A stretch of DNA of 64,000 nt from Candidatus Rhodobacter oscarellae (GCF_001078595.1 NZ_LFTY01000002.1:3172862-3236861); one strand, 5' to 3'. Shown: positions 1-64,000, counted from the first letter of the stretch. Translations and numbers: made by a program. Notes: generated by a model from the sequence alone, not told the origin.

Positions 1-48
1 CTGCAGATTCAACTGCTTGACCGCTGGGGCCGGACCTACGCGGTCTAG
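1..48 (+). CDS. C-terminal tail of a gene entering from the left edge
   Basis: The first 48 bases read in frame 1 as 15 codons ending in TAG, giving the peptide LQIQLLDRWGRTYAV. The stop lies one base before the end of the convergent TerB-like gene, the tight tail-to-tail packing seen elsewhere in the window. The peptide is too short to assign to a family. It could also be a chance open frame. Confidence 0.4.
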   Translation: MQIQLLDRWGRTYAV

Positions 49-49
49 C

Positions 50-481
50 CTATAGCACCTGATGGCGCGCCCGAGCGCCGCGCTCGATGGCCGCGGCGTG
101 CAACCGGTCAATGCGGAAAACATACCGCAGCTCCGCCAGGAACCGCAGCTCTTGCTCGCCAAGAAGCCCATCTGACGCGCCCACATCGCAGGCCAGCGCA
201 TAGGCGGTCTCGTAGAGCTTCTCGGGCAACGCCTCGGTTACCAATCCAAAGAAGGCGTCCAGCCCGTCCTCTTCCACGAAGAGATCAAACACCGTGTTAG
301 AGATCACCAGCATCCGGTCTTTGTCGTATTCGGCGAACACCGGCATGTGATCCACCATGCGTTCGATCGAGACCAGCTCGGCGGTGCGAATATTCTCGTC
401 GCTGGCCGAGGTGGCCATCATGACGGCCACAAGCGCGTCTTGTGGCGTTAGGGAGATTGTCGGCTCGGTCACGGGACTCAT
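50..481 (-). CDS. TerB-family (tellurite resistance-like) protein
   Basis: This 143-residue protein looks like a compact, all-helical TerB-type domain. It has an N-terminal helix rich in Ala and Met ([22 protein letters not shown]), a middle region with several acidic residues, and a second half with the [19 protein letters not shown] pattern. TerB domains typically show two such acidic helical repeats suited to metal binding. The longer open frame continues upstream, but the start MSPVTEP at 481 (or MCRM at 490) opens the homologous region. No other ter genes are nearby, so a real role in tellurite resistance is doubtful. It is divergent from the lysyl-tRNA synthetase gene, with about 105 bases between the starts. 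Confidence 0.75.
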
Positions 482-586
482 CCTGCACATCATGTGTTGC
501 GGTGCAGCATATTGACGGCGCAGGCCCCCGGCAATAGTCAGAGCCGCGTCCGTGGCATTGGGCCACGGCAAATTGAAAGAAGCGAC

Positions 587-2164
587 ATGTCTGACCTGCG
601 CGACGCTGCGATGAGCTCTAAAGCCTGGCCGTTCGAAGAGGCGCGCCGGTTGCTCAAACGCTACGAGAAGGCGCCGCCGGAGAAGGGCTATGTCCTGTTC
701 GAGACCGGCTATGGCCCCTCGGGCCTTCCGCATATCGGCACATTTGGCGAGGTGCTGCGCACCACGATGATCCGCCGCGCCTTTGAGGTCATCAGCGACA
801 TCCCAACCAAGTTGATCTGCTTCTCGGACGATTTGGACGGGTTGCGCAAAGTGCCGGGCAATGTGCCAAATCAGGAAGAGCTGGCTAAGCACATCCAGAA
901 GCCCCTGACCGCTGTGCCCGACCCGTTCGGCACCCATGAAAGCTTTGGTCACCACAACAACGCCATGCTGCGGCGGTTCCTGGACACGTTCGGGTTTGAG
1001 TACGAATTCTACTCGGCCCGGGAGTTCTACAAATCAGGTCAGTTCGACGAGATCCTGCTGCGCTGCGCCGAGCGCTATGACGACCTGATGAAGATCATGC
1101 TGAAGTCGCTGCGCGAAGAGCGCCAGCAGAGCTACTCGATTTTCCTGCCGATCCACCCCGAGACCGGGCGCGTCATCTATGTGCCAATGAAGCATGTGGA
1201 CGGTCGCGAGGGCACCGTGACCTTTGACGACGAGGACGGGCGCGAATGGACGCTGCCGGTGACGGGCGGCAACGTAAAGCTGCAGTGGAAGCCGGATTTC
1301 GGCGCGCGCTGGGCGGCGCTGGGCGTGGATTTCGAGATGTATGGCAAGGAACACGCCACCAACGAAAAGATCTATGACGCGATCTGCCGGACCCTGGGAC
1401 AGCGCCCGCCAAACCATTTCTCTTACGAGCTTTTCCTGGATGACCAGGGGCAGAAGATCTCGAAATCTTCGGGCAACGGGATCTCGATCGATGAGTGGCT
1501 AAGCTATGCCTCGACCGAAAGCCTGTCGTATTTCATGTACCAAAAGCCCAAGACCGCAAAGCGGATGTATTTTGATGTGATCCCCCGGGCGGTAGACGAG
1601 TACCATCAGCAATTGCGCGCCTATGCCGACCAAGACGCGACACAGCGCATGGCGAACCCGGTGTTCCATATCCACGGGCATAACGTGCCCGCGTCCAATC
1701 TGGTTGTGCCGTTCTCGATGCTCTTGAACCTCGCCTCGGTGTCGGCGGCGGAAGAGAAAGCGCAGATGTGGGGCTTCATCCAACGCTACGCGCCAGAGGC
1801 CTCGGCCGAGACCCATCCCGATCTGGACGCCGCGGCGGGCTTTGCCGTGCGCTACTACAACGACTTCGTAAAGCCCGGGAAGACCTACCGCGCACCGGAC
1901 GACAAAGAGCGCGCCGCGTTGGAAGACCTGCTTGCGAGGTTGAAGGCCTGGGACGGCGGGTTGGACCCCGAAGAGCTTCAGTCGATGGTCTTCGCCGTTG
2001 GCAAAGACCACGCGTTCGATCCGCTGCGTGACTGGTTCAAGGCGCTCTATGAGGTGCTGTTGGGCGCCTCGCAAGGTCCTCGCTTTGGTGGGTTCATCGC
2101 GCTATACGGGGTCGCTGAATCGATCCAACTGATCGAGGACGGTCTGGCAGGAATGCTCGGCTGA
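587..2164 (+). CDS. lysK: Lysyl-tRNA synthetase, class I
   Basis: This 525-residue enzyme charges tRNA-Lys with lysine using ATP. It is the class I (Rossmann-fold) form found in archaea, spirochaetes and many alphaproteobacteria, not the usual class II LysS. The HIGH signature appears as PHIGT near residues 48-52. The KMSKS signature appears as KISKS near residue 290. The C-terminal half is the alpha-helical cage expected for class I LysRS, and total length fits the family. The open frame extends 31 codons upstream. I chose ATG 587 (MSDLRD) because family similarity starts there and a GAAAG-like ribosome site precedes it; ATG 611 is a possible alternative. No class II lysS is visible in this window, so whether the genome has both is unknown. 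Confidence 0.93.
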
Positions 2165-2436
2165 GCGAGCATAGCCTTTAGGCGGTCAAATCAGGCGAAA
2201 TTCAGAGAATCTTGGTGATTCGGCCCGGATCACGCAGGGTATCGCAATCAATCGGCGTCAGCGTTGATTGCGATGCACCCATGACCTCTTGACGGAGTGG
2301 GCGCATTCCTAATGGGGACTTCGTCCGGCAATGAGAGACACGCGGGAGATCCGGGTGGGCGCCGACGGCGCGGTGCATTTTGAAACCAGTTCTCCTTTCA
2401 GCGCGTATCCACTACGTTATCCGATAGGAGAGTCAC

Positions 2437-2838
2437 ATGGTCCGTCTCGTCATAGCATTGCTTCTCGCATTCTTCGTGGCCTTGCCGGCTAAGGCGCAAG
2501 AGGATCCCATCCAGGGAGTGATCTCCAGTCAGATCGAGGCGTTCCAGCGCGACGATTTTGCCACCGCGTTCACCTTCGCGTCTCCCTTCATCCAGCGGAT
2601 GTTTGGATCGTCAGAGCGCTTTGGCGCGATGGTGCGAAACGGTTACCCGATGGTCTGGCGGCCCGCGGATGTGACGTTCTCAGGCCAAGAGCAACGCGGT
2701 CCATTCACGTATCAAGTTGTGCGGATCCGTGATGCGGAGGGCCAGTTTCACTACCTGGAATACGAGATGTTGCAGGGGGAAAATAGCTGGCAAATCAACG
2801 GCGTGCAGTTCATCCAAGCGCCGGAACTGGCGGCTTAA
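2437..2838 (+). CDS. Secreted DUF4864-type protein
   Basis: This 133-residue protein starts with a signal peptide (MVRLVIALLLAFFVALPAKAQ), with cleavage expected after AKA near residue 20. The mature part fits the DUF4864 family: IQGVISSQIEAFQRDDFATAF near the start, the PFIQRMFGSSERFGAMVRNGYP segment, and an antiparallel strand region ending in SWQINGVQFIQAP. The family has an NTF2-like fold and no established function. A clear GATAGGAGAG ribosome site lies just ahead of the ATG. The 272 bases upstream, back to the lysK stop, hold no recognisable gene. Confidence 0.82.
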   Translation: MVRLVIALLLAFFVALPAKAQEDPIQGVISSQIEAFQRDDFATAFTFASPFIQRMFGSSERFGAMVRNGYPMVWRPADVTFSGQEQRGPFTYQVVRIRDAEGQFHYLEYEMLQGENSWQINGVQFIQAPELAA

Positions 2839-3019
2839 ACCCCCGGCCGTACCGTATCTCCGCACGCAAGGTTAACATGTCGTAAACCGCAGCGTGATAG
2901 CTATATCCCCTGTCCGGGCGGCGTGCCTGGGCTTTCCCACGAGAGCGTTTCGATATCGACCGGCGCGGCGCCCTATGCCTGCGCCCCGGGCGCGCGCACA
3001 GGATTTGAAAGGGGTTTCG

Positions 3020-5314
3020 ATGAACAAGGCAATTACAGACGGCCTGCTGCTGATGCCGCCGGCCTTTGCAAATGGTTTGGATGTTTGGTCAAGCCAGGAT
3101 GGCACTCCGGGTTCGAGCACATATAACGGCGCCACGAACGCGGCATTCGTGCCGTCCGACCAGGATTTCGGCGGCTGCTTGGAGTTGGTAAAGACCGAGA
3201 ACACGCAGAAACTGCGCTATATGGGCGAGACGCCCATTCTGCCTGGTTGCTATCTGCGCGTCACGGCGCGGGTCAAAGCAATCACGGGCAATCTGCCCAC
3301 GGTGCGCATCGCGGCGCGCGCGGGCCGCGCGGGCGGCAGCGAGGTCACAGGATTGGTCACCACGGGGCCGGGCGTTGCGTTGACCAGCTATGGCGAGATC
3401 GTCGAGGTGAGCGCCATCGTGGGCACCGGGGACCGCAACGGCGTCGATATGGTGTGGGGCACCGAGCCGATCTATGGCCATTTCGGCCTTGATCTGACCG
3501 GCAACAACGGCGGCGTCGTGCGGATCGACGACATTATCATCGAGGACATCACCAGCGCGTTCCTGCGCAGCATGATGGACTGGGTGGATGTGCGCGACTT
3601 TGGCGCGGTTGGAAACGGATCCACCAACGACCTTGCGGCGTTTGAGGCCGCGGATGCCGCTGCGAATGGGCGCGACATTCTGGTGCCCGCGGGCACATAC
3701 CGCATCGCCGGGAACCTGACGCTGGAGAACCGCACTCGGTTTGAGGGCACGCTGGTGATGAACGCCAATGAACGGCTGGTTCTGCGTCGCGACTTTAAGT
3801 TCCACGACTACTGCGACGCGTTCGGGAACGACGAGGTGCTGGCCTTCAAGAAGGCCTATCAAGCGCTCTTGAATTTCTCCGATCATGAGTCCCTTGACCT
3901 GGGAGGCCGCCGGATCGAGGTGGACGCGCCCATCGACATGCAGGCGGCGGTGAACAACCAGACCACCTATGAGGTGCGCCGGGTGATCCGCAACGGTCAG
4001 TTTAACGTTGTGGCGTCGTCGAACTGGGACACCGACACGGTGACTTCCGCGGCGAGCTACAGCGCCAACAATCCCAAGAAGCTGACCAATGTCGCGAATG
4101 TTGCGAACATCCCGGTCGGCTCTTTGGTGCAGGGCAATGGCGTGGGCCGCGAGGTCTATGTGCGCGACAAGAATGTCGGCGCCGGGGAGATAACGCTTAG
4201 CCAAGAGCTTTATGGCGCGCCCTTAAACCAGACCTACACGTTCAAGCGCTTTAAATTCGTGCTGGATTTCAGCGGCTTCACCAAAATCTCGAAATTCACG
4301 ATCACCGATGTGGAGATCCAGTGCAACGGGCGAAGCAGCGGCATCTTGCTGGCGCCGGCGGGTGAGACGTTCCACCTCAAGGACAGCTTTATCACCAAGC
4401 CGATGGATCGCGCGCTGACCAGCCATGGCAATGGCTGCCAGGACTTGCAGATCGACCGCTGCCACTTTGTCAGCAACGAGCAATCCACGCTCGCCACGCA
4501 GCGCGTCAGCCAAGTCTTCAACGTCAATGCGAACGACGCCAAGATCCGCTCCAACCGGTTCCAGCGCTTTGGTCACACCATGTTCCTGCACGGGAACGGC
4601 CACGTGATCGTTGGCAACCACCTGTTCCAGGGCGACGGCTCGACGGATGGGCCTAGGGTCGGTGGCATCATTTTCACCGAGCCCAACCTAAAGACCATCA
4701 TCACCGGCAACTATATCGACAACTGCTTTATCGAGATGTCGAACGAGCATGACGCCAAGCCGGAATTCTCCAACGAGTTCTCCTTTGGCGGGCTGACGAT
4801 TACCGGCAACATCTTTACCGCCAACGATGTGGCGCCGTGGTTCAGCTGGATCGTGATCAAACCCTACGGGCCCGGCCATTTCATCCAGGGGCTTAGCGTC
4901 ACCGGGAACACCTTTAAGGCGCTGAACGGGGCCATCGACCGGATCGAGGAGGTGGACACCAGCTTTGCCGATCTCGACTACACCCGCGTGCGGAATGTCG
5001 TCTTCTCGGGCAACACGTTCAACGGTATCGCACAGGCCGCGATCAACCCCGTTACGCTGGAGTTTGACCAGGTGACGAACGCGTCAACCTGGACGCTGAA
5101 TGTCGCGGACTACCTGCCATTCGGTGGCAATGCGCGGACGGTGGAATCGGTCGTAGCCGAGGGCAATATTAAGAACGCGGCTGGGCAGAATATCTACCAT
5201 TTCCCTGCCGTGTTCACGAATGCCGGGACCGAGAACAACCTCGTGCAGCTGCGTTGGCCCGAGGCCTGCAACGGGACCGTCGTTGTAACAGCGCGGGTCG
5301 ACAAGCCGGTATAA
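3020..5314 (+). CDS. Right-handed beta-helix (pectate-lyase superfamily) protein
   Basis: This is a 764-residue protein. Residues about 1-185 form a beta-rich domain, possibly carbohydrate binding, with LPGCYLRVTARVKAI and FGLDLTGNNGGVVRIDDI. The signature WVDVRDFGAVGNGSTNDLAAF near residue 190 opens the pectate-lyase superfamily (GH28-related) fold. Behind it come many short beta turns with ITGN and SGNTF motifs (ITGNYIDN, ITGNIFTAN, VTGNTFKA, FSGNTFNG). Such proteins are polysaccharide lyases, hydrolases or adhesive tail-spike-like proteins; the substrate cannot be read here. No signal peptide and no RTX repeats are seen. ATG 3020 was preferred over the longer frame because GAAAGGGG sits about 6 bases upstream. 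Confidence 0.75.
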   Translation: MNKAITDGLLLMPPAFANGLDVWSSQDGTPGSSTYNGATNAAFVPSDQDFGGCLELVKTENTQKLRYMGETPILPGCYLRVTARVKAITGNLPTVRIAARAGRAGGSEVTGLVTTGPGVALTSYGEIVEVSAIVGTGDRNGVDMVWGTEPIYGHFGLDLTGNNGGVVRIDDIIIEDITSAFLRSMMDWVDVRDFGAVGNGSTNDLAAFEAADAAANGRDILVPAGTYRIAGNLTLENRTRFEGTLVMNANERLVLRRDFKFHDYCDAFGNDEVLAFKKAYQALLNFSDHESLDLGGRRIEVDAPIDMQAAVNNQTTYEVRRVIRNGQFNVVASSNWDTDTVTSAASYSANNPKKLTNVANVANIPVGSLVQGNGVGREVYVRDKNVGAGEITLSQELYGAPLNQTYTFKRFKFVLDFSGFTKISKFTITDVEIQCNGRSSGILLAPAGETFHLKDSFITKPMDRALTSHGNGCQDLQIDRCHFVSNEQSTLATQRVSQVFNVNANDAKIRSNRFQRFGHTMFLHGNGHVIVGNHLFQGDGSTDGPRVGGIIFTEPNLKTIITGNYIDNCFIEMSNEHDAKPEFSNEFSFGGLTITGNIFTANDVAPWFSWIVIKPYGPGHFIQGLSVTGNTFKALNGAIDRIEEVDTSFADLDYTRVRNVVFSGNTFNGIAQAAINPVTLEFDQVTNASTWTLNVADYLPFGGNARTVESVVAEGNIKNAAGQNIYHFPAVFTNAGTENNLVQLRWPEACNGTVVVTARVDKPV

Positions 5315-5323
5315 ATGATGCGC

Positions 5324-5349
5324 GGGGCGCGCCCGTCGAGGCGCGCCCC
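5324..5349. terminator. Hairpin between convergent genes, probably bidirectional terminator
   Basis: A perfect 10-bp GC stem (5324-5333 with 5340-5349) closes a six-base loop. It lies 10 bases after the beta-helix gene and 10 bases after the end of the convergent gene at 5360. There is no strong T-run on either side, so termination is inferred from position. Confidence 0.55.
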
Positions 5350-5359
5350 TCTGCAATCC

Positions 5360-6034
5360 TCAAAACTCCAGCCAGTTGTGCAGCTTCACTCCAATCTGGT
5401 CGTCCCCGGACAAACCGATTTGCACGCCCAGCTCGATATGGCGACCGGGGCGAGCCCCCCAGGCCACAGCCGGTGCCAATCGAAGATAGGGGTCACTGCC
5501 GGGATAATCGCCGGTTTGGATTTGCAGCATGAACATCCATTTTTCCCAGGGCTTCACGCCCAGCGTGGCGTCCAGCTTGCCGATGAGGTCACCGCCTTGG
5601 GTTAAGTACTGCGTCTGAGCATCAATTGCGGCCCAGCCAGGCCCAAGGGGCGTCTGGAACCCACGCCCCCAGGCCAGACCGATCTGCACAACCGGGCTCT
5701 TGTCCGCGCCGGGGCCGGTCGTTCCGAGGCCGAGCTGCACCGCGAATTTGGAATGCTCAAAGCGCCGCAGGATCGGCGCACGCAAGAACGCGATGGCAGT
5801 GTAGGCGCCGATCCCATTGGCCGTGCCATCCAACCCAAATGTCAGGTCCTTGCGCATTCCGCGTTCCAGGTAGAACGAATAGGTCTGGTCCAGTTGGATG
5901 AGGGACTGCGCGCGGGGTGCGCTGATCGTTGTGCCAAAGGACAGGAATATCTGGCCCTGTTCGCGCGGCCACGCGCCGCTGAACGCGGGGCCCGCGGCAA
6001 GGGCGATAAGGGTTATGAGGGCGTAAAGGCGCAT
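5360..6034 (-). CDS. Secreted protein of unknown function, possibly outer-membrane beta-barrel
   Basis: This 224-residue protein has a signal peptide (MRLYALITLIALAAGPAFSGA), cleaved near residue 21. The mature part alternates short hydrophobic stretches and turns: FLSFGTTISAP, YSFYLERGMRKDLTFGLDGT, VVQIGLAWGRGFQTP, and a C-terminal GVKLHNWLEF. The final aromatic residue and the alternating pattern resemble small outer-membrane barrels, but no family is recognised. The longer frame begins with a TTG at 6046; ATG 6034 puts the signal peptide at the very start, so it is preferred. Confidence 0.65.
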   Translation of the reverse strand: MRLYALITLIALAAGPAFSGAWPREQGQIFLSFGTTISAPRAQSLIQLDQTYSFYLERGMRKDLTFGLDGTANGIGAYTAIAFLRAPILRRFEHSKFAVQLGLGTTGPGADKSPVVQIGLAWGRGFQTPLGPGWAAIDAQTQYLTQGGDLIGKLDATLGVKPWEKWMFMLQIQTGDYPGSDPYLRLAPAVAWGARPGRHIELGVQIGLSGDDQIGVKLHNWLEF

Positions 6035-6356
6035 GGCGTGCGTCAACGGCTAGTCAACACTGGTTAATGACCGGTGAACGGCCATAGAGGCCGTTAGCAT
6101 CAAGGATGTGGACCCGGCGCATCGCGCGGCTGTTGTAGAGGTGGCAACCTGAGCCACATGCATCTGCGGGACACGGATGGATATGCGGACCGGCATTGGG
6201 TGCTGGGCGAGGGCAACATCCCCTGTACGCCGAAACGGCGCGCACCGGGCGGGCGTTTTCTAGCGGGCTGTGACTCTATGGCTGTTTACAATATCTAGGG
6301 TTGTGCCATAGTGGGGCCAGCTGCATCTTGCTTGCCTGGGGGCAAATATAGGGCGC
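6035..6356. other. Intergenic stretch without a recognised gene
   Basis: No convincing gene was found. A 43-codon plus-strand frame from ATG 6158 to the TAG at 6296 is open but resembles nothing known, and the minus-strand frame at 6054-6245 has no ribosome site. No terminator-like hairpin was noticed. Confidence 0.3.
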
Positions 6357-6359
6357 GTG

Positions 6360-6602
6360 ATGCTTTCTTGCGTATTTTTGATGGGGAATTTGTTCGTCTC
6401 GGATGGGGATGTGATGATCGCATTCGCCGCCATGAGCCATGTCGAACGCGACGGGTCCTTGCTGCTGGTTGGCGCCGGCGGGCGCCAGGACGGCCTTGAT
6501 GTCTCCGAATATCCAACGGAAATGGGTGTGCACACCATCCTGTCTGACTGCGCCGCGCGCGCAGAAGAGGTCGGGCCGGGCATAGACTTTGCAAAGATGT
6601 AG
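6360..6602 (+). CDS. Small hypothetical protein
   Basis: An 80-residue open frame (start ATG 6360, or GTG 6357) ends three bases before the end of the convergent dihydroxyacetone kinase gene. Codon third positions are mainly G or C, as in the neighbouring real genes, and the peptide (HVERDGSLLLVGAGGRQDGLDV and onward) has a protein-like composition. Opposite-strand frames across the same bases look like its shadow. No family is recognised and the ribosome site is weak. Either a real small gene or the remnant of a longer one is possible. Confidence 0.4.
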   Translation: MLSCVFLMGNLFVSDGDVMIAFAAMSHVERDGSLLLVGAGGRQDGLDVSEYPTEMGVHTILSDCAARAEEVGPGIDFAKM

Positions 6603-6605
6603 GCC

Positions 6606-8219
6606 CTAAGCGAGACCTTCAAAAAGCAGCGCCACGGCCTCGACGCCGGGATCGTTATGCCCGCGCATGGCGTCGGCCGAAACATAAGCCGCGCGCCCGG
6701 CCTTGGCCTGGGTGATGGTGGCGGTGTGGTCCGCGCCGATGCGGGCGGCGGTGGCCGCGGCCGCGAGCCCCTCCGGCAATGCCGCCAAGGCCGGGCCAAG
6801 CGCGTCGATCATCGTGCGATCCCCTGGCGCGGCGCCGCCGACCTGCTGGATCCGCGCCAGCCCGGCCCCGAGCGCGCCTGATATGTCGGCCCCCGCCGCC
6901 GCGGAATCCCCTGCCGCCGCAAAGAAGATCGCCAGCAAGACCCCAGACGAGCCGCCCATGGTTTGGCTCAGCTCGTTGCCAATCGCGCGGTAAAGCTCGG
7001 CCTCGTCCGCTAGCGGCAGTCGGTCCATCGCGGCAAGCAACGCCCGCGCTGCGGTGGCCAGCGTGGCGCCGGTGTCGCCGTCACCGGACTTGGCGTCGAG
7101 CGCGTTCAGCTCGGCCTCGGCGGCGACCATGATCTCGCAGCATTTCTGTATCAGCGCGGCGGTGGCCGGGTCGCTCGACGGGGTCGCTGCTGGCACGGCC
7201 AGCCCGTCCGGCAACGCGCGCATGTCCACCTCGCCGACCGGCAGGCAGCCCGGCCAAGCCCAGGGCTCTGCAAGCTTGGTCAGATGCGTCTCGACCCCGT
7301 CCGCCGGGAGCAGCGACACCGAGAACCCGTGCATATCCAGCGAGGTCATCATTGCTGCGGGCCCGACGACCCAGTGGATCTGCTTGCCGATCTTGGAAGA
7401 GAGCAGCTCCTCGGTCAGCACCGCCATTTCCAGCGGCGTGGTGCCGCCGAGGTTGTTCATCAGCGCCACGTAGGCGCCGCGATCCATCGCAGCCGCCAGG
7501 CGTTCCACCACCATCGCCATCGCGGCCCTGGCACCCGCAAAGCCGACCTGCTCGACCCCGGGCTCGCCGTGGATGCCCAGGCCCAGCTCTGCCATGCCAG
7601 CGCCGATGCGGTCCTCTTTGGGAGAGCCGGGCACCGTGCAGGTATCCAGCGACATCCCGATCGAGATCACGCCATCTATGACTTGCTGCGCGGCGGTGGT
7701 GACGGTCTCTAGATCGGCGTCCAGCTCGGCCAGGGCGCCCGCGATCTTGTGCACGAACAAGGTGCCTGCGACCCCGCGCGGCTGCGGCAGATCGGGCAGC
7801 GCGATGTCGTCGTCCACCACGACCATGGCGACCTTCATCCCCAGCGCCCGGGCGCGCTCTGCCGCCAGGCCGAAATTCAGCCGGTCGCCGGTGTAGTTCT
7901 TCACAATTAGCAAACAGCCCGCCTCGCCGGTCACCGCCAGGATGCCCGCCAGCACGGCGTCCACTGAGGGCGAGGCGAAGACCTCGCCGCAGACCGCCGC
8001 GGTCAGCATCCCCTGGCCAACGAAACCCGCATGGCTCGGCTCGTGCCCCGAGCCGCCACCCGAGACCAAAGCGACCTTCGCGCGGTCCCAGTCGGTGCGC
8101 AGCACCACCTTTATATGCGGGTACCCGTCCAGCCGCGCCAACCGCCCCGCGCCGAGCCTGAGTGCGCCGTCAATGGCCTCGGTGACCAGGTCTTCCTTGG
8201 CGTTTATGAACTGAACCAA
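6606..8219 (-). CDS. Dihydroxyacetone kinase, DhaK-DhaL fusion (ATP-dependent)
   Basis: This is a single-chain ATP-dependent kinase that converts dihydroxyacetone to dihydroxyacetone phosphate, feeding glycerol or C3 carbon into glycolysis. The DhaK half (to about residue 330) carries GGGSGHEPSHAGFVG and the covalent substrate-binding His in GLGIHGEPG, at residue 217 if TTG 8219 is the start; this matches the known position in the family. The DhaL half carries DAKSGDGDTGATLATAA, which binds Mg-ATP through Asp residues, and GGSSGVLLAIFF. The frame can begin at GTG 8252. TTG 8219 is favoured because GGGAGGA lies just upstream and the protein then opens with the family-typical VQFINAKEDLV. No PTS-linked DhaM is present, which fits an ATP-dependent enzyme. 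Confidence 0.9.
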   Translation of the reverse strand: MVQFINAKEDLVTEAIDGALRLGAGRLARLDGYPHIKVVLRTDWDRAKVALVSGGGSGHEPSHAGFVGQGMLTAAVCGEVFASPSVDAVLAGILAVTGEAGCLLIVKNYTGDRLNFGLAAERARALGMKVAMVVVDDDIALPDLPQPRGVAGTLFVHKIAGALAELDADLETVTTAAQQVIDGVISIGMSLDTCTVPGSPKEDRIGAGMAELGLGIHGEPGVEQVGFAGARAAMAMVVERLAAAMDRGAYVALMNNLGGTTPLEMAVLTEELLSSKIGKQIHWVVGPAAMMTSLDMHGFSVSLLPADGVETHLTKLAEPWAWPGCLPVGEVDMRALPDGLAVPAATPSSDPATAALIQKCCEIMVAAEAELNALDAKSGDGDTGATLATAARALLAAMDRLPLADEAELYRAIGNELSQTMGGSSGVLLAIFFAAAGDSAAAGADISGALGAGLARIQQVGGAAPGDRTMIDALGPALAALPEGLAAAATAARIGADHTATITQAKAGRAAYVSADAMRGHNDPGVEAVALLFEGLA

Positions 8220-8282
8220 CGTGTCCTCCCGCAAATTCACATCTGAATTCACCGGGATTAAAGCCGCTTAATTCCAATCGGT

Positions 8283-9155
8283 CTAGCTTTTCTCGCCGGT
8301 CATGGTCATCAGCGGGTGATAAAGCTCGGGGCGGCGGTCACGGAAAACGCCCCAATAGTCTCGGTATTTGGCGCATTCGTCGAGGTCGAAGCTATGGGTC
8401 AGCACGGTCTCGGACGCGCGATCGGCCTCGGCCAGCTTGGCGCCGAACTGGTCGGCGATGAAGGACGCGCCGTAGAATGTCATCTCTGTGCCGTCGCCAT
8501 GCTCGGTCCCAACCCGGTTCGAGGCGATCAGCGGCACCAGGTTCGCCCCCGCATGCCCCTGCTGCACGCGCTGCCAATGCGGGGCGCTGTCCCAATCCTC
8601 CTCGCCAATCTCCGACCCGATGGCGGTGGGGAAAAACAACAGCTCCGCCCCCATCAGGGCCATGGCGCGCGCCGATTCCGGGAACCATTGGTCCCAGCAG
8701 ATGCCCACGCCAATGCGCCCGAACGCAGTGTCCCAAACCCGAAACCCGGTGTCGCCGGGCGAGAAATAGAACTTCTCCTGATAGCCCGCGCCGTGCGGGA
8801 TATGCGACTTGCGATAGGTGCCCAGATGCGCGCCATCGGCGTCCAGAATGGCGATGGAATTGAACCGGGCGGGGCCGGCCTTCTCGTAGAACGAGACGGG
8901 CAGCACCACGCCCAGCTCTTTGGCCAGCGCCTGGAAGTGGCGGATCGTGGGGTGGCCATGGGCCTCGGCGGCGCGGGCCAGGTCGCCGTAGCGTTCGTTC
9001 TGGCAGAAATAGAGCCCCTCGAAGAGCTCTTGCAGCAGGATGACATTCGCGCCCTGGGCCGCCGCCTGGCGCACCAGCGCCTCGGCCTTGGCGATATTGG
9101 TCTCGCGGTCGGCGCTGCAGGCCATTTGCGTGGCGGCGACGGTTACTTTGCGCAT
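8283..9155 (-). CDS. aguB: N-carbamoylputrescine amidase (nitrilase family)
   Basis: This 290-residue nitrilase-superfamily hydrolase is expected to convert N-carbamoylputrescine to putrescine, CO2 and ammonia, the last step of the agmatine route to polyamines. The catalytic triad is visible: Glu in LLQELFEG, Lys in RKSHIPHG, and the Cys nucleophile in GICWDQWFPESAR. The segment YQEKFYFSPGDTGFRVWDT is characteristic of the AguB subgroup. An AAGGGG ribosome site sits six bases before the second of two in-frame ATGs, so MRKVTV at 9155 is chosen over 9161. No agmatine deiminase gene is adjacent. The gene follows the etf terminator, so it is probably transcribed on its own or with the kinase downstream. 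Confidence 0.88.
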   Translation of the reverse strand: MRKVTVAATQMACSADRETNIAKAEALVRQAAAQGANVILLQELFEGLYFCQNERYGDLARAAEAHGHPTIRHFQALAKELGVVLPVSFYEKAGPARFNSIAILDADGAHLGTYRKSHIPHGAGYQEKFYFSPGDTGFRVWDTAFGRIGVGICWDQWFPESARAMALMGAELLFFPTAIGSEIGEEDWDSAPHWQRVQQGHAGANLVPLIASNRVGTEHGDGTEMTFYGASFIADQFGAKLAEADRASETVLTHSFDLDECAKYRDYWGVFRDRRPELYHPLMTMTGEKS

Positions 9156-9248
9156 CTGCATCCCCTTGCTCTTGCCGCGTCAGCTTGGCGATTGCGGGGG
9201 CTATGACAAGAGGGAATTGCCGACCAAACGCGGCCTGCGCCGAACGAG

Positions 9249-9275
9249 AAAGGCCCGCCAAACGGGCGGGCCTTT
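9249..9275 (-). terminator. Rho-independent terminator of the etfBA operon
   Basis: A perfect 11-bp stem (9249-9259 with 9265-9275) encloses a five-base loop, 22 bases past the etfA stop. The base of the stem is AAA/TTT, giving a short T-run in the minus-strand transcript. It separates etfBA from the amidase gene. Confidence 0.8.
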
Positions 9276-9296
9276 ATTCACGTTAGCGAAAGGGGG

Positions 9297-10226
9297 TTAG
9301 CCCAGCTTTTCGGTCAGCTCGGGCACGGCCTGGAACAGGTCCGCAACCAGGCCGAAATCGGCGACCTGAAAGATCGGCGCCTCTTCGTCCTTGTTGATCG
9401 CCACGATCACCTTGCTGTCCTTCATCCCCGCGAGGTGCTGGATCGCGCCGGAGATGCCGCAGGCGATGTAGAGATCGGGTGCCACGACCTTGCCGGTCTG
9501 GCCGACCTGCCAGTCGTTGGGGGCGTAGCCGCTGTCCACTGCGGCGCGCGAGGCGCCAACCGCGGCGTTCAGCTTGTCCGCCAGCGCCTCGATGATCTTA
9601 AAGTCGTCCTCCGAACCCACGCCGCGCCCGCCGGACACAACAACGCCCGCCGAGGTCAGCTCTGGCCGGTCGCCGCCGGACACGTCGTCCTTGACCCACT
9701 CGCTGAGGCCGGGGTTGGCCGCAGCCGATACGGTCTCGACCGACGCGGATCCGCCCTCGCCCGCTGCGTCAAAGGTCGAGGTCCGGATGGACACGACCTT
9801 TGTTGCATCGGCGGACTTGACCGTCTGGATCGCGTTGCCGGCGTAGATCGGGCGCTCGAACGTGTCGGCGTCCACGACGCCGGAGACGTCCGAGATCACC
9901 ATCACGTCCAGCAGGGCCGCCACGCGGGGCAGCACGTTCTTGGCGTCGGTGGTCGCGGGCGCCACGATGTGGCTGTATTCACCGGCCAGCGACACGATCA
10001 GCGCGGCGGTGCTTTCCGCAAGGCGGTGGCCCAGGCTCTCGTCCTCGGCGACCAGCACCTTGGACACGCCATCAATGGTCGCGGCGGCGGCGCCAGCGTC
10101 GGCAGCCGAGGCGCCCGCGCAGAGCACGGTCACATCGCCCATCGCCTTCGCGGCGGTCACGGCCTTGGCGGTGGCGTCCATCGACAGCTCACCGGAATTC
10201 ACTTCACCCAGAAGAAGAACAGCCAT
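9297..10226 (-). CDS. etfA: Electron transfer flavoprotein, alpha subunit
   Basis: This 309-residue subunit of the FAD-containing heterodimer carries electrons from acyl-CoA and other dehydrogenases to ETF:ubiquinone oxidoreductase. The C-terminal FAD-binding domain is complete: [37 protein letters not shown], then [30 protein letters not shown] and [22 protein letters not shown]. Its ATG overlaps the TAA of etfB by one base (TAATG), so the two are translationally coupled and made in equal amounts. A strong terminator follows. Confidence 0.96.
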
Positions 10227-10984
10227 TACACAGCCCCCGCGTCTTTGAGTTTCTCGACCAGCTCGTCCACCGAGCCCACGATGATGCCGGCGGCGCGCGC
10301 CTCGGGCTCCTCGGTCTTGAGGATCTCAAGCCGGGGCGCCGCGTCCACGCCGTAATCGGCGGGGGTTTTCTCGTCGAGGGGCTTGCGCTTGGCCTTCATG
10401 ATGTTGGGCAGGCTGGCGTAGCGCGGCTCGTTCAGGCGGAGGTCCACGGTGACGATGGTGGGCATGGCGACCTTGATGGTCTGCAAGCCGCCGTCTACCT
10501 CGCGGGTGACGACGGCGTGGTCGTCCTCGACGTTGACCTCAGAGGCGAAGGTGCCCTGGGACCAGCCGAGCAGCGCGGCCAGCATCTGGCCGGTGGCGTT
10601 CATGTCGTTGTCGATCGCCTGCTTGCCGCAGAGCACCAGGCCGGGCTGCTCTTCGTCGACGATCCCCTTGAGGATCTTCGCGACCGAGAGCGGCTCGATA
10701 TCGGTGTGCACGTCATCGGCGGCGACGACCAGGATGGCGCGGTCGGCGCCCATCGCCAGCGCGGTGCGCAGCGTTTCCTGGTTCTGCTTGACGCCAACGG
10801 AGACCGCGATGACCTCTTCGGCCTTGCCGGCTTCCTTCAGGCGGATCGCCTCTTCGACGGCGATCTCGTCGAACGGGTTCATCGACATTTTTACATTCGC
10901 CAGATCGACCCCGCTTCCGTCCGCTTTCACGCGGACCTTCACGTTATAGTCGATCACGCGCTTGACCGGCACCAGTACCTTCAT
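10226..10984 (-). CDS. etfB: Electron transfer flavoprotein, beta subunit
   Basis: This 252-residue beta subunit binds AMP and contacts partner dehydrogenases. It shows the N-terminal [18 protein letters not shown], the [17 protein letters not shown] motif, and [25 protein letters not shown], all standard for EtfB. The open frame extends 122 codons further upstream, but similarity begins exactly at ATG 10984 and the upstream part is non-coding in character. It is the first gene of the etfBA operon. The promoter should lie in the 193 bases shared with the divergent VOC gene. Confidence 0.96.
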
Positions 10985-11177
10985 GCGTGCGTCTCCATTG
11001 CTCTTCGGCGCGCACATGGCGTGCCGTTCAAAACCATGGGCCCTGTTAACGGAGCGCGGGCTGGGAAAACAGTGCAAAATCGACGCGGTATTGCCTGGCA
11101 ACGCCGCGTCACGTCGAATTGGCGGCGCGTTGGCCGGAAACCTGCTACTGTGGCGGCGTATGCGTGGAGGGCTGGGA

Positions 11178-11540
11178 ATGCAAAGAGTGACTGGAATCGG
11201 AGGCGTCTTCTTTCGGGCCAAGGACCCCGGCGCGCTGGCGCAATGGTACCTGGAGCATCTAGGCATCAACCTGGTGCCGCAGGACGCCGAGGGCGCGCCC
11301 TGGGTGACCGAGGCGGGGGTGACCGTGTTCTCGCCCTTCGCCGCGGACACCGATTACTTCCGGGCCGAGAGCCAGTTCATGATCAACTTCCGCGTGGCGG
11401 ACCTGGCGGCGATGTGTGCGCAGCTAGAGGCGGCCGGGATCGAGACCTTCAATCACTCCGAAATGGAGAGGATTGGCAAATTCGCCCATCTGCACGATCC
11501 TGAGGGCAACCCGCTAGAGCTTTGGGAGCCCGCCGGATGA
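11178..11540 (+). CDS. VOC-family (glyoxalase/dioxygenase-like) protein
   Basis: This 120-residue single-domain VOC protein has two beta-alpha-beta-beta-beta modules: [25 protein letters not shown] at the start and [21 protein letters not shown], then [19 protein letters not shown] at the end. The terminal Glu in LELWEP matches the usual metal-ligand position. Members act as glyoxalases, dioxygenases, isomerases or antibiotic-binding proteins; the substrate is not evident. GGAGGG sits six bases before ATG 11178, so this start is preferred over ATG 11160. The stop overlaps the next gene (ATGA), so the two form an operon. Confidence 0.83.
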
Positions 11541-11995
11541 AGCCTGACCGCATCGCAGACGCACAGGAGCGCCGGATCATCGGCGCAAATGGCAGCTACA
11601 CCCATGAGAACCGCAGCGGTATCCCCGCGCAATGGGCCGAATGGGATTACGGCGCGGTCACGGGGGTGGTCGGCGGGGTCTATGGCGTCTCGCACAGCTT
11701 CGGCGGCCCCACATCGTTCCAGTATCTCTGCGGGCTAGAGGTCTCTGCCGACGCGCCGGTGCCCGACGGGCAGACCGACGTGACCCTGCCCGCGGGCAAG
11801 CACGCGGTCTTTGTGATCAACGGGCACGTGTCCAAGATCGCAGAGGTGTTCGAGGCGGTGTTCTCGCATGGCGCTCTGGGCGAGGAGTGGGGCATCGCGA
11901 ACGGCCCGCAATTCGAGCACTACACCGAAGAGTTCGACCCCGCGTCGGCGACCGGCAAGGTGGAGATCTGGTTCCCGGTGGCCCGCAAAGCATAG
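11537..11995 (+). CDS. GyrI-like effector-binding domain protein
   Basis: This 152-residue stand-alone protein resembles the GyrI-like / AraC effector-binding (SOUL-related) fold. It has GVYGVSHSFGGPTSFQYLCGLEV, then DVTLPAGKHAVFVINGHVSKI, and the closing FEHYTEEFDPASATGKVEIWFPV, with the acidic tail segment typical of the family. Such domains bind small hydrophobic or cationic molecules and occur alone or fused to regulators. The longer frame starts at a TTG inside the previous gene; ATG 11537 gives the classic ATGA overlap. Pairing with a VOC protein suggests a shared small-molecule ligand or detoxification role, but that is inference. Confidence 0.75.
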   Translation: MKPDRIADAQERRIIGANGSYTHENRSGIPAQWAEWDYGAVTGVVGGVYGVSHSFGGPTSFQYLCGLEVSADAPVPDGQTDVTLPAGKHAVFVINGHVSKIAEVFEAVFSHGALGEEWGIANGPQFEHYTEEFDPASATGKVEIWFPVARKA

Positions 11996-12077
11996 CCGGG
12001 CCGGTTCCGAGACCAGCGGCGCGGTGCCTTCAACGAGCGGAGTTTGCCCTTGCCGTTTGATGGCCGCTCTGCGGACA

Positions 12078-12114
12078 TTGCGGACCTTCGCGACGACTAC
12101 ACGAAGGTCCGCAA
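12078..12114. terminator. Long hairpin between convergent genes
   Basis: A perfect 13-bp stem (12078-12090 with 12102-12114) encloses an 11-base loop, 8 bases from the end of the minus-strand ribN gene and 82 bases past the plus-strand GyrI-like gene. No T-tract follows on either strand, so it may act as an mRNA-end stabiliser or weak bidirectional terminator. Confidence 0.5.
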
Positions 12115-12122
12115 ATCAAAGT

Positions 12123-13016
12123 TTACGTTCCTGTGCTGACTTGGTCCTTCTCAATCCACACGAGATAAACGGAACCACCAATGATCATCAAAGAACCCAG
12201 CCACATTGTTCCGGGTGGAATGAAGCCAAAAACCAATGCGCCCAATCCGACGTTGAAGGGCAACTTCACATGATCGAACGGCTGTAGAAAACTCGCGTCG
12301 GCAATTCGGTATGACGAGACTAGAGCGTATTGGGCCAAGGCAGTAAGCAGACCTACAGCGATGATCACCGCGCCAAGAGACGCAAGGTCGATATGAAACC
12401 CATCGCCCAATGCAAGACCAGCATTCACCGGCGTAAGGAGCAGCAATAGATACACCGTCAAGGTCTCCGAGCTTTCCGTCGCCGTCATCCGCTTTGTCAG
12501 CAAGGAGGAGCCTGCCCAAAATGCTGCCGCGCCAACGGGTAGGAAGGCTTGCAGGGTGAAAGTGTCAGACCAGGGCGCGAGGATGACCATCCCGCCTGCA
12601 AAGCCAATTGAAACGGCGATCCAGCGTTGCAGGCTCACTCTCTCGCGCAAGATGAAGCCTGCGCCGAGCGTCACGAAAAATGGAGACAACATTATGAGAG
12701 CGATTGCCTGCCAGATCGGCACGTATGCCAGGCCAAATACCCAGAACTGAACACCACCTGCCGCGAGTGCGACGCGTAGAACATGCAAGCCGGGAACAGC
12801 CGTGCGGAGGGCTGACCTTCCGGTACCGATGACCGACGGTAGCATCACGCACAAAGCAATCGCGTATTGCCAGAAAGCGACGCTCGTCGGAGACGCATTT
12901 TCGATCATAACGGCGTGCTGCACCAAGGTGTTGATCAAAGCGAACACCGCGCCAGCCAGAACCATTAAGGCAGCCCCGACGACTGCCGGAGAGTATTTTT
13001 GAATTAGGAGAGTCAT
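12123..13016 (-). CDS. ribN: EamA/DMT-family transporter, probable riboflavin transporter RibN
   Basis: This 297-residue inner-membrane protein has two EamA repeats and about ten transmembrane helices, for example VVGAALMVLAGAVFALINTLV near the N-terminus and MWLGSLMIIGGSVYLVWI at the end. EamA proteins carry many substrates, so sequence alone would not name it. The decisive clue is an FMN riboswitch 84 bases upstream on the same strand. In alphaproteobacteria, EamA transporters behind FMN riboswitches are the RibN riboflavin importers. No rib synthesis gene lies between. The substrate assignment is therefore inference from regulation, with family membership clear. Confidence 0.85.
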   Translation of the reverse strand: MTLLIQKYSPAVVGAALMVLAGAVFALINTLVQHAVMIENASPTSVAFWQYAIALCVMLPSVIGTGRSALRTAVPGLHVLRVALAAGGVQFWVFGLAYVPIWQAIALIMLSPFFVTLGAGFILRERVSLQRWIAVSIGFAGGMVILAPWSDTFTLQAFLPVGAAAFWAGSSLLTKRMTATESSETLTVYLLLLLTPVNAGLALGDGFHIDLASLGAVIIAVGLLTALAQYALVSSYRIADASFLQPFDHVKLPFNVGLGALVFGFIPPGTMWLGSLMIIGGSVYLVWIEKDQVSTGT

Positions 13017-13099
13017 GGCGTTGTCCTTTCATCTGCGCTCACGACTCAAGGCACACAGGACAACGATACATGCAGCCCGTGAAGGTGCATGTGTTATTA

Positions 13100-13243
13100 C
13101 CTGTTCTCTTCCATCCGGACTTTAACCGTCGGCTCAGGAATTTCACCTGATCTGCTTGTCCCTCAACCGTCTAATCGAGGCGCTCGCGGGCTCACAATTC
13201 GCATTGTTTACCGCCGGTGGGGAATTTCACCCCGCCCTGAGAA
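13100..13243 (-). promoter_or_regulatory. FMN riboswitch (RFN element)
   Basis: Read on the minus strand, the region contains the conserved RFN blocks in order. AGGGCGGGGTGAAATTCCCC with ACCGGCGGTAAA opens it, then AGCCCGCGAGC, then GCAGATCAGGTGAAATTCC with TGAGCCGACGGT, and finally AGTCCGGATGGAAGAGA. These are the hallmark sequences of the FMN aptamer. It precedes ribN by about 84 bases on the same strand. FMN binding should reduce expression, so the cell imports riboflavin when flavin runs low. Whether control is at transcription or translation is not clear; no obvious T-rich terminator was noted between aptamer and start. Confidence 0.95.
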
Positions 13244-13489
13244 CGACGCGACCAGAAGTGGTCGCCCGGAATTGATATAGGATTGATCTATGACGTCAAG
13301 AGAGGTGATTGCCGTGAGAAACGGTCATGCGCAGGCAGCGCAGCATCAGCAGAGTGGGCTCAAGAGCGGGCTTGCGCCCGCTCAGAGATTTGATCGAAGC
13401 TCAGGTTGGATTGGTTTCCTCTCAGTTCGGGCCGGGGAGAAAGTCGCCCAACCGGAACAAAGCGCTGCCTTCCACGATCCCCCAAGAAA

Positions 13490-13515
13490 AAGGGCGCCCC
13501 GGTTGGGGCGCCCTT
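13490..13515 (-). terminator. Rho-independent terminator left behind by a lost gene
   Basis: An 11-bp stem (13490-13500 with 13505-13515) with a four-base loop is followed on the minus strand by TTTTTCTT. No intact minus-strand gene lies upstream of it; only the glutamine-synthetase tail at 13605-13720 does. It looks like that gene's original terminator. Confidence 0.7.
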
Positions 13516-13573
13516 CGTTTCTTGGAATGCAGGCGGGACAAGTCCCGCCCTACGAGATGTTGCGCTGTGCCGC

Positions 13574-13597
13574 GTAGGGTGGGCAATTCTGCCCACC
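13574..13597. repeat. GGGTGGGC/GCCCACC hairpin repeat, single copy
   Basis: The 24 bases contain GTAGGGTGGGCAA and TTCTGCCCACC, forming a stem of GGGTGGGCA with TGCCCACC-type pairing. Nearly the same unit is found twice near 51182 and 51289. A second small inverted repeat (GGCGGGACAAGTCCCGCC, 13528-13545) lies just before it. They resemble REP-type intergenic repeats. Confidence 0.55.
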
Positions 13598-13604
13598 GCC
13601 CCGC

Positions 13605-13720
13605 CTAGCAGCTGTCGTACATCTTGAATTCCATCGGGTGGGGCTTGTGCGCGTGGGAAAGATCTAATCCAGCTGAGCTCCAAGTAGCCCTCGATCTGGT
13701 CTCGGGCCGAGACATAAACA
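13605..13720 (-). pseudogene. C-terminal remnant of a glutamine synthetase (glnA-like)
   Basis: On the minus strand, one frame reads SVYVSARDQIEGYLEL and a second, shifted frame reads HAHKPHPMEFKMYDSC followed by TAG. Together these resemble the last part of type I glutamine synthetases, which end in a PHPxEFxMYxS tail. The two halves are out of frame with each other, and nothing recognisable continues upstream. A rho-independent terminator remains about 90 bases downstream. I read it as the leftover end of a deleted or relocated gene. The match is from memory of the family and is short, so confidence is moderate. Confidence 0.45.
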
Positions 13721-13784
13721 GAGTCTGAACCCGCCGAGCCGCTCCGACCAGAGAATCGGGGGTGAACACCCTATTTCATTGCCG

Positions 13785-13875
13785 AAACCGGTGTCGGACT
13801 TTTGTCGGCATAACGTCGGCCTTCTGTCCGGCAGGGCGTCGGCAAGGCCCATGGGTAACAGCCCGCGCGGTAGGG
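13785..13875 (-). repeat. Dispersed TTTGCCGAC-type repeat, copy A
   Basis: On the minus strand this reads TACCGCGCGGGCTGTTACCC, then CTTGCCGACGCCC and repeated GCCGAC words up to AAAGTCCGACACCGG. The same order of blocks appears at 27636-27756 and 51399-51527. The shared order (CCGCGCGG, a GTTA(A)CC block, two or three TTGCCGAC-like words, then CCGACnCCGG or CCGACCGCGG) marks it as one repeat family. It has no coding sense. Confidence 0.6.
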
Positions 13876-14009
13876 TGCCTAGATGGCAGCTTCGCGGACA
13901 AAGCTGCCGTTCAGCATGGTGTGATGTCAGGCAACTGACACCTAAGGCGGACAAGGATTATGATTCCTGATATTCAATTGGGTGTGGACTATTGCGGAGC
14001 AAATGGACG

Positions 14010-14396
14010 ATGTCAGAAATACCGACCGAATGGGAGAGATACAAATTTGAAACAGAAGCTGGGCTTAGGGAGCGAGAAGTAAAAATTTCTCACGACAGGC
14101 TCATCATTGAAGGTAGACGAAATGTAATGTTAGGCATGTTGGTGCCCATTGTCGTCGCGCTAATGACTGCCGTGCCCGCTTACATCAACTCAATCAATCA
14201 ACAAAACCTTCAGCAATCGACTTTCGAGGCAAATTTAATAACAGAATCTGTTAGAACCGGGGATCCGGATCAAGCGGCCACAAATTTGAAATTTTTGGTT
14301 GAAGCGGGCCTACTTTCCGGCAAGACGGCGGATCGTGTCGGCAGGTATCTTGAGACGCGCGTTCCAGGTGAAGGGCGCGTTCTTCCGGCAGACTGA
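14010..14396 (+). CDS. Small membrane-anchored hypothetical protein
   Basis: This 128-residue protein has a charged N-terminal segment (about 35 residues, many Glu and Arg), one transmembrane helix (VMLGMLVPIVVALMTAVPAYI, about residues 40-60), and a soluble C-terminal domain ending in SGKTADRVGRYLETRVPGEG. Codons are noticeably A/T richer than in neighbouring genes, which suggests acquisition by transfer. The frame can start at TTG 13992; ATG 14010 is preferred. No family is recognised. It sits beside the decayed region with the glutamine-synthetase remnant. Confidence 0.6.
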   Translation: MSEIPTEWERYKFETEAGLREREVKISHDRLIIEGRRNVMLGMLVPIVVALMTAVPAYINSINQQNLQQSTFEANLITESVRTGDPDQAATNLKFLVEAGLLSGKTADRVGRYLETRVPGEGRVLPAD

Positions 14397-14423
14397 AATT
14401 CCGCATTGGGCTCTCAGCGGACC

Positions 14424-14702
14424 CTAAGGCTCGTTGATGTCGTGGGTGAAGGTTTTGGTCTCGTCCCTTCGCGCGCCCAGCAGGCGCTTGAAAAGGATCG
14501 TGCCGACCAGCGAGGCGGCGGCGAAGGCGACCAGCATCCAGGCGACCGATCCGCCAAAGCCGAACCCGAAGGCCAGGAGGATGCCGACGAACGCGGCCCC
14601 GGCGCCGAGCCCAATGAAGACGAAGACCGGCGCCAGGGTCTCTAGGATCGCGAACACCACTGCGGCCGCGATCCAGACCCACCAGGAGGACAGCCAGATC
14701 AT
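14424..14702 (-). CDS. NfeD-family membrane protein (short form)
   Basis: This 92-residue protein carries two or three closely spaced transmembrane segments (WWVWIAAAVVFAILETLAP, VFIGLGAGAAFVGILLAFGF, VAWMLVAFAAASLVGTILF). The pattern matches the membrane part of NfeD proteins, which partner stomatin-type SPFH proteins. It ends soon after the last helix, so the usual C-terminal OB-fold domain is reduced or absent. Its ATG overlaps the stop of the SPFH gene (ATGA), confirming the pair as an operon. Confidence 0.82.
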   Translation of the reverse strand: MIWLSSWWVWIAAAVVFAILETLAPVFVFIGLGAGAAFVGILLAFGFGFGGSVAWMLVAFAAASLVGTILFKRLLGARRDETKTFTHDINEP

Positions 14703-15607
14703 GACGGTTTCCCCTTCAGCATCTTGAAGGCCTCGCCAAAGGCGTCGATGGCGCTGGAGGGCAGGATTACCGTTTGCTTGCCCTCGCCCGCGGCCACCTG
14801 GCTCAGCGCGTCGACCTGCTTAAGCGCGACCTGGTACTGCGCGGCCTCCACGCCGTTGTCGCGGATCGCCTTGGCGACGACCTCGGTGGCGTAGGCCTCG
14901 GCGTCGGCCTCGATGCGGCGCGCCTTGGCGGCCTGCTCGGCGGCGTAGAGTTCCGCGTCGGCGTTCAGCTCGACCGCGCGGCGCTCGCCCTCGGCGCGGG
15001 TCACGGCGGCGCGGCGCTCGCGCTCGGCGTTGAGCTGCTGCAGCATCGCCTCGCGGGTGGCCTGGTCGAGGTTCACGTCCAGGATCTCGGCGCGCGTGAC
15101 CTCGATGCCCCAGTCATCCACCGCGGCCTCGACGTTATGCTGGATGGTCGAGATCAGCGTGGCGCGGTTCGACTGGACCTCGTCCAGCTCCATCTTGCCG
15201 ATCTGCGCCCGCACGATGCCCGCCACGGTGGTGATGATCGCGCCGTCGACGTCGCGGATCCGGTAGACCGTCTTCTCGGGGTGCACGATGCGGTAGAACA
15301 CGCTCGTGTCCACCTTCACCAGCACGTTGTCCGAGGTGATCGCGTCCTGGCTTTGCGTCGGCAATTGCCGCTCGAGGATCGAGACGCGGTGCTTCACCCG
15401 GTCGAGGAAGGGCACGATCAGGTTGATGCCCGGCCCCAGCACGGCGCGCAGGCGCCCGAAGCGCTCGACCACATGCTGCTCGGATTGCGGGACGATCCGC
15501 ACCCCCAGCAGGATGGAAATGATCAGCAGGGCGGCGATCAGCAGAAGCACGATCGTGCCGCCCGACATGTTCGAAAGGAAATTCAGCATAAACTCATCCA
15601 AGGTCAT
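14699..15607 (-). CDS. SPFH/Band 7 (stomatin/prohibitin-like) membrane protein
   Basis: This 302-residue protein has one N-terminal transmembrane helix (TIVLLLIAALLIISILLGV), a Band 7 domain (RIVPQSEQHVVERFGRLRAVLGPGINLIVPFLDRV, then LPTQSQDAITSDNVLVKVDTSVFYRI), and an Ala/Glu/Arg-rich coiled coil (AAVTRAEGERRAVELNADAELYAAEQAAKARR). Stomatins form large membrane rings linked to protease control and membrane domains. AAAGGA lies just before ATG 15607. The neighbouring NfeD gene follows in the same transcript. In E. coli terms it is nearest QmcA. Confidence 0.9.
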   Translation of the reverse strand: MTLDEFMLNFLSNMSGGTIVLLLIAALLIISILLGVRIVPQSEQHVVERFGRLRAVLGPGINLIVPFLDRVKHRVSILERQLPTQSQDAITSDNVLVKVDTSVFYRIVHPEKTVYRIRDVDGAIITTVAGIVRAQIGKMELDEVQSNRATLISTIQHNVEAAVDDWGIEVTRAEILDVNLDQATREAMLQQLNAERERRAAVTRAEGERRAVELNADAELYAAEQAAKARRIEADAEAYATEVVAKAIRDNGVEAAQYQVALKQVDALSQVAAGEGKQTVILPSSAIDAFGEAFKMLKGKPS

Positions 15608-15762
15608 ATGGGTCCTTTACCATGTTGCTCTCTCGAGCGGGCGGGAAATTCCGGCCCGCTCTGTCTATATATAGGTAAGTAAATGTGACCTTTTCGCAAC
15701 AAAGCGGGCAAACCGGGCACCAGATATGCGCTAGTTTAGACAAATTGGACCGAAATCCAGCC

Positions 15763-16623
15763 CTAAACGCCCGCCTTGACGCTTTCCTCGATGTAGATCT
15801 CGCGCAGCCGCTTGGCCAGCTCGCCCGGCGCGCCCGCGCCGATCTGGGCGCCGTCGATCTCCACCACCGGCATCACAAAGGTCGTGGCCGAGGTCACAAA
15901 GGCCTCGTCCGCCGCTTGCGCTTCTTCGATGGTAAAGTTGCGCTCCTCGACCTCCATCTGCGCCTCGGCGGCGAACCGCAGCACCGCGGCGCGGGTGATC
16001 CCGTGCAGGATGTCGTTGGACAGCTCGCGGGTGATGATCTTGCGGCCCTTCACGATATAGGCGTTGTTCGAGGTGCCCTCGGTCACCGCGCCGTCCTGCA
16101 CCATCCAGGCGTCATCGCAGCCGGCCGCCTTGGCCATCATCTTGCCCATCGAGGGGTACAAAAGCTGCACCGTCTTGATGTCGCGGCGCCCCCAGCGCAC
16201 GTCCTCGATCGAGATCACCTTGATGCCGTTCTTTGAGGCCGCGCTGTCGCGGATGCCGGGCTTGGACTGGGTGAACAGCACCAGCGTGGGCTGGGTGTCG
16301 GCGCCGGGGAAGACGAAGTCCCGGTCGCCATCCGAGCCGCGGGTGACCTGCAGATAGACCAGCCCGTCGCTGATCTCGTTGCGCGCCACCAGCTCGCGGT
16401 GGATCGCCAGCAGCTCGTCCTTGCCGCAGGGCGCGGCCATGTCCAGCTCGCGCAGGCTGCGCTCCAGCCGCACCGCGTGGCCGTCGAAATCGATCAGCTT
16501 GCCGTCCAGGACGCTGGTGACCTCATAGACGCCGTCGGCGAATAGGAACCCCCGATCAAAGACCGAGACCTTGGCCTCGTCCTCGGGCAGGTACTCTCCG
16601 TTCACGTAAACGATGCGGCTCAT
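15763..16623 (-). CDS. D-amino-acid transaminase (fold-type IV PLP enzyme)
   Basis: This 286-residue class IV aminotransferase is expected to convert D-alanine and 2-oxoglutarate to pyruvate and D-glutamate, and the reverse. It shows VNGEYLPEDEAKVSVFDRGFLFADGVYEVTSV at the N-terminus, the PLP-binding Lys in RRDIKTVQLLYPSMGKMMA, and VQDGAVTEGTSNNAYIVKG. These features are closer to D-amino-acid transaminases than to branched-chain IlvE. Two genes for D-glutamate breakdown (dgcA, dgcN) lie next in the same direction, so the cluster probably handles D-amino acids from peptidoglycan or seawater. A role in peptidoglycan precursor supply is the alternative. Confidence 0.85.
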   Translation of the reverse strand: MSRIVYVNGEYLPEDEAKVSVFDRGFLFADGVYEVTSVLDGKLIDFDGHAVRLERSLRELDMAAPCGKDELLAIHRELVARNEISDGLVYLQVTRGSDGDRDFVFPGADTQPTLVLFTQSKPGIRDSAASKNGIKVISIEDVRWGRRDIKTVQLLYPSMGKMMAKAAGCDDAWMVQDGAVTEGTSNNAYIVKGRKIITRELSNDILHGITRAAVLRFAAEAQMEVEERNFTIEEAQAADEAFVTSATTFVMPVVEIDGAQIGAGAPGELAKRLREIYIEESVKAGV

Positions 16624-16722
16624 GGTGCGGGCTCCTATGGGCTTTGTGCTTTTGCTTGTGCTCAGGCGTTGGCCGGGCTCTATGCCAGGGCAGGTTTCAG
16701 GTCAAATCGGAAAGGGGCTGTC

Positions 16723-17169
16723 ATGCTGCCCAGTACACAATCGGCGCTTATCATGCTCTGCGCGGGGGTCGCGGTGCCGGTCCTGGCGGCTTTGAACGCC
16801 GGTCTGGGCGTGCGGATCGGCTCGCCGGTCTCGGCGGCGGTGGTGCTGTTCGTGGTGGCGCTGGCAAGCGCGCTGCTGGCCTACGCGGTGCTGGGGGGCA
16901 GCTTTGCGGGGCTGGCGCAAGCGCCCAAGGGGCTGATGCTGGGGGGCTGCCTGGTCGCGTTCTACGTGCTGTCGATCACCTGGATCGCGCCCACATTCGG
17001 GGTCGGCAACGCGGTGTTCTTCGTGCTGCTTGGCCAGCTCATCTCGGCGGCGATCATCGACCATTTCGGGCTGTTCGGCGCGCAGGTGACGCCGCTGTCG
17101 CTGACCCGCGCGGCGGGGATCGCCGCGATGGGCGGGGGCGTGTTCCTGACGCAGCTGGCGGGGCGCTAA
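16723..17169 (+). CDS. DMT-family transporter, YdcZ type
   Basis: This 148-residue inner-membrane protein has about five transmembrane helices (ALIMLCAGVAVPVLAALNAGLG, AAVVLFVVALASALLAYAV, ...). It matches the half-size DUF606/YdcZ group of the drug/metabolite transporter superfamily, with the helix-breaking GVGNAVFFVLLGQLISAAIIDHFGLFG motif. AAAGGGG lies five bases before ATG 16723. The gene is divergent from the D-amino-acid transaminase and overlaps the end of dgcA tail to tail by four bases. A substrate cannot be assigned; export or import of an amino acid from the flanking pathway is only a guess. Confidence 0.8.
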   Translation: MLPSTQSALIMLCAGVAVPVLAALNAGLGVRIGSPVSAAVVLFVVALASALLAYAVLGGSFAGLAQAPKGLMLGGCLVAFYVLSITWIAPTFGVGNAVFFVLLGQLISAAIIDHFGLFGAQVTPLSLTRAAGIAAMGGGVFLTQLAGR

Positions 17170-18134
17170 CCCCACAGCGCGGCCTCCGAGGGGTGCACGC
17201 CCGCGCCGTCGTAGCGCAGCGGCGGGTCGCGGTCCTCGGCCAGCAGCAGCGGCCCGTCCAGGTCCACCACCACGGCGCCCTGGGCGACCAGCACCGCGGG
17301 CGCCATGGCCAGCGACGAGCCCACCATGCAGCCCATCATCACCTGGAATCCCTCGGCCAGCGCGGCCTCGCGCAGGGCCAGGGCCTCGGTCATCCCGCCG
17401 GTCTTGTCGAGCTTGATGTTGACCATGTCGTACTTGCCCTTGAGGCCGGGCAGCGAGGCCCGGTCGTGACAGCTCTCGTCGGCGCAGACCGGCAGCACGC
17501 GGTCCAGCTCCCGCAGGGCGTCGTCCTCGCCCGCGGGCAGGGGCTGCTCGACCATCTCGACGCCCAAGCGCACCAGGACGGGGGCAAGGGTCTTGTAGAG
17601 ATCGGCGCTCCAGCCCTCGTTGGCATCCACGATGATGCGCGCGCTGGGCGCGCCGGCGCGGACGGCCTCGATGCGGGCCACGTCTTCCTCGCCGCCGCCG
17701 AGCTTGGTCTTCAGAAGCGGGCGATGGGCGTGCTCGGCGGCCTGGGCGCGCATCTTGGCAGGGTCGTCCAGGGACAGCGTGTAGGCGGTGATCTCGGGGC
17801 CCGGCTTGGGCAGACCGGCCAGCTGCCAGGCGCGCTTGCCCGCGCGCTTGGCCTCCAGGTCCCACAAGGCGCAGTCCACGGCGTTGCGCGCAGCACCCGG
17901 CGGCAGCGCCTCGGCCAGGGAGGCGCGGTCCACCGCGCCCAGGCTCTCGATTTGGGCGGCAACCGACTCAAGGCTCTCGCCGTAACGCGCATAGGGCACG
18001 CATTCGCCCCAGCCGGACGCGCCGCCCGCGCTGACGCGCGCGGTGATCACCTGGGCTTCGGTGCGCGCCCCGCGGCTGATCCGAAAGACCTGCGCCAGGG
18101 GGAACACGTCGCGGTTGACACTTATCTCCATCAT
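17166..18134 (-). CDS. dgcA: N-acetyl-D-glutamate racemase DgcA (enolase superfamily)
   Basis: This 322-residue protein of the muconate-lactonizing/mandelate-racemase group has the catalytic pieces of a dipeptide-epimerase-like enzyme: the KTK motif in RPLLKTKLGGG, metal ligands in VDANEGW, EQPLP and ADES, and the second Lys in NIKLDKTGGM. Alone it would be called a dipeptide epimerase. Its partner, DgcN, lies 76 bases upstream in the same direction, and that pairing identifies the marine D-glutamate pathway: DgcN N-acetylates D-Glu and DgcA inverts it to N-acetyl-L-Glu. Starts at TTG 18137, ATG 18134 and ATG 18131 are all possible. Confidence 0.87.
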   Translation of the reverse strand: MMEISVNRDVFPLAQVFRISRGARTEAQVITARVSAGGASGWGECVPYARYGESLESVAAQIESLGAVDRASLAEALPPGAARNAVDCALWDLEAKRAGKRAWQLAGLPKPGPEITAYTLSLDDPAKMRAQAAEHAHRPLLKTKLGGGEEDVARIEAVRAGAPSARIIVDANEGWSADLYKTLAPVLVRLGVEMVEQPLPAGEDDALRELDRVLPVCADESCHDRASLPGLKGKYDMVNIKLDKTGGMTEALALREAALAEGFQVMMGCMVGSSLAMAPAVLVAQGAVVVDLDGPLLLAEDRDPPLRYDGAGVHPSEAALWG

Positions 18135-18210
18135 CAAACCCTTCTCCGGTTTGCAAATATCCCGGGGGGAGCTCGAGGGGGGCAGAGCCCCTCTCGAAAC
18201 CGACGCCAGA

Positions 18211-19212
18211 CTAGATCGCGGCCAGCGCGTCTACCAGGCGCTCCGCGCCATGGCGGAATGGGTCCACGGTGGGCAGGCCCATGCGGGCCTCGACCTCGGC
18301 CATATAGCTGACGGCGTCCGCCTCGGACATGTGCTGGGTGTTGACCGAGATGCCCACGACCTGGCAGGCGGGGTTGCCGACCTTGGCCAGGTGCAGCGCG
18401 GTGTCGCGCAGATCCTCCAGCGAGGGCTGCTGGTAATCCGGCAGGCCGCGCATATGCGCCCGGGTGGGCTCGTGGCAGAGGATCAGCGCGTCGGGCTGCC
18501 CGCCATGCACCAGCGCCATGGTCACGCCGGAATAGGACACGTGGAACAGCGAGCCCTGGCCCTCGATCAGGTCCCAGTGGTCGTCGTCATTGTCCGGGGT
18601 CAGCCATTCGACCGAGCCGGCCATGAAGTCCGCGATCACCGCGTCCAGCGGCACGCCGCCGCCGGTGACCAGGATGCCGGTCTGGCCGGTGGCGCGGAAG
18701 GTGGCCTTCATGCCGCGCTCGCGCATCGTGCCTTCCATCGCCATGGCGGTGTACATCTTGCCGACCGAGCAGTCGGTGCCCACGGCCAGGCAGCGCTTGC
18801 CCTTGCGCTTGACGCCGTTGGCGATGGGGTAGTCCACGGAGGGCACGCGCACGTCATGCAGGGTGCAGCCGTTGGCCTCGGCGGCGGCCACAAGGTCGGG
18901 CTCGTCGCGCAGCAGGTTGTGCAGCCCGCTGGCCAGGTCAAAGCCCTCGTTCAGCGCCGCGATCAGCACCTCTTTCCAGCTGTCGGTGATGAAGCCACCC
19001 CGGTTCGCGACCCCGATCACCATGGTCTTGACGCCCGCGGCCTTGGCCTCGGCCAGGCCCATATCCGGCACGCCCATATCGGCGTTGCAGCCCTCCATGC
19101 GGTATTGCCCGACGGCGAATTCGGGCCGCCAGTCCTTGATGCCCTGGGCCACCTTCGCGGCCAGCGCGTCGGGCGCGTCGCCCAAGAACAGAAGATACGG
19201 TGTCTTGATCAT
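18211..19212 (-). CDS. dgcN: D-glutamate N-acetyltransferase DgcN (DUF1611 family)
   Basis: This 333-residue protein belongs to the DUF1611 family. It has an N-terminal Rossmann-like domain and a P-loop-type domain with AVGTDCSVGKMYTAMAME, followed by ATGQTGILVTGGGVPLDAVIADF and FHVSYSGVTMALVHGGQPDALILCHEPTR. Family members next to dgcA acetylate D-glutamate as the first step of its catabolism. The gene leads the dgcN-dgcA pair. A regulator of the DgcR type is not obvious nearby; the WYL-type regulator upstream is a different family and is probably linked to the gene divergent from it. Confidence 0.87.
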   Translation of the reverse strand: MIKTPYLLFLGDAPDALAAKVAQGIKDWRPEFAVGQYRMEGCNADMGVPDMGLAEAKAAGVKTMVIGVANRGGFITDSWKEVLIAALNEGFDLASGLHNLLRDEPDLVAAAEANGCTLHDVRVPSVDYPIANGVKRKGKRCLAVGTDCSVGKMYTAMAMEGTMRERGMKATFRATGQTGILVTGGGVPLDAVIADFMAGSVEWLTPDNDDDHWDLIEGQGSLFHVSYSGVTMALVHGGQPDALILCHEPTRAHMRGLPDYQQPSLEDLRDTALHLAKVGNPACQVVGISVNTQHMSEADAVSYMAEVEARMGLPTVDPFRHGAERLVDALAAI

Positions 19213-19328
19213 GTCTTTTGCATCCCCATGGAAAAGTCGGCGAAGGGTGCCTCAGATCGGACGCGATGTCTTGCCGAAAATGCTCAAGATGGGGCGAGAT
19301 CAGGGAAGAAATCCGCGCAGCTTGGCCG

Positions 19329-19973
19329 CTACGTCGAATTTTCTTCACATGATGAAAATCTGTGCGCGGAAATGTTGATGTCCCCCCATTCCGCGTCCGG
19401 GATGTCCTGGCCGGTGATGGCGTCCCGCAAATGCCAGCCCTTCGGCGTCTGCGAGAGGCCAATCGGGTGGACCTCCTGAGGCGGAGGCGCGCGCATGCGC
19501 AGGCGCACCACCACCCCGTCCCGGACGGCCCGGGCCAGCGCTGGGCAGCGTGGGTCGACCGCGTCGGGCGCGGCCTCGCAGGTGAATCGAGAACGGCTCT
19601 TGGCCATCTCGGCGCGGGTCTGATCCGGGAAGGCCTCCCAGATCTTGGCCGCGGCGCGGCGCCCCGCCGCCTCCAGCCCGAAGGCCGCGAGCCGGTCCAT
19701 CGGCAGGGACAGGAGCAACCCCATCGCCTCGGCTTCCTCGCGGTCCAGCCCGGTCAAGCGCGTGCGGTAGTCGAACCCCAGCTCGATGCCGCCCTCGCGC
19801 CCGCGATGCACGATCACCGGCAGCCCGGCCTCGGTCATGGCGTCCAGGTCCCGCAGGATGGTGCGCGGCGCGACCTCAAGCGCGCGCGCCAGCGCGGCGG
19901 AGGTCATGCGCCCGCGGTTCTGCAAGAGCAATACGATCTGAAGAAGTCGGGCCGCGCGCATCTCAAAACCCAT
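19329..19973 (-). CDS. Helix-turn-helix regulator with short WYL-type C-terminus
   Basis: This 214-residue regulator begins with a DeoR/HTH_11-like domain (RLLQIVLLLQNRGRMTSAALARALEVAPRTILRDLDAMTEAGLPVIVHRGREGGIEL). It is followed by a linker (LDREEAEAMGLLLSLPMDRLAAFGLEAAGRRAAAKI) and a short WYL-like module that ends in a DINISAHRF segment. YafY-family regulators of this build sense small ligands and usually control the adjacent divergent gene. Here that is the 20037 gene, 63 bases away, and a palindromic operator is likely in between. Confidence 0.82.
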   Translation of the reverse strand: MGFEMRAARLLQIVLLLQNRGRMTSAALARALEVAPRTILRDLDAMTEAGLPVIVHRGREGGIELGFDYRTRLTGLDREEAEAMGLLLSLPMDRLAAFGLEAAGRRAAAKIWEAFPDQTRAEMAKSRSRFTCEAAPDAVDPRCPALARAVRDGVVVRLRMRAPPPQEVHPIGLSQTPKGWHLRDAITGQDIPDAEWGDINISAHRFSSCEENST

Positions 19974-20036
19974 ATATGACAGTAGACGTCATGATTATCG
20001 GCGTATCACGGGGCGAATCAACATGTGAGGTTTGAA

Positions 20037-20453
20037 ATGACGACAGTCACTTATGGCTCCGGCACCGAGGCCGACCCCTGGCAATTAAAGACCCCGCCGC
20101 TCAGCTCCGATTTCCTTGTCTGGAAGGACGTCGCGCATGATCCGCCGCGGCTGGTGGTGCAGGTGGGCAAGACGGTGCTCAGCTACCAATTGCGCGCGCT
20201 GGAGGATGCGCATGCGATGCTGAAGGCCCACGGGGATTGGATGCCGCTGGGCAATGCCGACGAGGGCAAGCCCGTCAAGGATGGCACGCTAGAGGCCTGG
20301 GCGCGGGACACCGGCAACCCCGTTGGCGGCTATTACGGGCTGCGCAAGGGCTATCGCGGGCGCTTTGCGAACTACGTCTCGCCGGTCATGGAGTTCCTGG
20401 GGCTGGTAGAGCTTGAGCACAACGCGCGGAACAACCGCCTGCGGGCGATCTAG
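20037..20453 (+). CDS. Conserved hypothetical protein
   Basis: This 138-residue soluble protein starts MTTVTYGSGTEADPWQLKTPPLSSDF and contains LVVQVGKTVLSYQLRALEDAHAMLKAHGDWMPLG, then NPVGGYYGLRKGYRGRFANYVSPVMEFLGLVELEH. No catalytic signature or membrane segment is visible. The composition and the GAGG ribosome site six bases before ATG 20037 support a real gene; the GTG at 20025 is less likely. It is divergent from a WYL-type regulator, which probably controls it. It looks like a family common in the Rhodobacterales, but I cannot name a function. Confidence 0.65.
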   Translation: MTTVTYGSGTEADPWQLKTPPLSSDFLVWKDVAHDPPRLVVQVGKTVLSYQLRALEDAHAMLKAHGDWMPLGNADEGKPVKDGTLEAWARDTGNPVGGYYGLRKGYRGRFANYVSPVMEFLGLVELEHNARNNRLRAI

Positions 20454-20477
20454 GGCTTCGGCGCGCCGCGGCGCCCT

Positions 20478-20497
20478 CCCAGGACGATTGTCCTGGG
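20478..20497 (+). terminator. Hairpin after the 20037 gene
   Basis: CCCAGGAC pairs with GTCCTGGG around a GATT loop, 24 bases past the stop codon. The following bases are AT-rich (ending in ATTTTCAC) but hold no clean T-run, so this is a probable rather than certain terminator. Confidence 0.5.
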
Positions 20498-20633
20498 CGA
20501 ATCACTAATTTTCACTGAATTTCGCCGAAACAGACGTCGGAATTGCTGCGGCCGCAAAATGCACTTGCGGCTCGGAAGGTAACATTCTACCCGTCAGGGC
20601 AGATCAGACGAAACAAACTTGCCCGGAGCCCTC

Positions 20634-21593
20634 ATGTCCTTCCGCATCCAGCCCACGCCCGCCGCCCGCCCGAACCGTTGCCAGCTTTTCGGCCCCGGCT
20701 CGAACACCAAACTGTTCGAGAAGATGGCCGCCAGCGCGGCGGATGTGATCAACCTCGACCTCGAGGACAGCGTGGCGCCCAGCGACAAGGACGCCGCCCG
20801 CGCCAACGTGATCGAAGCGATCAACAGCGTGGACTGGGGCAAGAAGACGCTGAGCGTGCGGATCAACGGGCTGGACACGCCCTATTGGTACCGCGACGTG
20901 GTGGACCTGATGGAGCAGGCCGGGCCGCGGCTGGACCAGATCATGATCCCCAAGGTGGGCTGCGCGGCGGATGTCTACGCCGTGGACGCACTGGTCACCG
21001 CCATCGAGACCGCCAAGGCGCGCGCGCGGCCCGTGTCCTTTGAGGTTATCATCGAGAGCGCGGCGGGCATCGCCCATGTCGAGGAGATCGCCGCCGCCAG
21101 CCCGCGCCTTGAGGCGATGAGCCTGGGTGCCGCGGATTTCGCCGCCTCAATGGGGATGCAGACCACCGGGATCGGCGGCACGCAAGAGAACTACTATATG
21201 CTGCAGGACGGCCAGCACCACTGGTCGGACCCCTGGCACTGGGCGCAGGCGGCCATCGTGGCGGCCTGCCGCACCCATGGAGTGCTGCCGGTGGACGGCC
21301 CGTTCGGCGATTTCAGCGACGATGACGGGTACCGCGCGCAGGCGCGCCGCTCGGCGGTGCTGGGCATGGTGGGCAAATGGGCGATCCATCCCAAGCAGAT
21401 CGCGCTGGCCAACGAGGTGTTCACCCCGTCCGAGCAGCAGGTAACCGAGGCCAAGGAAATCCTGGCGGCGATGGAAGAGGCCAAGGCCTCTGGCGCGGGC
21501 GCGACCGTCTATAAGGGCCGCCTGGTGGATATCGCCTCGATCAAGCAGGCCGAGGTGATCGTGAATCAGGCCGAGATGATCGCCAACGGCTGA
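20634..21593 (+). CDS. mcl1: L-malyl-CoA / beta-methylmalyl-CoA lyase
   Basis: This 319-residue CitE-family enzyme cleaves L-malyl-CoA to acetyl-CoA and glyoxylate, and beta-methylmalyl-CoA to propionyl-CoA and glyoxylate. It is a key step of the ethylmalonyl-CoA pathway used by many Rhodobacterales for growth on C2 units. It shows FGPGSNTKLFEKMAASAADVINLDLEDSVAP, RINGLDTPYWYRDVVD, EVIIESAAGIAHVEEIA, LGAADFAASMG, and a C-terminal KWAIHPKQIALANEVFTPS. The Glu and Asp metal ligands are in place. The frame can begin at TTG 20619; ATG 20634 matches the family N-terminus. Confidence 0.93.
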   Translation: MSFRIQPTPAARPNRCQLFGPGSNTKLFEKMAASAADVINLDLEDSVAPSDKDAARANVIEAINSVDWGKKTLSVRINGLDTPYWYRDVVDLMEQAGPRLDQIMIPKVGCAADVYAVDALVTAIETAKARARPVSFEVIIESAAGIAHVEEIAAASPRLEAMSLGAADFAASMGMQTTGIGGTQENYYMLQDGQHHWSDPWHWAQAAIVAACRTHGVLPVDGPFGDFSDDDGYRAQARRSAVLGMVGKWAIHPKQIALANEVFTPSEQQVTEAKEILAAMEEAKASGAGATVYKGRLVDIASIKQAEVIVNQAEMIANG

Positions 21594-21910
21594 TCTGGCC
21601 GGCGCGGTTTTTCGGTTAGCGCGCGGCGCCCGGGATTTCGGGCGCGGCGCATCGGCTTAATTCGGGGCGCCCTGCCTTTAGCCGCGCGCCCAAAGCGCGG
21701 CAACTCCCTAATAAAACATGCCGAACTGGCGCGCCCGCGGGTGCGGCGGGCGGTGCAGATATTGCTGGTCGGCGGCCCCTTTTTGGGCCGCGCTGGGCCG
21801 TGCGAAAGAGCCAGTTGCCAATACCTGATTAAAACCATAAGGATACTAGCAAGATTCGTTTACGGCCCTAGCTGTGCGCGAGCCGTCTGACCCAAAACTA
21901 GGAGAACACG
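21594..21910. other. Intergenic stretch with a possible hairpin
   Basis: About 317 bases between the lyase and the iron-binding protein hold no convincing gene. GCGGCCC (21772-21778) pairs with GGGCCGC (21785-21791) around a CTTTTT loop, without a downstream T-run. A purine-rich segment (AAAACTAGGAGAAC) ends the region as the ribosome site for the next gene. Confidence 0.35.
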
Positions 21911-22927
21911 ATGAAAACAGTACCATTTATCGCAACCGCCTTGTCGCTTTCGCTCGCCACCGAGCTGGCCGCCGAGGGCGTGGTGAACCTTTACTCGTCG
22001 CGCCACTATGACACCGACGAGCGTCTGTACTCTGACTTCGAAGAACTGACCGGCATCAAAGTGAACCGCATCGAGGGCAAGGGCGACGAGCTGATCCAGC
22101 GTATGGCGGCCGAGGGCGCGAATTCGCCCGCCGACGTGCTGATCACGGTCGACACCACGCGCCTGGAGCGCGCCAAGAGCGCAGGCGTCCTGCAATCCGT
22201 CGACAGCGAAGTTCTTGAGGCGCGCGTGCCCGCCAAGCTGCAGGACAGCGACAACCAGTGGTTCGGCTTCTCGCAGCGCGCGCGGATCGTCTTCTACGAC
22301 AAGACGGACGTGCAGAACCCGCCGATGGACTACGTGAGCCTCGCGGACCCGCAGTACAAGGGCATGGTGTGCCACCGCTCGTCGAGCAACGTCTACTCGC
22401 AGACGCTGCTGTCGTCGGTGATCGAAAACCACGGCGCCGAGGCGGCGACTGACTGGGCCGCCGGTGTGGTGGCGAACTTCGCGCGTGAGCCGCAGGGCGG
22501 CGACACGGACCAGCTGCGCGGGCTGGCGTCCGGCGAGTGCGACATCTCGATCTCCAACACCTACTACTTCGCCCGCGCATTGCGTAAATCGGTGAAGGGC
22601 CTGCCCGAGGACGCGCTGGCCAATATCGGCTGGGTGTTCCCCGCACAGGAAGCCGAGGGCGCGCATATGAACCTGTCCGGCGCTGGCGTCGCGGCCAACG
22701 CGCCGAACCGCGAGAACGCGATCAAGTTCCTCGAGTACCTGGCCAGCGATCAGGCGCAGGTCTACTTCAGCGCCGGTAACGACGAGTACCCCTCGGTGCC
22801 CGGCGTGTCGATCAGCCCCTCCGTCGCCACGCTCGGCGTCTTCAAGGCCGACGATGTGGACCTCAGCGCGGTCGCAAAGAACGTTGCTGACGCGCAGCGG
22901 ATCTTCGATACGGTCGGCTGGAAGTAA
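21911..22927 (+). CDS. Ferric iron ABC transporter, substrate-binding protein (FutA/FbpA type)
   Basis: This 338-residue periplasmic protein has a signal peptide (MKTVPFIATALSLSLATELAA) and a type II binding fold. The mature start VVNLYSSRHYDTDERLYSDFEELTGIKV is typical of ferric-binding proteins, and the paired tyrosines in ISNTYYFARAL match the iron-coordinating site. GAGVAANAPNRENAIKFLEYLASDQAQVYFS is the standard closing segment. The usual permease and ATPase genes are absent on both sides, so it must work with a transporter encoded elsewhere. A strong AGGAGAAC ribosome site precedes ATG 21911. Confidence 0.9.
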   Translation: MKTVPFIATALSLSLATELAAEGVVNLYSSRHYDTDERLYSDFEELTGIKVNRIEGKGDELIQRMAAEGANSPADVLITVDTTRLERAKSAGVLQSVDSEVLEARVPAKLQDSDNQWFGFSQRARIVFYDKTDVQNPPMDYVSLADPQYKGMVCHRSSSNVYSQTLLSSVIENHGAEAATDWAAGVVANFAREPQGGDTDQLRGLASGECDISISNTYYFARALRKSVKGLPEDALANIGWVFPAQEAEGAHMNLSGAGVAANAPNRENAIKFLEYLASDQAQVYFSAGNDEYPSVPGVSISPSVATLGVFKADDVDLSAVAKNVADAQRIFDTVGWK

Positions 22928-22938
22928 GCCAAACAAGC

Positions 22939-22965
22939 GGGCCGTCCGGTTTCTTCGGGCGGCCC
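22939..22965 (+). terminator. Terminator hairpin after the iron-binding protein gene
   Basis: A 10-bp stem with one T-G pair (22939-22948 with 22956-22965) closes a seven-base loop, 11 bases past the stop. It is followed by a C-run instead of T's, so termination may be weak. Confidence 0.55.
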
Positions 22966-22997
22966 ACGCCCCCCCCCTGCGTCCCCGGGCGCGGGGC

Positions 22998-24290
22998 TTA
23001 GCGCCGGAAGTGATCGCTCCAGATCGCGTGGCGCAGGCGATCCCGCTGCGCGTATTCCGCGATTGCGGCGGCAAGGTCGCTCGGCGAAAGCCCGCCCTCT
23101 CCATTGGCAATCTGCGTGATCTGCATCGTGTACCAGGCGGTCACGCCGCCCTCTGGCGGGTCCTCAAAGCGCGGCAGGCGCGGCGCGTCCGCCGCACCCT
23201 TGATCCATTTCGACGGCAGATCCGGGTCCACGACAAGCGCGCGGGCCAGGCCGATCAGGTCGGCCTTCCCGCTGGCCAGGGTCGCCTCTGCCTGCTGGCG
23301 GGTCTTAAAGCCTCCGGTGACCATCAGCGGAACGGACGTTCTGGTCCGGGCGCGCCCGGCGAAGTCGGCGAAATAGGGGCCGGACCCCGCGCGGTCCGAG
23401 GACGAGGGCGCGCCGGGAAAATAGGTGCCGCCGCTGATGTCGATCAGGTCAATGCCGGTGCTGTCCAGAGCCGCGATGACCTCTAGCGCCTCGTCTTGCT
23501 GGAACCCGCCCTCTAGCTGGTCTGTGGCGTTCAGCTTGAGGCCTACGGGGAAATCCGGGCCCACGGCCCTGCGCACGGCCGCAACGGTCTCTAGCAGCAG
23601 GCGCATGCGGTTCCCAAGGCTGCCGCCATACGCGTCGGCGCGCTTGTTGAAGAGCGGCGACAGAAACTGGCTAAGCAGGAAGCCATGCGCGGCGTGTATC
23701 TCGACGCCGCCAAAGCCAAGCTCTTGCGCGCGGCGCGCGGTTTGCGCGAACGCCCCGGGCAGGTGCTGGATCTCCGCCAATGTCAGCGCGCCGCAGCTCA
23801 GCCCGGGCAGGTCAAGCGCGCTTGGCCCCTTAGGGGTGCTGATCGGCGCGTCGGCCATCGCCCCCGCATGCCCAAGCTGCAGCCATAGATGCGCGTTGTT
23901 GGCGGACCCGCGGCGCGCCAATTCTCGGAAGCGTTCGGTATCCGATTGGGCGTTCAGGACGAGGTTGCCGGGCTTCTCGGCGAAGTCGGGGCTGCCCTGC
24001 ACCTCGCCGATGATCGACAATGCCAGCCCGCCCGCGGCCCAGCGCTCGTAAAGGCGCATCTGCGCCACTGTCGGGCCGCCGCGCCCGTCGCCCAGCGAAT
24101 CCGACATGGCCGATTTGGCGATGCGGTTGCCAAGGACAGCGCCGCAGGGAAGCCGCAAGGGCCGCGACAGCAGATTGTCACCGCCGCGGTCTTCGCCCGG
24201 GCGCGCGCCCTGCGCTGCCCGGTGCTCTGCGGTGCCTACATGAACCGGTCGAACCAGGCTTGCACCTCCGCGGGGTTCTTGCCGACCCAT
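22998..24290 (-). CDS. NADH:flavin oxidoreductase, Old Yellow Enzyme family
   Basis: This FMN-dependent TIM-barrel enzyme contains LGNRIAKSAMSDSLGDGRGGPTVAQMRLYERWAAGGLALSIIGEV, the substrate-pocket HAGAM, the signature GFGGVEIHAAHGFLLSQFLSPLFNKRADAYGGSLGNRMRLLLE, and VTGGFKTRQQAE. Such enzymes reduce activated double bonds with NAD(P)H. The catalytic domain starts near codon 38. No good start exists between ATG 24290 and that point (no ATG, GTG or TTG before a TTG inside the domain), so the gene probably overlaps the hydrolase gene by 55 bases or uses a rare start. It follows two hydrolases in the same direction. Confidence 0.83.
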   Translation of the reverse strand: MGRQEPRGGASLVRPVHVGTAEHRAAQGARPGEDRGGDNLLSRPLRLPCGAVLGNRIAKSAMSDSLGDGRGGPTVAQMRLYERWAAGGLALSIIGEVQGSPDFAEKPGNLVLNAQSDTERFRELARRGSANNAHLWLQLGHAGAMADAPISTPKGPSALDLPGLSCGALTLAEIQHLPGAFAQTARRAQELGFGGVEIHAAHGFLLSQFLSPLFNKRADAYGGSLGNRMRLLLETVAAVRRAVGPDFPVGLKLNATDQLEGGFQQDEALEVIAALDSTGIDLIDISGGTYFPGAPSSSDRAGSGPYFADFAGRARTRTSVPLMVTGGFKTRQQAEATLASGKADLIGLARALVVDPDLPSKWIKGAADAPRLPRFEDPPEGGVTAWYTMQITQIANGEGGLSPSDLAAAIAEYAQRDRLRHAIWSDHFRR

Positions 24291-25111
24291 TCGTAGGCGG
24301 CAAAGCGGCTTTTCTCGACGTCGAGAAGCTTTAGCTCCTTCTCGACGGTCAAGGCATCATGGTAGCGGTGCACCATCTCCAGCCGGGTCCACGGATCGTT
24401 CTTGTTCTGGATGACCAGCGTCGGGACGTTCACCTTCGGCGCGCTCTCGATAAAGTTCGGCTCTGTCAGGTCAAAGCCCACCCGTGCGGTGGTGACTTTA
24501 TCCGCCGCGCGCCGCATGAAGCCCGGCATGCCAAGCGCGTTCACAAAGATATCGTAGAGCAGGGGCTGCACCGCAACGAAGGCCTTGATGCGGTCATGCT
24601 GCGCCAGCCCGTCTTCCATCCCGTAGGCATAGGTGGTCGAGGCCGAGCCCATGCAGAACGCCAGCAGACCGATGGAGGCGTCTTTCAGATCCGCGCGCCC
24701 CTCGATGAAGCTGACGGCGCCGAGGATGTCCTTGGCCTCTTCGGGGCCCCAGGACACCCACGGGTTCGGGCCAAGGTCGCTGGCGCCATGGCCGCGCAGA
24801 TCGAACATCAGGTAGCTGTAGCCGTTATCCGCAAAATGCTTTGCCTGGCGCAGGAATTTGATGTCCTGCTTCCACGGCGCCATCATGCCCTTGCCCTTGC
24901 GCTCCCAGCCGCTGCGGTTGGACTGCACGCCGAAATGGCTTTGGATGATGACCTTGTCGCTGCCGCCCTTGATCAGCCAGCCGCGCAGGGTGGTGCCGTC
25001 CGTCGCCGGAAACTCCACGTCCTCGTAGTCCAGGCCGTAGTTGGCCGGGCTGTCGAACAGCGGGGCCTGGCCCGGTTTCACCATCATATTCGAGATCATG
25101 TTGCCAAACAT
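24236..25111 (-). CDS. Alpha/beta hydrolase with cysteine at the nucleophile position
   Basis: This 291-residue alpha/beta hydrolase has the cap and core typical of dienelactone-hydrolase-like enzymes: LRGWLIKGGSDKVIIQSHFGVQ, DLRGHGASDLGP, and the nucleophile elbow LLAFCMGSAS. The nucleophile is Cys, not the usual Ser. A candidate catalytic Asp is in NKNDPW. A final catalytic His at the usual place is not obvious. A paralogue of nearly the same length lies 12 bases upstream in the same direction and also has Cys in the elbow. AAGGAGG precedes ATG 25111. Confidence 0.82.
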   Translation of the reverse strand: MFGNMISNMMVKPGQAPLFDSPANYGLDYEDVEFPATDGTTLRGWLIKGGSDKVIIQSHFGVQSNRSGWERKGKGMMAPWKQDIKFLRQAKHFADNGYSYLMFDLRGHGASDLGPNPWVSWGPEEAKDILGAVSFIEGRADLKDASIGLLAFCMGSASTTYAYGMEDGLAQHDRIKAFVAVQPLLYDIFVNALGMPGFMRRAADKVTTARVGFDLTEPNFIESAPKVNVPTLVIQNKNDPWTRLEMVHRYHDALTVEKELKLLDVEKSRFAAYEWVGKNPAEVQAWFDRFM

Positions 25112-25123
25112 GTCGGGGCCTCC

Positions 25124-26023
25124 TTACGAATGCGCGTTGTACCATTCGAGCATCTGCTCGGGATGGTCAGAGAAGAACTGGTACCCCTTGAAACGCCAGG
25201 GCGTGTCTTCGATGTAGTAGATCTTCTTGTCTTCGACGGGCGTGCGGTCAAACATCTCTTGCACGTCCTGCCAGCGCGAGTTCATGTCGTCGCGAACTTG
25301 CACATAGAAGATCGGGATTGCAATCTTTTCGGCCTTCGGGATGATGTTGTGATCGTCCACTTTCAGCCCGGTCAGGGCGGTGTAGATGGGCTCGAAGGCC
25401 GCGACGCCCTCTTGCGCGTCGATCTCCATATGCCCGCAGTTGCGCTCGATCGTGGTGCGGCCCTTCAGGGGCGCGATGGCGATCATCGACTTGATGCCCT
25501 CAAAGGCCTCGGGGTGTTTGTCCATCGCGTTCAGGGTGGCGTTGGCGCCCATGCACATGGCGTAGATGGATATGGCCTTGGTGTCGGGGCGGCTGCGCAC
25601 ATATTGCAGCGCGGCCAGGACCTCTTGCCACTCGTAATAGCCCACGCCCGAGATGCCGCCCTCGCCGTCGCTGCTGCTGCCATGGCCGCGCAGGTCATAG
25701 GCCAGCACGCTGTAGCCGGCATCGACCAGGGCCTTGTAGCGGGGCAAAAAGTTCACCTCAAAGCCGCCGGCAAAGCCCAGGCCGTCCAGGTGCCCGGCAA
25801 AGCCGTATTTGTTGCCGGGCGAGAAGTGGTTGCTCAGGATGACGTGGCCCGATGTGCCGGGCATGAACCAGCCAGAGACCTGCACGCCGTCCTCGGTCGC
25901 GAAGGAAACCTCCTCATAGGTCAGCCCGACCTCGTCCGGTGTGCGCAGGACCGGCAGGCGCGGCGGCTTTGAGAGACCACCGGCAAGCTGTTCCAGCATC
26001 GCTGTTTGTTCTGCAGTAATCAT
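25124..26023 (-). CDS. Alpha/beta hydrolase with cysteine nucleophile, paralogue of its neighbour
   Basis: This 299-residue alpha/beta hydrolase contains SGWFMPGTSGHVILSNHFSPGN, AYDLRGHGSSSDGEGG and the elbow SIYAMCMGANATL with Cys as nucleophile. DDMNSRW is a possible acid position, and FKGYQFFSDHPEQMLEWY closes the fold. It leads the group of three minus-strand genes (two hydrolases and an Old Yellow Enzyme) and is divergent from a TetR regulator 95 bases away, which probably represses the group. AAGGAG precedes the ATG. The substrate is unknown; lactone or thioester-like substrates are reasonable for Cys-dependent members. Confidence 0.82.
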   Translation of the reverse strand: MITAEQTAMLEQLAGGLSKPPRLPVLRTPDEVGLTYEEVSFATEDGVQVSGWFMPGTSGHVILSNHFSPGNKYGFAGHLDGLGFAGGFEVNFLPRYKALVDAGYSVLAYDLRGHGSSSDGEGGISGVGYYEWQEVLAALQYVRSRPDTKAISIYAMCMGANATLNAMDKHPEAFEGIKSMIAIAPLKGRTTIERNCGHMEIDAQEGVAAFEPIYTALTGLKVDDHNIIPKAEKIAIPIFYVQVRDDMNSRWQDVQEMFDRTPVEDKKIYYIEDTPWRFKGYQFFSDHPEQMLEWYNAHS

Positions 26024-26118
26024 GTTCCGCTCCTTCGACGTTTGGGTTGCTATTGTTTCTTTACGAGCTTATCTGTTTCGTCAACCCGTTACTTAACGAC
26101 TAAACGAAGAACGTCAAG

Positions 26119-26682
26119 ATGGAAATATCGGAAGCCGAGAGAAAATACGCCCAGGCGGCGCTGGTCGTGTTCCAACGCTATGGCGTGCGCAAGTCCACGA
26201 TGGAGGAGATCGCGGCAGAGGCGGGGGTCTCAAAACCAACGCTCTATGCGACCTTTCGCAATAAGGACGCCGTGCTCGGCGGGGCCATTCGTCTGGCCAA
26301 GGGCACAGCGATCAGGTCGGTCGCGCAGGCTTGGTCCGACGCGGATACCCTCGCCGAGAAGCTCGACATCTTCTTTGAGCGCCTAGTCCTGGCCGGGTTC
26401 GACATGCTCCACCAGTCGCCGGACACAGCCGCCTTTGAAACGGCTCTGGGCGAGTATAGCCAGGACTCCATCGCAGCGACGCGCAGGGCAGAGGTTGCCG
26501 CGATTGCCAGGCTCTTTGAGGGCGCGCAGGGGCTGGCCGAGATCGGCACCAGCGCCGAGGACTATGCCGGTTTCGTGGTGGCATCGGCGATGAATGCCAA
26601 GCGCCTGGTCCAGACCCGCGCCGAGCTTGAGGCGTATCTTGCAATCCTCAAGGCGAGCGTCGTCAAACTGCTCGACGCCTAA
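26119..26682 (+). CDS. TetR/AcrR-family regulator
   Basis: This 187-residue repressor has the N-terminal helix-turn-helix (YAQAALVVFQRYGVRKSTMEEIAAEAGVSKPTLYATFRNKDAVLGGAI) and a helical ligand-binding domain (LDIFFERLVLAGFDMLHQS, then VASAMNAKRLVQTRAELEAYLAILKASVVKLL). It is divergent from the two hydrolases and the Old Yellow Enzyme. GGGTTG (26044-26049) and CAACCC (26082-26087) in the shared 95-base gap form a widely spaced inverted repeat that could be part of an operator, though this is weak. Confidence 0.9.
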   Translation: MEISEAERKYAQAALVVFQRYGVRKSTMEEIAAEAGVSKPTLYATFRNKDAVLGGAIRLAKGTAIRSVAQAWSDADTLAEKLDIFFERLVLAGFDMLHQSPDTAAFETALGEYSQDSIAATRRAEVAAIARLFEGAQGLAEIGTSAEDYAGFVVASAMNAKRLVQTRAELEAYLAILKASVVKLLDA

Positions 26683-26976
26683 GGCCCGTTCGCGGCGACG
26701 CCGTCGTCCCTGCGCCGCGCTAAGACCCTGGGTCTCCCCCAGGCACCGTGCCGCCGTGAGAGCCATCGCGGGAGGTTCGGTTTAAGGGGCGCAGGCCGCC
26801 GTCATGGACGGCTAGAAGAGGGCAATCGCGTCGCCCATCATCATGCCTTGCCATCTCCCCGACCGGAAGATCGTGCATCGCGCAGCGTTAGTGATGTGTG
26901 AAAGACTGGGTCGCGGACGGAGCACCATTTCGCTGCACTTGCGCCAATGTCTGTTTTGAGTGATTGATAGCGAATA

Positions 26977-27537
26977 ATGACTTCTGGAAAATCTCGAAAT
27001 TTCGCCGGCTCTGTCGGCTTTCTCTTGGCCCTGTCTGCTTGCTCCACAGAGTACATTGCTGTCGCCAACCTTCCCGAGAACGCAACTGCAATCATGTCTG
27101 TGACGCCCATGTTCGGTGTTCACAGCGACTGGAATAGAACGCTCACTGTAAATGACGGTTATACAACGGCTTCCATCGATCTGGTCGAAGATACAGGATG
27201 GTGGCGAGGCTCTCACTTGTATCTGCACTCTTCAGGCACATATGTTGTCCACGAAGGGCAAAATGGATGCATTGGCTTTACTCTCGAACCTGTTTCGTTC
27301 GACGTTCGCACTTCGATATCCTGTACCAAGATGGCCGGTACGGCTATTCGGCTCGCGGCAGACAATCCTGAACTGAACGGCTATCCGGCATCGAGGTACT
27401 ATGTCGGACTATTCTATATCGGCAGATTCATTGAGACTCATCTTCTACCAGAATTGCGAGACACGCGTGCCGAAACGCCAATCGTCTTTCAAACATACGA
27501 ACAACAAGCCGAGCCAGAACTCCCAGAAATTCTCTGA
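26977..27537 (+). CDS. Hypothetical lipoprotein
   Basis: This 186-residue protein has a lipoprotein signal: a short charged start (MTSGKSRNF), a hydrophobic core and the lipobox LSAC near residue 22. The mature part shows IAVANLPENATAIMSVTPMFGVHSDWNRTLTVNDGYTTASIDLVED and a pair of cysteines (GCIGFT, SCTKM). Codon use is A/T richer than the neighbours, which suggests transfer from another organism. No family is recognised. The 294 bases upstream, between the TetR gene and this one, hold nothing identifiable. Confidence 0.6.
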   Translation: MTSGKSRNFAGSVGFLLALSACSTEYIAVANLPENATAIMSVTPMFGVHSDWNRTLTVNDGYTTASIDLVEDTGWWRGSHLYLHSSGTYVVHEGQNGCIGFTLEPVSFDVRTSISCTKMAGTAIRLAADNPELNGYPASRYYVGLFYIGRFIETHLLPELRDTRAETPIVFQTYEQQAEPELPEIL

Positions 27538-27635
27538 GCGGCCATTCCCGCGAGGCGCAGCATTCAGCAAAATGGGCTCAGAGCGGCCAAGCAACCCCGA
27601 GACCAACGCCCCCGGCATATTGGCGACGACCCACC

Positions 27636-27756
27636 GCGCGGTGTGTTAACCATGGGGTTTGCCGACATCCGCGCCGACGCAAAGCCGACGTTTTGCCGAC
27701 ACAAGTCCGACCGCGGAAAACCCCATGATTTAAGGCGTTAAGGCCTGATTCGCGGC
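27636..27756 (+). repeat. Dispersed TTTGCCGAC-type repeat, copy B
   Basis: The block begins CACCGCGCGGTGTGTTAACC, then has GCCGACATCC, GCCGACGC, AAGCCGACG, TTTTGCCGACAC, AGTCCGACCGCGG and finally TTAAGGCGTTAAGGCC with a GATTCGCGG end. The same order of blocks is found at 51399-51527 and, on the minus strand, at 13785-13875. It fills most of the 238-base gap between the lipoprotein and the aminotransferase gene. Confidence 0.65.
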
Positions 27757-27775
27757 CGTAGCGCGGATGGTGCGT

Positions 27776-28939
27776 TTAGGATTTGGTAAGAAACCCGCGC
27801 ATCCGCTCCGCCGCGCGCTGGATGTTCTCGGCCGAGTTGGCATAGCTCAGCCGGATATACCCCTCGCCCAGAACGCCGAAATCCGGCCCGCCGATGGTGG
27901 CCACGCCGGTTTCTTCCAGCAGGGCGCTGGCCAGCTCCTTGGCCTTCCAGCCGGTCTCGGTGACATTGGGGAAGGCATAGAACGCGCCCTTCGGCGTGAT
28001 GCAGCTGACCCCCGGCAGGGCGTTCATCAGGTCCACCACCAGGCCGCGCCGCGCGTCGAACTCGGCCAGCATCTGCCCCACCGCGTCCTGCGGCCCGGTC
28101 AGCGCCTCTAGGGCGGCGAATTGCGCCGGGGCGTTCACGCAGGACCAGGCGTTCACCGCCAGTTTGCGCGCCTTGTCATAGAGGTTCTCGGGCCAGACGG
28201 AGTAGCCCAGCCGCCAGCCCGTCATGGCGTAGGTCTTGGACCAACCGTTCAGCAATATCAGGCGGTTACGGATCTCGGGATAGCCCAGCAGAGTGACGTG
28301 CTCCTCGCCGTCATAGAGCATCTGGTCGTAGATCTCGTCCGACATGATCGCCACATGCTCGGGCAGCCCGGCCACCAGCGCGTCGATCTCGGCCTTGGGC
28401 GTGACCCCGCCGCAGGGGTTCGCCGGCGAGTTCACAATCACCAGCCGCGTCTTGTCGGTGATCAGGCCCAGCGTCTCCTCGGCGGAGAAGGCAAAGCCGT
28501 TCTCCTCGCGGATCGGGATCGGCACCGGCGTGGCGCCGGTATACTCGATCATCGAGCGGTAGATCGGAAAGCCCGGATCGGGGTAGAGGATCTCGGCCCC
28601 CGGCTCGCCGAACATCAGGATCGCGGTGAACATCGTCACCTTGCCGCCCGGCACGATCAGCACCTGGTCGGGGTTCACCTCGGCCTGGAAGCGGCGGTGC
28701 AGATCGGCGCTAACTGCCTCGCGCAATTGGGGAATTCCGGTCGCGGGGGTGTAGCCATGCTGCCCGTCGCGCAGCGCCTTCACCGCGGCCTCGACGATGT
28801 TCTCCGGCGTCGGAAAGTCCGGCTGCCCTATCCCGAGATTGATCACGTCCATGCCCTGCGCCGCCAGCGCGCCCGCGCGGGCCAGAACAGCAAAGGCGTT
28901 CTCCTCACCAATCCGATCGAAATTCGCAACAGTCTGCAT
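27776..28939 (-). CDS. Class I/II aminotransferase (aspartate-aminotransferase type)
   Basis: This 387-residue fold-type I PLP enzyme shows INLGIGQPDFPTPENIVEAAVKAL, the NPxNP-like SPANPCGGVTPKAEI, the acidic PLP contact in SDEIYDQM, the PLP Lys in NGWSKTYAMTGWRLGY, and the C-terminal Arg in IRLSYANS. These are typical of the aspartate/alanine aminotransferase I-gamma group, which transfers amino groups between amino acids and 2-oxoacids. Exact substrate cannot be told. The open frame extends to 28990, but GGAGGAGGG precedes ATG 28939. It is not in an operon. Confidence 0.87.
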   Translation of the reverse strand: MQTVANFDRIGEENAFAVLARAGALAAQGMDVINLGIGQPDFPTPENIVEAAVKALRDGQHGYTPATGIPQLREAVSADLHRRFQAEVNPDQVLIVPGGKVTMFTAILMFGEPGAEILYPDPGFPIYRSMIEYTGATPVPIPIREENGFAFSAEETLGLITDKTRLVIVNSPANPCGGVTPKAEIDALVAGLPEHVAIMSDEIYDQMLYDGEEHVTLLGYPEIRNRLILLNGWSKTYAMTGWRLGYSVWPENLYDKARKLAVNAWSCVNAPAQFAALEALTGPQDAVGQMLAEFDARRGLVVDLMNALPGVSCITPKGAFYAFPNVTETGWKAKELASALLEETGVATIGGPDFGVLGEGYIRLSYANSAENIQRAAERMRGFLTKS

Positions 28940-29061
28940 GGGCCCTCCTCCGGTCCCGCCGTTTCTGTGGGATTGGCCGAGCGATGGCAAGGGGCGCGAA
29001 AGAGGCCCGCGCCCTGGCTGCGGGAATTGCGTGATCCCGGCCCGCGTGGCAGGGTTGCGCC

Positions 29062-29451
29062 ATGCTGTGCGACGTGATCCTGCCGTTGATTTGGCTGACT
29101 TTCTGCCAGACCGACGAGACCCTGGCCGCCTATGCCGGGCGGGACCGCGTATTCCGCCTTGCAGAGATGCAGGACCGCCCCGTTGACGAGGCCGTCACAT
29201 TGCGCTTCCCGGCGCGTAAGACGCTTGAGCTGCGCACCACATGCGGCCAGATGGCCGGGCGGATCACGGCCCCGCTGCCCTGGTTCGCGCTGTCCCTAGA
29301 ACGCGGCAAGGACCAAGACTGCGACGCGCGGGCCCTGCACGACAATTTGTACAATCTTATCAACGGCATGCACTTGGCCGAGATCGCCGGCGACACGATC
29401 CTATTGCAGGACGATCATGGCGCGACGCTGCTGTTTCGCGCGGGGGATTAG
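29062..29451 (+). CDS. META-domain-like secreted protein
   Basis: This 129-residue protein has a hydrophobic N-terminus (MLCDVILPLIWLTFC) that may be a short signal or membrane anchor. The rest resembles small META/HslJ-type beta domains: TTCGQMAGRITAPLPWFALSLERG, then ALHDNLYNLINGMHLAEIAGDTILLQDDHGATLLFRA. The similarity is in pattern only and no active site is expected. It ends 13 bases before the convergent recO gene. Confidence 0.6.
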   Translation: MLCDVILPLIWLTFCQTDETLAAYAGRDRVFRLAEMQDRPVDEAVTLRFPARKTLELRTTCGQMAGRITAPLPWFALSLERGKDQDCDARALHDNLYNLINGMHLAEIAGDTILLQDDHGATLLFRAGD

Positions 29452-29464
29452 GCGCCCTGAAGGG

Positions 29465-30184
29465 CTAGCGCGAGAACACGTCCACAAAGCGCTGCCGGGC
29501 GGCAGGCAGCTCGCGGTCGCCAAGCGCCGGGGCCAGCCAGTGCCGCAGGAAATAGCCGGTGGTGCGCAGGCCTTGTGCGATTTCGTCGTCCGGCGCGGCG
29601 CTGGGGGTGTGCAGGCATTGCGGCAGGGGCAAGAGCTTCTCCTTCCAGGCGCCCGCACCGGCCTCGGTCACCGCCCGCCCGGTCTTGGGCGAGACATAGC
29701 TCAACCCGTCCGACGCGCCGGTGACCGCGCAGGCGCTCAGGTCCAGGCCAAAGCCCATCTCGTCCAAAAGCGCTAATTCCCAGTGCAGATAGGCCAGGGG
29801 CCAGGCCTCGGTCTCGCCGATCATGTCCAGCACCGCCTGGCTGCGCTCAAAGAGCTTCGGGTGCGGCTCGCGCTCCGGCAGGGCGAAGGACAAAAGCGCG
29901 GTCAACGCGTTCAGCGCGGCCAGTTCCTTGCGCCCCGACATCACCGCCGCGGCGCGGCTCTTGACGGGCTCGACGGCGTAGCTGCCCAGGTGGTCCTCCA
30001 GCCGGGCGCGCCAGGTGACGGCGACCTCGGTGCCGGGCTCTAGCGTGGGCGCAATCTTACGACTGGAGGCGCCCCGCACGACGCCCGCGTGGCGGCCATG
30101 CGCCTGGGTGAAGACCTCTAGGATCGCGGCATGCTCGCCATGCTTGCGTGCGATTAAGACGGTGCCGTGGTCCTGCCATTCCAT
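29465..30184 (-). CDS. recO: DNA repair protein RecO
   Basis: This 239-residue RecO helps load RecA onto SSB-coated DNA in the RecFOR recombination pathway. The N-terminal OB-fold is recognisable ([43 protein letters not shown]), followed by a helical domain ([22 protein letters not shown]). The second half contains [34 protein letters not shown], where most RecO proteins carry a zinc-binding cluster; here only one Cys is left. The ATG overlaps the DUF1491 stop (ATGA), and era lies just upstream in the same direction. The era-recO linkage is typical. Confidence 0.93.
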
Positions 30185-30522
30185 CAGCTGTCGAGCCCCG
30201 GCTCGTCCAGCAGGTGCCGCCGGTCGCGGTCCTCGACCTCGATGACCCAAAGGTCGGGGTCAAAGCCGCGCTGTTTCGTGATGGTGGCATCCACCTCGGC
30301 CTCGGCGCCCTCGGTCAGCGTGACCCAGATGCGGTCACCGCTAAGGATGTCGACGCTGCGCTGAAACGCCTTGGCGGTGCCGTCCAGGGCGTTCTGCTTG
30401 ACGATCACGGCCCCCGCGGTGGCGTCGCCCTTGGAGACGATAAAGGCGGGAATATCCTGCAATCTCAGGCGGGTAAAGTAGGCCTGCACCCAAAGCTCTG
30501 CTGTCAGGCGCGGCGTGCTCAT
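30184..30522 (-). CDS. DUF1491-family protein
   Basis: This 112-residue protein matches the DUF1491 family found almost only in alphaproteobacteria, usually between era and recO. It has [40 protein letters not shown], the segment [51 protein letters not shown]. The Glu/Asp- and His-rich end is a family hallmark. No biochemical function is known. Its stop overlaps the recO start, and era lies 72 bases upstream. Confidence 0.88.
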
Positions 30523-30594
30523 GCGGGGGCGCTCATCCGCCCTGGCGGGCGTCTTCGCGGCTGGCGACGCGGGGCCGCCAGGGCCCAAGGCGCC

Positions 30595-31503
30595 TCACGT
30601 TTTGCCATCGGAATAGTCCAGGCCGATGGCCGAGTAGCGCTCGGATTCCTCCAGCCACCCGGGCCGCACCTTGACCTGCAGGAAGAGATGCACCTTGCGG
30701 TCGAGGAATTCCTCCAGCTCCACGCGCGCGGCCAGGCCCACCGCCTTCACCGTTTCGCCCTTCTTGCCCAGCACGATCCCCTTATGGCCGTCGCGGGCCA
30801 CATAGATGAGCTGCTCTATCCGGGCGGAGCCGTCCTTTTTCTCCTCCCAGCTCTCCGTCTCGACGGTCAGCTGGTAGGGCAGCTCTTGGTGCAGGCGCAG
30901 GGTCAGCTTCTCGCGGGTGATCTCGGCGGCGATCATCCGCATGGGCAGGTCGGCGATCTGGTCCTCGGGGTAGAGATACGGCCCCTCGGGCATCTCGCCC
31001 GCCAGCCAGGTGCGCAGGTCGTCCACGCCATGGCCCTTCTCGGCGGAGATCATAAAGGTCTTGGCGAAGGCAAAGCGCGCATTCAGGTCCTTGGTCAGCC
31101 CCAGCAGCACCGGCGCCTCGACGCGGTCGATCTTGTTGATGGCCAGCGCCACGGTCTGGCCGCTGTCGCGCTGGGCGAGCCCCTCTAGGATGCGCTCGAC
31201 GCCCTCGGTCACGCCGCGATGGGCCTCGATCATCAGCACCACCACATCGGCATCCGCCGCGCCGCTCCATGCGGCGGCCACCATGGCCCGGTCCAGGTGC
31301 CGGCGCGGGCGGAACAGCCCCGGCGTGTCCACGAACACGATCTGGCTTTGGCCCTCCATCGCCACGCCGCGGATCCGCGCCCGCGTGGTCTGCACCTTAT
31401 GCGTCACAATCGAGACCTTCGCCCCGACCATGCGGTTCAAAAGCGTCGACTTGCCCGCGTTGGGCTCTCCGATCAGGGCAGTGAAACCGGCGCGTGTGCT
31501 CAT
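30595..31503 (-). CDS. era: GTPase Era
   Basis: This 302-residue GTPase supports 16S rRNA maturation and 30S subunit assembly. The GTPase motifs are in order: GEPNAGKSTLLN (G1), TTRARIRG (G2), VDTPGLF (G3), NKIDR (G4) and SAEKGHG (G5). The C-terminal KH domain is clear (ARIEQLIYVARDGHKGIVLGKKGETVKAVGLAARVELEEFLDRKVHLFLQVKV). The open frame extends to 31590, but ATG 31503 (MSTRAGF) fits the family start. It leads era-DUF1491-recO. Confidence 0.96.
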   Translation of the reverse strand: MSTRAGFTALIGEPNAGKSTLLNRMVGAKVSIVTHKVQTTRARIRGVAMEGQSQIVFVDTPGLFRPRRHLDRAMVAAAWSGAADADVVVLMIEAHRGVTEGVERILEGLAQRDSGQTVALAINKIDRVEAPVLLGLTKDLNARFAFAKTFMISAEKGHGVDDLRTWLAGEMPEGPYLYPEDQIADLPMRMIAAEITREKLTLRLHQELPYQLTVETESWEEKKDGSARIEQLIYVARDGHKGIVLGKKGETVKAVGLAARVELEEFLDRKVHLFLQVKVRPGWLEESERYSAIGLDYSDGKT

Positions 31504-31632
31504 TGTTTGGCTTTCTGGCTGCGATTTGGGGCTGGTAGCGGATGACGCTGCATTAGGCCAGAGGAAAGGGCTTGATTGGTTCGACGTCATACCTTATATG
31601 GTCCGACATCGAACCTAATTGGAGTGTATCTT

Positions 31633-32775
31633 ATGCAAAGGCGGAAATTTCTGACATTGATCGGCGGCGGAGTTGTCTTGGCGGCAGGCGGGGCGAGCGC
31701 ATTTGTGGCGACACGGACCCCCACCGAGGCGCTCGCCCCCTGGGACGCGGCAGGCGCTGCGCAGTATGACGACCCCCGGCTGCACGCCCTGTCCTACGCG
31801 GTGCTGGCGCCCAACCCGCATAACCGCCAGCCCTGGAAGGTGAAGCTGCGCGGGGCGGAGGCCTTCGAGCTTTACTTCGACACCGACCGGCAATTGCCGC
31901 ATACCGACCCGTTCGACCGGCAGCTGACCATCGGGCTGGGCTGCTTTCTGGAGCTGATGGAGATGGCGGCCAACAGCGTGGGCTTCGCGGTCGCGACAGA
32001 GCTCTTCCCGGCGGGCCATGACCCGGCCGCGCTGGACCGGCGCCCGGTCGCGCATGTCACCTTTTCTGGGGCGGCGACCTCTGCCGACCCGCTTTTTGCT
32101 TATGCGCTGCAACGGCGCTCGACCAAACAGCCCTATGACACCACGCGCCCCGTGCCGCGGGACGTCTTGCAGCGCGCCATGTCGGCCGTGCGTATCGCCC
32201 AGGCTGGCGGCTCGACCGAGGCGGAGCTGACGCAATACCTGCGCGACTTGACCGAGCAGGCGCTGCTGATCGAGATCGAGACCCCGCATACCTACAAGGA
32301 AAGCGTGGATCTGTTCCGCATCGGCAAGGCCGAGGTGAACGCCAATCCGGATGGGATTAGCTTCAGCGGGCCGATGTTTGAATCGCTGCGCCTGGCGGGT
32401 GTGCTAAGCCGCGAGACGGTCACGGACCCCTCCTCGGTGGCCTATAGGGGCGGCATCGACGCCGTCACCACGAACTGCCGGACCTCGATGGGGCATATCT
32501 GGCTGGTGACCGAGACCAACACTCGGCTGGACCAGATCGCGGTGGGGCGGGATTGGCTGCGGCTGAACCTGGCCACAACGCGCGAGGGCCTGGGCCTGCA
32601 CCCGATGAGCCAGGCGCTGCAGGAATACCCCGAGATGGCCGCGCTTTATGCCGACGCGCATCGCCGGTTGGCGCCGGATGGCGGCACGGTTCAAATGCTG
32701 GGACGCATCGGCTATGGTCCGACCGTTCCGGCCAGCCCGCGCTGGCCCATCGAGGCAAAACTGGTGAGCGATTGA
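31633..32775 (+). CDS. Tat-exported nitroreductase-family protein
   Basis: This 380-residue protein has a twin-arginine signal (MQRRKFLTLIGGGVVLAAGGASAFVA). The mature part resembles Acg-like FMN-binding nitroreductases: LSYAVLAPNPHNRQPWKVKL (flavin contact), FDRQLTIGLGCFLELMEMAANSVGF, and LRLNLATTREGLGLHPMSQALQEYPEM. A Tat signal implies export with bound flavin. GGAGTG precedes ATG 31633; the longer frame is not needed. Its last codon overlaps the start of a MarR regulator, so the pair is co-transcribed. Confidence 0.83.
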   Translation: MQRRKFLTLIGGGVVLAAGGASAFVATRTPTEALAPWDAAGAAQYDDPRLHALSYAVLAPNPHNRQPWKVKLRGAEAFELYFDTDRQLPHTDPFDRQLTIGLGCFLELMEMAANSVGFAVATELFPAGHDPAALDRRPVAHVTFSGAATSADPLFAYALQRRSTKQPYDTTRPVPRDVLQRAMSAVRIAQAGGSTEAELTQYLRDLTEQALLIEIETPHTYKESVDLFRIGKAEVNANPDGISFSGPMFESLRLAGVLSRETVTDPSSVAYRGGIDAVTTNCRTSMGHIWLVTETNTRLDQIAVGRDWLRLNLATTREGLGLHPMSQALQEYPEMAALYADAHRRLAPDGGTVQMLGRIGYGPTVPASPRWPIEAKLVSD

Positions 32776-33239
32776 CCGAAGACCCAAAGACCTTAGACCA
32801 ACGCGACGCCGCGCGCTTGTTCAGCTTCTTCACCGAGATCGGGATCATCAACCAGCTGTCGATGGCGCTTTTCGCCAAGAGCCTGCCCGACGGGGTGCAC
32901 CCGTCGCATTTCTCGATCCTCAACCACCTGGTCCGGACCGGCGACGGGATCACGCCGATCCGGATCGCAGGCGCCATGCAGGTCACCAAGACGACGATGA
33001 CCCACTCGCTGAAGGTGCTGACCGAGCGCGGCTTTATCACCACCGGCCCGAACCCCGAGGACGCGCGCGGCAAGCTGGTCTATCTGACCGAGGCCGGGCG
33101 CGCGTTCCGCGACGCGGCGATCCAAAGCGTGGTCGGGATGTTTGGGCATCTGCTAGAGCCAGAGCATTACAAGATCATGGAAGAGCTGGGGTCGGGGCTG
33201 GAGGTCTTGCGCAAGTTCCTGGACGAGAACCGGATGTAG
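32772..33239 (+). CDS. MarR-family regulator
   Basis: This 155-residue regulator has the winged helix-turn-helix of MarR proteins: GVHPSHFSILNHLVRTGDGITPIRIAGAMQVTKTTMTHSLKVLTERGFITTGPNPEDARGKLVYLTEAGRAFRDAA. The open frame extends upstream inside the nitroreductase gene, but the likely start is TTG 32772, overlapping its stop (TTGA) and placing the protein start just before the first helix. It probably controls the nitroreductase operon in response to phenolic or redox-active molecules. Confidence 0.87.
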   Translation: MTEDPKTLDQRDAARLFSFFTEIGIINQLSMALFAKSLPDGVHPSHFSILNHLVRTGDGITPIRIAGAMQVTKTTMTHSLKVLTERGFITTGPNPEDARGKLVYLTEAGRAFRDAAIQSVVGMFGHLLEPEHYKIMEELGSGLEVLRKFLDENRM

Positions 33240-33245
33240 CCCGGC

Positions 33246-33899
33246 TTATCTGGCCAGCGCCTCGTCAAGCCGGTCCATCTGAAAATGCGGGGCCAGGATC
33301 GCGCGGATCTGTCCGCGCCGCGCGTTCTTGGGGTCAAAGATTGCGTAGCAGAGGTAATCCTCCAGCAGCGAGGCCTGCTGCTCGAACCCGTATTCCAGCA
33401 GCCCCGCGCCCTCCTCGGGCACATAAAAATAGGGGTCCTGGTTTAGGATCGCCTCCAGTGCGGCCTTGGCGGGGCGATAGCCGGTGCGCTTGCGGTTCTG
33501 CCACTGCCAGACATGCACCAGCTCATGCGCCATGATGAAGGTCTGCGGCAGCAGGATCTGGTTCGGCCAGCCGGGCGCGGTGTCGTTGCGGTAATAATCC
33601 TTGGAGAAATGCACGTTGTTATAAAGCGCCCAGCCCGGCGGCGGGCCCTCGGGCGGCGTAGGCGCCGTGCGGTCGCAGATGCCGGGGCGGATCTTAATCG
33701 GCTCTGGGTTCTCTGGCAGCGGCGGCGCGGTGTCCGTTTTGGGCGCGCCGCGAAAGCCGGACTTGACGCGCACCTTCTGCACATCCAGCGACGGGCCAAA
33801 GAGATCTTCGGCCAGCGCGCGCTCGCCCTCGGCCAAGGGGCGTCCCGCGCAGGCCGTCAGGCACAGGGCGGCGAGGAAGATCAGGAGCGCGCGTATCAT
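33246..33899 (-). CDS. Lipoprotein with HExxH zinc-protease motif
   Basis: This 217-residue protein begins with a lipoprotein signal (MIRALLIFLAALCLTACAGRP; lipobox LTAC, Cys near residue 17). A Pro-rich linker follows, then LLPQTFIMAHELVHVWQWQNRKRTGYRPAKAAL, where HELVH is a HExxH zinc-binding motif. Downstream acidic residues (PEEGAGLLEYGFEQQASLLEDY) could supply the third ligand. It is probably an envelope metallopeptidase or a relic of one. ATG 33899 is preferred to the longer frame because it starts the signal peptide. It is convergent with the MarR gene, seven bases apart. Confidence 0.72.
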   Translation of the reverse strand: MIRALLIFLAALCLTACAGRPLAEGERALAEDLFGPSLDVQKVRVKSGFRGAPKTDTAPPLPENPEPIKIRPGICDRTAPTPPEGPPPGWALYNNVHFSKDYYRNDTAPGWPNQILLPQTFIMAHELVHVWQWQNRKRTGYRPAKAALEAILNQDPYFYVPEEGAGLLEYGFEQQASLLEDYLCYAIFDPKNARRGQIRAILAPHFQMDRLDEALAR

Positions 33900-34039
33900 T
33901 GCGCCACCCTGGCAAGACAACGCGCCGACGTCCAGCGCGATAAGACGCGCGCAATGACCTGCGTATGTGCGGCGTTGTGGCACGGCTCCCACGCCTTTGA
34001 GTTAACCCGATCTTAAGGCAGGCGCCCCGCATAATATGC

Positions 34040-34087
34040 GGGTGGTGGTCGGGGCTTTGCCCCGATTCAGTTCCCCAACCACCACCC
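34040..34087. repeat. Nested inverted repeat
   Basis: Outer arms GGGTGGTGGT (34040-34049) and ACCACCACCC (34078-34087) pair perfectly. Inside, CGGGGC (34050-34055) and GCCCCG (34059-34064) form a second hairpin. It lies in the 307-base gap between the lipoprotein gene start and the end of the gene at 34207, where no other gene was seen. Confidence 0.5.
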
Positions 34088-34206
34088 GGGTAGGGTGGTG
34101 CGATTCGGGTTTAGAAACCGTGAAGATGCCAAGCCATATCGCGCCAGGCTGCCAATTCGCGCCAAGCCTCCACGGCGCCTCGTGGCAGCTTGGCGACGGG
34201 CCCGGG

Positions 34207-34617
34207 TCAGCAGTCGCGCGCGTAGGTGAAGACCAGCGTGTCCACCACGACCTGCCCCGTGCTGGCGCAGTTGCGCGACCGCTCGCGCGTGCCCTGCATC
34301 GTCACCTGGGTCTGGTTCGGCGCGACCGGCCCCTCGACAAAATACTCCAGCGGATTGCCCGGGCAGGACGACGAGAACACCCGGCTGAGCCCGGAATACC
34401 AGTTCCCGCTCTTGGTGCCGTTGAACAAAAGCGTCCCACGGCGCACCCCGGCATTCCACAGCCCCTCGCGCGGGTTTTCGTAATAGAAGTTCCGCTGGTT
34501 GCCGAAGGCCTGCAGCCGCATCAGCGACCCGTTATGCCACCAGCAGCTGTCTGCCGAAGCGGATTGCACCGTCGAGAAATTCAGCAGTACGGCGAATAAA
34601 ATCGTCAAAAATCTCAT
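34207..34617 (-). CDS. Small secreted cysteine-containing protein
   Basis: This 136-residue protein has a signal peptide (MRFLTILFAVLLNFSTVQSASA). The mature part has four cysteines (DSCWWHNGS, SSSCPGNP, RNCASTG, and the final ARDC), enough for two disulfides, plus FYYENPREGLWNAGVRRGTLLFNG and VVDTLVFTYARDC. It resembles small secreted proteins of Rhodobacterales with no assigned function. It precedes the hydroxyacid dehydrogenase but is separated by about 210 bases with nothing recognisable in them. Confidence 0.65.
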   Translation of the reverse strand: MRFLTILFAVLLNFSTVQSASADSCWWHNGSLMRLQAFGNQRNFYYENPREGLWNAGVRRGTLLFNGTKSGNWYSGLSRVFSSSCPGNPLEYFVEGPVAPNQTQVTMQGTRERSRNCASTGQVVVDTLVFTYARDC

Positions 34618-34826
34618 GTTGAAACTCCCTTAATTGAGGCGCGCAAACCTATGAATACTTGCGTGCCTTTTTTGTGGTGGCGATCCTGCCACCGTTCTTT
34701 TTGGTCTGCGCGGTCGCGCGCCACTCATTGGTGTGGGTGCCATCCCGGGCGCATGGGCCAACGCGGCCGCGAGGCAAAGGGCTTTGTGAAAATGCATCTT
34801 GTCGTTCCCCCCGGTCTTGCAGGCGC

Positions 34827-35813
34827 TCAAAGCATCGCCGGCACCACTAGATCCGGCGGGCGATGCCCGTCGGCGAAGGTTTTTATGTTGATGATGACCT
34901 TCTCGCCCATCTCCATGCGGCCCTCGCGGGTGGCCGAGCCCATATGCGGCAGCAGGACCACGTTCTGCAGCTCGCGCAGGCGCGGGTTCACGTCGGTGCC
35001 GTGCTCGTAGACGTCCAGTCCGGCCCCGGCGATCTCGCCGCCGCGCAGCATCCGGGTCAGCGCGTTCTCGTCGATCACCTCGCCGCGCGAGGTGTTCACG
35101 ATCACCGCGTTCGGCTTCATCAGCTTCAGGCGCCGCGCGTTCATCAGGTGGAAGGTCGAGGGCGTGTGCGGGCAGTTGATGGTGATCACGTCCATGCGGC
35201 TGACCATCTGGTCGAGGCTCTCCCAATAGGTGGCCTCTAGCTCGGTCTCGGTCTCGGGGCGCAGGCGCTTGCGGTTGTGGTAGTGGATCTGCATGCCAAA
35301 GGCCTTGGCGCGGCGCGCCACCGCCTGGCCGATGCGGCCCATGCCCAAAACGCCCAACCTGCGCCCGCCCACGCGCCCGCCCAGCAGCGCGGTGGGGGCC
35401 CAGCCCTCCCAGCGCCCGGCCTGCATAATGCTCAGGCCCTCGGGGATGCGGCGGGTGACGGCCAGGATAAGCGCCATGGTCATGTCGGCGGTGTCCTCGG
35501 TCAGCACGCCGGGGGTGTTGGACACCAGGATCCCGCGCTGCCGCGCGGTGGCGACGTCGATATTGTCCACGCCGGCGCCGAAATTCGCGATCAGTTTCAG
35601 CCGCTCGCCCGCCTGGCCCAGCATGGCGGCGTCGATGGTGTCGGTGATCGTGGGCACCAGCACGTCGGCGTCCTGCATGGCGGCGACCAGGTCCGCGCGT
35701 TCCATCGGGCCGTCCTGTGGGCACAGCCGCACATCGAAAAGCTCGGTCATGCGGGTCTCTACCGCGTCGGGCAACCGTCGCGTTACAACAACACTCAGCC
35801 GTTCAGACGCCAT
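34827..35813 (-). CDS. D-isomer specific 2-hydroxyacid dehydrogenase (glyoxylate/hydroxypyruvate reductase type)
   Basis: This 328-residue NAD(P)-dependent dehydrogenase has the substrate-binding LIANFGAGVDNIDV, the Rossmann motif LGVLGMGRIGQAVARRAKAFGM, the catalytic Arg in NTSRGEVIDENAL, the Glu in GLDVYEHGTDVNPRL, and the His in VVLLPHMGSAT. It reduces glyoxylate or hydroxypyruvate to glycolate or glycerate, or the reverse. GyaR/GhrB-like members fit best. It is divergent from the SH3 gene. Confidence 0.88.
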   Translation of the reverse strand: MASERLSVVVTRRLPDAVETRMTELFDVRLCPQDGPMERADLVAAMQDADVLVPTITDTIDAAMLGQAGERLKLIANFGAGVDNIDVATARQRGILVSNTPGVLTEDTADMTMALILAVTRRIPEGLSIMQAGRWEGWAPTALLGGRVGGRRLGVLGMGRIGQAVARRAKAFGMQIHYHNRKRLRPETETELEATYWESLDQMVSRMDVITINCPHTPSTFHLMNARRLKLMKPNAVIVNTSRGEVIDENALTRMLRGGEIAGAGLDVYEHGTDVNPRLRELQNVVLLPHMGSATREGRMEMGEKVIINIKTFADGHRPPDLVVPAML

Positions 35814-35945
35814 GCGTACCCTTCCTTTGCTTTCCTTGCGCCACAGATGCTGGCATCTCTAGCTGAACAAGAGTGCGGCGGAATAACAAGACAAATCTGC
35901 GCCGCGAGCGGGGGCAAAGACCCCCGAAAAGAGGCGAGGCAGGCG

Positions 35946-36455
35946 ATGGGACTGAGCAGGTTCAACACAGCATTCCTGGGCGTGGTCGCTGCGGCGCTGG
36001 TGCTTGGCGCGCCCGGCCTAGCGGGCGAGCGCGGCCCGGTGACCAACCTGCCAATGCCGCGCTTCGTGTCGCTGAAGGCCAGCGAGGGCAACGTGCGGCG
36101 CGGGCCATCGCTGGGGCACCGCATCGATTGGGTCTTTAAGCGGCGCAACATGCCGCTGGAGATCACCGGCGAATACGGCCACTGGCGCCGGGTGCAGGAC
36201 CGCGACGGCGCGGGCGGCTGGATGCATTACTCATTGCTATCCGGGACCCGCACGGTCATCGTAGAGACGGACATGCTGCCGATCCTGATGAAGCCGGACC
36301 CGAACGCCCCGGTAAACGCGCAGGTCGAGATCGGAGTGATCGCGCAGCTGGACAATTGTGTTGTGGATTGGTGTCGGATCAGGGCCGAGCGTTATCGCGG
36401 TTGGGTGCCTCGCAAGGCACTTTGGGGTGTGGATTCGGTGGAAACGCTGGAGTGA
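35946..36455 (+). CDS. SH3-domain-containing secreted protein
   Basis: This 169-residue protein has a signal peptide (NTAFLGVVAAALVLGAPGLAGE) and two bacterial SH3-type segments: PRFVSLKASEGNVRRGPSLGHRIDWVFKRRNMPLEITGEYGHWRRVQDRDGAGGWMHYSLLSGTRTVIV, then ADNC-like AQLDNCVVDWCRIRAERYRGWVPRKALWGV. The second segment holds a Cys pair. Such domains bind peptidoglycan or cell-surface polymers. The gene is followed after three bases by the capsule-type glycosyltransferase, so both probably act at the envelope. ATG 35946 opens the signal peptide. Confidence 0.82.
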   Translation: MGLSRFNTAFLGVVAAALVLGAPGLAGERGPVTNLPMPRFVSLKASEGNVRRGPSLGHRIDWVFKRRNMPLEITGEYGHWRRVQDRDGAGGWMHYSLLSGTRTVIVETDMLPILMKPDPNAPVNAQVEIGVIAQLDNCVVDWCRIRAERYRGWVPRKALWGVDSVETLE

Positions 36456-36458
36456 GGT

Positions 36459-37445
36459 ATGCAGAACTTGCGGGCCGCCTTTGCTGGCCGCCGCGCCGCG
36501 GCCGAGCCGCACGCGTTGGTGATCCATGCCGAGGGCGACTGGTTTAAGTCGATCCAGGACGGCAAGTTCGACTTCTTTACCAAGATAGTGCGCCACGCGA
36601 CCAAGCAGGGTATCCCCAGCCGGATCGTGGCCACCGGCAGCTCGACCTCGCGCCTGCTCTTGGAGCAGGACCACATCAACCTCATCGTGGGCGATCAGCC
36701 CAGCTATGGCGCCAACCGGCTGCATGCGCTGCCGGGATATGTCTGGGGGTTTTGGTATCTCGACGAGGTCGGGGTGTTCTGGAACTCCTCGATGCGGTTC
36801 TCGCGGTTCAACCCGCACGATCTGGACGAGGAGAAGGCGCATTACTTCTTCAATGGCGTGACGAGCTATATGCTGCGCGAGAACGTCTCGAAGGCGCCGC
36901 AAGAGGTGCGCATGAAGAACCCGATGCAAGAGGCCGCCGCGGCGGTGTTTTGCCAAGAGATCGAGGATTCGTTGCCGCGCAGCCACCACCTGACGACCGA
37001 GCAGATGATCCGCACCACGGCCTCGACCTGCAAGGAAGAGCCCGTCTACGTCAAACCGCATCCAAACCAGTCCAAGCAGATGCGAAAGGCAATCCTGGAC
37101 ATCTGCGCCGACTACCAGAACGTGACCGTCAGCGACGCCTCCGTGCATGACCTGGTCGAAGCCTCCAGGATGGTGGTGACCCAGAACTCGGCCGCCGGGT
37201 TCGAGGCGCTGATGCAGCGGCGCTGCGTCATTACATGCGCCAAGTGCGATTACTGGCACGCCACGCTCACGCCCAAAAAGACAGCCGATCTGCGCGAAGC
37301 CCTCCGGTTCGGCGCCGAGGCCATGTCGGACTTCCCATTCGAGAAATACTTCTACTGGTTCCTGGATCGCAACAGCCTGGAGCCCGCCAAGGATGAGTTC
37401 GAAAAGCGGGCCTGGGCGCGCATCAAAGAGAAGTTTTTCCTGTGA
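36459..37445 (+). CDS. Capsule polysaccharide biosynthesis protein, KpsS/KpsC-like glycosyltransferase
   Basis: This 328-residue cytoplasmic protein resembles the retaining beta-Kdo transferase family (KpsC/KpsS) involved in capsule lipid linker synthesis. The diagnostic part is EEPVYVKPHPNQSKQMRKAILDICADYQNVTVSDASVHDLVEASRMVVTQNSAAGFEALMQRRCVITCAKCDYWHAT, with the HP motif and the conserved E in SAAGFEAL. The N-terminal half (GDWFKSIQDGKFDFFTKIVRHATKQGIPSRIV) is also family-like. No other capsule genes (kpsD/E/M/T) are adjacent, so it is an orphan or part of a dispersed system. A composite repeat element lies 51 bases downstream. Confidence 0.78.
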   Translation: MQNLRAAFAGRRAAAEPHALVIHAEGDWFKSIQDGKFDFFTKIVRHATKQGIPSRIVATGSSTSRLLLEQDHINLIVGDQPSYGANRLHALPGYVWGFWYLDEVGVFWNSSMRFSRFNPHDLDEEKAHYFFNGVTSYMLRENVSKAPQEVRMKNPMQEAAAAVFCQEIEDSLPRSHHLTTEQMIRTTASTCKEEPVYVKPHPNQSKQMRKAILDICADYQNVTVSDASVHDLVEASRMVVTQNSAAGFEALMQRRCVITCAKCDYWHATLTPKKTADLREALRFGAEAMSDFPFEKYFYWFLDRNSLEPAKDEFEKRAWARIKEKFFL

Positions 37446-37496
37446 GGCGCGCGGAGTAACGCGGTCGCATATGGCCTCCGGCGGGCATGGCGCGGC

Positions 37497-37639
37497 GCAA
37501 TTTTCTTGCGAGAAAATTGCGAAACTCTTGAAAGAGTTTCCACACCGTGACCCGAATGAATCGCTTAAGCGAAAACCCTCGCCGGTTCGCGGGCCCAACT
37601 TTCCTTGGAAGGAAAGTGCAAATCTCTTGCAAGAGATTT
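37497..37639 (-). repeat. Four-palindrome composite element, copy 1
   Basis: This 143-base copy is inverted relative to the others. In the reverse strand it runs AAATCTCTTGCAAGAGATTT (37620-37639), GC, ACTTTCCTTCCAAGGAAAGT (37598-37617), a 57-base spacer, GAAACTCTTTCAAGAGTTTC (37521-37540), and a 24-base AATTTTC-type palindrome (37497-37520, one T-G pair in the centre). Flanks continue to match the other copies for some 20-25 bases. The whole gap 37446-37867 holds no gene other than the short leader of the next operon; an extra palindrome TCGCTTAAGCGA (37561-37572) sits in the spacer. No direct repeats or transposase were seen. Confidence 0.85.
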
Positions 37640-37867
37640 GGTGCGGCCAAGCGACCCGTTCATAGCGCCTCTTTCACTTCACGCTGGGTCACCTGATATG
37701 ACGCCCAGGACTTCCTGAAAGGGTTTCAGAGGACGCGACGCATTTTGCGCGAGGAACTTCTCGACCGGCCAAAAGATCCGGGACAGGCAGGCGCGGGTCT
37801 ACCTCAACGTGTCTTTTTATGCCCGACAGCCCTAGCGGAGCGCGCCGATACAAGGCATGCTCTTAAC

Positions 37868-39304
37868 ATGGGATATGATTTTGTCATCACCGGCGGCACG
37901 GTTGTGTCGTCCTCCAGCAGTTTCCCGGCGGACATCGCCGTGGCGGGCGGAAAGATCGCCGCGATCCGCGGCGGCATTTCCGCCGCCCGGTCCGTGGACG
38001 CGACGGGCAAGCTTGTCCTGCCGGGCGGCGTCGACCCGCATTGCCATATCGAGCAGCTCTCGGGCATGGGCCAGTGGAACGCCGACACGTTCGAGACCGC
38101 CACGCGGTCCGCGGCGATGGGGGGCACGACCTCGGTGATCTCCTTCGCGGCCCAGCAAAAGGGCGAGCCCTTGGCCGACACCCTGGCGGGCTACGCCGCG
38201 CGGGCCAAGCGCGGCGCGATGGTCGATCACGCGTTCCATCTGTTTCTGTCCGACCTCTCGGTGCCGGATTTCGACGCCGACCTGCTGCGGCTCGTCGCCG
38301 ATGGGCACCGCTCGCTGAAGGTCTTCACCACCTATAACGTGGCGCTGGCGGATGCCGAGATCCTGCACGTGTTGTCCCTGGCGCGCCAGGCCGGGGCCAC
38401 GGTCTGCGTGCATGCCGAGAACGACGCGCTGATCCAGCACACCAAGAGCGGGCTGATCGCCGCCGGGCTGCACCGGCCCGAGCACCACGCGCTGTCCCGC
38501 CCGCGCATGGCCGAGATCGAGGCGGTCGAGCGCATCTGCCGCTTCGCCGCCTTCCTGGACGCGCCGGTGATGCTGTTCCACATCTCCACCCGCGAGGCGG
38601 TGGAGGTGATCCGCAAGGCCCGCGCCGCGGGCGTGCCCATCTGGGCCGAGACCTGCCCGCATTACCTCTTGATGACCGACGAGGTGCTAAAGCGCGACGG
38701 CATCGAGGGCGCCAAGTGGATGTGCTGCCCGCCGCAGCGGCAAGAGGCCGACCAAGAGGCGCTTTGGGAGGCGCTGAGCGACGGCACGATCGACCTGATC
38801 TCTTCGGATCACGCGCCATACCGCTTTGACGAGACGGGCAAGCTGGCCGCCGGGCCGGGCGCGCGGTTCGACCAGATCGGGGTGGGCCTGCCGGGGCTAG
38901 AGACCCGCTTGCCGGTGCTCTTTGACGCCATGCGGCGGCGCGGCCTGCCGCATCAGGACTTCGTGCGCTGGACGTCCAGCCGCGCGGCAGAGCTCTATGG
39001 CCTGCCGGGCAAGGGCGACATCGCGCCGGGCCTGGATGCCGACCTGGTGATCTGGGATCCGGAGCGCGCGCGGACCTACGGCGCCAACGACCTGCATGAC
39101 AATGTCGGCTATAACCCCTGGGAGGGGCGCGAGGTCATCGGCTGGCCAGAGCGGGTGTTCCTGCGCGGCGAGGAACTTGTGGCAGACGGCGCGTTGCGCG
39201 CCAAACCCGGGCAGGGCCAGTGGCTCGACCGCCCCAATAGCGGGATGCGACCCACCGGGTCGCCATCCTATGAGATTCAAACCATCCAGGAGACCGACGC
39301 ATGA
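37868..39304 (+). CDS. D-hydantoinase / dihydropyrimidinase-like amidohydrolase
   Basis: This 478-residue cyclic-amide hydrolase opens hydantoins or dihydropyrimidines to N-carbamoyl amino acids. Metal-centre residues are visible: GGVDPHCHIEQ (first His pair), SLKVFTTYNV (Lys that is carbamylated), CVHAEN, FHISTRE, and ISSDHAPY (catalytic Asp). NVGYNPWEGREVIGWPERVFLRGE is typical of the family C-terminus. The frame opens at 37745, but similarity begins at ATG 37868 (MGYDFVITGG). It is the first of four tightly linked genes (VOC, racemase, DapA-like). A carbamoylase is missing, so products must be processed by another enzyme. Confidence 0.85.
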   Translation: MGYDFVITGGTVVSSSSSFPADIAVAGGKIAAIRGGISAARSVDATGKLVLPGGVDPHCHIEQLSGMGQWNADTFETATRSAAMGGTTSVISFAAQQKGEPLADTLAGYAARAKRGAMVDHAFHLFLSDLSVPDFDADLLRLVADGHRSLKVFTTYNVALADAEILHVLSLARQAGATVCVHAENDALIQHTKSGLIAAGLHRPEHHALSRPRMAEIEAVERICRFAAFLDAPVMLFHISTREAVEVIRKARAAGVPIWAETCPHYLLMTDEVLKRDGIEGAKWMCCPPQRQEADQEALWEALSDGTIDLISSDHAPYRFDETGKLAAGPGARFDQIGVGLPGLETRLPVLFDAMRRRGLPHQDFVRWTSSRAAELYGLPGKGDIAPGLDADLVIWDPERARTYGANDLHDNVGYNPWEGREVIGWPERVFLRGEELVADGALRAKPGQGQWLDRPNSGMRPTGSPSYEIQTIQETDA

Positions 39305-39696
39305 CCCGACCCGAGGGACCCAACACGCTTGCCATCACCTTCTTCTATTACAAGGACCTGCCCCGCGCGATGGCGTTCTACGAGGACGTCCTGGGCCTGC
39401 CGCTGGCCATCGACCAGGGCTGGAGCAAGATCTACCGCGTCGCCGAGGGGGCCCATATCGGCCTGGTGGACGAGAACCACGGCATGAACAGCTGGACCTC
39501 CGAGAAGCCGGTGCAGTTCTGCATCCGCGTGCCCGACGTGGACGCCTGGTATGCCTATGTCGAGGCGCTGGGCCTGCCCGGCCAGTCAGAGCTGTTCGTG
39601 AACGACGAGATCGGCATCCGCGCCTTCGTCTTCGACGACCCCGAGGGCTACCAGGTCGAAATCCAGACATCGACCCGGGACGACATTCTTCTCTGA
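39301..39696 (+). CDS. VOC-family protein in the hydantoinase operon
   Basis: This 131-residue VOC protein has AITFFYYKDLPRAMAFYEDVLGLPLAIDQGWSKIYRVAEGAHIGLVDENHGMN and FCIRVPDVDAWYAYVEALG, then RAFVFDDPEGYQVEIQT. The final Glu and the early His are at usual metal positions. Its ATG overlaps the hydantoinase stop (ATGA), and the racemase begins two bases after its stop. The tight packing says the product is used in the same pathway, perhaps as an isomerase or dioxygenase-like enzyme on the keto or amino acid product. Confidence 0.83.
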   Translation: MTRPEGPNTLAITFFYYKDLPRAMAFYEDVLGLPLAIDQGWSKIYRVAEGAHIGLVDENHGMNSWTSEKPVQFCIRVPDVDAWYAYVEALGLPGQSELFVNDEIGIRAFVFDDPEGYQVEIQTSTRDDILL

Positions 39697-39698
39697 GC

Positions 39699-40367
39699 AT
39701 GACGCTCTTTGTCATCAACCCCAACTCCAGCGAAGCGGTGACCGCCGGCATCGACGCCGCGGTCGATCCGCTGCGCGCCTTCGGCACGCCGATCCGCTGC
39801 GTGACGCTGGCCGAGGGCCCGCCGGGCATCGAGAGCCAGGCCCAGGCGGATGGCACCATCGCGCCGATGCTCAAGCTGGCGGAGCGGCTAGAGGGCGAGG
39901 CGCAGGGCTTTGTGATCGCCTGCTTCGGGGACCCGGGGCTGCACGCCCTGCGTGACCGCACCACCCTGGCCGTGGTGGGCATCCAGGAGGCCGCGGTGAT
40001 GGCGGCGATGCAGCTGGGGCAGCGCTTCGGGGTGATCTCGATCCTGCCTGGGTCCATCCCGCGGCACATGCGCAGCTTTGGCGCCATGGGCGTGCTGGAC
40101 CGGCTGGCGGGGGATCGCGCCCTGGGTCTGGGCGTGGTGCAGCTCGCCGATCCCGGCGCGACCGAGCAGGCCATGGTGGACACCGCGCGGGCGCTGCGCG
40201 ACCAGGACGGCGCGGACGTGCTGATCATGGGCTGCGCCGGCATGGCGCGCTATCGCAAAACGCTTCAGGTCGCCACCGGCCTGCCCGTGGTCGAGCCCTG
40301 CCAGGTCGCGGCCGCGCAGGCTCTGGGCCAGATCGCACTCAACCTATCACATTGGAGGGACCGATGA
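39699..40367 (+). CDS. Asp/Glu/hydantoin racemase
   Basis: This 222-residue cofactor-independent racemase has the two catalytic cysteines: FVIACFGDPGLHALR in the N-terminal half and DVLIMGCAGMARYRK in the C-terminal half. The CFGDPGL motif points to the hydantoin/allantoin racemase branch (HyuE-like) more than to glutamate racemase. It starts with VINPNSSEAVTAGIDAAVDPL. It would turn one hydantoin enantiomer into the form accepted by the neighbouring hydantoinase. It begins two bases after the VOC stop, and its own stop overlaps the next gene (ATGA). Confidence 0.87.
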   Translation: MTLFVINPNSSEAVTAGIDAAVDPLRAFGTPIRCVTLAEGPPGIESQAQADGTIAPMLKLAERLEGEAQGFVIACFGDPGLHALRDRTTLAVVGIQEAAVMAAMQLGQRFGVISILPGSIPRHMRSFGAMGVLDRLAGDRALGLGVVQLADPGATEQAMVDTARALRDQDGADVLIMGCAGMARYRKTLQVATGLPVVEPCQVAAAQALGQIALNLSHWRDR

Positions 40368-41281
40368 TCGACGAAACCGCCAGCGGCGTATACACCATTG
40401 CCTGCACGCCATTCATGCCCGACGGGGCGCTGGACCTTGGCAGCGTCGACACGATGGTCGATTTCTACGCCGAATGCGGCGCCACGGGGCTGACCATCCT
40501 TGGGATGATGGGCGAGGCGGGCAAGCTCTCGGCCGCCGAGAGCGAGGCGGTGATCCGCCGCGTCACCGCGCGTACCGACCTGCCCGTGGTGGTGGGCGTC
40601 TCGTCGCCGGGCTTTGCGGCGATGGAGGCGCTGTCGAAGACCGCGATGGATGCGGGCGCGGCGGGGGTGATGATCGCGCCTGCGGGCGGCCTGAAGACCG
40701 ACGGCCAGATCATTGACTACTACCACAACGTGGCCGAGACCGTGGCCGACGCGCCCTGGGTGCTGCAGGACTTCCCGCTGGCCACGAATGTAGTGATCCC
40801 GACCGAGGTGATCCTGCGGATCGTCGCGGATTGCCCAGGATGCGTGATGCTCAAGCACGAGGACTGGCCCGGGCTGGCCAAGATCTCGGCGCTGCGGGCG
40901 GCCTCTGATGCGGGTGACGCGCGGCGCATCTCGATCCTATGCGGCAATGCGGGGCTTTTCCTGGTCGAGGAGATGGGGCGCGGCGCGGATGGCGCGATGA
41001 CCGGCTTTGCGTATCCCGAGATGATGCGCGACGTGGTGTCCCGGATGCAAGCGGGCGACGAGACCGCCGCGCGGGACATCTTCGACGCCTACCTGCCGCT
41101 GGTGCGCTATGAGAGCCAGCCGGGCCTGGGGCTGAGCGTGCGCAAGCACATCCTGGCGCAGCGCGGCGCGATTGCGCACCCAACGGTGCGGCGACCCGGC
41201 GGTGGGCTGGCGGCGGCGGCGCAGGCCGAGGTTGCAACCATGATCGCGCGGCAAGAGGCGCGGCTGGCGGCGCTGGCCTAA
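40364..41281 (+). CDS. Dihydrodipicolinate-synthase-family aldolase/lyase, atypical active site
   Basis: This 305-residue DapA-superfamily TIM barrel has the Schiff-base Lys in GCVMLKHEDWPGL. Two typical active-site parts differ: the GTTGE-type motif is ILGMMGEAGKLS, and the catalytic Tyr of the VLYNVP motif is replaced (WVLQDFPLATNVVI). It is therefore unlikely to be a lysine-pathway DapA; related enzymes are 2-oxoacid aldolases or dehydratases. As the last gene of the hydantoinase operon it may process the keto or carbamoyl product. ATGA overlap at the start; a TTG at 40352 is possible but weaker. Confidence 0.82.
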   Translation: MIDETASGVYTIACTPFMPDGALDLGSVDTMVDFYAECGATGLTILGMMGEAGKLSAAESEAVIRRVTARTDLPVVVGVSSPGFAAMEALSKTAMDAGAAGVMIAPAGGLKTDGQIIDYYHNVAETVADAPWVLQDFPLATNVVIPTEVILRIVADCPGCVMLKHEDWPGLAKISALRAASDAGDARRISILCGNAGLFLVEEMGRGADGAMTGFAYPEMMRDVVSRMQAGDETAARDIFDAYLPLVRYESQPGLGLSVRKHILAQRGAIAHPTVRRPGGGLAAAAQAEVATMIARQEARLAALA

Positions 41282-41285
41282 GCGC

Positions 41286-42689
41286 TCAAGCCTCGGCGGG
41301 TTTGGCCTTGCGCGACTTGCGCGCGGGCAACGGGCGTACGTGTTTCTCGATCTCGTTGAACAGCAGGCCCGCCACGTCCCGGCCGGTGGCCTTCTCGATG
41401 CCCTCAAGCCCGGGCGAGGAGTTCACCTCTAGCACCTTGGGCCCGTCATCCGAGCGCAAGAGGTCCACCCCCGCCAGCCCCAGCTTGAACGCCTTGGCGG
41501 CGCGCGCGGCGCAGTCGCGCTCTTCCTTGGTGATCCGCACGGCCTCTGCGGTGCCGCCCTGGTGCAGGTTCGAGCGAAAATCATCCCCGGCCGACTTGCG
41601 CCGCATCGCGGCCACCACCTTGCCGCCGACCACCAGGCACCGGATGTCCTCGCCGGCGCTTTCCTTGACGAATTGCTGCACCAGAAAGTTCGCCTTGAGC
41701 CCCCGGAAGGCCGAGATCACCGATTGCGCCGCCTTCGAGGTCTCGGCCAGCACCACGCCCTTGCCCTGGGTCGACTCCAGAAGCTTCACGATGATGGGCG
41801 CCTTGCCCACCAGCCCGATCAGGTTGTCGGTGTCCTTGGGCGAGCTGGCAAAGGCGGTCACGGGCATGCCGATCTTGTGCCGCGCCAGGACCTGATGCGC
41901 GTGCAGCTTGTCGCGGCTGGCGGTGATGCCCTCGGCGCCGTTGACGCAGAAGGCGCCGGTGGTCTCGAACTGGCGGATCACCGCGGTGCCATAGGCGGTG
42001 ATCGAGGCGCCGATGCGCGGGATCACCGCGTCGTAATGCGGCAGCCGCTTGCCGTCGTAATGCACCTGCGGGGTGCGGGCGTTGATCTCCATATAGACCC
42101 GCGCGGTGTCGATCACCTCGACCTCGTGGCCGCGCCGCTCGGCCTCGGCCACCAGCCGGGTGGTGGAGTAGTTCTGCGCCTCCCGGCTGAGGATCGCGAT
42201 GCGCAGCGCGCGGTTGGGCACGATGGTGCGCAGCTTGGCGGAGTGGTAGACCTCGTAGTCCAGCTCTGGCTGGCAGAAGCTCACGGTTGGCGAGACCAGC
42301 ATGTCGTCGCTGAGCGCCTGCCGGCCAATAAGGGCGCGGTAGGACATCGCGCCCCGGTCGGTCAGCGTCACCTCGATCGGCCAGGTGCGGTCGCCGATCC
42401 TCAGCGGCGTCTGGATCACATAGCGCACCTCGCTCTCGCCATTCGACGAGGTCACCTCGCGCCGGTCGATCACCGGGGCGGAGCAGTTTATGGCAGGGCT
42501 CGTCTGGCCGGGCAGGGGGTGCACGGTAAAGCGCACCTTGGGGCGGCTGGCCGGCCCGAAGGGCTCGATATCGGCGGCATGCAGCGACGAGGTCTTGGCG
42601 CCGGTATCCACCTTGGCCTTCAGCGCGGGCAGGCCCAATTCGGGGAAGGCCAGCCACTCTTCCCAGCCCAGGCGGAACGGATCGGTCAT
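41286..42689 (-). CDS. RimB-RimK fusion: aspartic-protease domain plus alpha-L-glutamate ligase
   Basis: This 467-residue protein joins two activities. The N-terminal 150 residues carry a retropepsin-like domain with [16 protein letters not shown] (the DTG protease motif) and [14 protein letters not shown], which matches RimB, the enzyme that trims glutamate tails. The rest is an ATP-grasp ligase: [107 protein letters not shown] and [14 protein letters not shown], matching RimK, which adds glutamates to ribosomal protein S6. In other bacteria these are separate genes. ATG 42689 (MTDPFRLG) is the likely start. Confidence 0.87.
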
Positions 42690-42825
42690 AAGCGTGCCCT
42701 TACATCTTGTTTCTGCCAACCGGATATCTGAGCCCACTAAAGCAACAGATCGAAGGGAACACAACTTGCCGTTCAGCGGCCTGGGCCGGATTGCCTTGGG
42801 GGAAGGCGGGGCACGTCCCGCGTTC

Positions 42826-43578
42826 CTAGAGCTTCGCCATCACCTGGGCGGCCATCGCCCCGGTCACCGCGGTCTCCTGCCCGCCGATCACGACGAAGCC
42901 CACGCCGTCCTTGATCCAATGCGTCGCGGCCAGCCCGGCCGCCACCTCGGTCACGGCGCTCCGGTCGGGCTTAGCCACCCGCAGCGCGCAGAGGGCGATG
43001 GGCGCGCCGCCCTCGTCGGCAAAGACCACCTGCAGCAGCGGGCGGCCCTTGAAGGACAGCGGCTGCGCGCGTTTCAGCTCGAAGCCCTCGATCTGAGTGA
43101 TCGCGGCCAGCTCCAGGCTGAACTCATCGTCAAACCGCGCCAGCACCGCTTGGGTGGTCGCGCTGTTTTGCGCGCCGTTGGCGACGGTCTCGGGGCCGTA
43201 GAGCGCCTGGTACGCGGCAACGGCGCCGATCCAGCCGGGCTCGGGCGCGGCGGTCGGCTCGGTCGCCAGCAGCGCGGGCCCGACAAGGACGCCGATGGCC
43301 AGCCCCGCCGCCAGGGCCACGCCCAGGGGCAGCAGCGCGAACCGGCGCGCCGGGGCGGGCGGCTCGGCCAGCCAGGCGGGCGGGGCCGGGGCGCCCAGCG
43401 CCTCGGGCGTCAGGCTGGCCAGTGCCGAGACCGGCGCGTCCAGCGCCGCCAGGCGCCGCGCCAGCTCGGCATCCGACGACAGCGCCGCCGCGATGCGCGC
43501 CGATAGCGCCCCATCCGCTTGCCCATCCAGGAAGGCGGTCAGCTCTTCGTCGGTTATGGCGATCCTGTCGTCCGTCAC
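42826..43578 (-). CDS. Anti-sigma factor, membrane-anchored
   Basis: This 250-residue protein has an N-terminal segment with zinc-free anti-sigma features ([39 protein letters not shown]), one transmembrane helix ([26 protein letters not shown], about residues 80-105) and a periplasmic domain ([20 protein letters not shown] onward). It follows the ECF sigma gene with a GTGA overlap, the standard arrangement. It probably holds the sigma factor inactive until the periplasmic domain senses stress. Confidence 0.85.
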
Positions 43579-44126
43579 GCGCTTGTTTCCTTGGGCCCGA
43601 GCCTCTCGTTCAGGCTCCGCCGCGCCGCTGCCAAGCGGCTCATTACAGTTCCGATCGGGATGTCTAGCATCTCTGCCGCCTCCCGATAAGCGTATCCCTC
43701 GACATAGACCAGATGCGCGGTCTCGCGCTGCGCCTCTGGCAGTGCGCCCATAGCCGATAACACCTCACGGGCGAGAATATTCGTCTCGGTGCTGGGTTTT
43801 TCCTCGGCGATCTCCGCGTCCTCCACTGGCACCAGCCCAGCGCCGCGCCGCACCGTGCCCGCGCGCAGCTCGTTCAGCCAGATGCGCCGCGCCATCACGA
43901 ACAGCCAGCGGTCCACATGGGTGCCGGGGGTGTAGCCGGCGGATTTCTCGATGGCGCGCAGGCAGGTTGCCTGGGCCAGGTCCTCGGCCGCGTCCCGCCG
44001 CCCCGCCAGCACCAGGCAGAACCGCCACAGCCGGGGGTAAACCTCGGGCAGGGCGCGCCGGATCTCGGCCTCAGCACTATTTTCGCCGCCCCACCGAATA
44101 AAACGCGCCCCCGGATTGTTACCCAC
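43575..44126 (-). CDS. ECF-family RNA polymerase sigma factor
   Basis: This 183-residue sigma factor has region 2 (LPEVYPRLWRFCLVLAGRRDAAEDLAQATCLRAIE, then DRWLFVMARRIWLNELR) and region 4 (LSAMGALPEAQRETAHLVYVEGYAYREAAEMLDIPIGTVMSRLAAARRSLNERLG). It starts with GTG 44126. Its stop overlaps the anti-sigma start (GTGA). The divergent DUF4399 gene begins 68 bases away, so the shared region probably holds the autoregulated promoter. Confidence 0.9.
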   Translation of the reverse strand: MGNNPGARFIRWGGENSAEAEIRRALPEVYPRLWRFCLVLAGRRDAAEDLAQATCLRAIEKSAGYTPGTHVDRWLFVMARRIWLNELRAGTVRRGAGLVPVEDAEIAEEKPSTETNILAREVLSAMGALPEAQRETAHLVYVEGYAYREAAEMLDIPIGTVMSRLAAARRSLNERLGPKETSA

Positions 44127-44194
44127 TCACGAATGCCGCGCGCGCCGCAACGGCCCGGGGCATGTGACTTGGAGCCTAAGGGAGGGGATTTGGA

Positions 44195-44635
44195 ATGAAA
44201 AGCCTAGCGATACTGGCCGCGGCCGCGGCGCTGACCGCAACAACCGCATTCGCCGGGGACACGCCGTCGCCAGAGGGCGCCGCGGTGTATTTCATCAACC
44301 TTGAGGACGGCGCGACTGTGTCCTCGCCGCTGCTGGTGCAGTTCGGCCTGAAAGGCATGGGCATCGCGCCCGCGGGCACCGAGATCGAGAACACCGGGCA
44401 CCACCACCTGCTGTTGGATCGCGCCGCGCTGGGCGCCACCGAGGAGGGCGCCGAGGAGCTGGAATACGCCATCGAGGCGGACGAGAACAACCGGCACTTC
44501 GGCAAGGGCCAGACCGAGACCACGCTGGAGCTCAGCCCGGGCACCCACACGCTGCAGCTGGTGCTGGGCGACGCCTACCACGTGCCGCATAACCCGCCGG
44601 TGGCCAGCCAGGTGATCACCATCACCGTGCAGTAG
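44195..44635 (+). CDS. Secreted DUF4399 protein
   Basis: This 146-residue protein has a signal peptide (MKSLAILAAAAALTATTAFAG). The mature part fits DUF4399: VYFINLEDGATVSSPLLVQFGLKGMGIAPAGTEIENTGHHHLLLD, then FGKGQTETTLELSPGTHTLQLVLGDAYHVPHNPPVASQVITITV. The GHHHLL segment and later His residues suggest metal binding. It is divergent from the ECF sigma factor gene and a likely target of it. A four-palindrome element lies 40 bases downstream. Confidence 0.85.
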   Translation: MKSLAILAAAAALTATTAFAGDTPSPEGAAVYFINLEDGATVSSPLLVQFGLKGMGIAPAGTEIENTGHHHLLLDRAALGATEEGAEELEYAIEADENNRHFGKGQTETTLELSPGTHTLQLVLGDAYHVPHNPPVASQVITITVQ

Positions 44636-44675
44636 GGCACCGGTTTACCGGCATGAACCGCTCTTTGGGCGCGCC

Positions 44676-44818
44676 AAATCTCTTGCAAGAGATTTGCACT
44701 TTCCTTCAAAGGAAAGTTGGTCCCGCAAGCGGAGAGGGGGTTCCTGTTAAAGGCTCAATGCGGGACGCGTCGACGAAACTCTTGGAAGAGTTTCCCAATT
44801 TTATTGCAAGAAAATTGG
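44676..44818 (+). repeat. Four-palindrome composite element, copy 2
   Basis: This 143-base copy reads AAATCTCTTGCAAGAGATTT (44676-44695), GC, ACTTTCCTTCAAAGGAAAGT (44698-44717), a 57-base spacer, GAAACTCTTGGAAGAGTTTC (44775-44794) and a 24-base AATTTTA-type palindrome (44795-44818). In the last palindrome the outer pair is CC...GG instead of GC...GC, a matched change that keeps the stem. The central bases of the palindromes differ from the other copies. It fills the gap between the DUF4399 gene and tgt. Confidence 0.85.
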
Positions 44819-44896
44819 GCCGCGCCCACGCCCAAAACACCAACGCGCCTCGGCAGCCCCTAGGCAATCCGTGCGCCGGGCTGTATCCCCGCCCGC

Positions 44897-46024
44897 ATGT
44901 CGAAGTTCACATTCCAGCTCAGCGCCACAGACGGCCGCGCCCGCACCGGCGTGATCTCCACCCCCCGGGGCGAGATCCGCACGCCCGCCTTCATGCCCGT
45001 GGGCACCGCCGCCACTGTGAAGGCCATGCTGCCCGAGAGCGTGCGCGCCACCGGCGCCGACATCCTCTTGGGCAACACCTACCACCTGATGCTGCGCCCC
45101 ACGGCGGAACGCATCGCCCGCCTGGGCGGGCTGCACGGGTTCATGAACTGGGATCGGCCGATCCTGACCGACTCCGGCGGCTTCCAGGTGATGTCGCTGG
45201 CGGATCTGCGCAAGCTGACCGAGGAGGGCGTGTCGTTCAAATCCCATATCGACGGCTCCAAGCACATGCTGAGCCCCGAGCGCTCGATGGAGATCCAGCG
45301 CCTGCTGGGCTCTGACATCGTGATGTGCTTTGACGAATGCCCCGCGCTGCCCGCCGAGCGGGCGCAGATCGCCGAGAGCATGCGGCTGTCGATGCGCTGG
45401 GCGCAGCGCTCGCGGGACGCGTTCGGGGACCGGCCCGGGCACGCGCTGTTCGGGATCCAGCAGGGCGGGCTAGAGCAGGACCTGCGGGCCGAGAGCGCCG
45501 AGGCTTTGCGCGGCATCGGGTTCGACGGCTACGCCATCGGGGGCCTCGCGGTGGGCGAGGGCCAAGAGGCGATGTTCGGCTGCCTGGACTACGCGCCGGA
45601 CCAGCTGCCCAGCGACAAGCCGCGCTATCTGATGGGGGTGGGCAAGCCCGACGACATTGTCGGCGCGGTCAAGCGGGGCGTGGACATGATGGACTGCGTG
45701 CTGCCCTCGCGCTCGGGGCGCACCGGGCAGGCCTGGACGCGGCGCGGGCCGGTGGCGATCAAGAACGCGCGCCATGCCGACGACCCGCGGCCTCTGGACG
45801 AGACCTGCACCTGCCCGGCCTGCACCGGCTATAGCCGCGCCTACTTGCACCACGTCTTCCGCGCGGGCGAGATGATCTCGGGCATGCTGCTGACCTGGCA
45901 CAACCTGCATTACTTCCAAGAGCTCATGTCCGGGATGCGCGCGGCGATTGCCTCTGGCACGTTCGAGGCCTGGGAGGCCGAGTTCCACGCCCAGCGCGCG
46001 CTGGGGGATATCGAACGGGTATGA
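44897..46024 (+). CDS. tgt: Queuine tRNA-ribosyltransferase (tRNA-guanine transglycosylase)
   Basis: This 375-residue enzyme swaps guanine for a queuine precursor at the wobble base of tRNAs for Asp, Asn, His and Tyr. It shows [27 protein letters not shown], the catalytic Asp in [25 protein letters not shown], and the zinc cluster with three cysteines and a His ([18 protein letters not shown]). The final segment [19 protein letters not shown] is typical. Length and motifs are complete. The start is ATG 44897, about 80 bases after the composite element. Confidence 0.95.
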
Positions 46025-46253
46025 CCGGGCGCGCGCCCCCGGGGCGGCGACCGAATGTAAGGGCTTAAGCGTCGTTTCCGCGCCGCGTAAGAACGGCCGC
46101 CTTGCCAAGCGGCTTTGTCGCGGCTGTATTCCCCGAAGTCGCTCCGGTGTTGTTATCTGGAACCCAGCGGAACTTAGGGTGACCTGGTCGGGCCCAGTTC
46201 ATCGGGAAAGCCCCTTGCCCTGGTTCTGGCGCGCAAGCAAAGGAAACAGCGAC

Positions 46254-47504
46254 ATGCAAGACGGCGACCTGGCAAGCGTAGACGTGCTTCAACTTGAGGC
46301 CGCAAAGCAGCATCTGTCCACCATGCCGCAGGTGAACCAGCGCAGCTTGCGGCAGGAACGGCTGGATCGGCTGCAAGCCGAGCTGCAAAGGCGCGACCTC
46401 GGCGGCATGCTGCTCTATGACCCGGTTAATGTGCGCTACGCGACGGATTGCCGGAACATGCAGATCTGGACCATGCACAACTCCGCGCGCTACTGCCTGG
46501 TGCCCAGCGAGGGCAAGGCGATCATCTTTGACTACGTGAATTGCGAGCATCTGTCCGAGGGGATCGAGACGATCGGAGAGACGCGGCCCGCGGTCCTGTG
46601 GTTCTATCACAGCGCCGGAAGCAACCGCCAAGCGCTGATGGAGAAATGGGCCGACGAGGTGGCCGACGTCATTTCCGAACGCTTCCCCAACCAGCGGATC
46701 GCCATCGACAGGCTTGACGGCGAGGCCCGCGACGCGTTGGAGAGGCGGCAGGTTTCCGTGTCCTTCGGGCAGGATGTGATCGAGCACGCGCGCTGCATCA
46801 AGACCCCAGAGGAGCAAAAGGCCCAGGCGCGCTCTGCCTTTGTCTGCGAGACCGGGCTGGCGCGGCTCAAGGAGATCACCCGCCCCGGCATCACCGAAAA
46901 CGAGCTTTGGGCGACATTTGGCGCGGTCAACGCATCGCTCGGCGGAGACTACGTTGAGACGCGGCTGCTTGTCTCGGGCGAGCGCACGAACCCCTGGTAC
47001 AGCGAGGCCAGCGAGAAGCCCGTGCAGGTGGGCGAGCTGGTGGCCTTCGACACCGATATGATCGGCCCCTATGGCTACAGCACCGATATCTCACGCACCT
47101 GGATGTGCCAGGACAAGCCCCCGACCGAGGAACAAAAGACGGTCTATAAGCTGTCCCATGAGCAGGTGCATCACAACATGGCGCTGCTGCAGCCCGGCCT
47201 TGGGTTCCGTGAGCTGGCCGAGAAATCCTGGAAGATCCCGGACCGGTACGAGGAATTCGAGGTCGGCGTGATCGTGCACGGCATCGGCATGTGCAACGAA
47301 TACCCGCAGGTGGCCCCTTTGAAGTGGTTCGAGCAAACCGGCTATGATGGCATGTTCCAACCGGGCATGACCGTATCGGTCGAAAGCTATATCGGCGAAA
47401 AGGGCGCCAAAGAGGGCGTGAAGCTCGAGGAAATGGTGCGCATCACGGAGAATGGATGCGAGCTTGTGGCCCGGTTCCCCTTTGAGGACGACCTCCTCAA
47501 CTGA
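46254..47504 (+). CDS. M24-family metallohydrolase, close to DddP but with altered catalytic residue
   Basis: This 416-residue protein has the creatinase/peptidase M24 fold. The metal ligands are all present with the spacing of the DMSP lyase DddP: Asp266, Asp268 and Asp278 (AFDTDMIGPYGYSTDISRTW), His342 (VHGIGMCNEYP), Glu377 (SVESYIG) and Glu392 (VKLEEMV). The motifs RYATDCRNMQIW and SGERTNPWYSE also match. However, from memory, DddP has an Asp six residues after the metal His as catalytic base; here it is Asn348, and the Tyr five residues before that His is Val337. It may thus be a non-DMSP relative such as a peptidase. AAAGGAAAC precedes ATG 46254. Confidence 0.8.
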   Translation: MQDGDLASVDVLQLEAAKQHLSTMPQVNQRSLRQERLDRLQAELQRRDLGGMLLYDPVNVRYATDCRNMQIWTMHNSARYCLVPSEGKAIIFDYVNCEHLSEGIETIGETRPAVLWFYHSAGSNRQALMEKWADEVADVISERFPNQRIAIDRLDGEARDALERRQVSVSFGQDVIEHARCIKTPEEQKAQARSAFVCETGLARLKEITRPGITENELWATFGAVNASLGGDYVETRLLVSGERTNPWYSEASEKPVQVGELVAFDTDMIGPYGYSTDISRTWMCQDKPPTEEQKTVYKLSHEQVHHNMALLQPGLGFRELAEKSWKIPDRYEEFEVGVIVHGIGMCNEYPQVAPLKWFEQTGYDGMFQPGMTVSVESYIGEKGAKEGVKLEEMVRITENGCELVARFPFEDDLLN

Positions 47505-47682
47505 TCAACTGGAGTGGTTCAGATGTGATCTGACAGCTGGCCATGTTTTGGGCGGCATCTGTCAGGCGAAGGTCAGGTCACGAACCTTTCCCCCTTTTCT
47601 GCTTCCATGTCCGACGGACGCCGGAAGCCAGAAAGGCCCGCAAAATAAGGCGCCAACGCTCTGCGGCGGCGCCCCGCGGGCG

Positions 47683-48120
47683 CTAGTTGCCCAAGCTGAC
47701 GTCACCCACCAGCTCTGAGATCCGTCGATTTCCAGCAAGCGCTTCCGTGACAGCCGTGCCGCTGCCGGTAAGGCCTTGATACTTGCCGGTCCCGCTTAGG
47801 ATTGTCCAAGTGTTCCCATCTGGCTTGGAGTCGAAGCGCAGAATGAAGGTATCGTCGCCTTCGCCGTGTATGCAGATGCCGCCGCCGTCGAGCCCGCCCG
47901 GCCCCCAAAACCCAGCGCCATGACATTCGACGCGCATCGTGTCGATTGGCCCCTCGGTCACCTGGCTGACCCCCTCGAAGGCCACCATCCAATAGCCCGT
48001 CGCTTGGTCCACCGGCCAGGCCTTGCTTTCGGTCACATATGTGTTGGTCGCCTGAAAGCTCTCTCCGGCGTGAACAGCCATGGGGGCCATGGCCAGCACT
48101 ATGGCAATGAAATGCTTCAT
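47683..48120 (-). CDS. Small secreted protein divergent from a CadC-like regulator
   Basis: This 145-residue protein has a signal peptide (MKHFIAIVLAMAPMAVHAG). The mature part contains QATNTYVTESKAWPVDQATGYWMVAFEGVSQVTEGPIDTMRVECHGAGFWGPGG, then GGGICIHGEGDDTFILRFD and TGKYQGLTGSGTAVTEAL. The GTGKYQGLTGSGT pattern resembles beta-barrel allene-oxide-cyclase-like or similar secreted proteins, without certainty. The ATG lies 139 bases from the start of the divergent 549-residue membrane regulator, which may control it. The region from 47505 to 47682 has no identified gene. Confidence 0.65.
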   Translation of the reverse strand: MKHFIAIVLAMAPMAVHAGESFQATNTYVTESKAWPVDQATGYWMVAFEGVSQVTEGPIDTMRVECHGAGFWGPGGLDGGGICIHGEGDDTFILRFDSKPDGNTWTILSGTGKYQGLTGSGTAVTEALAGNRRISELVGDVSLGN

Positions 48121-48258
48121 GATGCGTCTCTCCGAGTGTTTGCTCGGCCCACCAGCGAGCCGAGTTTCGATGCCGAAGCAGTCGCAAAAGCGGCAGGACC
48201 CGTCCTGAAAATTCGATTTCAGGTTACTGAAATCGGCTGAAAGCTGTAAGGATTGCGC

Positions 48259-49908
48259 ATGTCTCAACCGGTTCCAGCGGGCGCAAGGGAGGGGGCCGAG
48301 CCAACTGCAGTGTTGCTGGGCTCCGTGCGTTTCGACAGGGACACGTGCTCTTTGCACGACGCGCAGGGCGAGGGATTACCGCTCAGGCCGCAGTCTTTGG
48401 CCGTGCTGCGCGTATTGGCAGACAACCTGGGTGTGGCGGTTGCAAAAAGCGATCTGATCGCTTCGGCCTGGGGCGCGGTCCATGTCACCGACGACAGTCT
48501 GATCCAGTGTATCGCAGATATCCGCCGAGTGATCGGGGATGAGGCCCATGCCATCGTGCAGACGGTGCCCCGCACCGGGTACAAGTTGGTCGCATCAGAA
48601 GTGGGGGCCCCGCCCACATCTCGCGCAAAGCCGCGTCGTTTTTTCGCCGCCTTGGCGGTCTCTGGGATTGTGGCAGTGGCGCTCATCATCATTGGGGCCG
48701 GGCTGTTTCGCGCGCCTGATGCGCAACTGCGCCCGTCCATTGCGGTCCTGCCATTCGAGCATATCGCCGAAGACGACAGCCAGGTCTTTTTCACCGATGG
48801 CGTATCGAAATCCATCACCGCCAACCTGTCCAGGTTCGAGGGATTGTTCGTGGTCTCCAGCCACTCGGCGTTTCAGTACCGCGACAGTGATAAGCCCCCC
48901 GAACAAATCGCAGCCGAACTTGGCGTGCGCTACCTGCTGTCGGGCGATGTGCAATACGGCGGGGAGCTCTTGCTGATCAGGGCATTTCTTACGGACAGCT
49001 CCGACGGCAAAGCCCTCTGGGCGCAAGACTTCACCGCGCCGCGAACGGGTGTCTTGGACGTGCAAAGCGAGGTCAGCGCGCGCATCGCCACGATGCTGGT
49101 GGAACGGGTCGAGGTGGCCACATCGCGTTGGGCGAAATCTGTGACGCCGGATGACCTAAGCGCCTATGAACTCGCGCTGCGATCCGAGCCCCCAGCCATA
49201 ACCCGCGATGGCCTGAACAAGGCCAATGCGCTGCTGGATCGCGCCATAGCGCTGAGCCCGGATTTCCCGCTGGCACATTCGTTGAAGGCAAAGAACGACC
49301 TGATGCTCTGGCGGCACTCGCTGGCCGAGGATCTTGATGCGGCCTTGCGCCAGGCGCGGGCCTCGGCGGCGCGGGCGCTCGATTTGGACAATAACAGCTA
49401 CCAGGCCTATCACGCGCTTAGCCAGATCGACCTCTATGCGGATCAGGATCACGTCCAGGCCTTGGCCAATCTGACCAAGGCGTTGCAGATCAACCCCAAT
49501 GATGCCGACCTGATGGTGCGCCTGGCGACGCTCTTGGGGTTTATGAACCGCGACGCAGAGGCGCTGGGATGGATCGACAGGGCCATGCGTCAGAACCCGC
49601 TGCATCCCGTTTGGTATCACTGGAACGCGGCCTTTGTGTACGAGGTCGCTGGCGAGCACGAAAGGGCCATCGTGGCCAGCAAAAAGGCCCTCTCCGTCTA
49701 CAAAAGCAGCGCGTCAATCCGCAGGATCCTGATCGCCGCGCACGGGCATTTGGGCCAATGGCAAGACGCGGAACGCTATGCGGCCGAAATCCTGGAAGGC
49801 TTCCCCGATTTCGGGCTGTCATCGCATATGCGGAACTCGCCGTTTATGGACCCAGAAGAGAAGTCTGAGTACTGGCAGCTGTTCCGCAGGGCGGGATTGC
49901 CGGACTAG
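48259..49908 (+). CDS. CadC-like membrane regulator: winged helix, TM segment, TolB-like domain, TPRs
   Basis: This 549-residue protein has a modular layout. An OmpR-type winged helix covers about residues 15-112 (RFDRDTCSLHDAQGEGLPLRPQSLAVLRVLADN ... TVPRTGYKLVA). A transmembrane helix follows at about 128-150 (FFAALAVSGIVAVALIIIGAGLF). Then comes a TolB/FlgO-like domain (LRPSIAVLPFEHIAEDDSQVFFTDGVSKSITANLSRFEGLFVVS ... GVRYLLSGDVQYGGELLLI), and TPR-type helical repeats to the end. This is the plan of CadC/ToxR one-component membrane regulators, which bind DNA directly on sensing a periplasmic signal. ATG 48259 is chosen over TTG 48253. The divergent secreted protein is a likely target. Confidence 0.85.
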   Translation: MSQPVPAGAREGAEPTAVLLGSVRFDRDTCSLHDAQGEGLPLRPQSLAVLRVLADNLGVAVAKSDLIASAWGAVHVTDDSLIQCIADIRRVIGDEAHAIVQTVPRTGYKLVASEVGAPPTSRAKPRRFFAALAVSGIVAVALIIIGAGLFRAPDAQLRPSIAVLPFEHIAEDDSQVFFTDGVSKSITANLSRFEGLFVVSSHSAFQYRDSDKPPEQIAAELGVRYLLSGDVQYGGELLLIRAFLTDSSDGKALWAQDFTAPRTGVLDVQSEVSARIATMLVERVEVATSRWAKSVTPDDLSAYELALRSEPPAITRDGLNKANALLDRAIALSPDFPLAHSLKAKNDLMLWRHSLAEDLDAALRQARASAARALDLDNNSYQAYHALSQIDLYADQDHVQALANLTKALQINPNDADLMVRLATLLGFMNRDAEALGWIDRAMRQNPLHPVWYHWNAAFVYEVAGEHERAIVASKKALSVYKSSASIRRILIAAHGHLGQWQDAERYAAEILEGFPDFGLSSHMRNSPFMDPEEKSEYWQLFRRAGLPD

Positions 49909-50000
49909 GCCCGGACCGCTTGGCGGCCATTTCCGTCGGGGATCGGCTTGAGCTTCTTGGCCTCCAGCCGAAGCAAATTGCGCCCAGCCTCGCAACAAGA

Positions 50001-50031
50001 AAGACCCAGGCGCGGGGTGCGCCCGGGTCTT
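50001..50031 (-). terminator. Terminator of the LysR gene
   Basis: A 12-bp stem with one mismatch (50001-50013 with 50019-50031) and a GGGGT loop is followed on the minus strand by TTTCTTGTT. It lies about 30 bases past the LysR stop codon. Confidence 0.72.
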
Positions 50032-50061
50032 GCGATGTTCCCGTCCCTAAAATCGGTGTGC

Positions 50062-50967
50062 CTACCAGGCGTCGGGGCCCTTCTCGGCGAAATGATGCAC
50101 CAGGAAGTCGATGAAGGCGCGGACCTTGGGCTGGGTGAACCGGCCCGGCGGGTAGACCGCGTAGATGCCCTGGCTCTCCACCGGCAGGTCCGGGATGGCC
50201 TCCTCGACCAGGCCCTGCTCTAGCGCGTCGGCGTAGAGGAAGCTCGGCAGGTAGGCGATGCCCAGCCCCGAGATCGCCGCGTTCAGCAGCGACTGCCCGT
50301 CGTTTACGCTCAGCCAGCCGGCGGTGCGCACCTGGCGCCGCTCGCCCGAGGGCGCGGTCAGCTTCCACATGTTGCCCGAGCTCTGGCTGGAGTAATGCAA
50401 CAACTTGTGCTCGTTCAGGTCGTCAATCTTCAGCGGCCGGCCGTATTGCTGGAAGTAGCCGGGCGAGCCGACCATCCGCTTGGTCGTCTCGGTCAGCTTG
50501 CGGGCGCGCAGGGTGCTGTCCTCCAGCTCGCCGATGCGCACGGCCATGTCGAAGCCCTCCGAGATCAGCTCCACATAGCGGTTGTTGAGCACCATGTTCA
50601 CGGTGATGTCCGGGAACTCCCCCAGGAATTCGCCCAGGACCGGCGACAGGTGGTTGACGCCGAAATCCGTGGCCACCGAGATGCGCAAGAGCCCCGAGGG
50701 CGCCGATTGCATCGAGGTCACCAGCGCGTCGGCCTCGCCTGCGTCGTTCAGCACGCGGCGGGCGCGGTCGTAATAGGCCAGACCGATCTCGGTCGGCGAC
50801 ACGCGGCGCGTGGTGCGGTTCAACAGTCGGGCGCCCAGGCGGGCCTCCAGCGAGGATACGTGCTTTGAGACCGCCGATTTGGAGATCCCCATTTTCCTGG
50901 CAGCGTCGGTGAACCCGCCTTGGTCCACAACCGTCGCGAAGGCCTCCATCTCAGTTAGTCGGTCCAT
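50062..50967 (-). CDS. LysR-family transcriptional regulator
   Basis: This 301-residue regulator has the N-terminal helix-turn-helix (MEAFATVVDQGGFTDAARKMGISKSAVSKHVSSLEARLGARLLNRTTRRVSPTEIG) and a C-terminal ligand-binding domain (GLLRISVATDFGVNHLSPVLGEFLGEFPDITVNMVLNNRYVELISEGFDMAVRIGELEDS). The DMAVRIG motif places it in the common CrgA/DsdC-like group. No obvious target is adjacent: upstream lies a 600-base repeat region and downstream the convergent CadC-like regulator gene. Confidence 0.92.
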   Translation of the reverse strand: MDRLTEMEAFATVVDQGGFTDAARKMGISKSAVSKHVSSLEARLGARLLNRTTRRVSPTEIGLAYYDRARRVLNDAGEADALVTSMQSAPSGLLRISVATDFGVNHLSPVLGEFLGEFPDITVNMVLNNRYVELISEGFDMAVRIGELEDSTLRARKLTETTKRMVGSPGYFQQYGRPLKIDDLNEHKLLHYSSQSSGNMWKLTAPSGERRQVRTAGWLSVNDGQSLLNAAISGLGIAYLPSFLYADALEQGLVEEAIPDLPVESQGIYAVYPPGRFTQPKVRAFIDFLVHHFAEKGPDAW

Positions 50968-51181
50968 TTATTCTCATCCTAATGCGGCCCCTCTGACGGT
51001 CGGTATCGCCGTGAATTGGGCCGAGAATGGGGCGGCTCCCTGACAATTGCAGGGTTTTGACGCGGATCGTTTGCGGCACGGAAACATGGAAACAATCAAC
51101 TTTGAGTGGCAATATGGGCCATCCAGATGCGCCTGTCCCTGCGGCACCGGCCCTTATACATGGGCGGGCGGGGCAGGGGGC

Positions 51182-51394
51182 CGTAGGGTGGGCAATCTGC
51201 CCACCACGTTCACACGCGCCTTAACCGGCAATGTAAGCGTCGGGTGCGTGGCCTCACACACCGCTCCTCCCAAAGGCAGGAAATAAGCCGTAGGGTGGGC
51301 AATCTGCCCACCGCAATCACACGACCTTTAACGTTCAAGGCGAGCCGCAGATTGCATGATCTCACGCGCCGTCCTTCAACGAACGCACAACCCC
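51182..51394 (+). repeat. Two tandem units of a GGGTGGGC hairpin repeat
   Basis: CGTAGGGTGGGCAATCTGCC, followed by CACC, starts at 51182 and again at 51289, a period of 107 bases. Both are followed by related sequence (TCACACG or TTCACACG, then CTTTAAC or CTTAACC). A third hairpin occurs at 13574. The core forms a stem of GGGTGGGCA with TGCCCACC. The stretch 50968-51181 before it has no recognised gene apart from a doubtful short frame, and the TTTGCCGAC repeat follows. Confidence 0.6.
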
Positions 51395-51398
51395 GCCA

Positions 51399-51527
51399 CC
51401 TACCGCGCGGTCCGTTAACCACGCTCCTTGCCCGACGAGGTGCCATACGCAAGGCCGACACTTTGCCGACGCTTTGCCGACCGCGGATTTCCCAACAAAA
51501 TAAGCCGTTAACCGCCCGAATCGCGGA
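51399..51527 (+). repeat. Dispersed TTTGCCGAC-type repeat, copy C
   Basis: The block runs TACCGCGCGGTCCGTTAACC, then GGCCGACACTTTGCCGACGC, TTTGCCGACCGCGG, TAAGCCGTTAACCGCCCGAA and TCGCGG. It corresponds block by block to copy B at 27636-27756. It ends the 606-base gene-free stretch between LysR and fadH. Confidence 0.65.
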
Positions 51528-51573
51528 CCCACGGCGAAAACCGCCGCCCGCAGCGTTCACCCCTCGGTAACCC

Positions 51574-53658
<2,085 letters not shown>

Positions 53659-53762
53659 TCACTAGAAACGCGACGTCAGTCTTGGAGTCCCTTCAGAAAG
53701 TAGCAGCCCGAGGCGTAAAAATGCCCGGGCGAACGGCAAAGCGCTTGGACCCCAGGCGCCCG

Positions 53763-54143
53763 CTAGGACGTCTCGACGCAGTGCCGCCGGAAGGCCTTTT
53801 TGAGCATGTCCAGCTCGGCGCGCAGCAAGTCCAGCTCGCCACGAATGTCGTCCTCCAGCGGGGCGCCGGTGACAATCGTGAAGCTGGTCAGCTTTTCCTC
53901 GGTCTCGGCATCCCAGATCACGAAGGTCTGCACGCCATCGGACAGAAGGTCCGGCGGAATGGCGATCTTGACATTCCATGTCCCCGGCCTGTCGCCATCC
54001 GCGGTCACGGCGACACTGACCACCGGCTGCTCGAGATGCGTGACGATGATCTCTGGCGCCTCGCCGGTCCCAAGCCCCGAGGTCAGCACGCCCTCCCAGA
54101 TCCCGGCATGGATCCGCGTCTTTACAAGGTTGGTTTCGGTCAC
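53763..54143 (-). CDS. Hypothetical protein with a beta-sandwich-like region and C-terminal coiled coil
   Basis: This 126-residue protein starts with MTETNLVKTRIHAGIWEGVLTSG and has a beta-rich core (APEIIVTHLEQPVVSVAVTADGDRPGTWNVKIAIPPDLLSDGVQTFVIWDAETEEKLTSFTIVTG). It ends with a heptad-like helix (IRGELDLLRAELDMLKKAFRRH). No family is recognised. It lies 41 bases after the next gene's stop and may be co-transcribed with it. The 158 bases between it and fadH hold no gene. Confidence 0.6.
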   Translation of the reverse strand: MTETNLVKTRIHAGIWEGVLTSGLGTGEAPEIIVTHLEQPVVSVAVTADGDRPGTWNVKIAIPPDLLSDGVQTFVIWDAETEEKLTSFTIVTGAPLEDDIRGELDLLRAELDMLKKAFRRHCVETS

Positions 54144-54184
54144 ATCACACCTCTTAAATCCTCCCGCCGCGCCATTTTGGGGCC

Positions 54185-54952
54185 TTACATCTCGGCCCGC
54201 GGGCGGCGGGTCATCACAACATCACGCAGCATTATTTGGTTCATCTCGGCGCCCTCAAAAATGAGGTCGAGCCACATCTTCTCGAGCCGGCGCTCGTTCA
54301 ACTTGGTGTAGGCGAGGTCGAACTCCACCATTGCGTCCTCCTCTCCCATGGGCAGCTCGCGCACGATCTGCTCGACATTGGGGCCGTGCTTGACGTTCAG
54401 CCGCGCGAAGATCTCTAGCGGTTTTTCAAGCTCGACCACGGTCGACAGCCGGATCACATGCCGCCGCTCCAGCCCTTCGACGGCGGAGTTCGGCAGCTCG
54501 ATCACCAGCGAAAGGAACGAGCCGTCGAAGCGGAACACATCCATGCGCAGACCGTAGGGGGCAAGATCGCTCTCGCGGGAGTTCCGCGTTTGCCTAAGCG
54601 TAAGCTCGGTCTGGCGGCAGTCGTGGTAAACCCGCACCTCTTTGCCATAGTCGGTCTTGGACGCCACGGCGACGATGCCAAGCGGCGAGACCGGCCCGCG
54701 CCACAGCTCTGGCCGATACGCCCAATCGGTGTAGAGCGGCTTTACGATCGCGTTCGACCCAACCGCCGGCAGCGTGAGCCGCCCCTCGGCCACAAAAATC
54801 ACCCGGTCCAGGAGGCGCCGGATCTGACGCGCCTTGGCACGCAGCGTGCTAAGCGCCTCTAGATCCAGCCGCTCCGCCCGCCCAGCAATGCGGCCCCAGC
54901 GCCGCAGCACGCGCCGGTGAAACACGCCCTCAATCAAGTCCGTCAAGCGCAT
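54185..54952 (-). CDS. Conserved protein, DUF6478 type
   Basis: This 255-residue soluble protein begins with a positively charged helical part (RLTDLIEGVFHRRVLRRWGRIAGRAERLDLEALSTLRAKARQIRRLLDRVIFVAEGRL) and continues with IVKPLYTDWAYRPELWRGPVSPLGIVAVASKTDYGKEVRVYHDCRQTELTLRQTRN and GSFLSLVIELPNSAVEGLERRHVIRLSTVVELEKPLEIFARLNVKHGPNVEQIVRELP. I recall such proteins as DUF6478 in Rhodobacterales. No active site is evident. The DFAYTKLNERRLEKMW ending is characteristic of the set. Confidence 0.6.
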   Translation of the reverse strand: MRLTDLIEGVFHRRVLRRWGRIAGRAERLDLEALSTLRAKARQIRRLLDRVIFVAEGRLTLPAVGSNAIVKPLYTDWAYRPELWRGPVSPLGIVAVASKTDYGKEVRVYHDCRQTELTLRQTRNSRESDLAPYGLRMDVFRFDGSFLSLVIELPNSAVEGLERRHVIRLSTVVELEKPLEIFARLNVKHGPNVEQIVRELPMGEEDAMVEFDLAYTKLNERRLEKMWLDLIFEGAEMNQIMLRDVVMTRRPRAEM

Positions 54953-55015
54953 CGGATTATTCGTACCTTCCCAGTCCCATTGCGAATCTTTGTTTCGCTT
55001 CTGGAAACAGATAGT

Positions 55016-55714
55016 TTATACACGGCGTTTGCGAAAGAACCCTTTAAGCCCCCTGGCTGGCGCCTGTTCAGCTGCTTTTGGTTCCACGGCCGAGGACTCT
55101 GCGCGAATGCGCGCGATGAACCCGCGCAGTTTTGCCAGACCCGCGTCTGGATCCAACGGCCGTGACGCGAAACCAATGACGGTCACGGTGATCAAGCGCT
55201 CCTTCTCAGAAAACAACCCGCGCCAATAGGTGGTCTCTAGCCCGGGCGTCGGATTGGCGCTTTGGTCGTCGATGCGCAGCAGCACCGCGTCTTGCTCGAT
55301 CTGGCTTTGCAGGATCGTCACCGACTCTGCGTCGCCGTCCCGGGCAAGCGCGGCCTTCCCCTCGGGCCCGTCCAGAAACGCCAAGAGGTCTACGGCGCTG
55401 GGCGCCGCGCCGCTGGCCTGGTCCACCGAGGCGGTCAGAAGGCCCGGCGCCGCAGGGGCCAGCGCGCCCTCTGCCCGAGCAATCGAAGCGCAGCTTGCCA
55501 AGAGCACGAACGCCGTGTCCCCGCGTAACAGGCTGCTGCCGCGATCCACGCAATAGCCCGACGGGCCGCCGACCACGACCGCGCCGCCCGCCACCGCCAC
55601 CGTGTCCGGGGCCTTGCGCCCCAGCGACGGCAGCTCTGCGAATGCGGTGGTTGCACCGTCGCCGCAGCCCATAAGCAGGGCCGCGGCCAAAAGTCCGAGA
55701 AGGGCGCGCGTCAT
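55016..55714 (-). CDS. Hypothetical lipoprotein
   Basis: This 232-residue protein has a lipoprotein signal (MTRALLGLLAAALLMGCGDG; lipobox LMGC, Cys near residue 17). The mature part is rich in Ala and Gly: VAVAGGAVVVGGPSGYCVDRGSSLLRGDTAFVLLASCASI, with a Cys pair, and ends in a basic segment (GFFRKRRV). It seems related to small envelope proteins near ilvD in Rhodobacterales. The stop of the ilvD gene region lies just downstream; the two may share a transcript. Confidence 0.62.
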   Translation of the reverse strand: MTRALLGLLAAALLMGCGDGATTAFAELPSLGRKAPDTVAVAGGAVVVGGPSGYCVDRGSSLLRGDTAFVLLASCASIARAEGALAPAAPGLLTASVDQASGAAPSAVDLLAFLDGPEGKAALARDGDAESVTILQSQIEQDAVLLRIDDQSANPTPGLETTYWRGLFSEKERLITVTVIGFASRPLDPDAGLAKLRGFIARIRAESSAVEPKAAEQAPARGLKGFFRKRRV

Positions 55715-55721
55715 GGAGCGC

Positions 55722-57485
55722 TTAGAGATCCATATACTCGTGCGCCTCGGCGCCGCCGCCGGGATGGGTCACCGCGCCCTTATAGGTCTCTCCCACAAGC
55801 TGCGCGTATTTCCAAAGCGCGCCGGACTGATAGATCGTCTCGCGCTTGCCCGGCCAGGCGGCCTTGCGCGCGGCGAGTTCCTCGTCGCTAAGGTCCACGC
55901 TGATCTCGCCCTTGACCGCGTCCAGAGTGATCAGGTCGCCGTCCTTCAGCAGGGCGATCGGCCCGCAGTGGTAGCTCTCGGGGCCGACATGGCCGACGCA
56001 GAAGCCGCGCGTGGCGCCGGAAAAGCGCCCGTCGGTGATCAAAGCCACCTTCTTGCCCATGCCCTGACCGGACAGGGCCGCAGTGGTCGCCAGCATCTCG
56101 CGCATGCCCGGCCCGCCTGCGGGGCCCTCGTTGCGGATGACGATCACCTCGCCCTCCTTATAGGACCGCTCCTGCACCGCCTCAAAGGCGTCCTGCTCGC
56201 ATTCGAACACGCGGGCGGGGCCGACAAAGCGCTGGTGCTGGGTCTCCATGCCCGCGATCTTCACGATGGCGCCCTCGGGTGCCAGGTTGCCCTTGAGGCC
56301 CACCACGCCGCCAGTCTTCGAGATCGGGTTCTCGATGGAATAGATCACCTTGCCGTCGGCCTCTAGATAGACCTTGTCGATCTCCTCGCCGATGGAATAG
56401 CCGCTGGCGGTCAGGCAGTCCTCGTGCAAGAGCCCCGCCTTGCGCAGCTCTTTCATGACCACATAGATGCCGCCGACCTCATAGAGGTCCTTGGCCACGT
56501 ATTGCCCGCCGGGCTTGAGGTCGACGAAGTAGGGCGTGTCGCGGAAGATCTCGCAGACATCCTCGAGAAAGAACTCGATCCCCGCCTCATGCGCCATCGC
56601 GGGCAGGTGCAGCCCGGCATTGGTCGAGCCACCGGTGCAGGCCACCACGCGGGCGGCGTTCTCGAACGCCTTGCGGGTGCAGACGTCGCGGGCGCGGATG
56701 TTCTTTTCGATCAGGTTCATGACCGCGGCGCCAGAGGCCTCGGCATATTGGTCGCGGGTCTGGTAGGGCGCGGGCGCGCCAGAGGAGTTCGGCAGCGCCA
56801 GGCCGATGGCCTCGGACACGCAGGCCATGGTGTTTGCGGTGAACTGCCCGCCGCAAGCACCAGCGGAGGGACAGGCCACACGCTCGAGCACTTCCAAAGC
56901 CTTGTCGGACATATTGCCGGACTGGTGCTGGCCCACCGCCTCGAACATGTCCTGGACGGTCAGGTCGCGGTTTGCGTAGGCCGCGGGCACCTCGGGGTCG
57001 TTGGGCGCGCGGCCCGGCAGGATCGACCCGCCATAGAGGAACACCGAGGGCACGTTCAGCCGGATCATCGCCATCATCATGCCGGGCAGGGACTTGTCGC
57101 AGCCCGCCAGCCCCACGATGGCGTCATAGCAATGCCCGCGCATGGTCAGCTCGACTGTGTCGGCGATGGCCTCGCGCGAGGCCAGGGAAGAGCGCATGCC
57201 CTCATGGCCCATGGCGATGCCGTCGGTCACGGTGATCGTGGTGAACTCGCGCGGGGTGCCATAGGCGGATTTAACGCCCATCTTCACCGCCTGCGCCTGG
57301 CGGTTCAGCGCTATGTTGCAGGGCGCGGCCTCGTTCCAGCAGGTCGCCACGCCAATCAGGGGCTGGTGGATCTCTTCCTCGGTCATGCCCATGGCGTAGT
57401 AATAGGACCGGTGCGGCGCGCGCTCGGGCCCCTCGGTCACGTGACGGCTTGGCAGCTTTGACTTGTCGAACTTGCCCTTGAGCAT
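55722..57485 (-). CDS. ilvD: Dihydroxy-acid dehydratase
   Basis: This 587-residue enzyme dehydrates 2,3-dihydroxy acids to 2-oxo acids in isoleucine, valine and leucine synthesis. It carries the iron-sulfur cysteines in [13 protein letters not shown] (near residue 49), [17 protein letters not shown] (near 120) and [23 protein letters not shown] (near 195), and [21 protein letters not shown]. The N-terminus [39 protein letters not shown] matches the family start. No other ilv genes are adjacent. Confidence 0.95.
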
Positions 57486-57631
57486 GGCTTGGCCTCCCTA
57501 TTCGGTATCCCAGCCGGAATAGGCGAGCCGCCGCGCGAGGACAAGACGTATGGCGGGTTTCGGTGCAGCCGCTGGCGCGCGCCGGAAACTGCGCGTTGCC
57601 CTGGCGGGGCGCACCGGCTAAGCCGGGGGCC

Positions 57632-58510
57632 ATGTCCGAGCGTTTCCCCGATCCGTTTGAAAGCTTCGTCGCCCCGGCCCGGGCGCGGCCGGAGGTCTGG
57701 CGCATGATCGTGGGGCTGTTCCTGATCGCCGCGGTGGTCATGGGCGCGGGGATGATGCTCTCGGGCGTGCTGAGCGGGGTGACGCAAGGCCCGTGGGACG
57801 AGGTGCAGGCCTCGACCCGCTACAGCCTGTTCGTGCTGTACTTCTTCGCGACGATCTTTCTGGCGCTTTGGGTGGGGCTGCCGCTGTTGCACGAGCGCGG
57901 CTTTGCCACGCTGTTCGGTGATCCTGGCCTGGCCGTGCGGCAGTTCTTTGCCTGCCTGTTGCCGCTTTTTGTGGTGACGCTGGTTGTATACGCCGCGCCG
58001 CCCTGGGGCGGCTATGGCGGTGTGCGGTTCAATCTGGGCGTCCTGCCCTGGCTGCTGCTGCTGCCGATCTCGGCCCTGGGTGTGCTGATCCAGGTCACCG
58101 CCGAGGAGGTCCTGTTCCGCGGCTACCTGGTGCAGCAGATGGCCGTGCGCAGCATGGCGCGGGTGTCGTGGTTCCTAGTGCCCGGGCTGCTGTTCGGGCT
58201 GCTGCATTACGACCCAGAGGTCTATGGCGCGTCGGCCTGGATGATCGCGGGCTGGGCGATGCTGTTCTCGTTTGCGGCGGCGGACTTGACCTATCGCAGC
58301 GGCACGCTGGGCCCCGCCATCGCGCTGCATTTCGTCAACAACTGCGTCGCGATCCTGATCTTCAGCTTCGAGGGCCCGCTGTCGGGGCTGTCGCTGTTCA
58401 TCTTCCCCGAGACGCTGGAGCAGGCCGTCAGCGACCCCGGCATCTTTGTGGTCGACGCGATGGTGATGCTGATCGGCTGGCTGACCTGCCGGATCGCGCT
58501 GCGCTGCTGA
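57632..58510 (+). CDS. CPBP-family intramembrane metalloprotease
   Basis: This 292-residue membrane protein has about eight transmembrane helices (for example [28 protein letters not shown] and [21 protein letters not shown]). The active-site motifs of CPBP (Rce1/CaaX-like) glutamic proteases are in order: EEVLFRG near residue 158, FGLLHYDP near 190, and HFVNNCVA near 232. Bacterial members process lipid-modified or secreted peptides. The frame starts at 57563, but ATG 57632 with an upstream G-rich site fits better. It is divergent from ilvD. Confidence 0.88.
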
Positions 58511-58607
58511 GCGGCGCGCGCGCAAGAGCGGCAAACTGCGGCGCAGCGCACATTGCATTTCCGGGCAGGCTTGCTTATCTGGCGCCCATGCTAGCGAAGG
58601 CCCCGCG

Positions 58608-59576
58608 ATGAACTGGATCTCTAACTACGTCCGCCCCCGGATCAACTCGATCTTCTCGCGCCGCGAGGTGCCCGAGAACCTGTGGACGAAATGCCCCGAA
58701 TGCGGGACCATGCTGTTCCACCGCGAGCTGACGGACAACCTGAACGTCTGCACCAATTGCGACCACCACATGGCGATCACCCCGCGCGAGCGCTTCAAGG
58801 CGCTGTTCGACGGCGGCGCCTTCGCCGAGGTAGAGGTGCCCGCACCGGTGGTCGACCCGCTGCAGTTCCGCGACCAAAAGAGATACCCCGACCGCATGAA
58901 GGCCGCCCAGAAGGGCTCCGGCGAGACCGAGGCGATGCTGGTGGCCCAGGGCGAGATGGGCCGCACGCCCGTGGTCGCCGCGGCGCAGGACTTCTCGTTC
59001 ATGGGCGGCTCAATGGGCATGTATGTGGGCAACGCCATTATCGCCGCCGCGCAGCGCGCGGTCGAGGCCAAGGCGCCGCTGATCCTATTCTCCGCCGCGG
59101 GCGGCGCGCGCATGCAGGAAGGCATCCTAAGCCTGATGCAGATGCCGCGCACCACCGTGGCCGTCGAGATGCTGAAAGAGGCCGGTCTGCCCTATATCGT
59201 TGTGCTGACCCACCCGACCACCGGCGGCGTGACCGCCAGCTACGCCATGCTGGGCGACGTGCATATCGCCGAGCCCAACGCTCTGATCTGCTTTGCCGGG
59301 CCGCGCGTGATCGAGCAAACGATCCGCGAGAAGCTTCCCGAGGGATTCCAGCGCGCCGAATACCTGCTGGACCACGGCATGCTGGACCGGGTGACCCCGC
59401 GCAAAGACATGCGCGAAGAGCTGATCACCATCACGCGCATGCTTCTGGGGCTCTCGCCTGCGATCAAGGGCGACCTGCCCCCGCCGAAGCCGGAACAAGC
59501 CGAGGACGGCCCGCAAGGCACGGAAGAGGCGCCTGCCGAAGAGCCGCAGGACGCCGTCGAGCCCAAAACCGCATGA
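58608..59576 (+). CDS. accD: Acetyl-CoA carboxylase, carboxyltransferase subunit beta
   Basis: This 322-residue subunit transfers carboxyl groups from biotin to acetyl-CoA, the first step of fatty-acid synthesis. A zinc ribbon opens the protein ([31 protein letters not shown], residues about 25-50). The catalytic part has [79 protein letters not shown] and [14 protein letters not shown]. An acidic tail ends it. Its stop overlaps the folC start (ATGA). The accD-folC order is conserved in many bacteria. Confidence 0.95.
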
Positions 59577-60844
59577 GCACCCCAAATTCGGACCTCATCC
59601 TGGAACGGATGATGACGCTCCACCCAAAGGTCATGGACCTGGTCCTGGACCGGGTCTGGCGCTTGCTGGACCGGCTGGGCAATCCGCAGCGCGACCTGCC
59701 GCCGGTGATCCATGTCGCGGGCACCAATGGCAAGGGCTCCACCCAGGCGATGCTGCGCGCCGGGCTGGAGGGCGCGGGCAAGCGCGTGCACGCCTATACC
59801 TCGCCGCATCTGGTGCGCTTCCATGAGCGCATCCGCCTCGCCGGAGAGCTGATCGACGAGACCGCATTGACCGCGGTGCTCGACGAATGCGAGGCCGCCA
59901 ATGGCGGCGAGGCGATCACCTATTTCGAGATCACTACCTGCGCGGCGCTGCTGGCTTTTGCCCGCGCGCTAGCGGATTACACTCTGCTCGAGGTCGGGCT
60001 TGGCGGGCGCCTGGACGCGACCAACGTGGTCGACCCCGAATTGAGCGTGATCACGCCCGTCAGCATCGACCACCAGCAGTTCCTGGGCGATACATTGGCC
60101 GAGATCGCCTTTGAGAAGGCCGGGATCATCAAGCGCGGCGTGCCCTGCGTGGTCGGCCCTCAGGAAGACGCGGCCCTTGAGGTGATCGAGCGCCAGGCCG
60201 CGCGGCTCGGCGCGCCCCTGCTGGCGCATGGGCAGCACTGGCATGTGCAAGTGGAACGCGGGCGGCTGGTGTTCCAGGACGAGACCGGGCTTCTAGACCT
60301 GCCCCTGCCCACGCTCCTGGGGCCGCACCAGATCATGAACGCGGGTGCCGCGCTGGCGGGCCTGCGGGCGTTGGGCTTTGACGAGGCCACCTGCGAGGCG
60401 GCGATGCTCAACGCGGCCTGGCCCGCCCGGATGCAGCGCCTGCGCCATGGCCCCCTGATCGAGGCCGCCCCGAACGCAGAGCTGATCCTGGACGGCGGGC
60501 ATAACCCTGCCGCGGGCGAGACTATCGCGCGGACTTTGGCCGAGATGCCGCCGCGCCCGCTGCACCTGGTCATCGGCATGCTGAACACCAAGGACGTGGC
60601 CGGTTACTTGCGCCCCCTGCTGGCAACGGCGGCCTCGCTGCAGGGCGTCACGATCCCCAACCAGACCGCCACCTTGCCCGCCGACGAGATCGTCCGGGTC
60701 GCGCAAAGCCTTGGCGCGGCGGCCTTTGAGGCCGAGACGGCGGAGGCTGCGGTGCGCCGCATCGCGCAGGACGCGCCGAACGCGCGGATCCTGGTGGGCG
60801 GTTCGCTTTACTTTGCAGGGGATGTTCTCGCCGAGAACGGCTAG
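59573..60844 (+). CDS. folC: Bifunctional folylpolyglutamate / dihydrofolate synthase
   Basis: This 423-residue ligase makes dihydrofolate from dihydropteroate and adds glutamates to folates. It shows the P-loop [11 protein letters not shown] (near residue 48), [57 protein letters not shown] and the C-terminal [12 protein letters not shown]. The ATGA overlap with accD shows co-transcription. A four-palindrome element follows its stop by 54 bases. Confidence 0.95.
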
Positions 60845-60898
60845 CTTGAGTCGCCGCGGCAAGTCTGGTTTTGACATGGAGCGGGCGTTTGGAGCGCC

Positions 60899-61040
60899 AA
60901 ATCTCTTGCAAGAGATTTGCACTTTCCTTCCAAGGAAAGTGGCCCCGCGCGCCGGTAAGAGGTTGGGACAGAAGAATCATTTCGAGGCGCGCTGAAGAAA
61001 CTCTTTCAAGAGTTTCGCAATTTTCTTGCAAGAAAATTGC
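60899..61040 (+). repeat. Four-palindrome composite element, copy 3
   Basis: This 142-base copy reads AAATCTCTTGCAAGAGATTT (60899-60918), GC, ACTTTCCTTCCAAGGAAAGT (60921-60940), a 56-base spacer, GAAACTCTTTCAAGAGTTTC (60997-61016) and a perfect 24-base AATTTTC-type palindrome (61017-61040). All four palindromes are exact. The spacer is one base shorter than in the other copies. It lies downstream of folC, just before the decayed amino-sugar region. Confidence 0.88.
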
Positions 61041-61143
61041 GGCACGCCAATGCCCGCTCCAGATCATAACGCCGCCCAGATTGAAGTTACCCTATTGCAC
61101 CACACCGAAAGGAAAGTAACGGCCTTCCGGGTCAAACTCGGCC

Positions 61144-61464
61144 TCATGACGCAGCATTGGCCCAAAGCTCTGGCAACCGCCCCTCGCGCAGCGAACTCCC
61201 GGGGCTATAAAGCTCGAATTGCTCGAGCCCGCCCAGGGTCGGCTTGGCATCCAATACCAGGAACATGCGGTCCGGCACGGCGCGCGCACGGGTCGCCAGC
61301 GCGATCATCTCGTCCGCCACATGGATGCCATCGCAGATGATCCCAGTAGGGGCCGCGCTGTCAATCGCCGCGCCTACAACGCCGGGCTCGCAGCCTTGGA
61401 TAGGGGACATGGCGCTGAAAGGGTGGGGGAAGCAGGTCGCCCCGGCACAGAGCGCCGCGTTCAC
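61144..61464 (-). pseudogene. Internal fragment of N-acetylglucosamine-6-phosphate deacetylase (nagA)
   Basis: About 106 codons on the minus strand match the middle of NagA: AGATCFPHPFSAMSPI (from a HL(F/Y)NAM region), GCEPGVVGAAIDSAA, TGIICDGIHVADEMIALATRA, and DRMFLVLDAKPTLGGLEQFEL. In intact NagA these read close to THLFNAM, DGxHV and SDAMPxxG. The N-terminal and C-terminal parts are missing and some key positions have changed, so the enzyme is dead. A piece of a sugar permease adjoins it on the same strand. Confidence 0.7.
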
Positions 61465-61465
61465 C

Positions 61466-61605
61466 GCCCGCCCTCGGTGAGAATCCGGACGATCTCGAAG
61501 CTGTCAAAGGTCCAGATGGCCGAGAGCAGCGCCACAGAGACGATCAACGGCACAATCTGCGGGATCGTGATGCGACGGAACCGGTACCAGCGCCCCGCAC
61601 CGTCG
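61466..61605 (-). pseudogene. Fragment of a sugar ABC-transporter permease
   Basis: The minus-strand peptide WYRFRRITIPQIVPLIVSVALLSAIWTFDSFEIVRILTEGG matches the end of the EAA-loop region and following helix of MalF/UgpA-type permeases, where the typical sequence is FRRVTLPxxxP with WTFNSFDLIxxLTxGGP. Reading stops right after TEGG, at the junction with the nagA fragment. The rest of the permease is absent. Confidence 0.6.
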
Positions 61606-61621
61606 ACCCAGCGTTGCCGCG

Positions 61622-61753
61622 ATGGGCTGGGGCTCGAAGGCGCATATCGAGGCGCTCGACATCCGGGCCCTCGCCGCCGGCTTCGCCTGGCTCGACCCCG
61701 CGCGCGAGATCGAATGGACAAACGCTCAACCGGATGCAATCAATCACCCATAA
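61622..61753 (+). pseudogene. Short unexplained plus-strand frame, possibly a gene remnant
   Basis: A 43-codon frame reads MGWGSKAHIEALDIRALAAGFAWLDPAREIEWTNAQPDAINHP and stop. Its composition is protein-like and it ends 25 bases before the next gene. It resembles the last part of a larger protein, but I cannot place it. It may be another leftover of the same lost locus. Confidence 0.3.
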
Positions 61754-61778
61754 GAGTTCCAAAAACTGGGAGGTCACC

Positions 61779-62912
61779 ATGAAATTCAAATCACTCGCCC
61801 TTGCGACGGGCATGATCCTGGCGGCTGGCGCGGCCAGCGCCGAGGTGAAGGTCGGCATGATCACCACGCTCTCGGGCGGCGGCGCGGGGCTGGGCATCGA
61901 CGTGCGCGACGGCTTCATGCTGGCCATCGAGCAATCGGGCCGCGACGATATCGAGGTCGTCATCGAGGACGACCAGCGCAAGCCCGACATCGCGGTGCAG
62001 TTGGCCGACAAGATGATCCAGTCCGAGAAGGTGGACGTACTGACCGGCATCATCTGGTCGAACCTCGCCATGGCCGTGGTGCCCGCCGCCACCGCGCAGG
62101 GCAAGTTCTACCTCTCGCCGAACGCGGGCCCCAGCGCTCTTGCGGGCAAGGGCTGCCACGAGAACTACTTCAACGTCGCCTGGCAGAATGACAACCTGCA
62201 CGAGGCCGCGGGCGCCCATGCCAACAGCGCGGGGCACGCCAAAAGCTTTATCCTGGCGCCGAACTACCCCGCCGGGAAGGACGCGCTGACCGGGTACAAG
62301 CGCTTCTTTGAGGGCGAGCTGGCCGGTGAGATCTATACCAAGCTGGGCCAGACGGATTACGCGGCAGAGATCGCGCAGATCCGCGCCTCGGGCGCCGATA
62401 GCGTGTTCTTTTTCCTGCCCGGCGGCATGGGGATCTCGTTCCTCAAGCAATACGCCGATAGCGGTGTGGACCTGCCCGTCGTGGGCCCGGCGTTCAGCTT
62501 TGACCAGGGCATCCTGCAGGCGGTGGGCGGCGCGGCGCTGGGCGTTGTGAACACCAGCCAGTGGAACAAGGACATCGACAACGCCACCAACGCGGCGTTT
62601 GTGTCGAGCTTCCAAGAGAAGTACGGTCGCTTGCCCTCGCTCTACGCCAGCCAGGGCTTTGACACGGCGAACCTGCTGGTGTCCGCCGTGGCCGCGGCGG
62701 ATGTCGGCGACGCGGGCGCGTTCCGCGACGCCTTGCGGGCGGCGAACTTCGACAGCACCCGCGGCGACTTCTCCTTTGGGCCGAACCACCACCCGGTGCA
62801 GACGATCTACGCCCGCGAGGTGATCCAAGAGGGCGACGTCTTCACCAACAAGATCATCGGCAAGGCGCTGGAGAACCACTCGGACGCCTACGCGGGCGAC
62901 TGCAAGATGTGA
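61779..62912 (+). CDS. Branched-chain amino acid-type ABC transporter, substrate-binding protein
   Basis: This 377-residue periplasmic protein has a signal peptide (MKFKSLALATGMILAAGAASAE) and a LivK-type type I binding fold: VKVGMITTLSGGGAGLGIDVRDGFMLAIEQSG, VDVLTGIIWSNLAMAVVPAATAQGKFYLSPNAGPS, and YASQGFDTANLLVSAV. Relatives bind amino acids, amides or aromatic acids, so branched-chain specificity is not certain. GGGAGGT precedes ATG 61779; the longer frame is not needed. livH and livM-like permease genes follow after an inverted repeat, so it leads the transporter operon. Confidence 0.88.
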   Translation: MKFKSLALATGMILAAGAASAEVKVGMITTLSGGGAGLGIDVRDGFMLAIEQSGRDDIEVVIEDDQRKPDIAVQLADKMIQSEKVDVLTGIIWSNLAMAVVPAATAQGKFYLSPNAGPSALAGKGCHENYFNVAWQNDNLHEAAGAHANSAGHAKSFILAPNYPAGKDALTGYKRFFEGELAGEIYTKLGQTDYAAEIAQIRASGADSVFFFLPGGMGISFLKQYADSGVDLPVVGPAFSFDQGILQAVGGAALGVVNTSQWNKDIDNATNAAFVSSFQEKYGRLPSLYASQGFDTANLLVSAVAAADVGDAGAFRDALRAANFDSTRGDFSFGPNHHPVQTIYAREVIQEGDVFTNKIIGKALENHSDAYAGDCKM

Positions 62913-62920
62913 GCAACCCG

Positions 62921-62984
62921 TCCCGGGCTTGACTCGGGACCTCTAACAGAACGCAGCTAGAGGCCCCGGGTCAGAGCCCGGGGC
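62921..62984 (+). repeat. REP-like inverted repeat between binding-protein and permease genes
   Basis: The left arm CCCGGGCTTGACTCGGGACC and following CTCTA pairs, with a few mismatches, with the right arm TAGAGGCCCCGGGTCAGAGC and following CCGGGG. Each arm is also a small hairpin (CCCGGG...CCCGGG type). Such structures between the first and second genes of ABC operons often stabilise the binding-protein mRNA so that it is made in excess. Confidence 0.65.
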
Positions 62985-63006
62985 ACGTTTCACCCAGGCG
63001 CGCATC

Positions 63007-63927
63007 TTGTCCCATATCCTCATCGCAGAGCAGGTCCTGAACGGGCTGCAATTCGGGGTCATGCTGTTTTTGATGGCCGCCGGGTTGACGCTGATCTTTG
63101 GCGTGATGGGGCTGATCAACCTCGCGCATGGCTCGCTTTACATGATCGGGGCGTTCTTCGCCGCGGTGGTGGCGGGCTGGACGGGCTCTTTCCTCTTGGC
63201 GCTGATCGCCGCAATGGCGGCGGCGGCGGCGGCGGGCGCGCTGGTGGAGCTGGTGGTGATCCGGCGGCTCTATGACAAGGACCATTTGGACCAGGTGCTG
63301 GCGACCTTCGCGCTGATCCTGATCTTCAGCGAGGGCACGCGCTGGGTCTTCGGCTCGTTCCCCTTGTTTTTGGACATCCCCGACGCTTTGTCCGGGCCGG
63401 TGACCCTGCCCGGCGGCATCCAATACCCGCTCTACCGGCTGGTGCTGATCGGGACCGGGCTGGGCGTGGCCCTGGGGCTGGGCCTTTTGATCACGCGCAC
63501 GCGGATCGGCATCCAGATCCGCGCGGGCGAGAATGACCGCGAGATGATCGCCGCCTTAGGCGTGGACATCTCGCGGCTTTACACGTTGGTCTTCGCGCTG
63601 GGTGCGGCCCTGGCGGGGCTGGCCGGCGCCCTGGTCGGTGCGATCCAGTCGGTGCAGGTCGGCATGGGCGAGCCGGTGCTGATCCTGGCCTTCGTGGTGA
63701 TCGTGATCGGCGGGATCGGCTCGATCCGCGGCGCTCTGGTGGGCGCGATCCTGGTGGGGCTGACGGACACTTTGGGCGGCGTCTTCCTGCCGGAGCTCTT
63801 CAAGCTCTTCATGGAGCCCTCGGCGGCGACCTCGGTTGGGTCCTCCCTGGCCAGCATGGCGATCTATATCCTGATGGCGGTGGTGCTGATCTGGCGGCCC
63901 ACGGGCCTCTTCGGAGCCCGCGCATGA
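63007..63927 (+). CDS. Branched-chain amino acid ABC transporter permease (LivH type)
   Basis: This 306-residue permease has eight or so transmembrane helices and the LivH signature: QVLNGLQFGVMLFLMAAGLTLIFGVMGLINLAHGSLYMIGAFFAA, and the later [38 protein letters not shown], then FVVIVIGGIGSIRGALVGAILVGLTDT. It starts with TTG 63007 (MSHILIAEQ) in the absence of an ATG near the family N-terminus. Its stop overlaps the next gene (ATGA), which is a LivM-type permease cut by the window edge. Confidence 0.9.
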   Translation: MSHILIAEQVLNGLQFGVMLFLMAAGLTLIFGVMGLINLAHGSLYMIGAFFAAVVAGWTGSFLLALIAAMAAAAAAGALVELVVIRRLYDKDHLDQVLATFALILIFSEGTRWVFGSFPLFLDIPDALSGPVTLPGGIQYPLYRLVLIGTGLGVALGLGLLITRTRIGIQIRAGENDREMIAALGVDISRLYTLVFALGAALAGLAGALVGAIQSVQVGMGEPVLILAFVVIVIGGIGSIRGALVGAILVGLTDTLGGVFLPELFKLFMEPSAATSVGSSLASMAIYILMAVVLIWRPTGLFGARA

Positions 63928-64000
63928 GGCGGGAGGCGGCATTGAACGCCGCGATCCTCGTGGCGCTGATCGCGGTGCCTGCCTGGGCGCATCTCAGCGA
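63924..64000 (+). CDS. N-terminus of the second permease (LivM type), partial
   Basis: From ATG 63924 the frame reads MRREAALNAAILVALIAVPAWAHLS, a hydrophobic start, and runs off the end of the window. The ATGA overlap with the LivH-type gene and its place in the operon suggest LivM, but only about 25 residues are visible. Confidence 0.65.
   Translation, partial: MRREAALNAAILVALIAVPAWAHLS

Follow-up and report, generated by a model that had tools for sequence, protein, structure and literature searches.

A conserved four-gene block linking a hydantoinase and a hydantoin-type racemase to an atypical DapA-family enzyme

A block of four genes in Candidatus Rhodobacter oscarellae is a real, conserved, and apparently undescribed variant of hydantoin catabolism. 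Its products very probably degrade a hydantoin-like ring compound, with the aid of an aldolase-family enzyme adapted to a reaction other than that of an aldolase. Whereas its component families are known, their combination, and the residue set of the DapA-like enzyme in this context, look new. A search of the literature, which is a weak negative because subscription papers were mostly outside it, yielded no description of the four-gene set (PMC4016543 concerns a different purine route). Whether the block as a whole, including the elimination step proposed below for the DapA-like enzyme, is a conserved operon by which a 5-substituted hydantoin or a closely related cyclic ureide is catabolized is, in our estimate, evenly balanced.

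Layout and conservation of the block

The window, i.e., the whole stretch of DNA analyzed (64,000 nt; Candidatus Rhodobacter oscarellae GCF_001078595.1 NZ_LFTY01000002.1:3172862-3236861), contains the following genes:

HYD: 37868-39304, + strand, 478 aa, hydantoinase/dihydropyrimidinase-family cyclic amidohydrolase (PF01979, TIGR02033)
VOC: 39301-39696, + strand, 131 aa, vicinal-oxygen-chelate fold protein (PF00903)
RAC: 39699-40367, + strand, 222 aa, hydantoin-racemase-type Asp/Glu racemase (PF01177)
DAP: 40364-41281, + strand, 305 aa, DHDPS-superfamily enzyme (PF00701)

All four reading frames were recovered on the + strand and, as originally predicted, overlap or nearly abut one another: HYD and VOC overlap by 4 bp, as do RAC and DAP (ATGA), and a gap of 2 bp separates VOC from RAC. 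The Pfam matches of all four proteins exceed the respective cut-off. Within the window, the block is flanked most closely by an unrelated gene on its upstream side and by an ATP-grasp (RimK-like) gene, which lies on the opposite strand; no gene for a carbamoylase, a transporter, or a regulator is adjacent to the block within the window, which, for the latter two, is what had been predicted.

The original prediction hinged on whether relatives carry the same block, and a neighborhood survey of the best 80 DAP homologues in the genome collection found it to be strongly conserved: HYD-VOC-RAC-DAP is present in the order and strand of the window at 27 further loci, and HYD-RAC-DAP without a close VOC at 5 more. 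The same gene order is common to many marine-type Rhodobacteraceae. Among 197 sampled genomes of the order (HYD called at E ≤ 1e-150, DAP at E ≤ 1e-80), HYD was found in 36 and DAP in 52, and DAP was present in all 36 HYD genomes (hypergeometric P = 2.9e-27), as it was in 19 of 19 HYD genomes in a sample of 120 from the family (P 3.4e-15), both P values being optimistic because the sampled genomes are related to each other. The linkage between HYD and DAP is not due to chance. The pair occurs in about a fifth of the sampled genomes of the order, and no described substrate was found for it. In 28 of the 36 genomes, DAP is located 1045-1126 bp after HYD on the same strand, a distance that VOC and RAC together account for; in seven, the two genes are oppositely oriented and ∼12.7 kb apart within a longer operon, and in one they are ∼3 kb apart. 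That the pair is kept in two different layouts argues for function. The DAPs from Rhodobacteraceae blocks form one clade (support 98/94), and the pairwise distances of the four proteins correlate (Spearman 0.37-0.77; 0 of 999 shuffles as high). The block is not universal, since the only other congeneric genome examined lacks DAP.

RAC and HYD alone might constitute the functional pair, DAP and VOC being passengers with unrelated substrates. Consistent with such an arrangement, DAP genes are sometimes solo (L017, L024, L037, and L043), and some blocks lack VOC (L003, L014, L034, and L058). However, HYD is accompanied by DAP in every one of the 36 and 19 sampled genomes that have it, the link survives a wholly different layout, and RAC and DAP stay in each other's company in Rhodobacteraceae as well as in Bosea, Microvirga, and Labrenzia. 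We hold it to be very improbable that DAP and VOC are mere passengers.

For VOC itself, an AlphaFold model (pLDDT 92.2) matched many VOC proteins in Foldseek with a TM score of ∼0.7, glyoxalases, fosfomycin-resistance proteins, and drug-binding proteins being about equal. Three of four glyoxalase metal sites are replaced (I12, G54, and Q72 for H, E, and H) and E120 is kept, on the assumption that the ligand positions, mapped by eye from E. coli GlxI, are correct; all four residues are invariant across 31 homologues. VOC does not have the set of metal ligands that marks a VOC enzyme of the glyoxalase I or extradiol dioxygenase type. It is probably an auxiliary protein and probably metal-free. 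The original prediction had placed it, together with DAP, in the position of a carbamoylase; VOC is unlikely to substitute for an essential step because several otherwise intact blocks do without it.

Active site and relatives of the DapA-like enzyme

DAP lacks the tyrosine and the GTTGE motif usual for DapA, exactly as had been noted: Gln135 occupies the aldolase Tyr position, and residues 47-51 read GMMGE. The Schiff-base residue is Lys164, with Glu166 at Lys+2 and GN at 194-195, and Q135, K164, E166, and N195 are invariant in every DAP homologue aligned. Against TIGR00674 (4-hydroxy-tetrahydrodipicolinate synthase), DAP reached 84.3 bits, which is under the cut-off of 206. Its closest PDB entry is 3dz1 (332 bits), followed by the L-2-keto-3-deoxyarabonate (L-KDA) dehydratase KdaD (7c0c; 81 bits), both ahead of true DapA, irrespective of whether a single sequence or a profile was used for the search. 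DAP belongs to the same subfamily as 3dz1, a structural-genomics “dihydrodipicolinate synthase” from Rhodopseudomonas palustris, and has the QDYP and KHEDWPG motifs in common with it; we know of no established function for 3dz1. The subfamily comprises at least several hundred genes annotated as “dihydrodipicolinate synthase family,” although their residues exclude ordinary DapA chemistry.

In KdaD, the position of the aldolase Tyr is occupied by Gln143, and the Schiff-base residue is Lys171; the protons at C3 and C5 are removed by Glu173 and Glu200, respectively, and aldol cleavage is lost (PMC9795676; see also PMC13398020). Q143/K171/E173 of KdaD correspond to Q135/K164/E166 of DAP, whereas the second base, Glu200, is replaced by A/G196 and Glu199 by N195; furthermore, the match is only 81 bits by sequence, and the gene context of DAP is amides as opposed to sugar acids. 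With this KdaD-like triad but N195 and A or G at 196, DAP is not DapA, and it is probably neither an aldolase nor a KdaD. Because Gln/Lys/Glu(+2) is the set of a known dehydratase, “lyase” is the more apt half of the “lyase or aldol” reaction originally suggested, the residues not being those of an aldolase, an assignment rejected on the same set. Other known members of the superfamily are represented elsewhere in the genome: a true DapA (L083; YNIP, GTTGE), which together with Gln135, GMMGE, and the low TIGR00674 score rules out DapA as the identity of DAP, and a HypD-like paralogue (L084) beside an aldehyde dehydrogenase gene, HypD having likewise been rejected for DAP.

Hydantoin-type enzymes and related operons

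HYD scored 467.7 bits against the dihydropyrimidinase/D-hydantoinase model TIGR02033 (above the cut-off of 393.25) and 568 against PRK13404 (under the cut-off of 647), and it fails the allantoinase model. In an alignment with the D-hydantoinase 1yny, six of six metal ligands are present (H58, H60, K151, H182, H238, and D314), K151 being the lysine that is carbamylated in relatives; the N-terminal loop, HIEQxSGxGxxNAD, is unlike that of D-hydantoinase. HYD is not ErtD (187.5 bits vs the cut-off of 600 for NF058538; 215.6 vs 650 for NF058539), nor is it the pyrimidine-pathway dihydropyrimidinase of the genome, a canonical gene located at C2:2445877 in the vicinity of TetR genes and a carbamoylase-family gene. 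RAC matches PF01177 with 175.8 bits and keeps both catalytic cysteines (Cys75 and Cys179) within the conserved motifs AC..DPG and GCAGMA; its closest PDB entry is 3qvj (putative hydantoin racemase), followed by 5lfd (allantoin racemase).

In Microvirga ossetica, eight adjacent genes encode a thiohydantoin desulfurase (NF058529, 604 bits; cut-off 440), ErtD (NF058538, 679; cut-off 600), ErtE (NF058540, 596; cut-off 520), a flavin reductase, RAC, a GlcD-like oxidoreductase, DAP, and an SDR. ErtD, which is hydantoin-5-propionate amidohydrolase, and ErtE together convert hydantoin-5-propionate to glutamate. Two Bosea-type loci contain the corresponding genes in the Microvirga order; ErtD scored 670 bits in one of them, and the desulfurase and ErtE were assigned by clustering and position only. 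The occurrence of RAC, DAP, and SDR after the desulfurase, ErtD, and ErtE places RAC and DAP, by gene association, in (thio)hydantoin catabolism. The predicted hydantoin-type operon is thus supported by the residues of HYD and RAC and by the (thio)hydantoin genes in whose company their relatives are found. The window block has the racemase, the DapA-like enzyme, and hydantoin ring opening in common with these ergothioneine/thiohydantoin utilization genes, but its amidohydrolase is HYD, which is of the D-hydantoinase type, and not ErtD; it contains VOC in addition and lacks the desulfurase, ErtE, the SDR, and the GlcD-like dehydrogenase. The best match to thiohydantoin desulfurase in the genome reached 82 bits, none being above cut-off, which rules out a thiohydantoin processed by such an enzyme in this genome as the source of substrate. 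The link to thiohydantoin and ErtD/ErtE renders the substrate range of the module testable, and the module ties hydantoinases, which are used industrially, to a natural pathway.

Martelella, Maritalea, and Rhizobium have an ErtD-like amidohydrolase (489-501 bits, below cut-off) directly before DAP. Plasmids of Labrenzia and Sulfitobacter carry the same VOC, RAC, and DAP in a longer operon with a related, divergent hydantoinase gene (hydA); compared with the window block, this operon, for which no characterization was found in the literature searched, additionally encodes a GntR regulator, an SDR, a peptide-type ABC transporter, and either one or two amidohydrolases of the ATZ/TRZ type. An ATZ/TRZ partner of the Sulfitobacter type acting in trans in the present genome was ruled out (best 29% identity). 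Other DAP homologues neighbor a 5-oxoprolinase and a D-amino-acid transaminase, a D-glutamate cyclase and an alanine racemase, or, in one case, an M20-type peptidase (assigned by eye). Since DAP occurs alone or with varied partners, several routes may lead to its substrate, and what it acts on may be a common metabolite instead of a product specific to hydantoin breakdown.

That HYD acts on another cyclic amide (a dihydropyrimidine, an imide, a lactam, or a diketopiperazine), in which case the operon would not serve hydantoins, is in our judgment unlikely. Hydantoinases are promiscuous, HYD is under the PRK13404 cut-off and has the divergent N-terminal loop, and a 5-oxoprolinase adjoins some DAP homologues, all of which would agree with such a substrate. 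On the other hand, RAC has both cysteines and belongs with the hydantoin/allantoin racemases, a canonical dihydropyrimidinase is already encoded in the genome close to a carbamoylase-family gene, and related operons encode a thiohydantoin desulfurase and ErtD. Methylglyoxal-arginine hydroimidazolones, diketopiperazines, and oxidized-thymine hydantoins were further substrates considered, with no finding pointing either to them or away from them.

Proposed pathway and the carbamoylase question

In the preferred reading, that of a hydantoin operon, RAC would interconvert the C5 enantiomers and HYD would open the ring to give the N-carbamoyl (ureido) acid, as judged from their families and intact catalytic residues. 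The carbamoyl group would most likely be removed by a carbamoylase encoded in trans in this genome. DAP would then act on the carbon skeleton once it is a 2-oxo acid, with Lys164 forming the Schiff base. By analogy to KdaD, we infer that Glu166, helped by Gln135, takes the C3 proton and that the leaving group at C4 is eliminated, which would correspond to the first half of the KdaD reaction without the second-base step. In other lineages, the SDR oxidoreductase probably carries the DAP product onward.

Three observations run counter to the overall explanation. DAP should need a 2-oxo acid, yet the block encodes no enzyme producing it; HYD is not ErtD, and the genome has no desulfurase above cut-off; and DAP homologues are found also solo or with non-hydantoin partners.

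Classical hyu operons resemble the block in having a hydantoin-type racemase and a hydantoinase, with catalytic residues intact, and differ from it in that the block has DapA-like and VOC genes and no N-carbamoylase. The claim that the N-carbamoylase is missing holds for the operon but not for the genome, where a single gene, C2:2448486, near the dihydropyrimidinase gene and thus in trans to the block, matches the carbamoylase family TIGR01879 above cut-off. Such a gene is present in 113 of 120 genomes of the family, including 19 of 19 with HYD, and the Microvirga operon that contains the racemase and DapA-like genes also encodes a carbamoylase, ErtE. Given the carbamoylase-family gene in trans and ErtE in the Microvirga operon, the originally suggested bypass of decarbamoylation is possible but neither implied nor required; such a bypass would be one of at least two routes, and a rather improbable one.

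The starting compound of such a bypass would be a hydantoin with a 2-oxo or 2-hydroxy acid side chain, from which HYD would generate a 4-ureido-2-oxo acid, a sequence of events that we consider quite unlikely. DAP, as a DHDPS enzyme without the second base, would eliminate urea (or another group) from C4 of this ring-opened 2-oxo acid via the Schiff base, so that decarbamoylation would be unneeded; this carbamoylase-independent step appears equally doubtful. To our knowledge, elimination of urea has no precedent in the DHDPS superfamily; if true, the bypass would constitute a new reaction for this superfamily and a new ending of hydantoin catabolism. The residue set of DAP suits an enzyme that deprotonates C3 and eliminates a group from C4 but does not carry out aldol cleavage, no carbamoylase gene adjoins the block, and the GlcD-like 2-hydroxyacid dehydrogenase encoded between RAC and DAP in Microvirga and Bosea is what a 2-hydroxy side chain would need. 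The block itself, however, is without a dehydrogenase, the carbamoylase-family gene in trans is widespread and accompanies HYD in every genome of the family sample, and the Microvirga operon, which is of the same kind, includes the carbamoylase ErtE.

DAP with other partners

L023 7510-8909, VOC directly upstream of DAP
L093 5953-10767, DAP-SDR pair and neighbours

Near the VOC-DAP pair of L023, neither the hydantoinase (HYD) nor the racemase-type protein (RAC) was detected; therefore, VOC and DAP can remain paired without hydantoin genes. At L093, the pair of DAP and the oxidoreductase SDR is adjoined by genes for a protein with a D-glutamate cyclase domain, one of the alanine racemase type and one of the RraA family, a gene neighbourhood which suggests D-amino-acid catabolism.

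(Thio)hydantoin operons

L085 5365-13706, eight-gene operon
L054 1359-9712, eight-gene operon
L060 1359-9712, eight-gene operon

The gene order is desulfurase, ErtD and ErtE (converting hydantoin-5-propionate to glutamate; desulfurase and ErtE of the Bosea-type loci assigned by clustering and position), followed by flavin reductase, RAC, GlcD-like protein, DAP and SDR. What these last five genes do in such a pathway appears to be undescribed.

Other genes in the same genome

G000:C2:2386783-2387625, L082, DHDPS paralogue
G000:C2:1679000-1698000, L112, second hydantoinase locus (PRK13404 match)
window 45948-47504, + strand, M24-family protein resembling the DMSP lyase DddP

In L082, Gln replaces Tyr (LQNAP) and Glu lies close to Lys (VKEETL); judged by these residues, it is a predicted second KdaD-like (ketodeoxyarabonate dehydratase-like), non-DapA enzyme of this genome. 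The window's M24-family protein reached 348 bits with NF043017, the DddP model, below the cut-off of 600, and is classed as a DddP-like paralogue, not as DddP. The L112 hydantoinase scored 738 with PRK13404, above the cut-off of 647, and two racemases lie around it; GntR, an ABC transporter, a PuuE-like hydrolase, an amidase, a TRAP transporter and an IlvD-type dehydratase are also encoded there.
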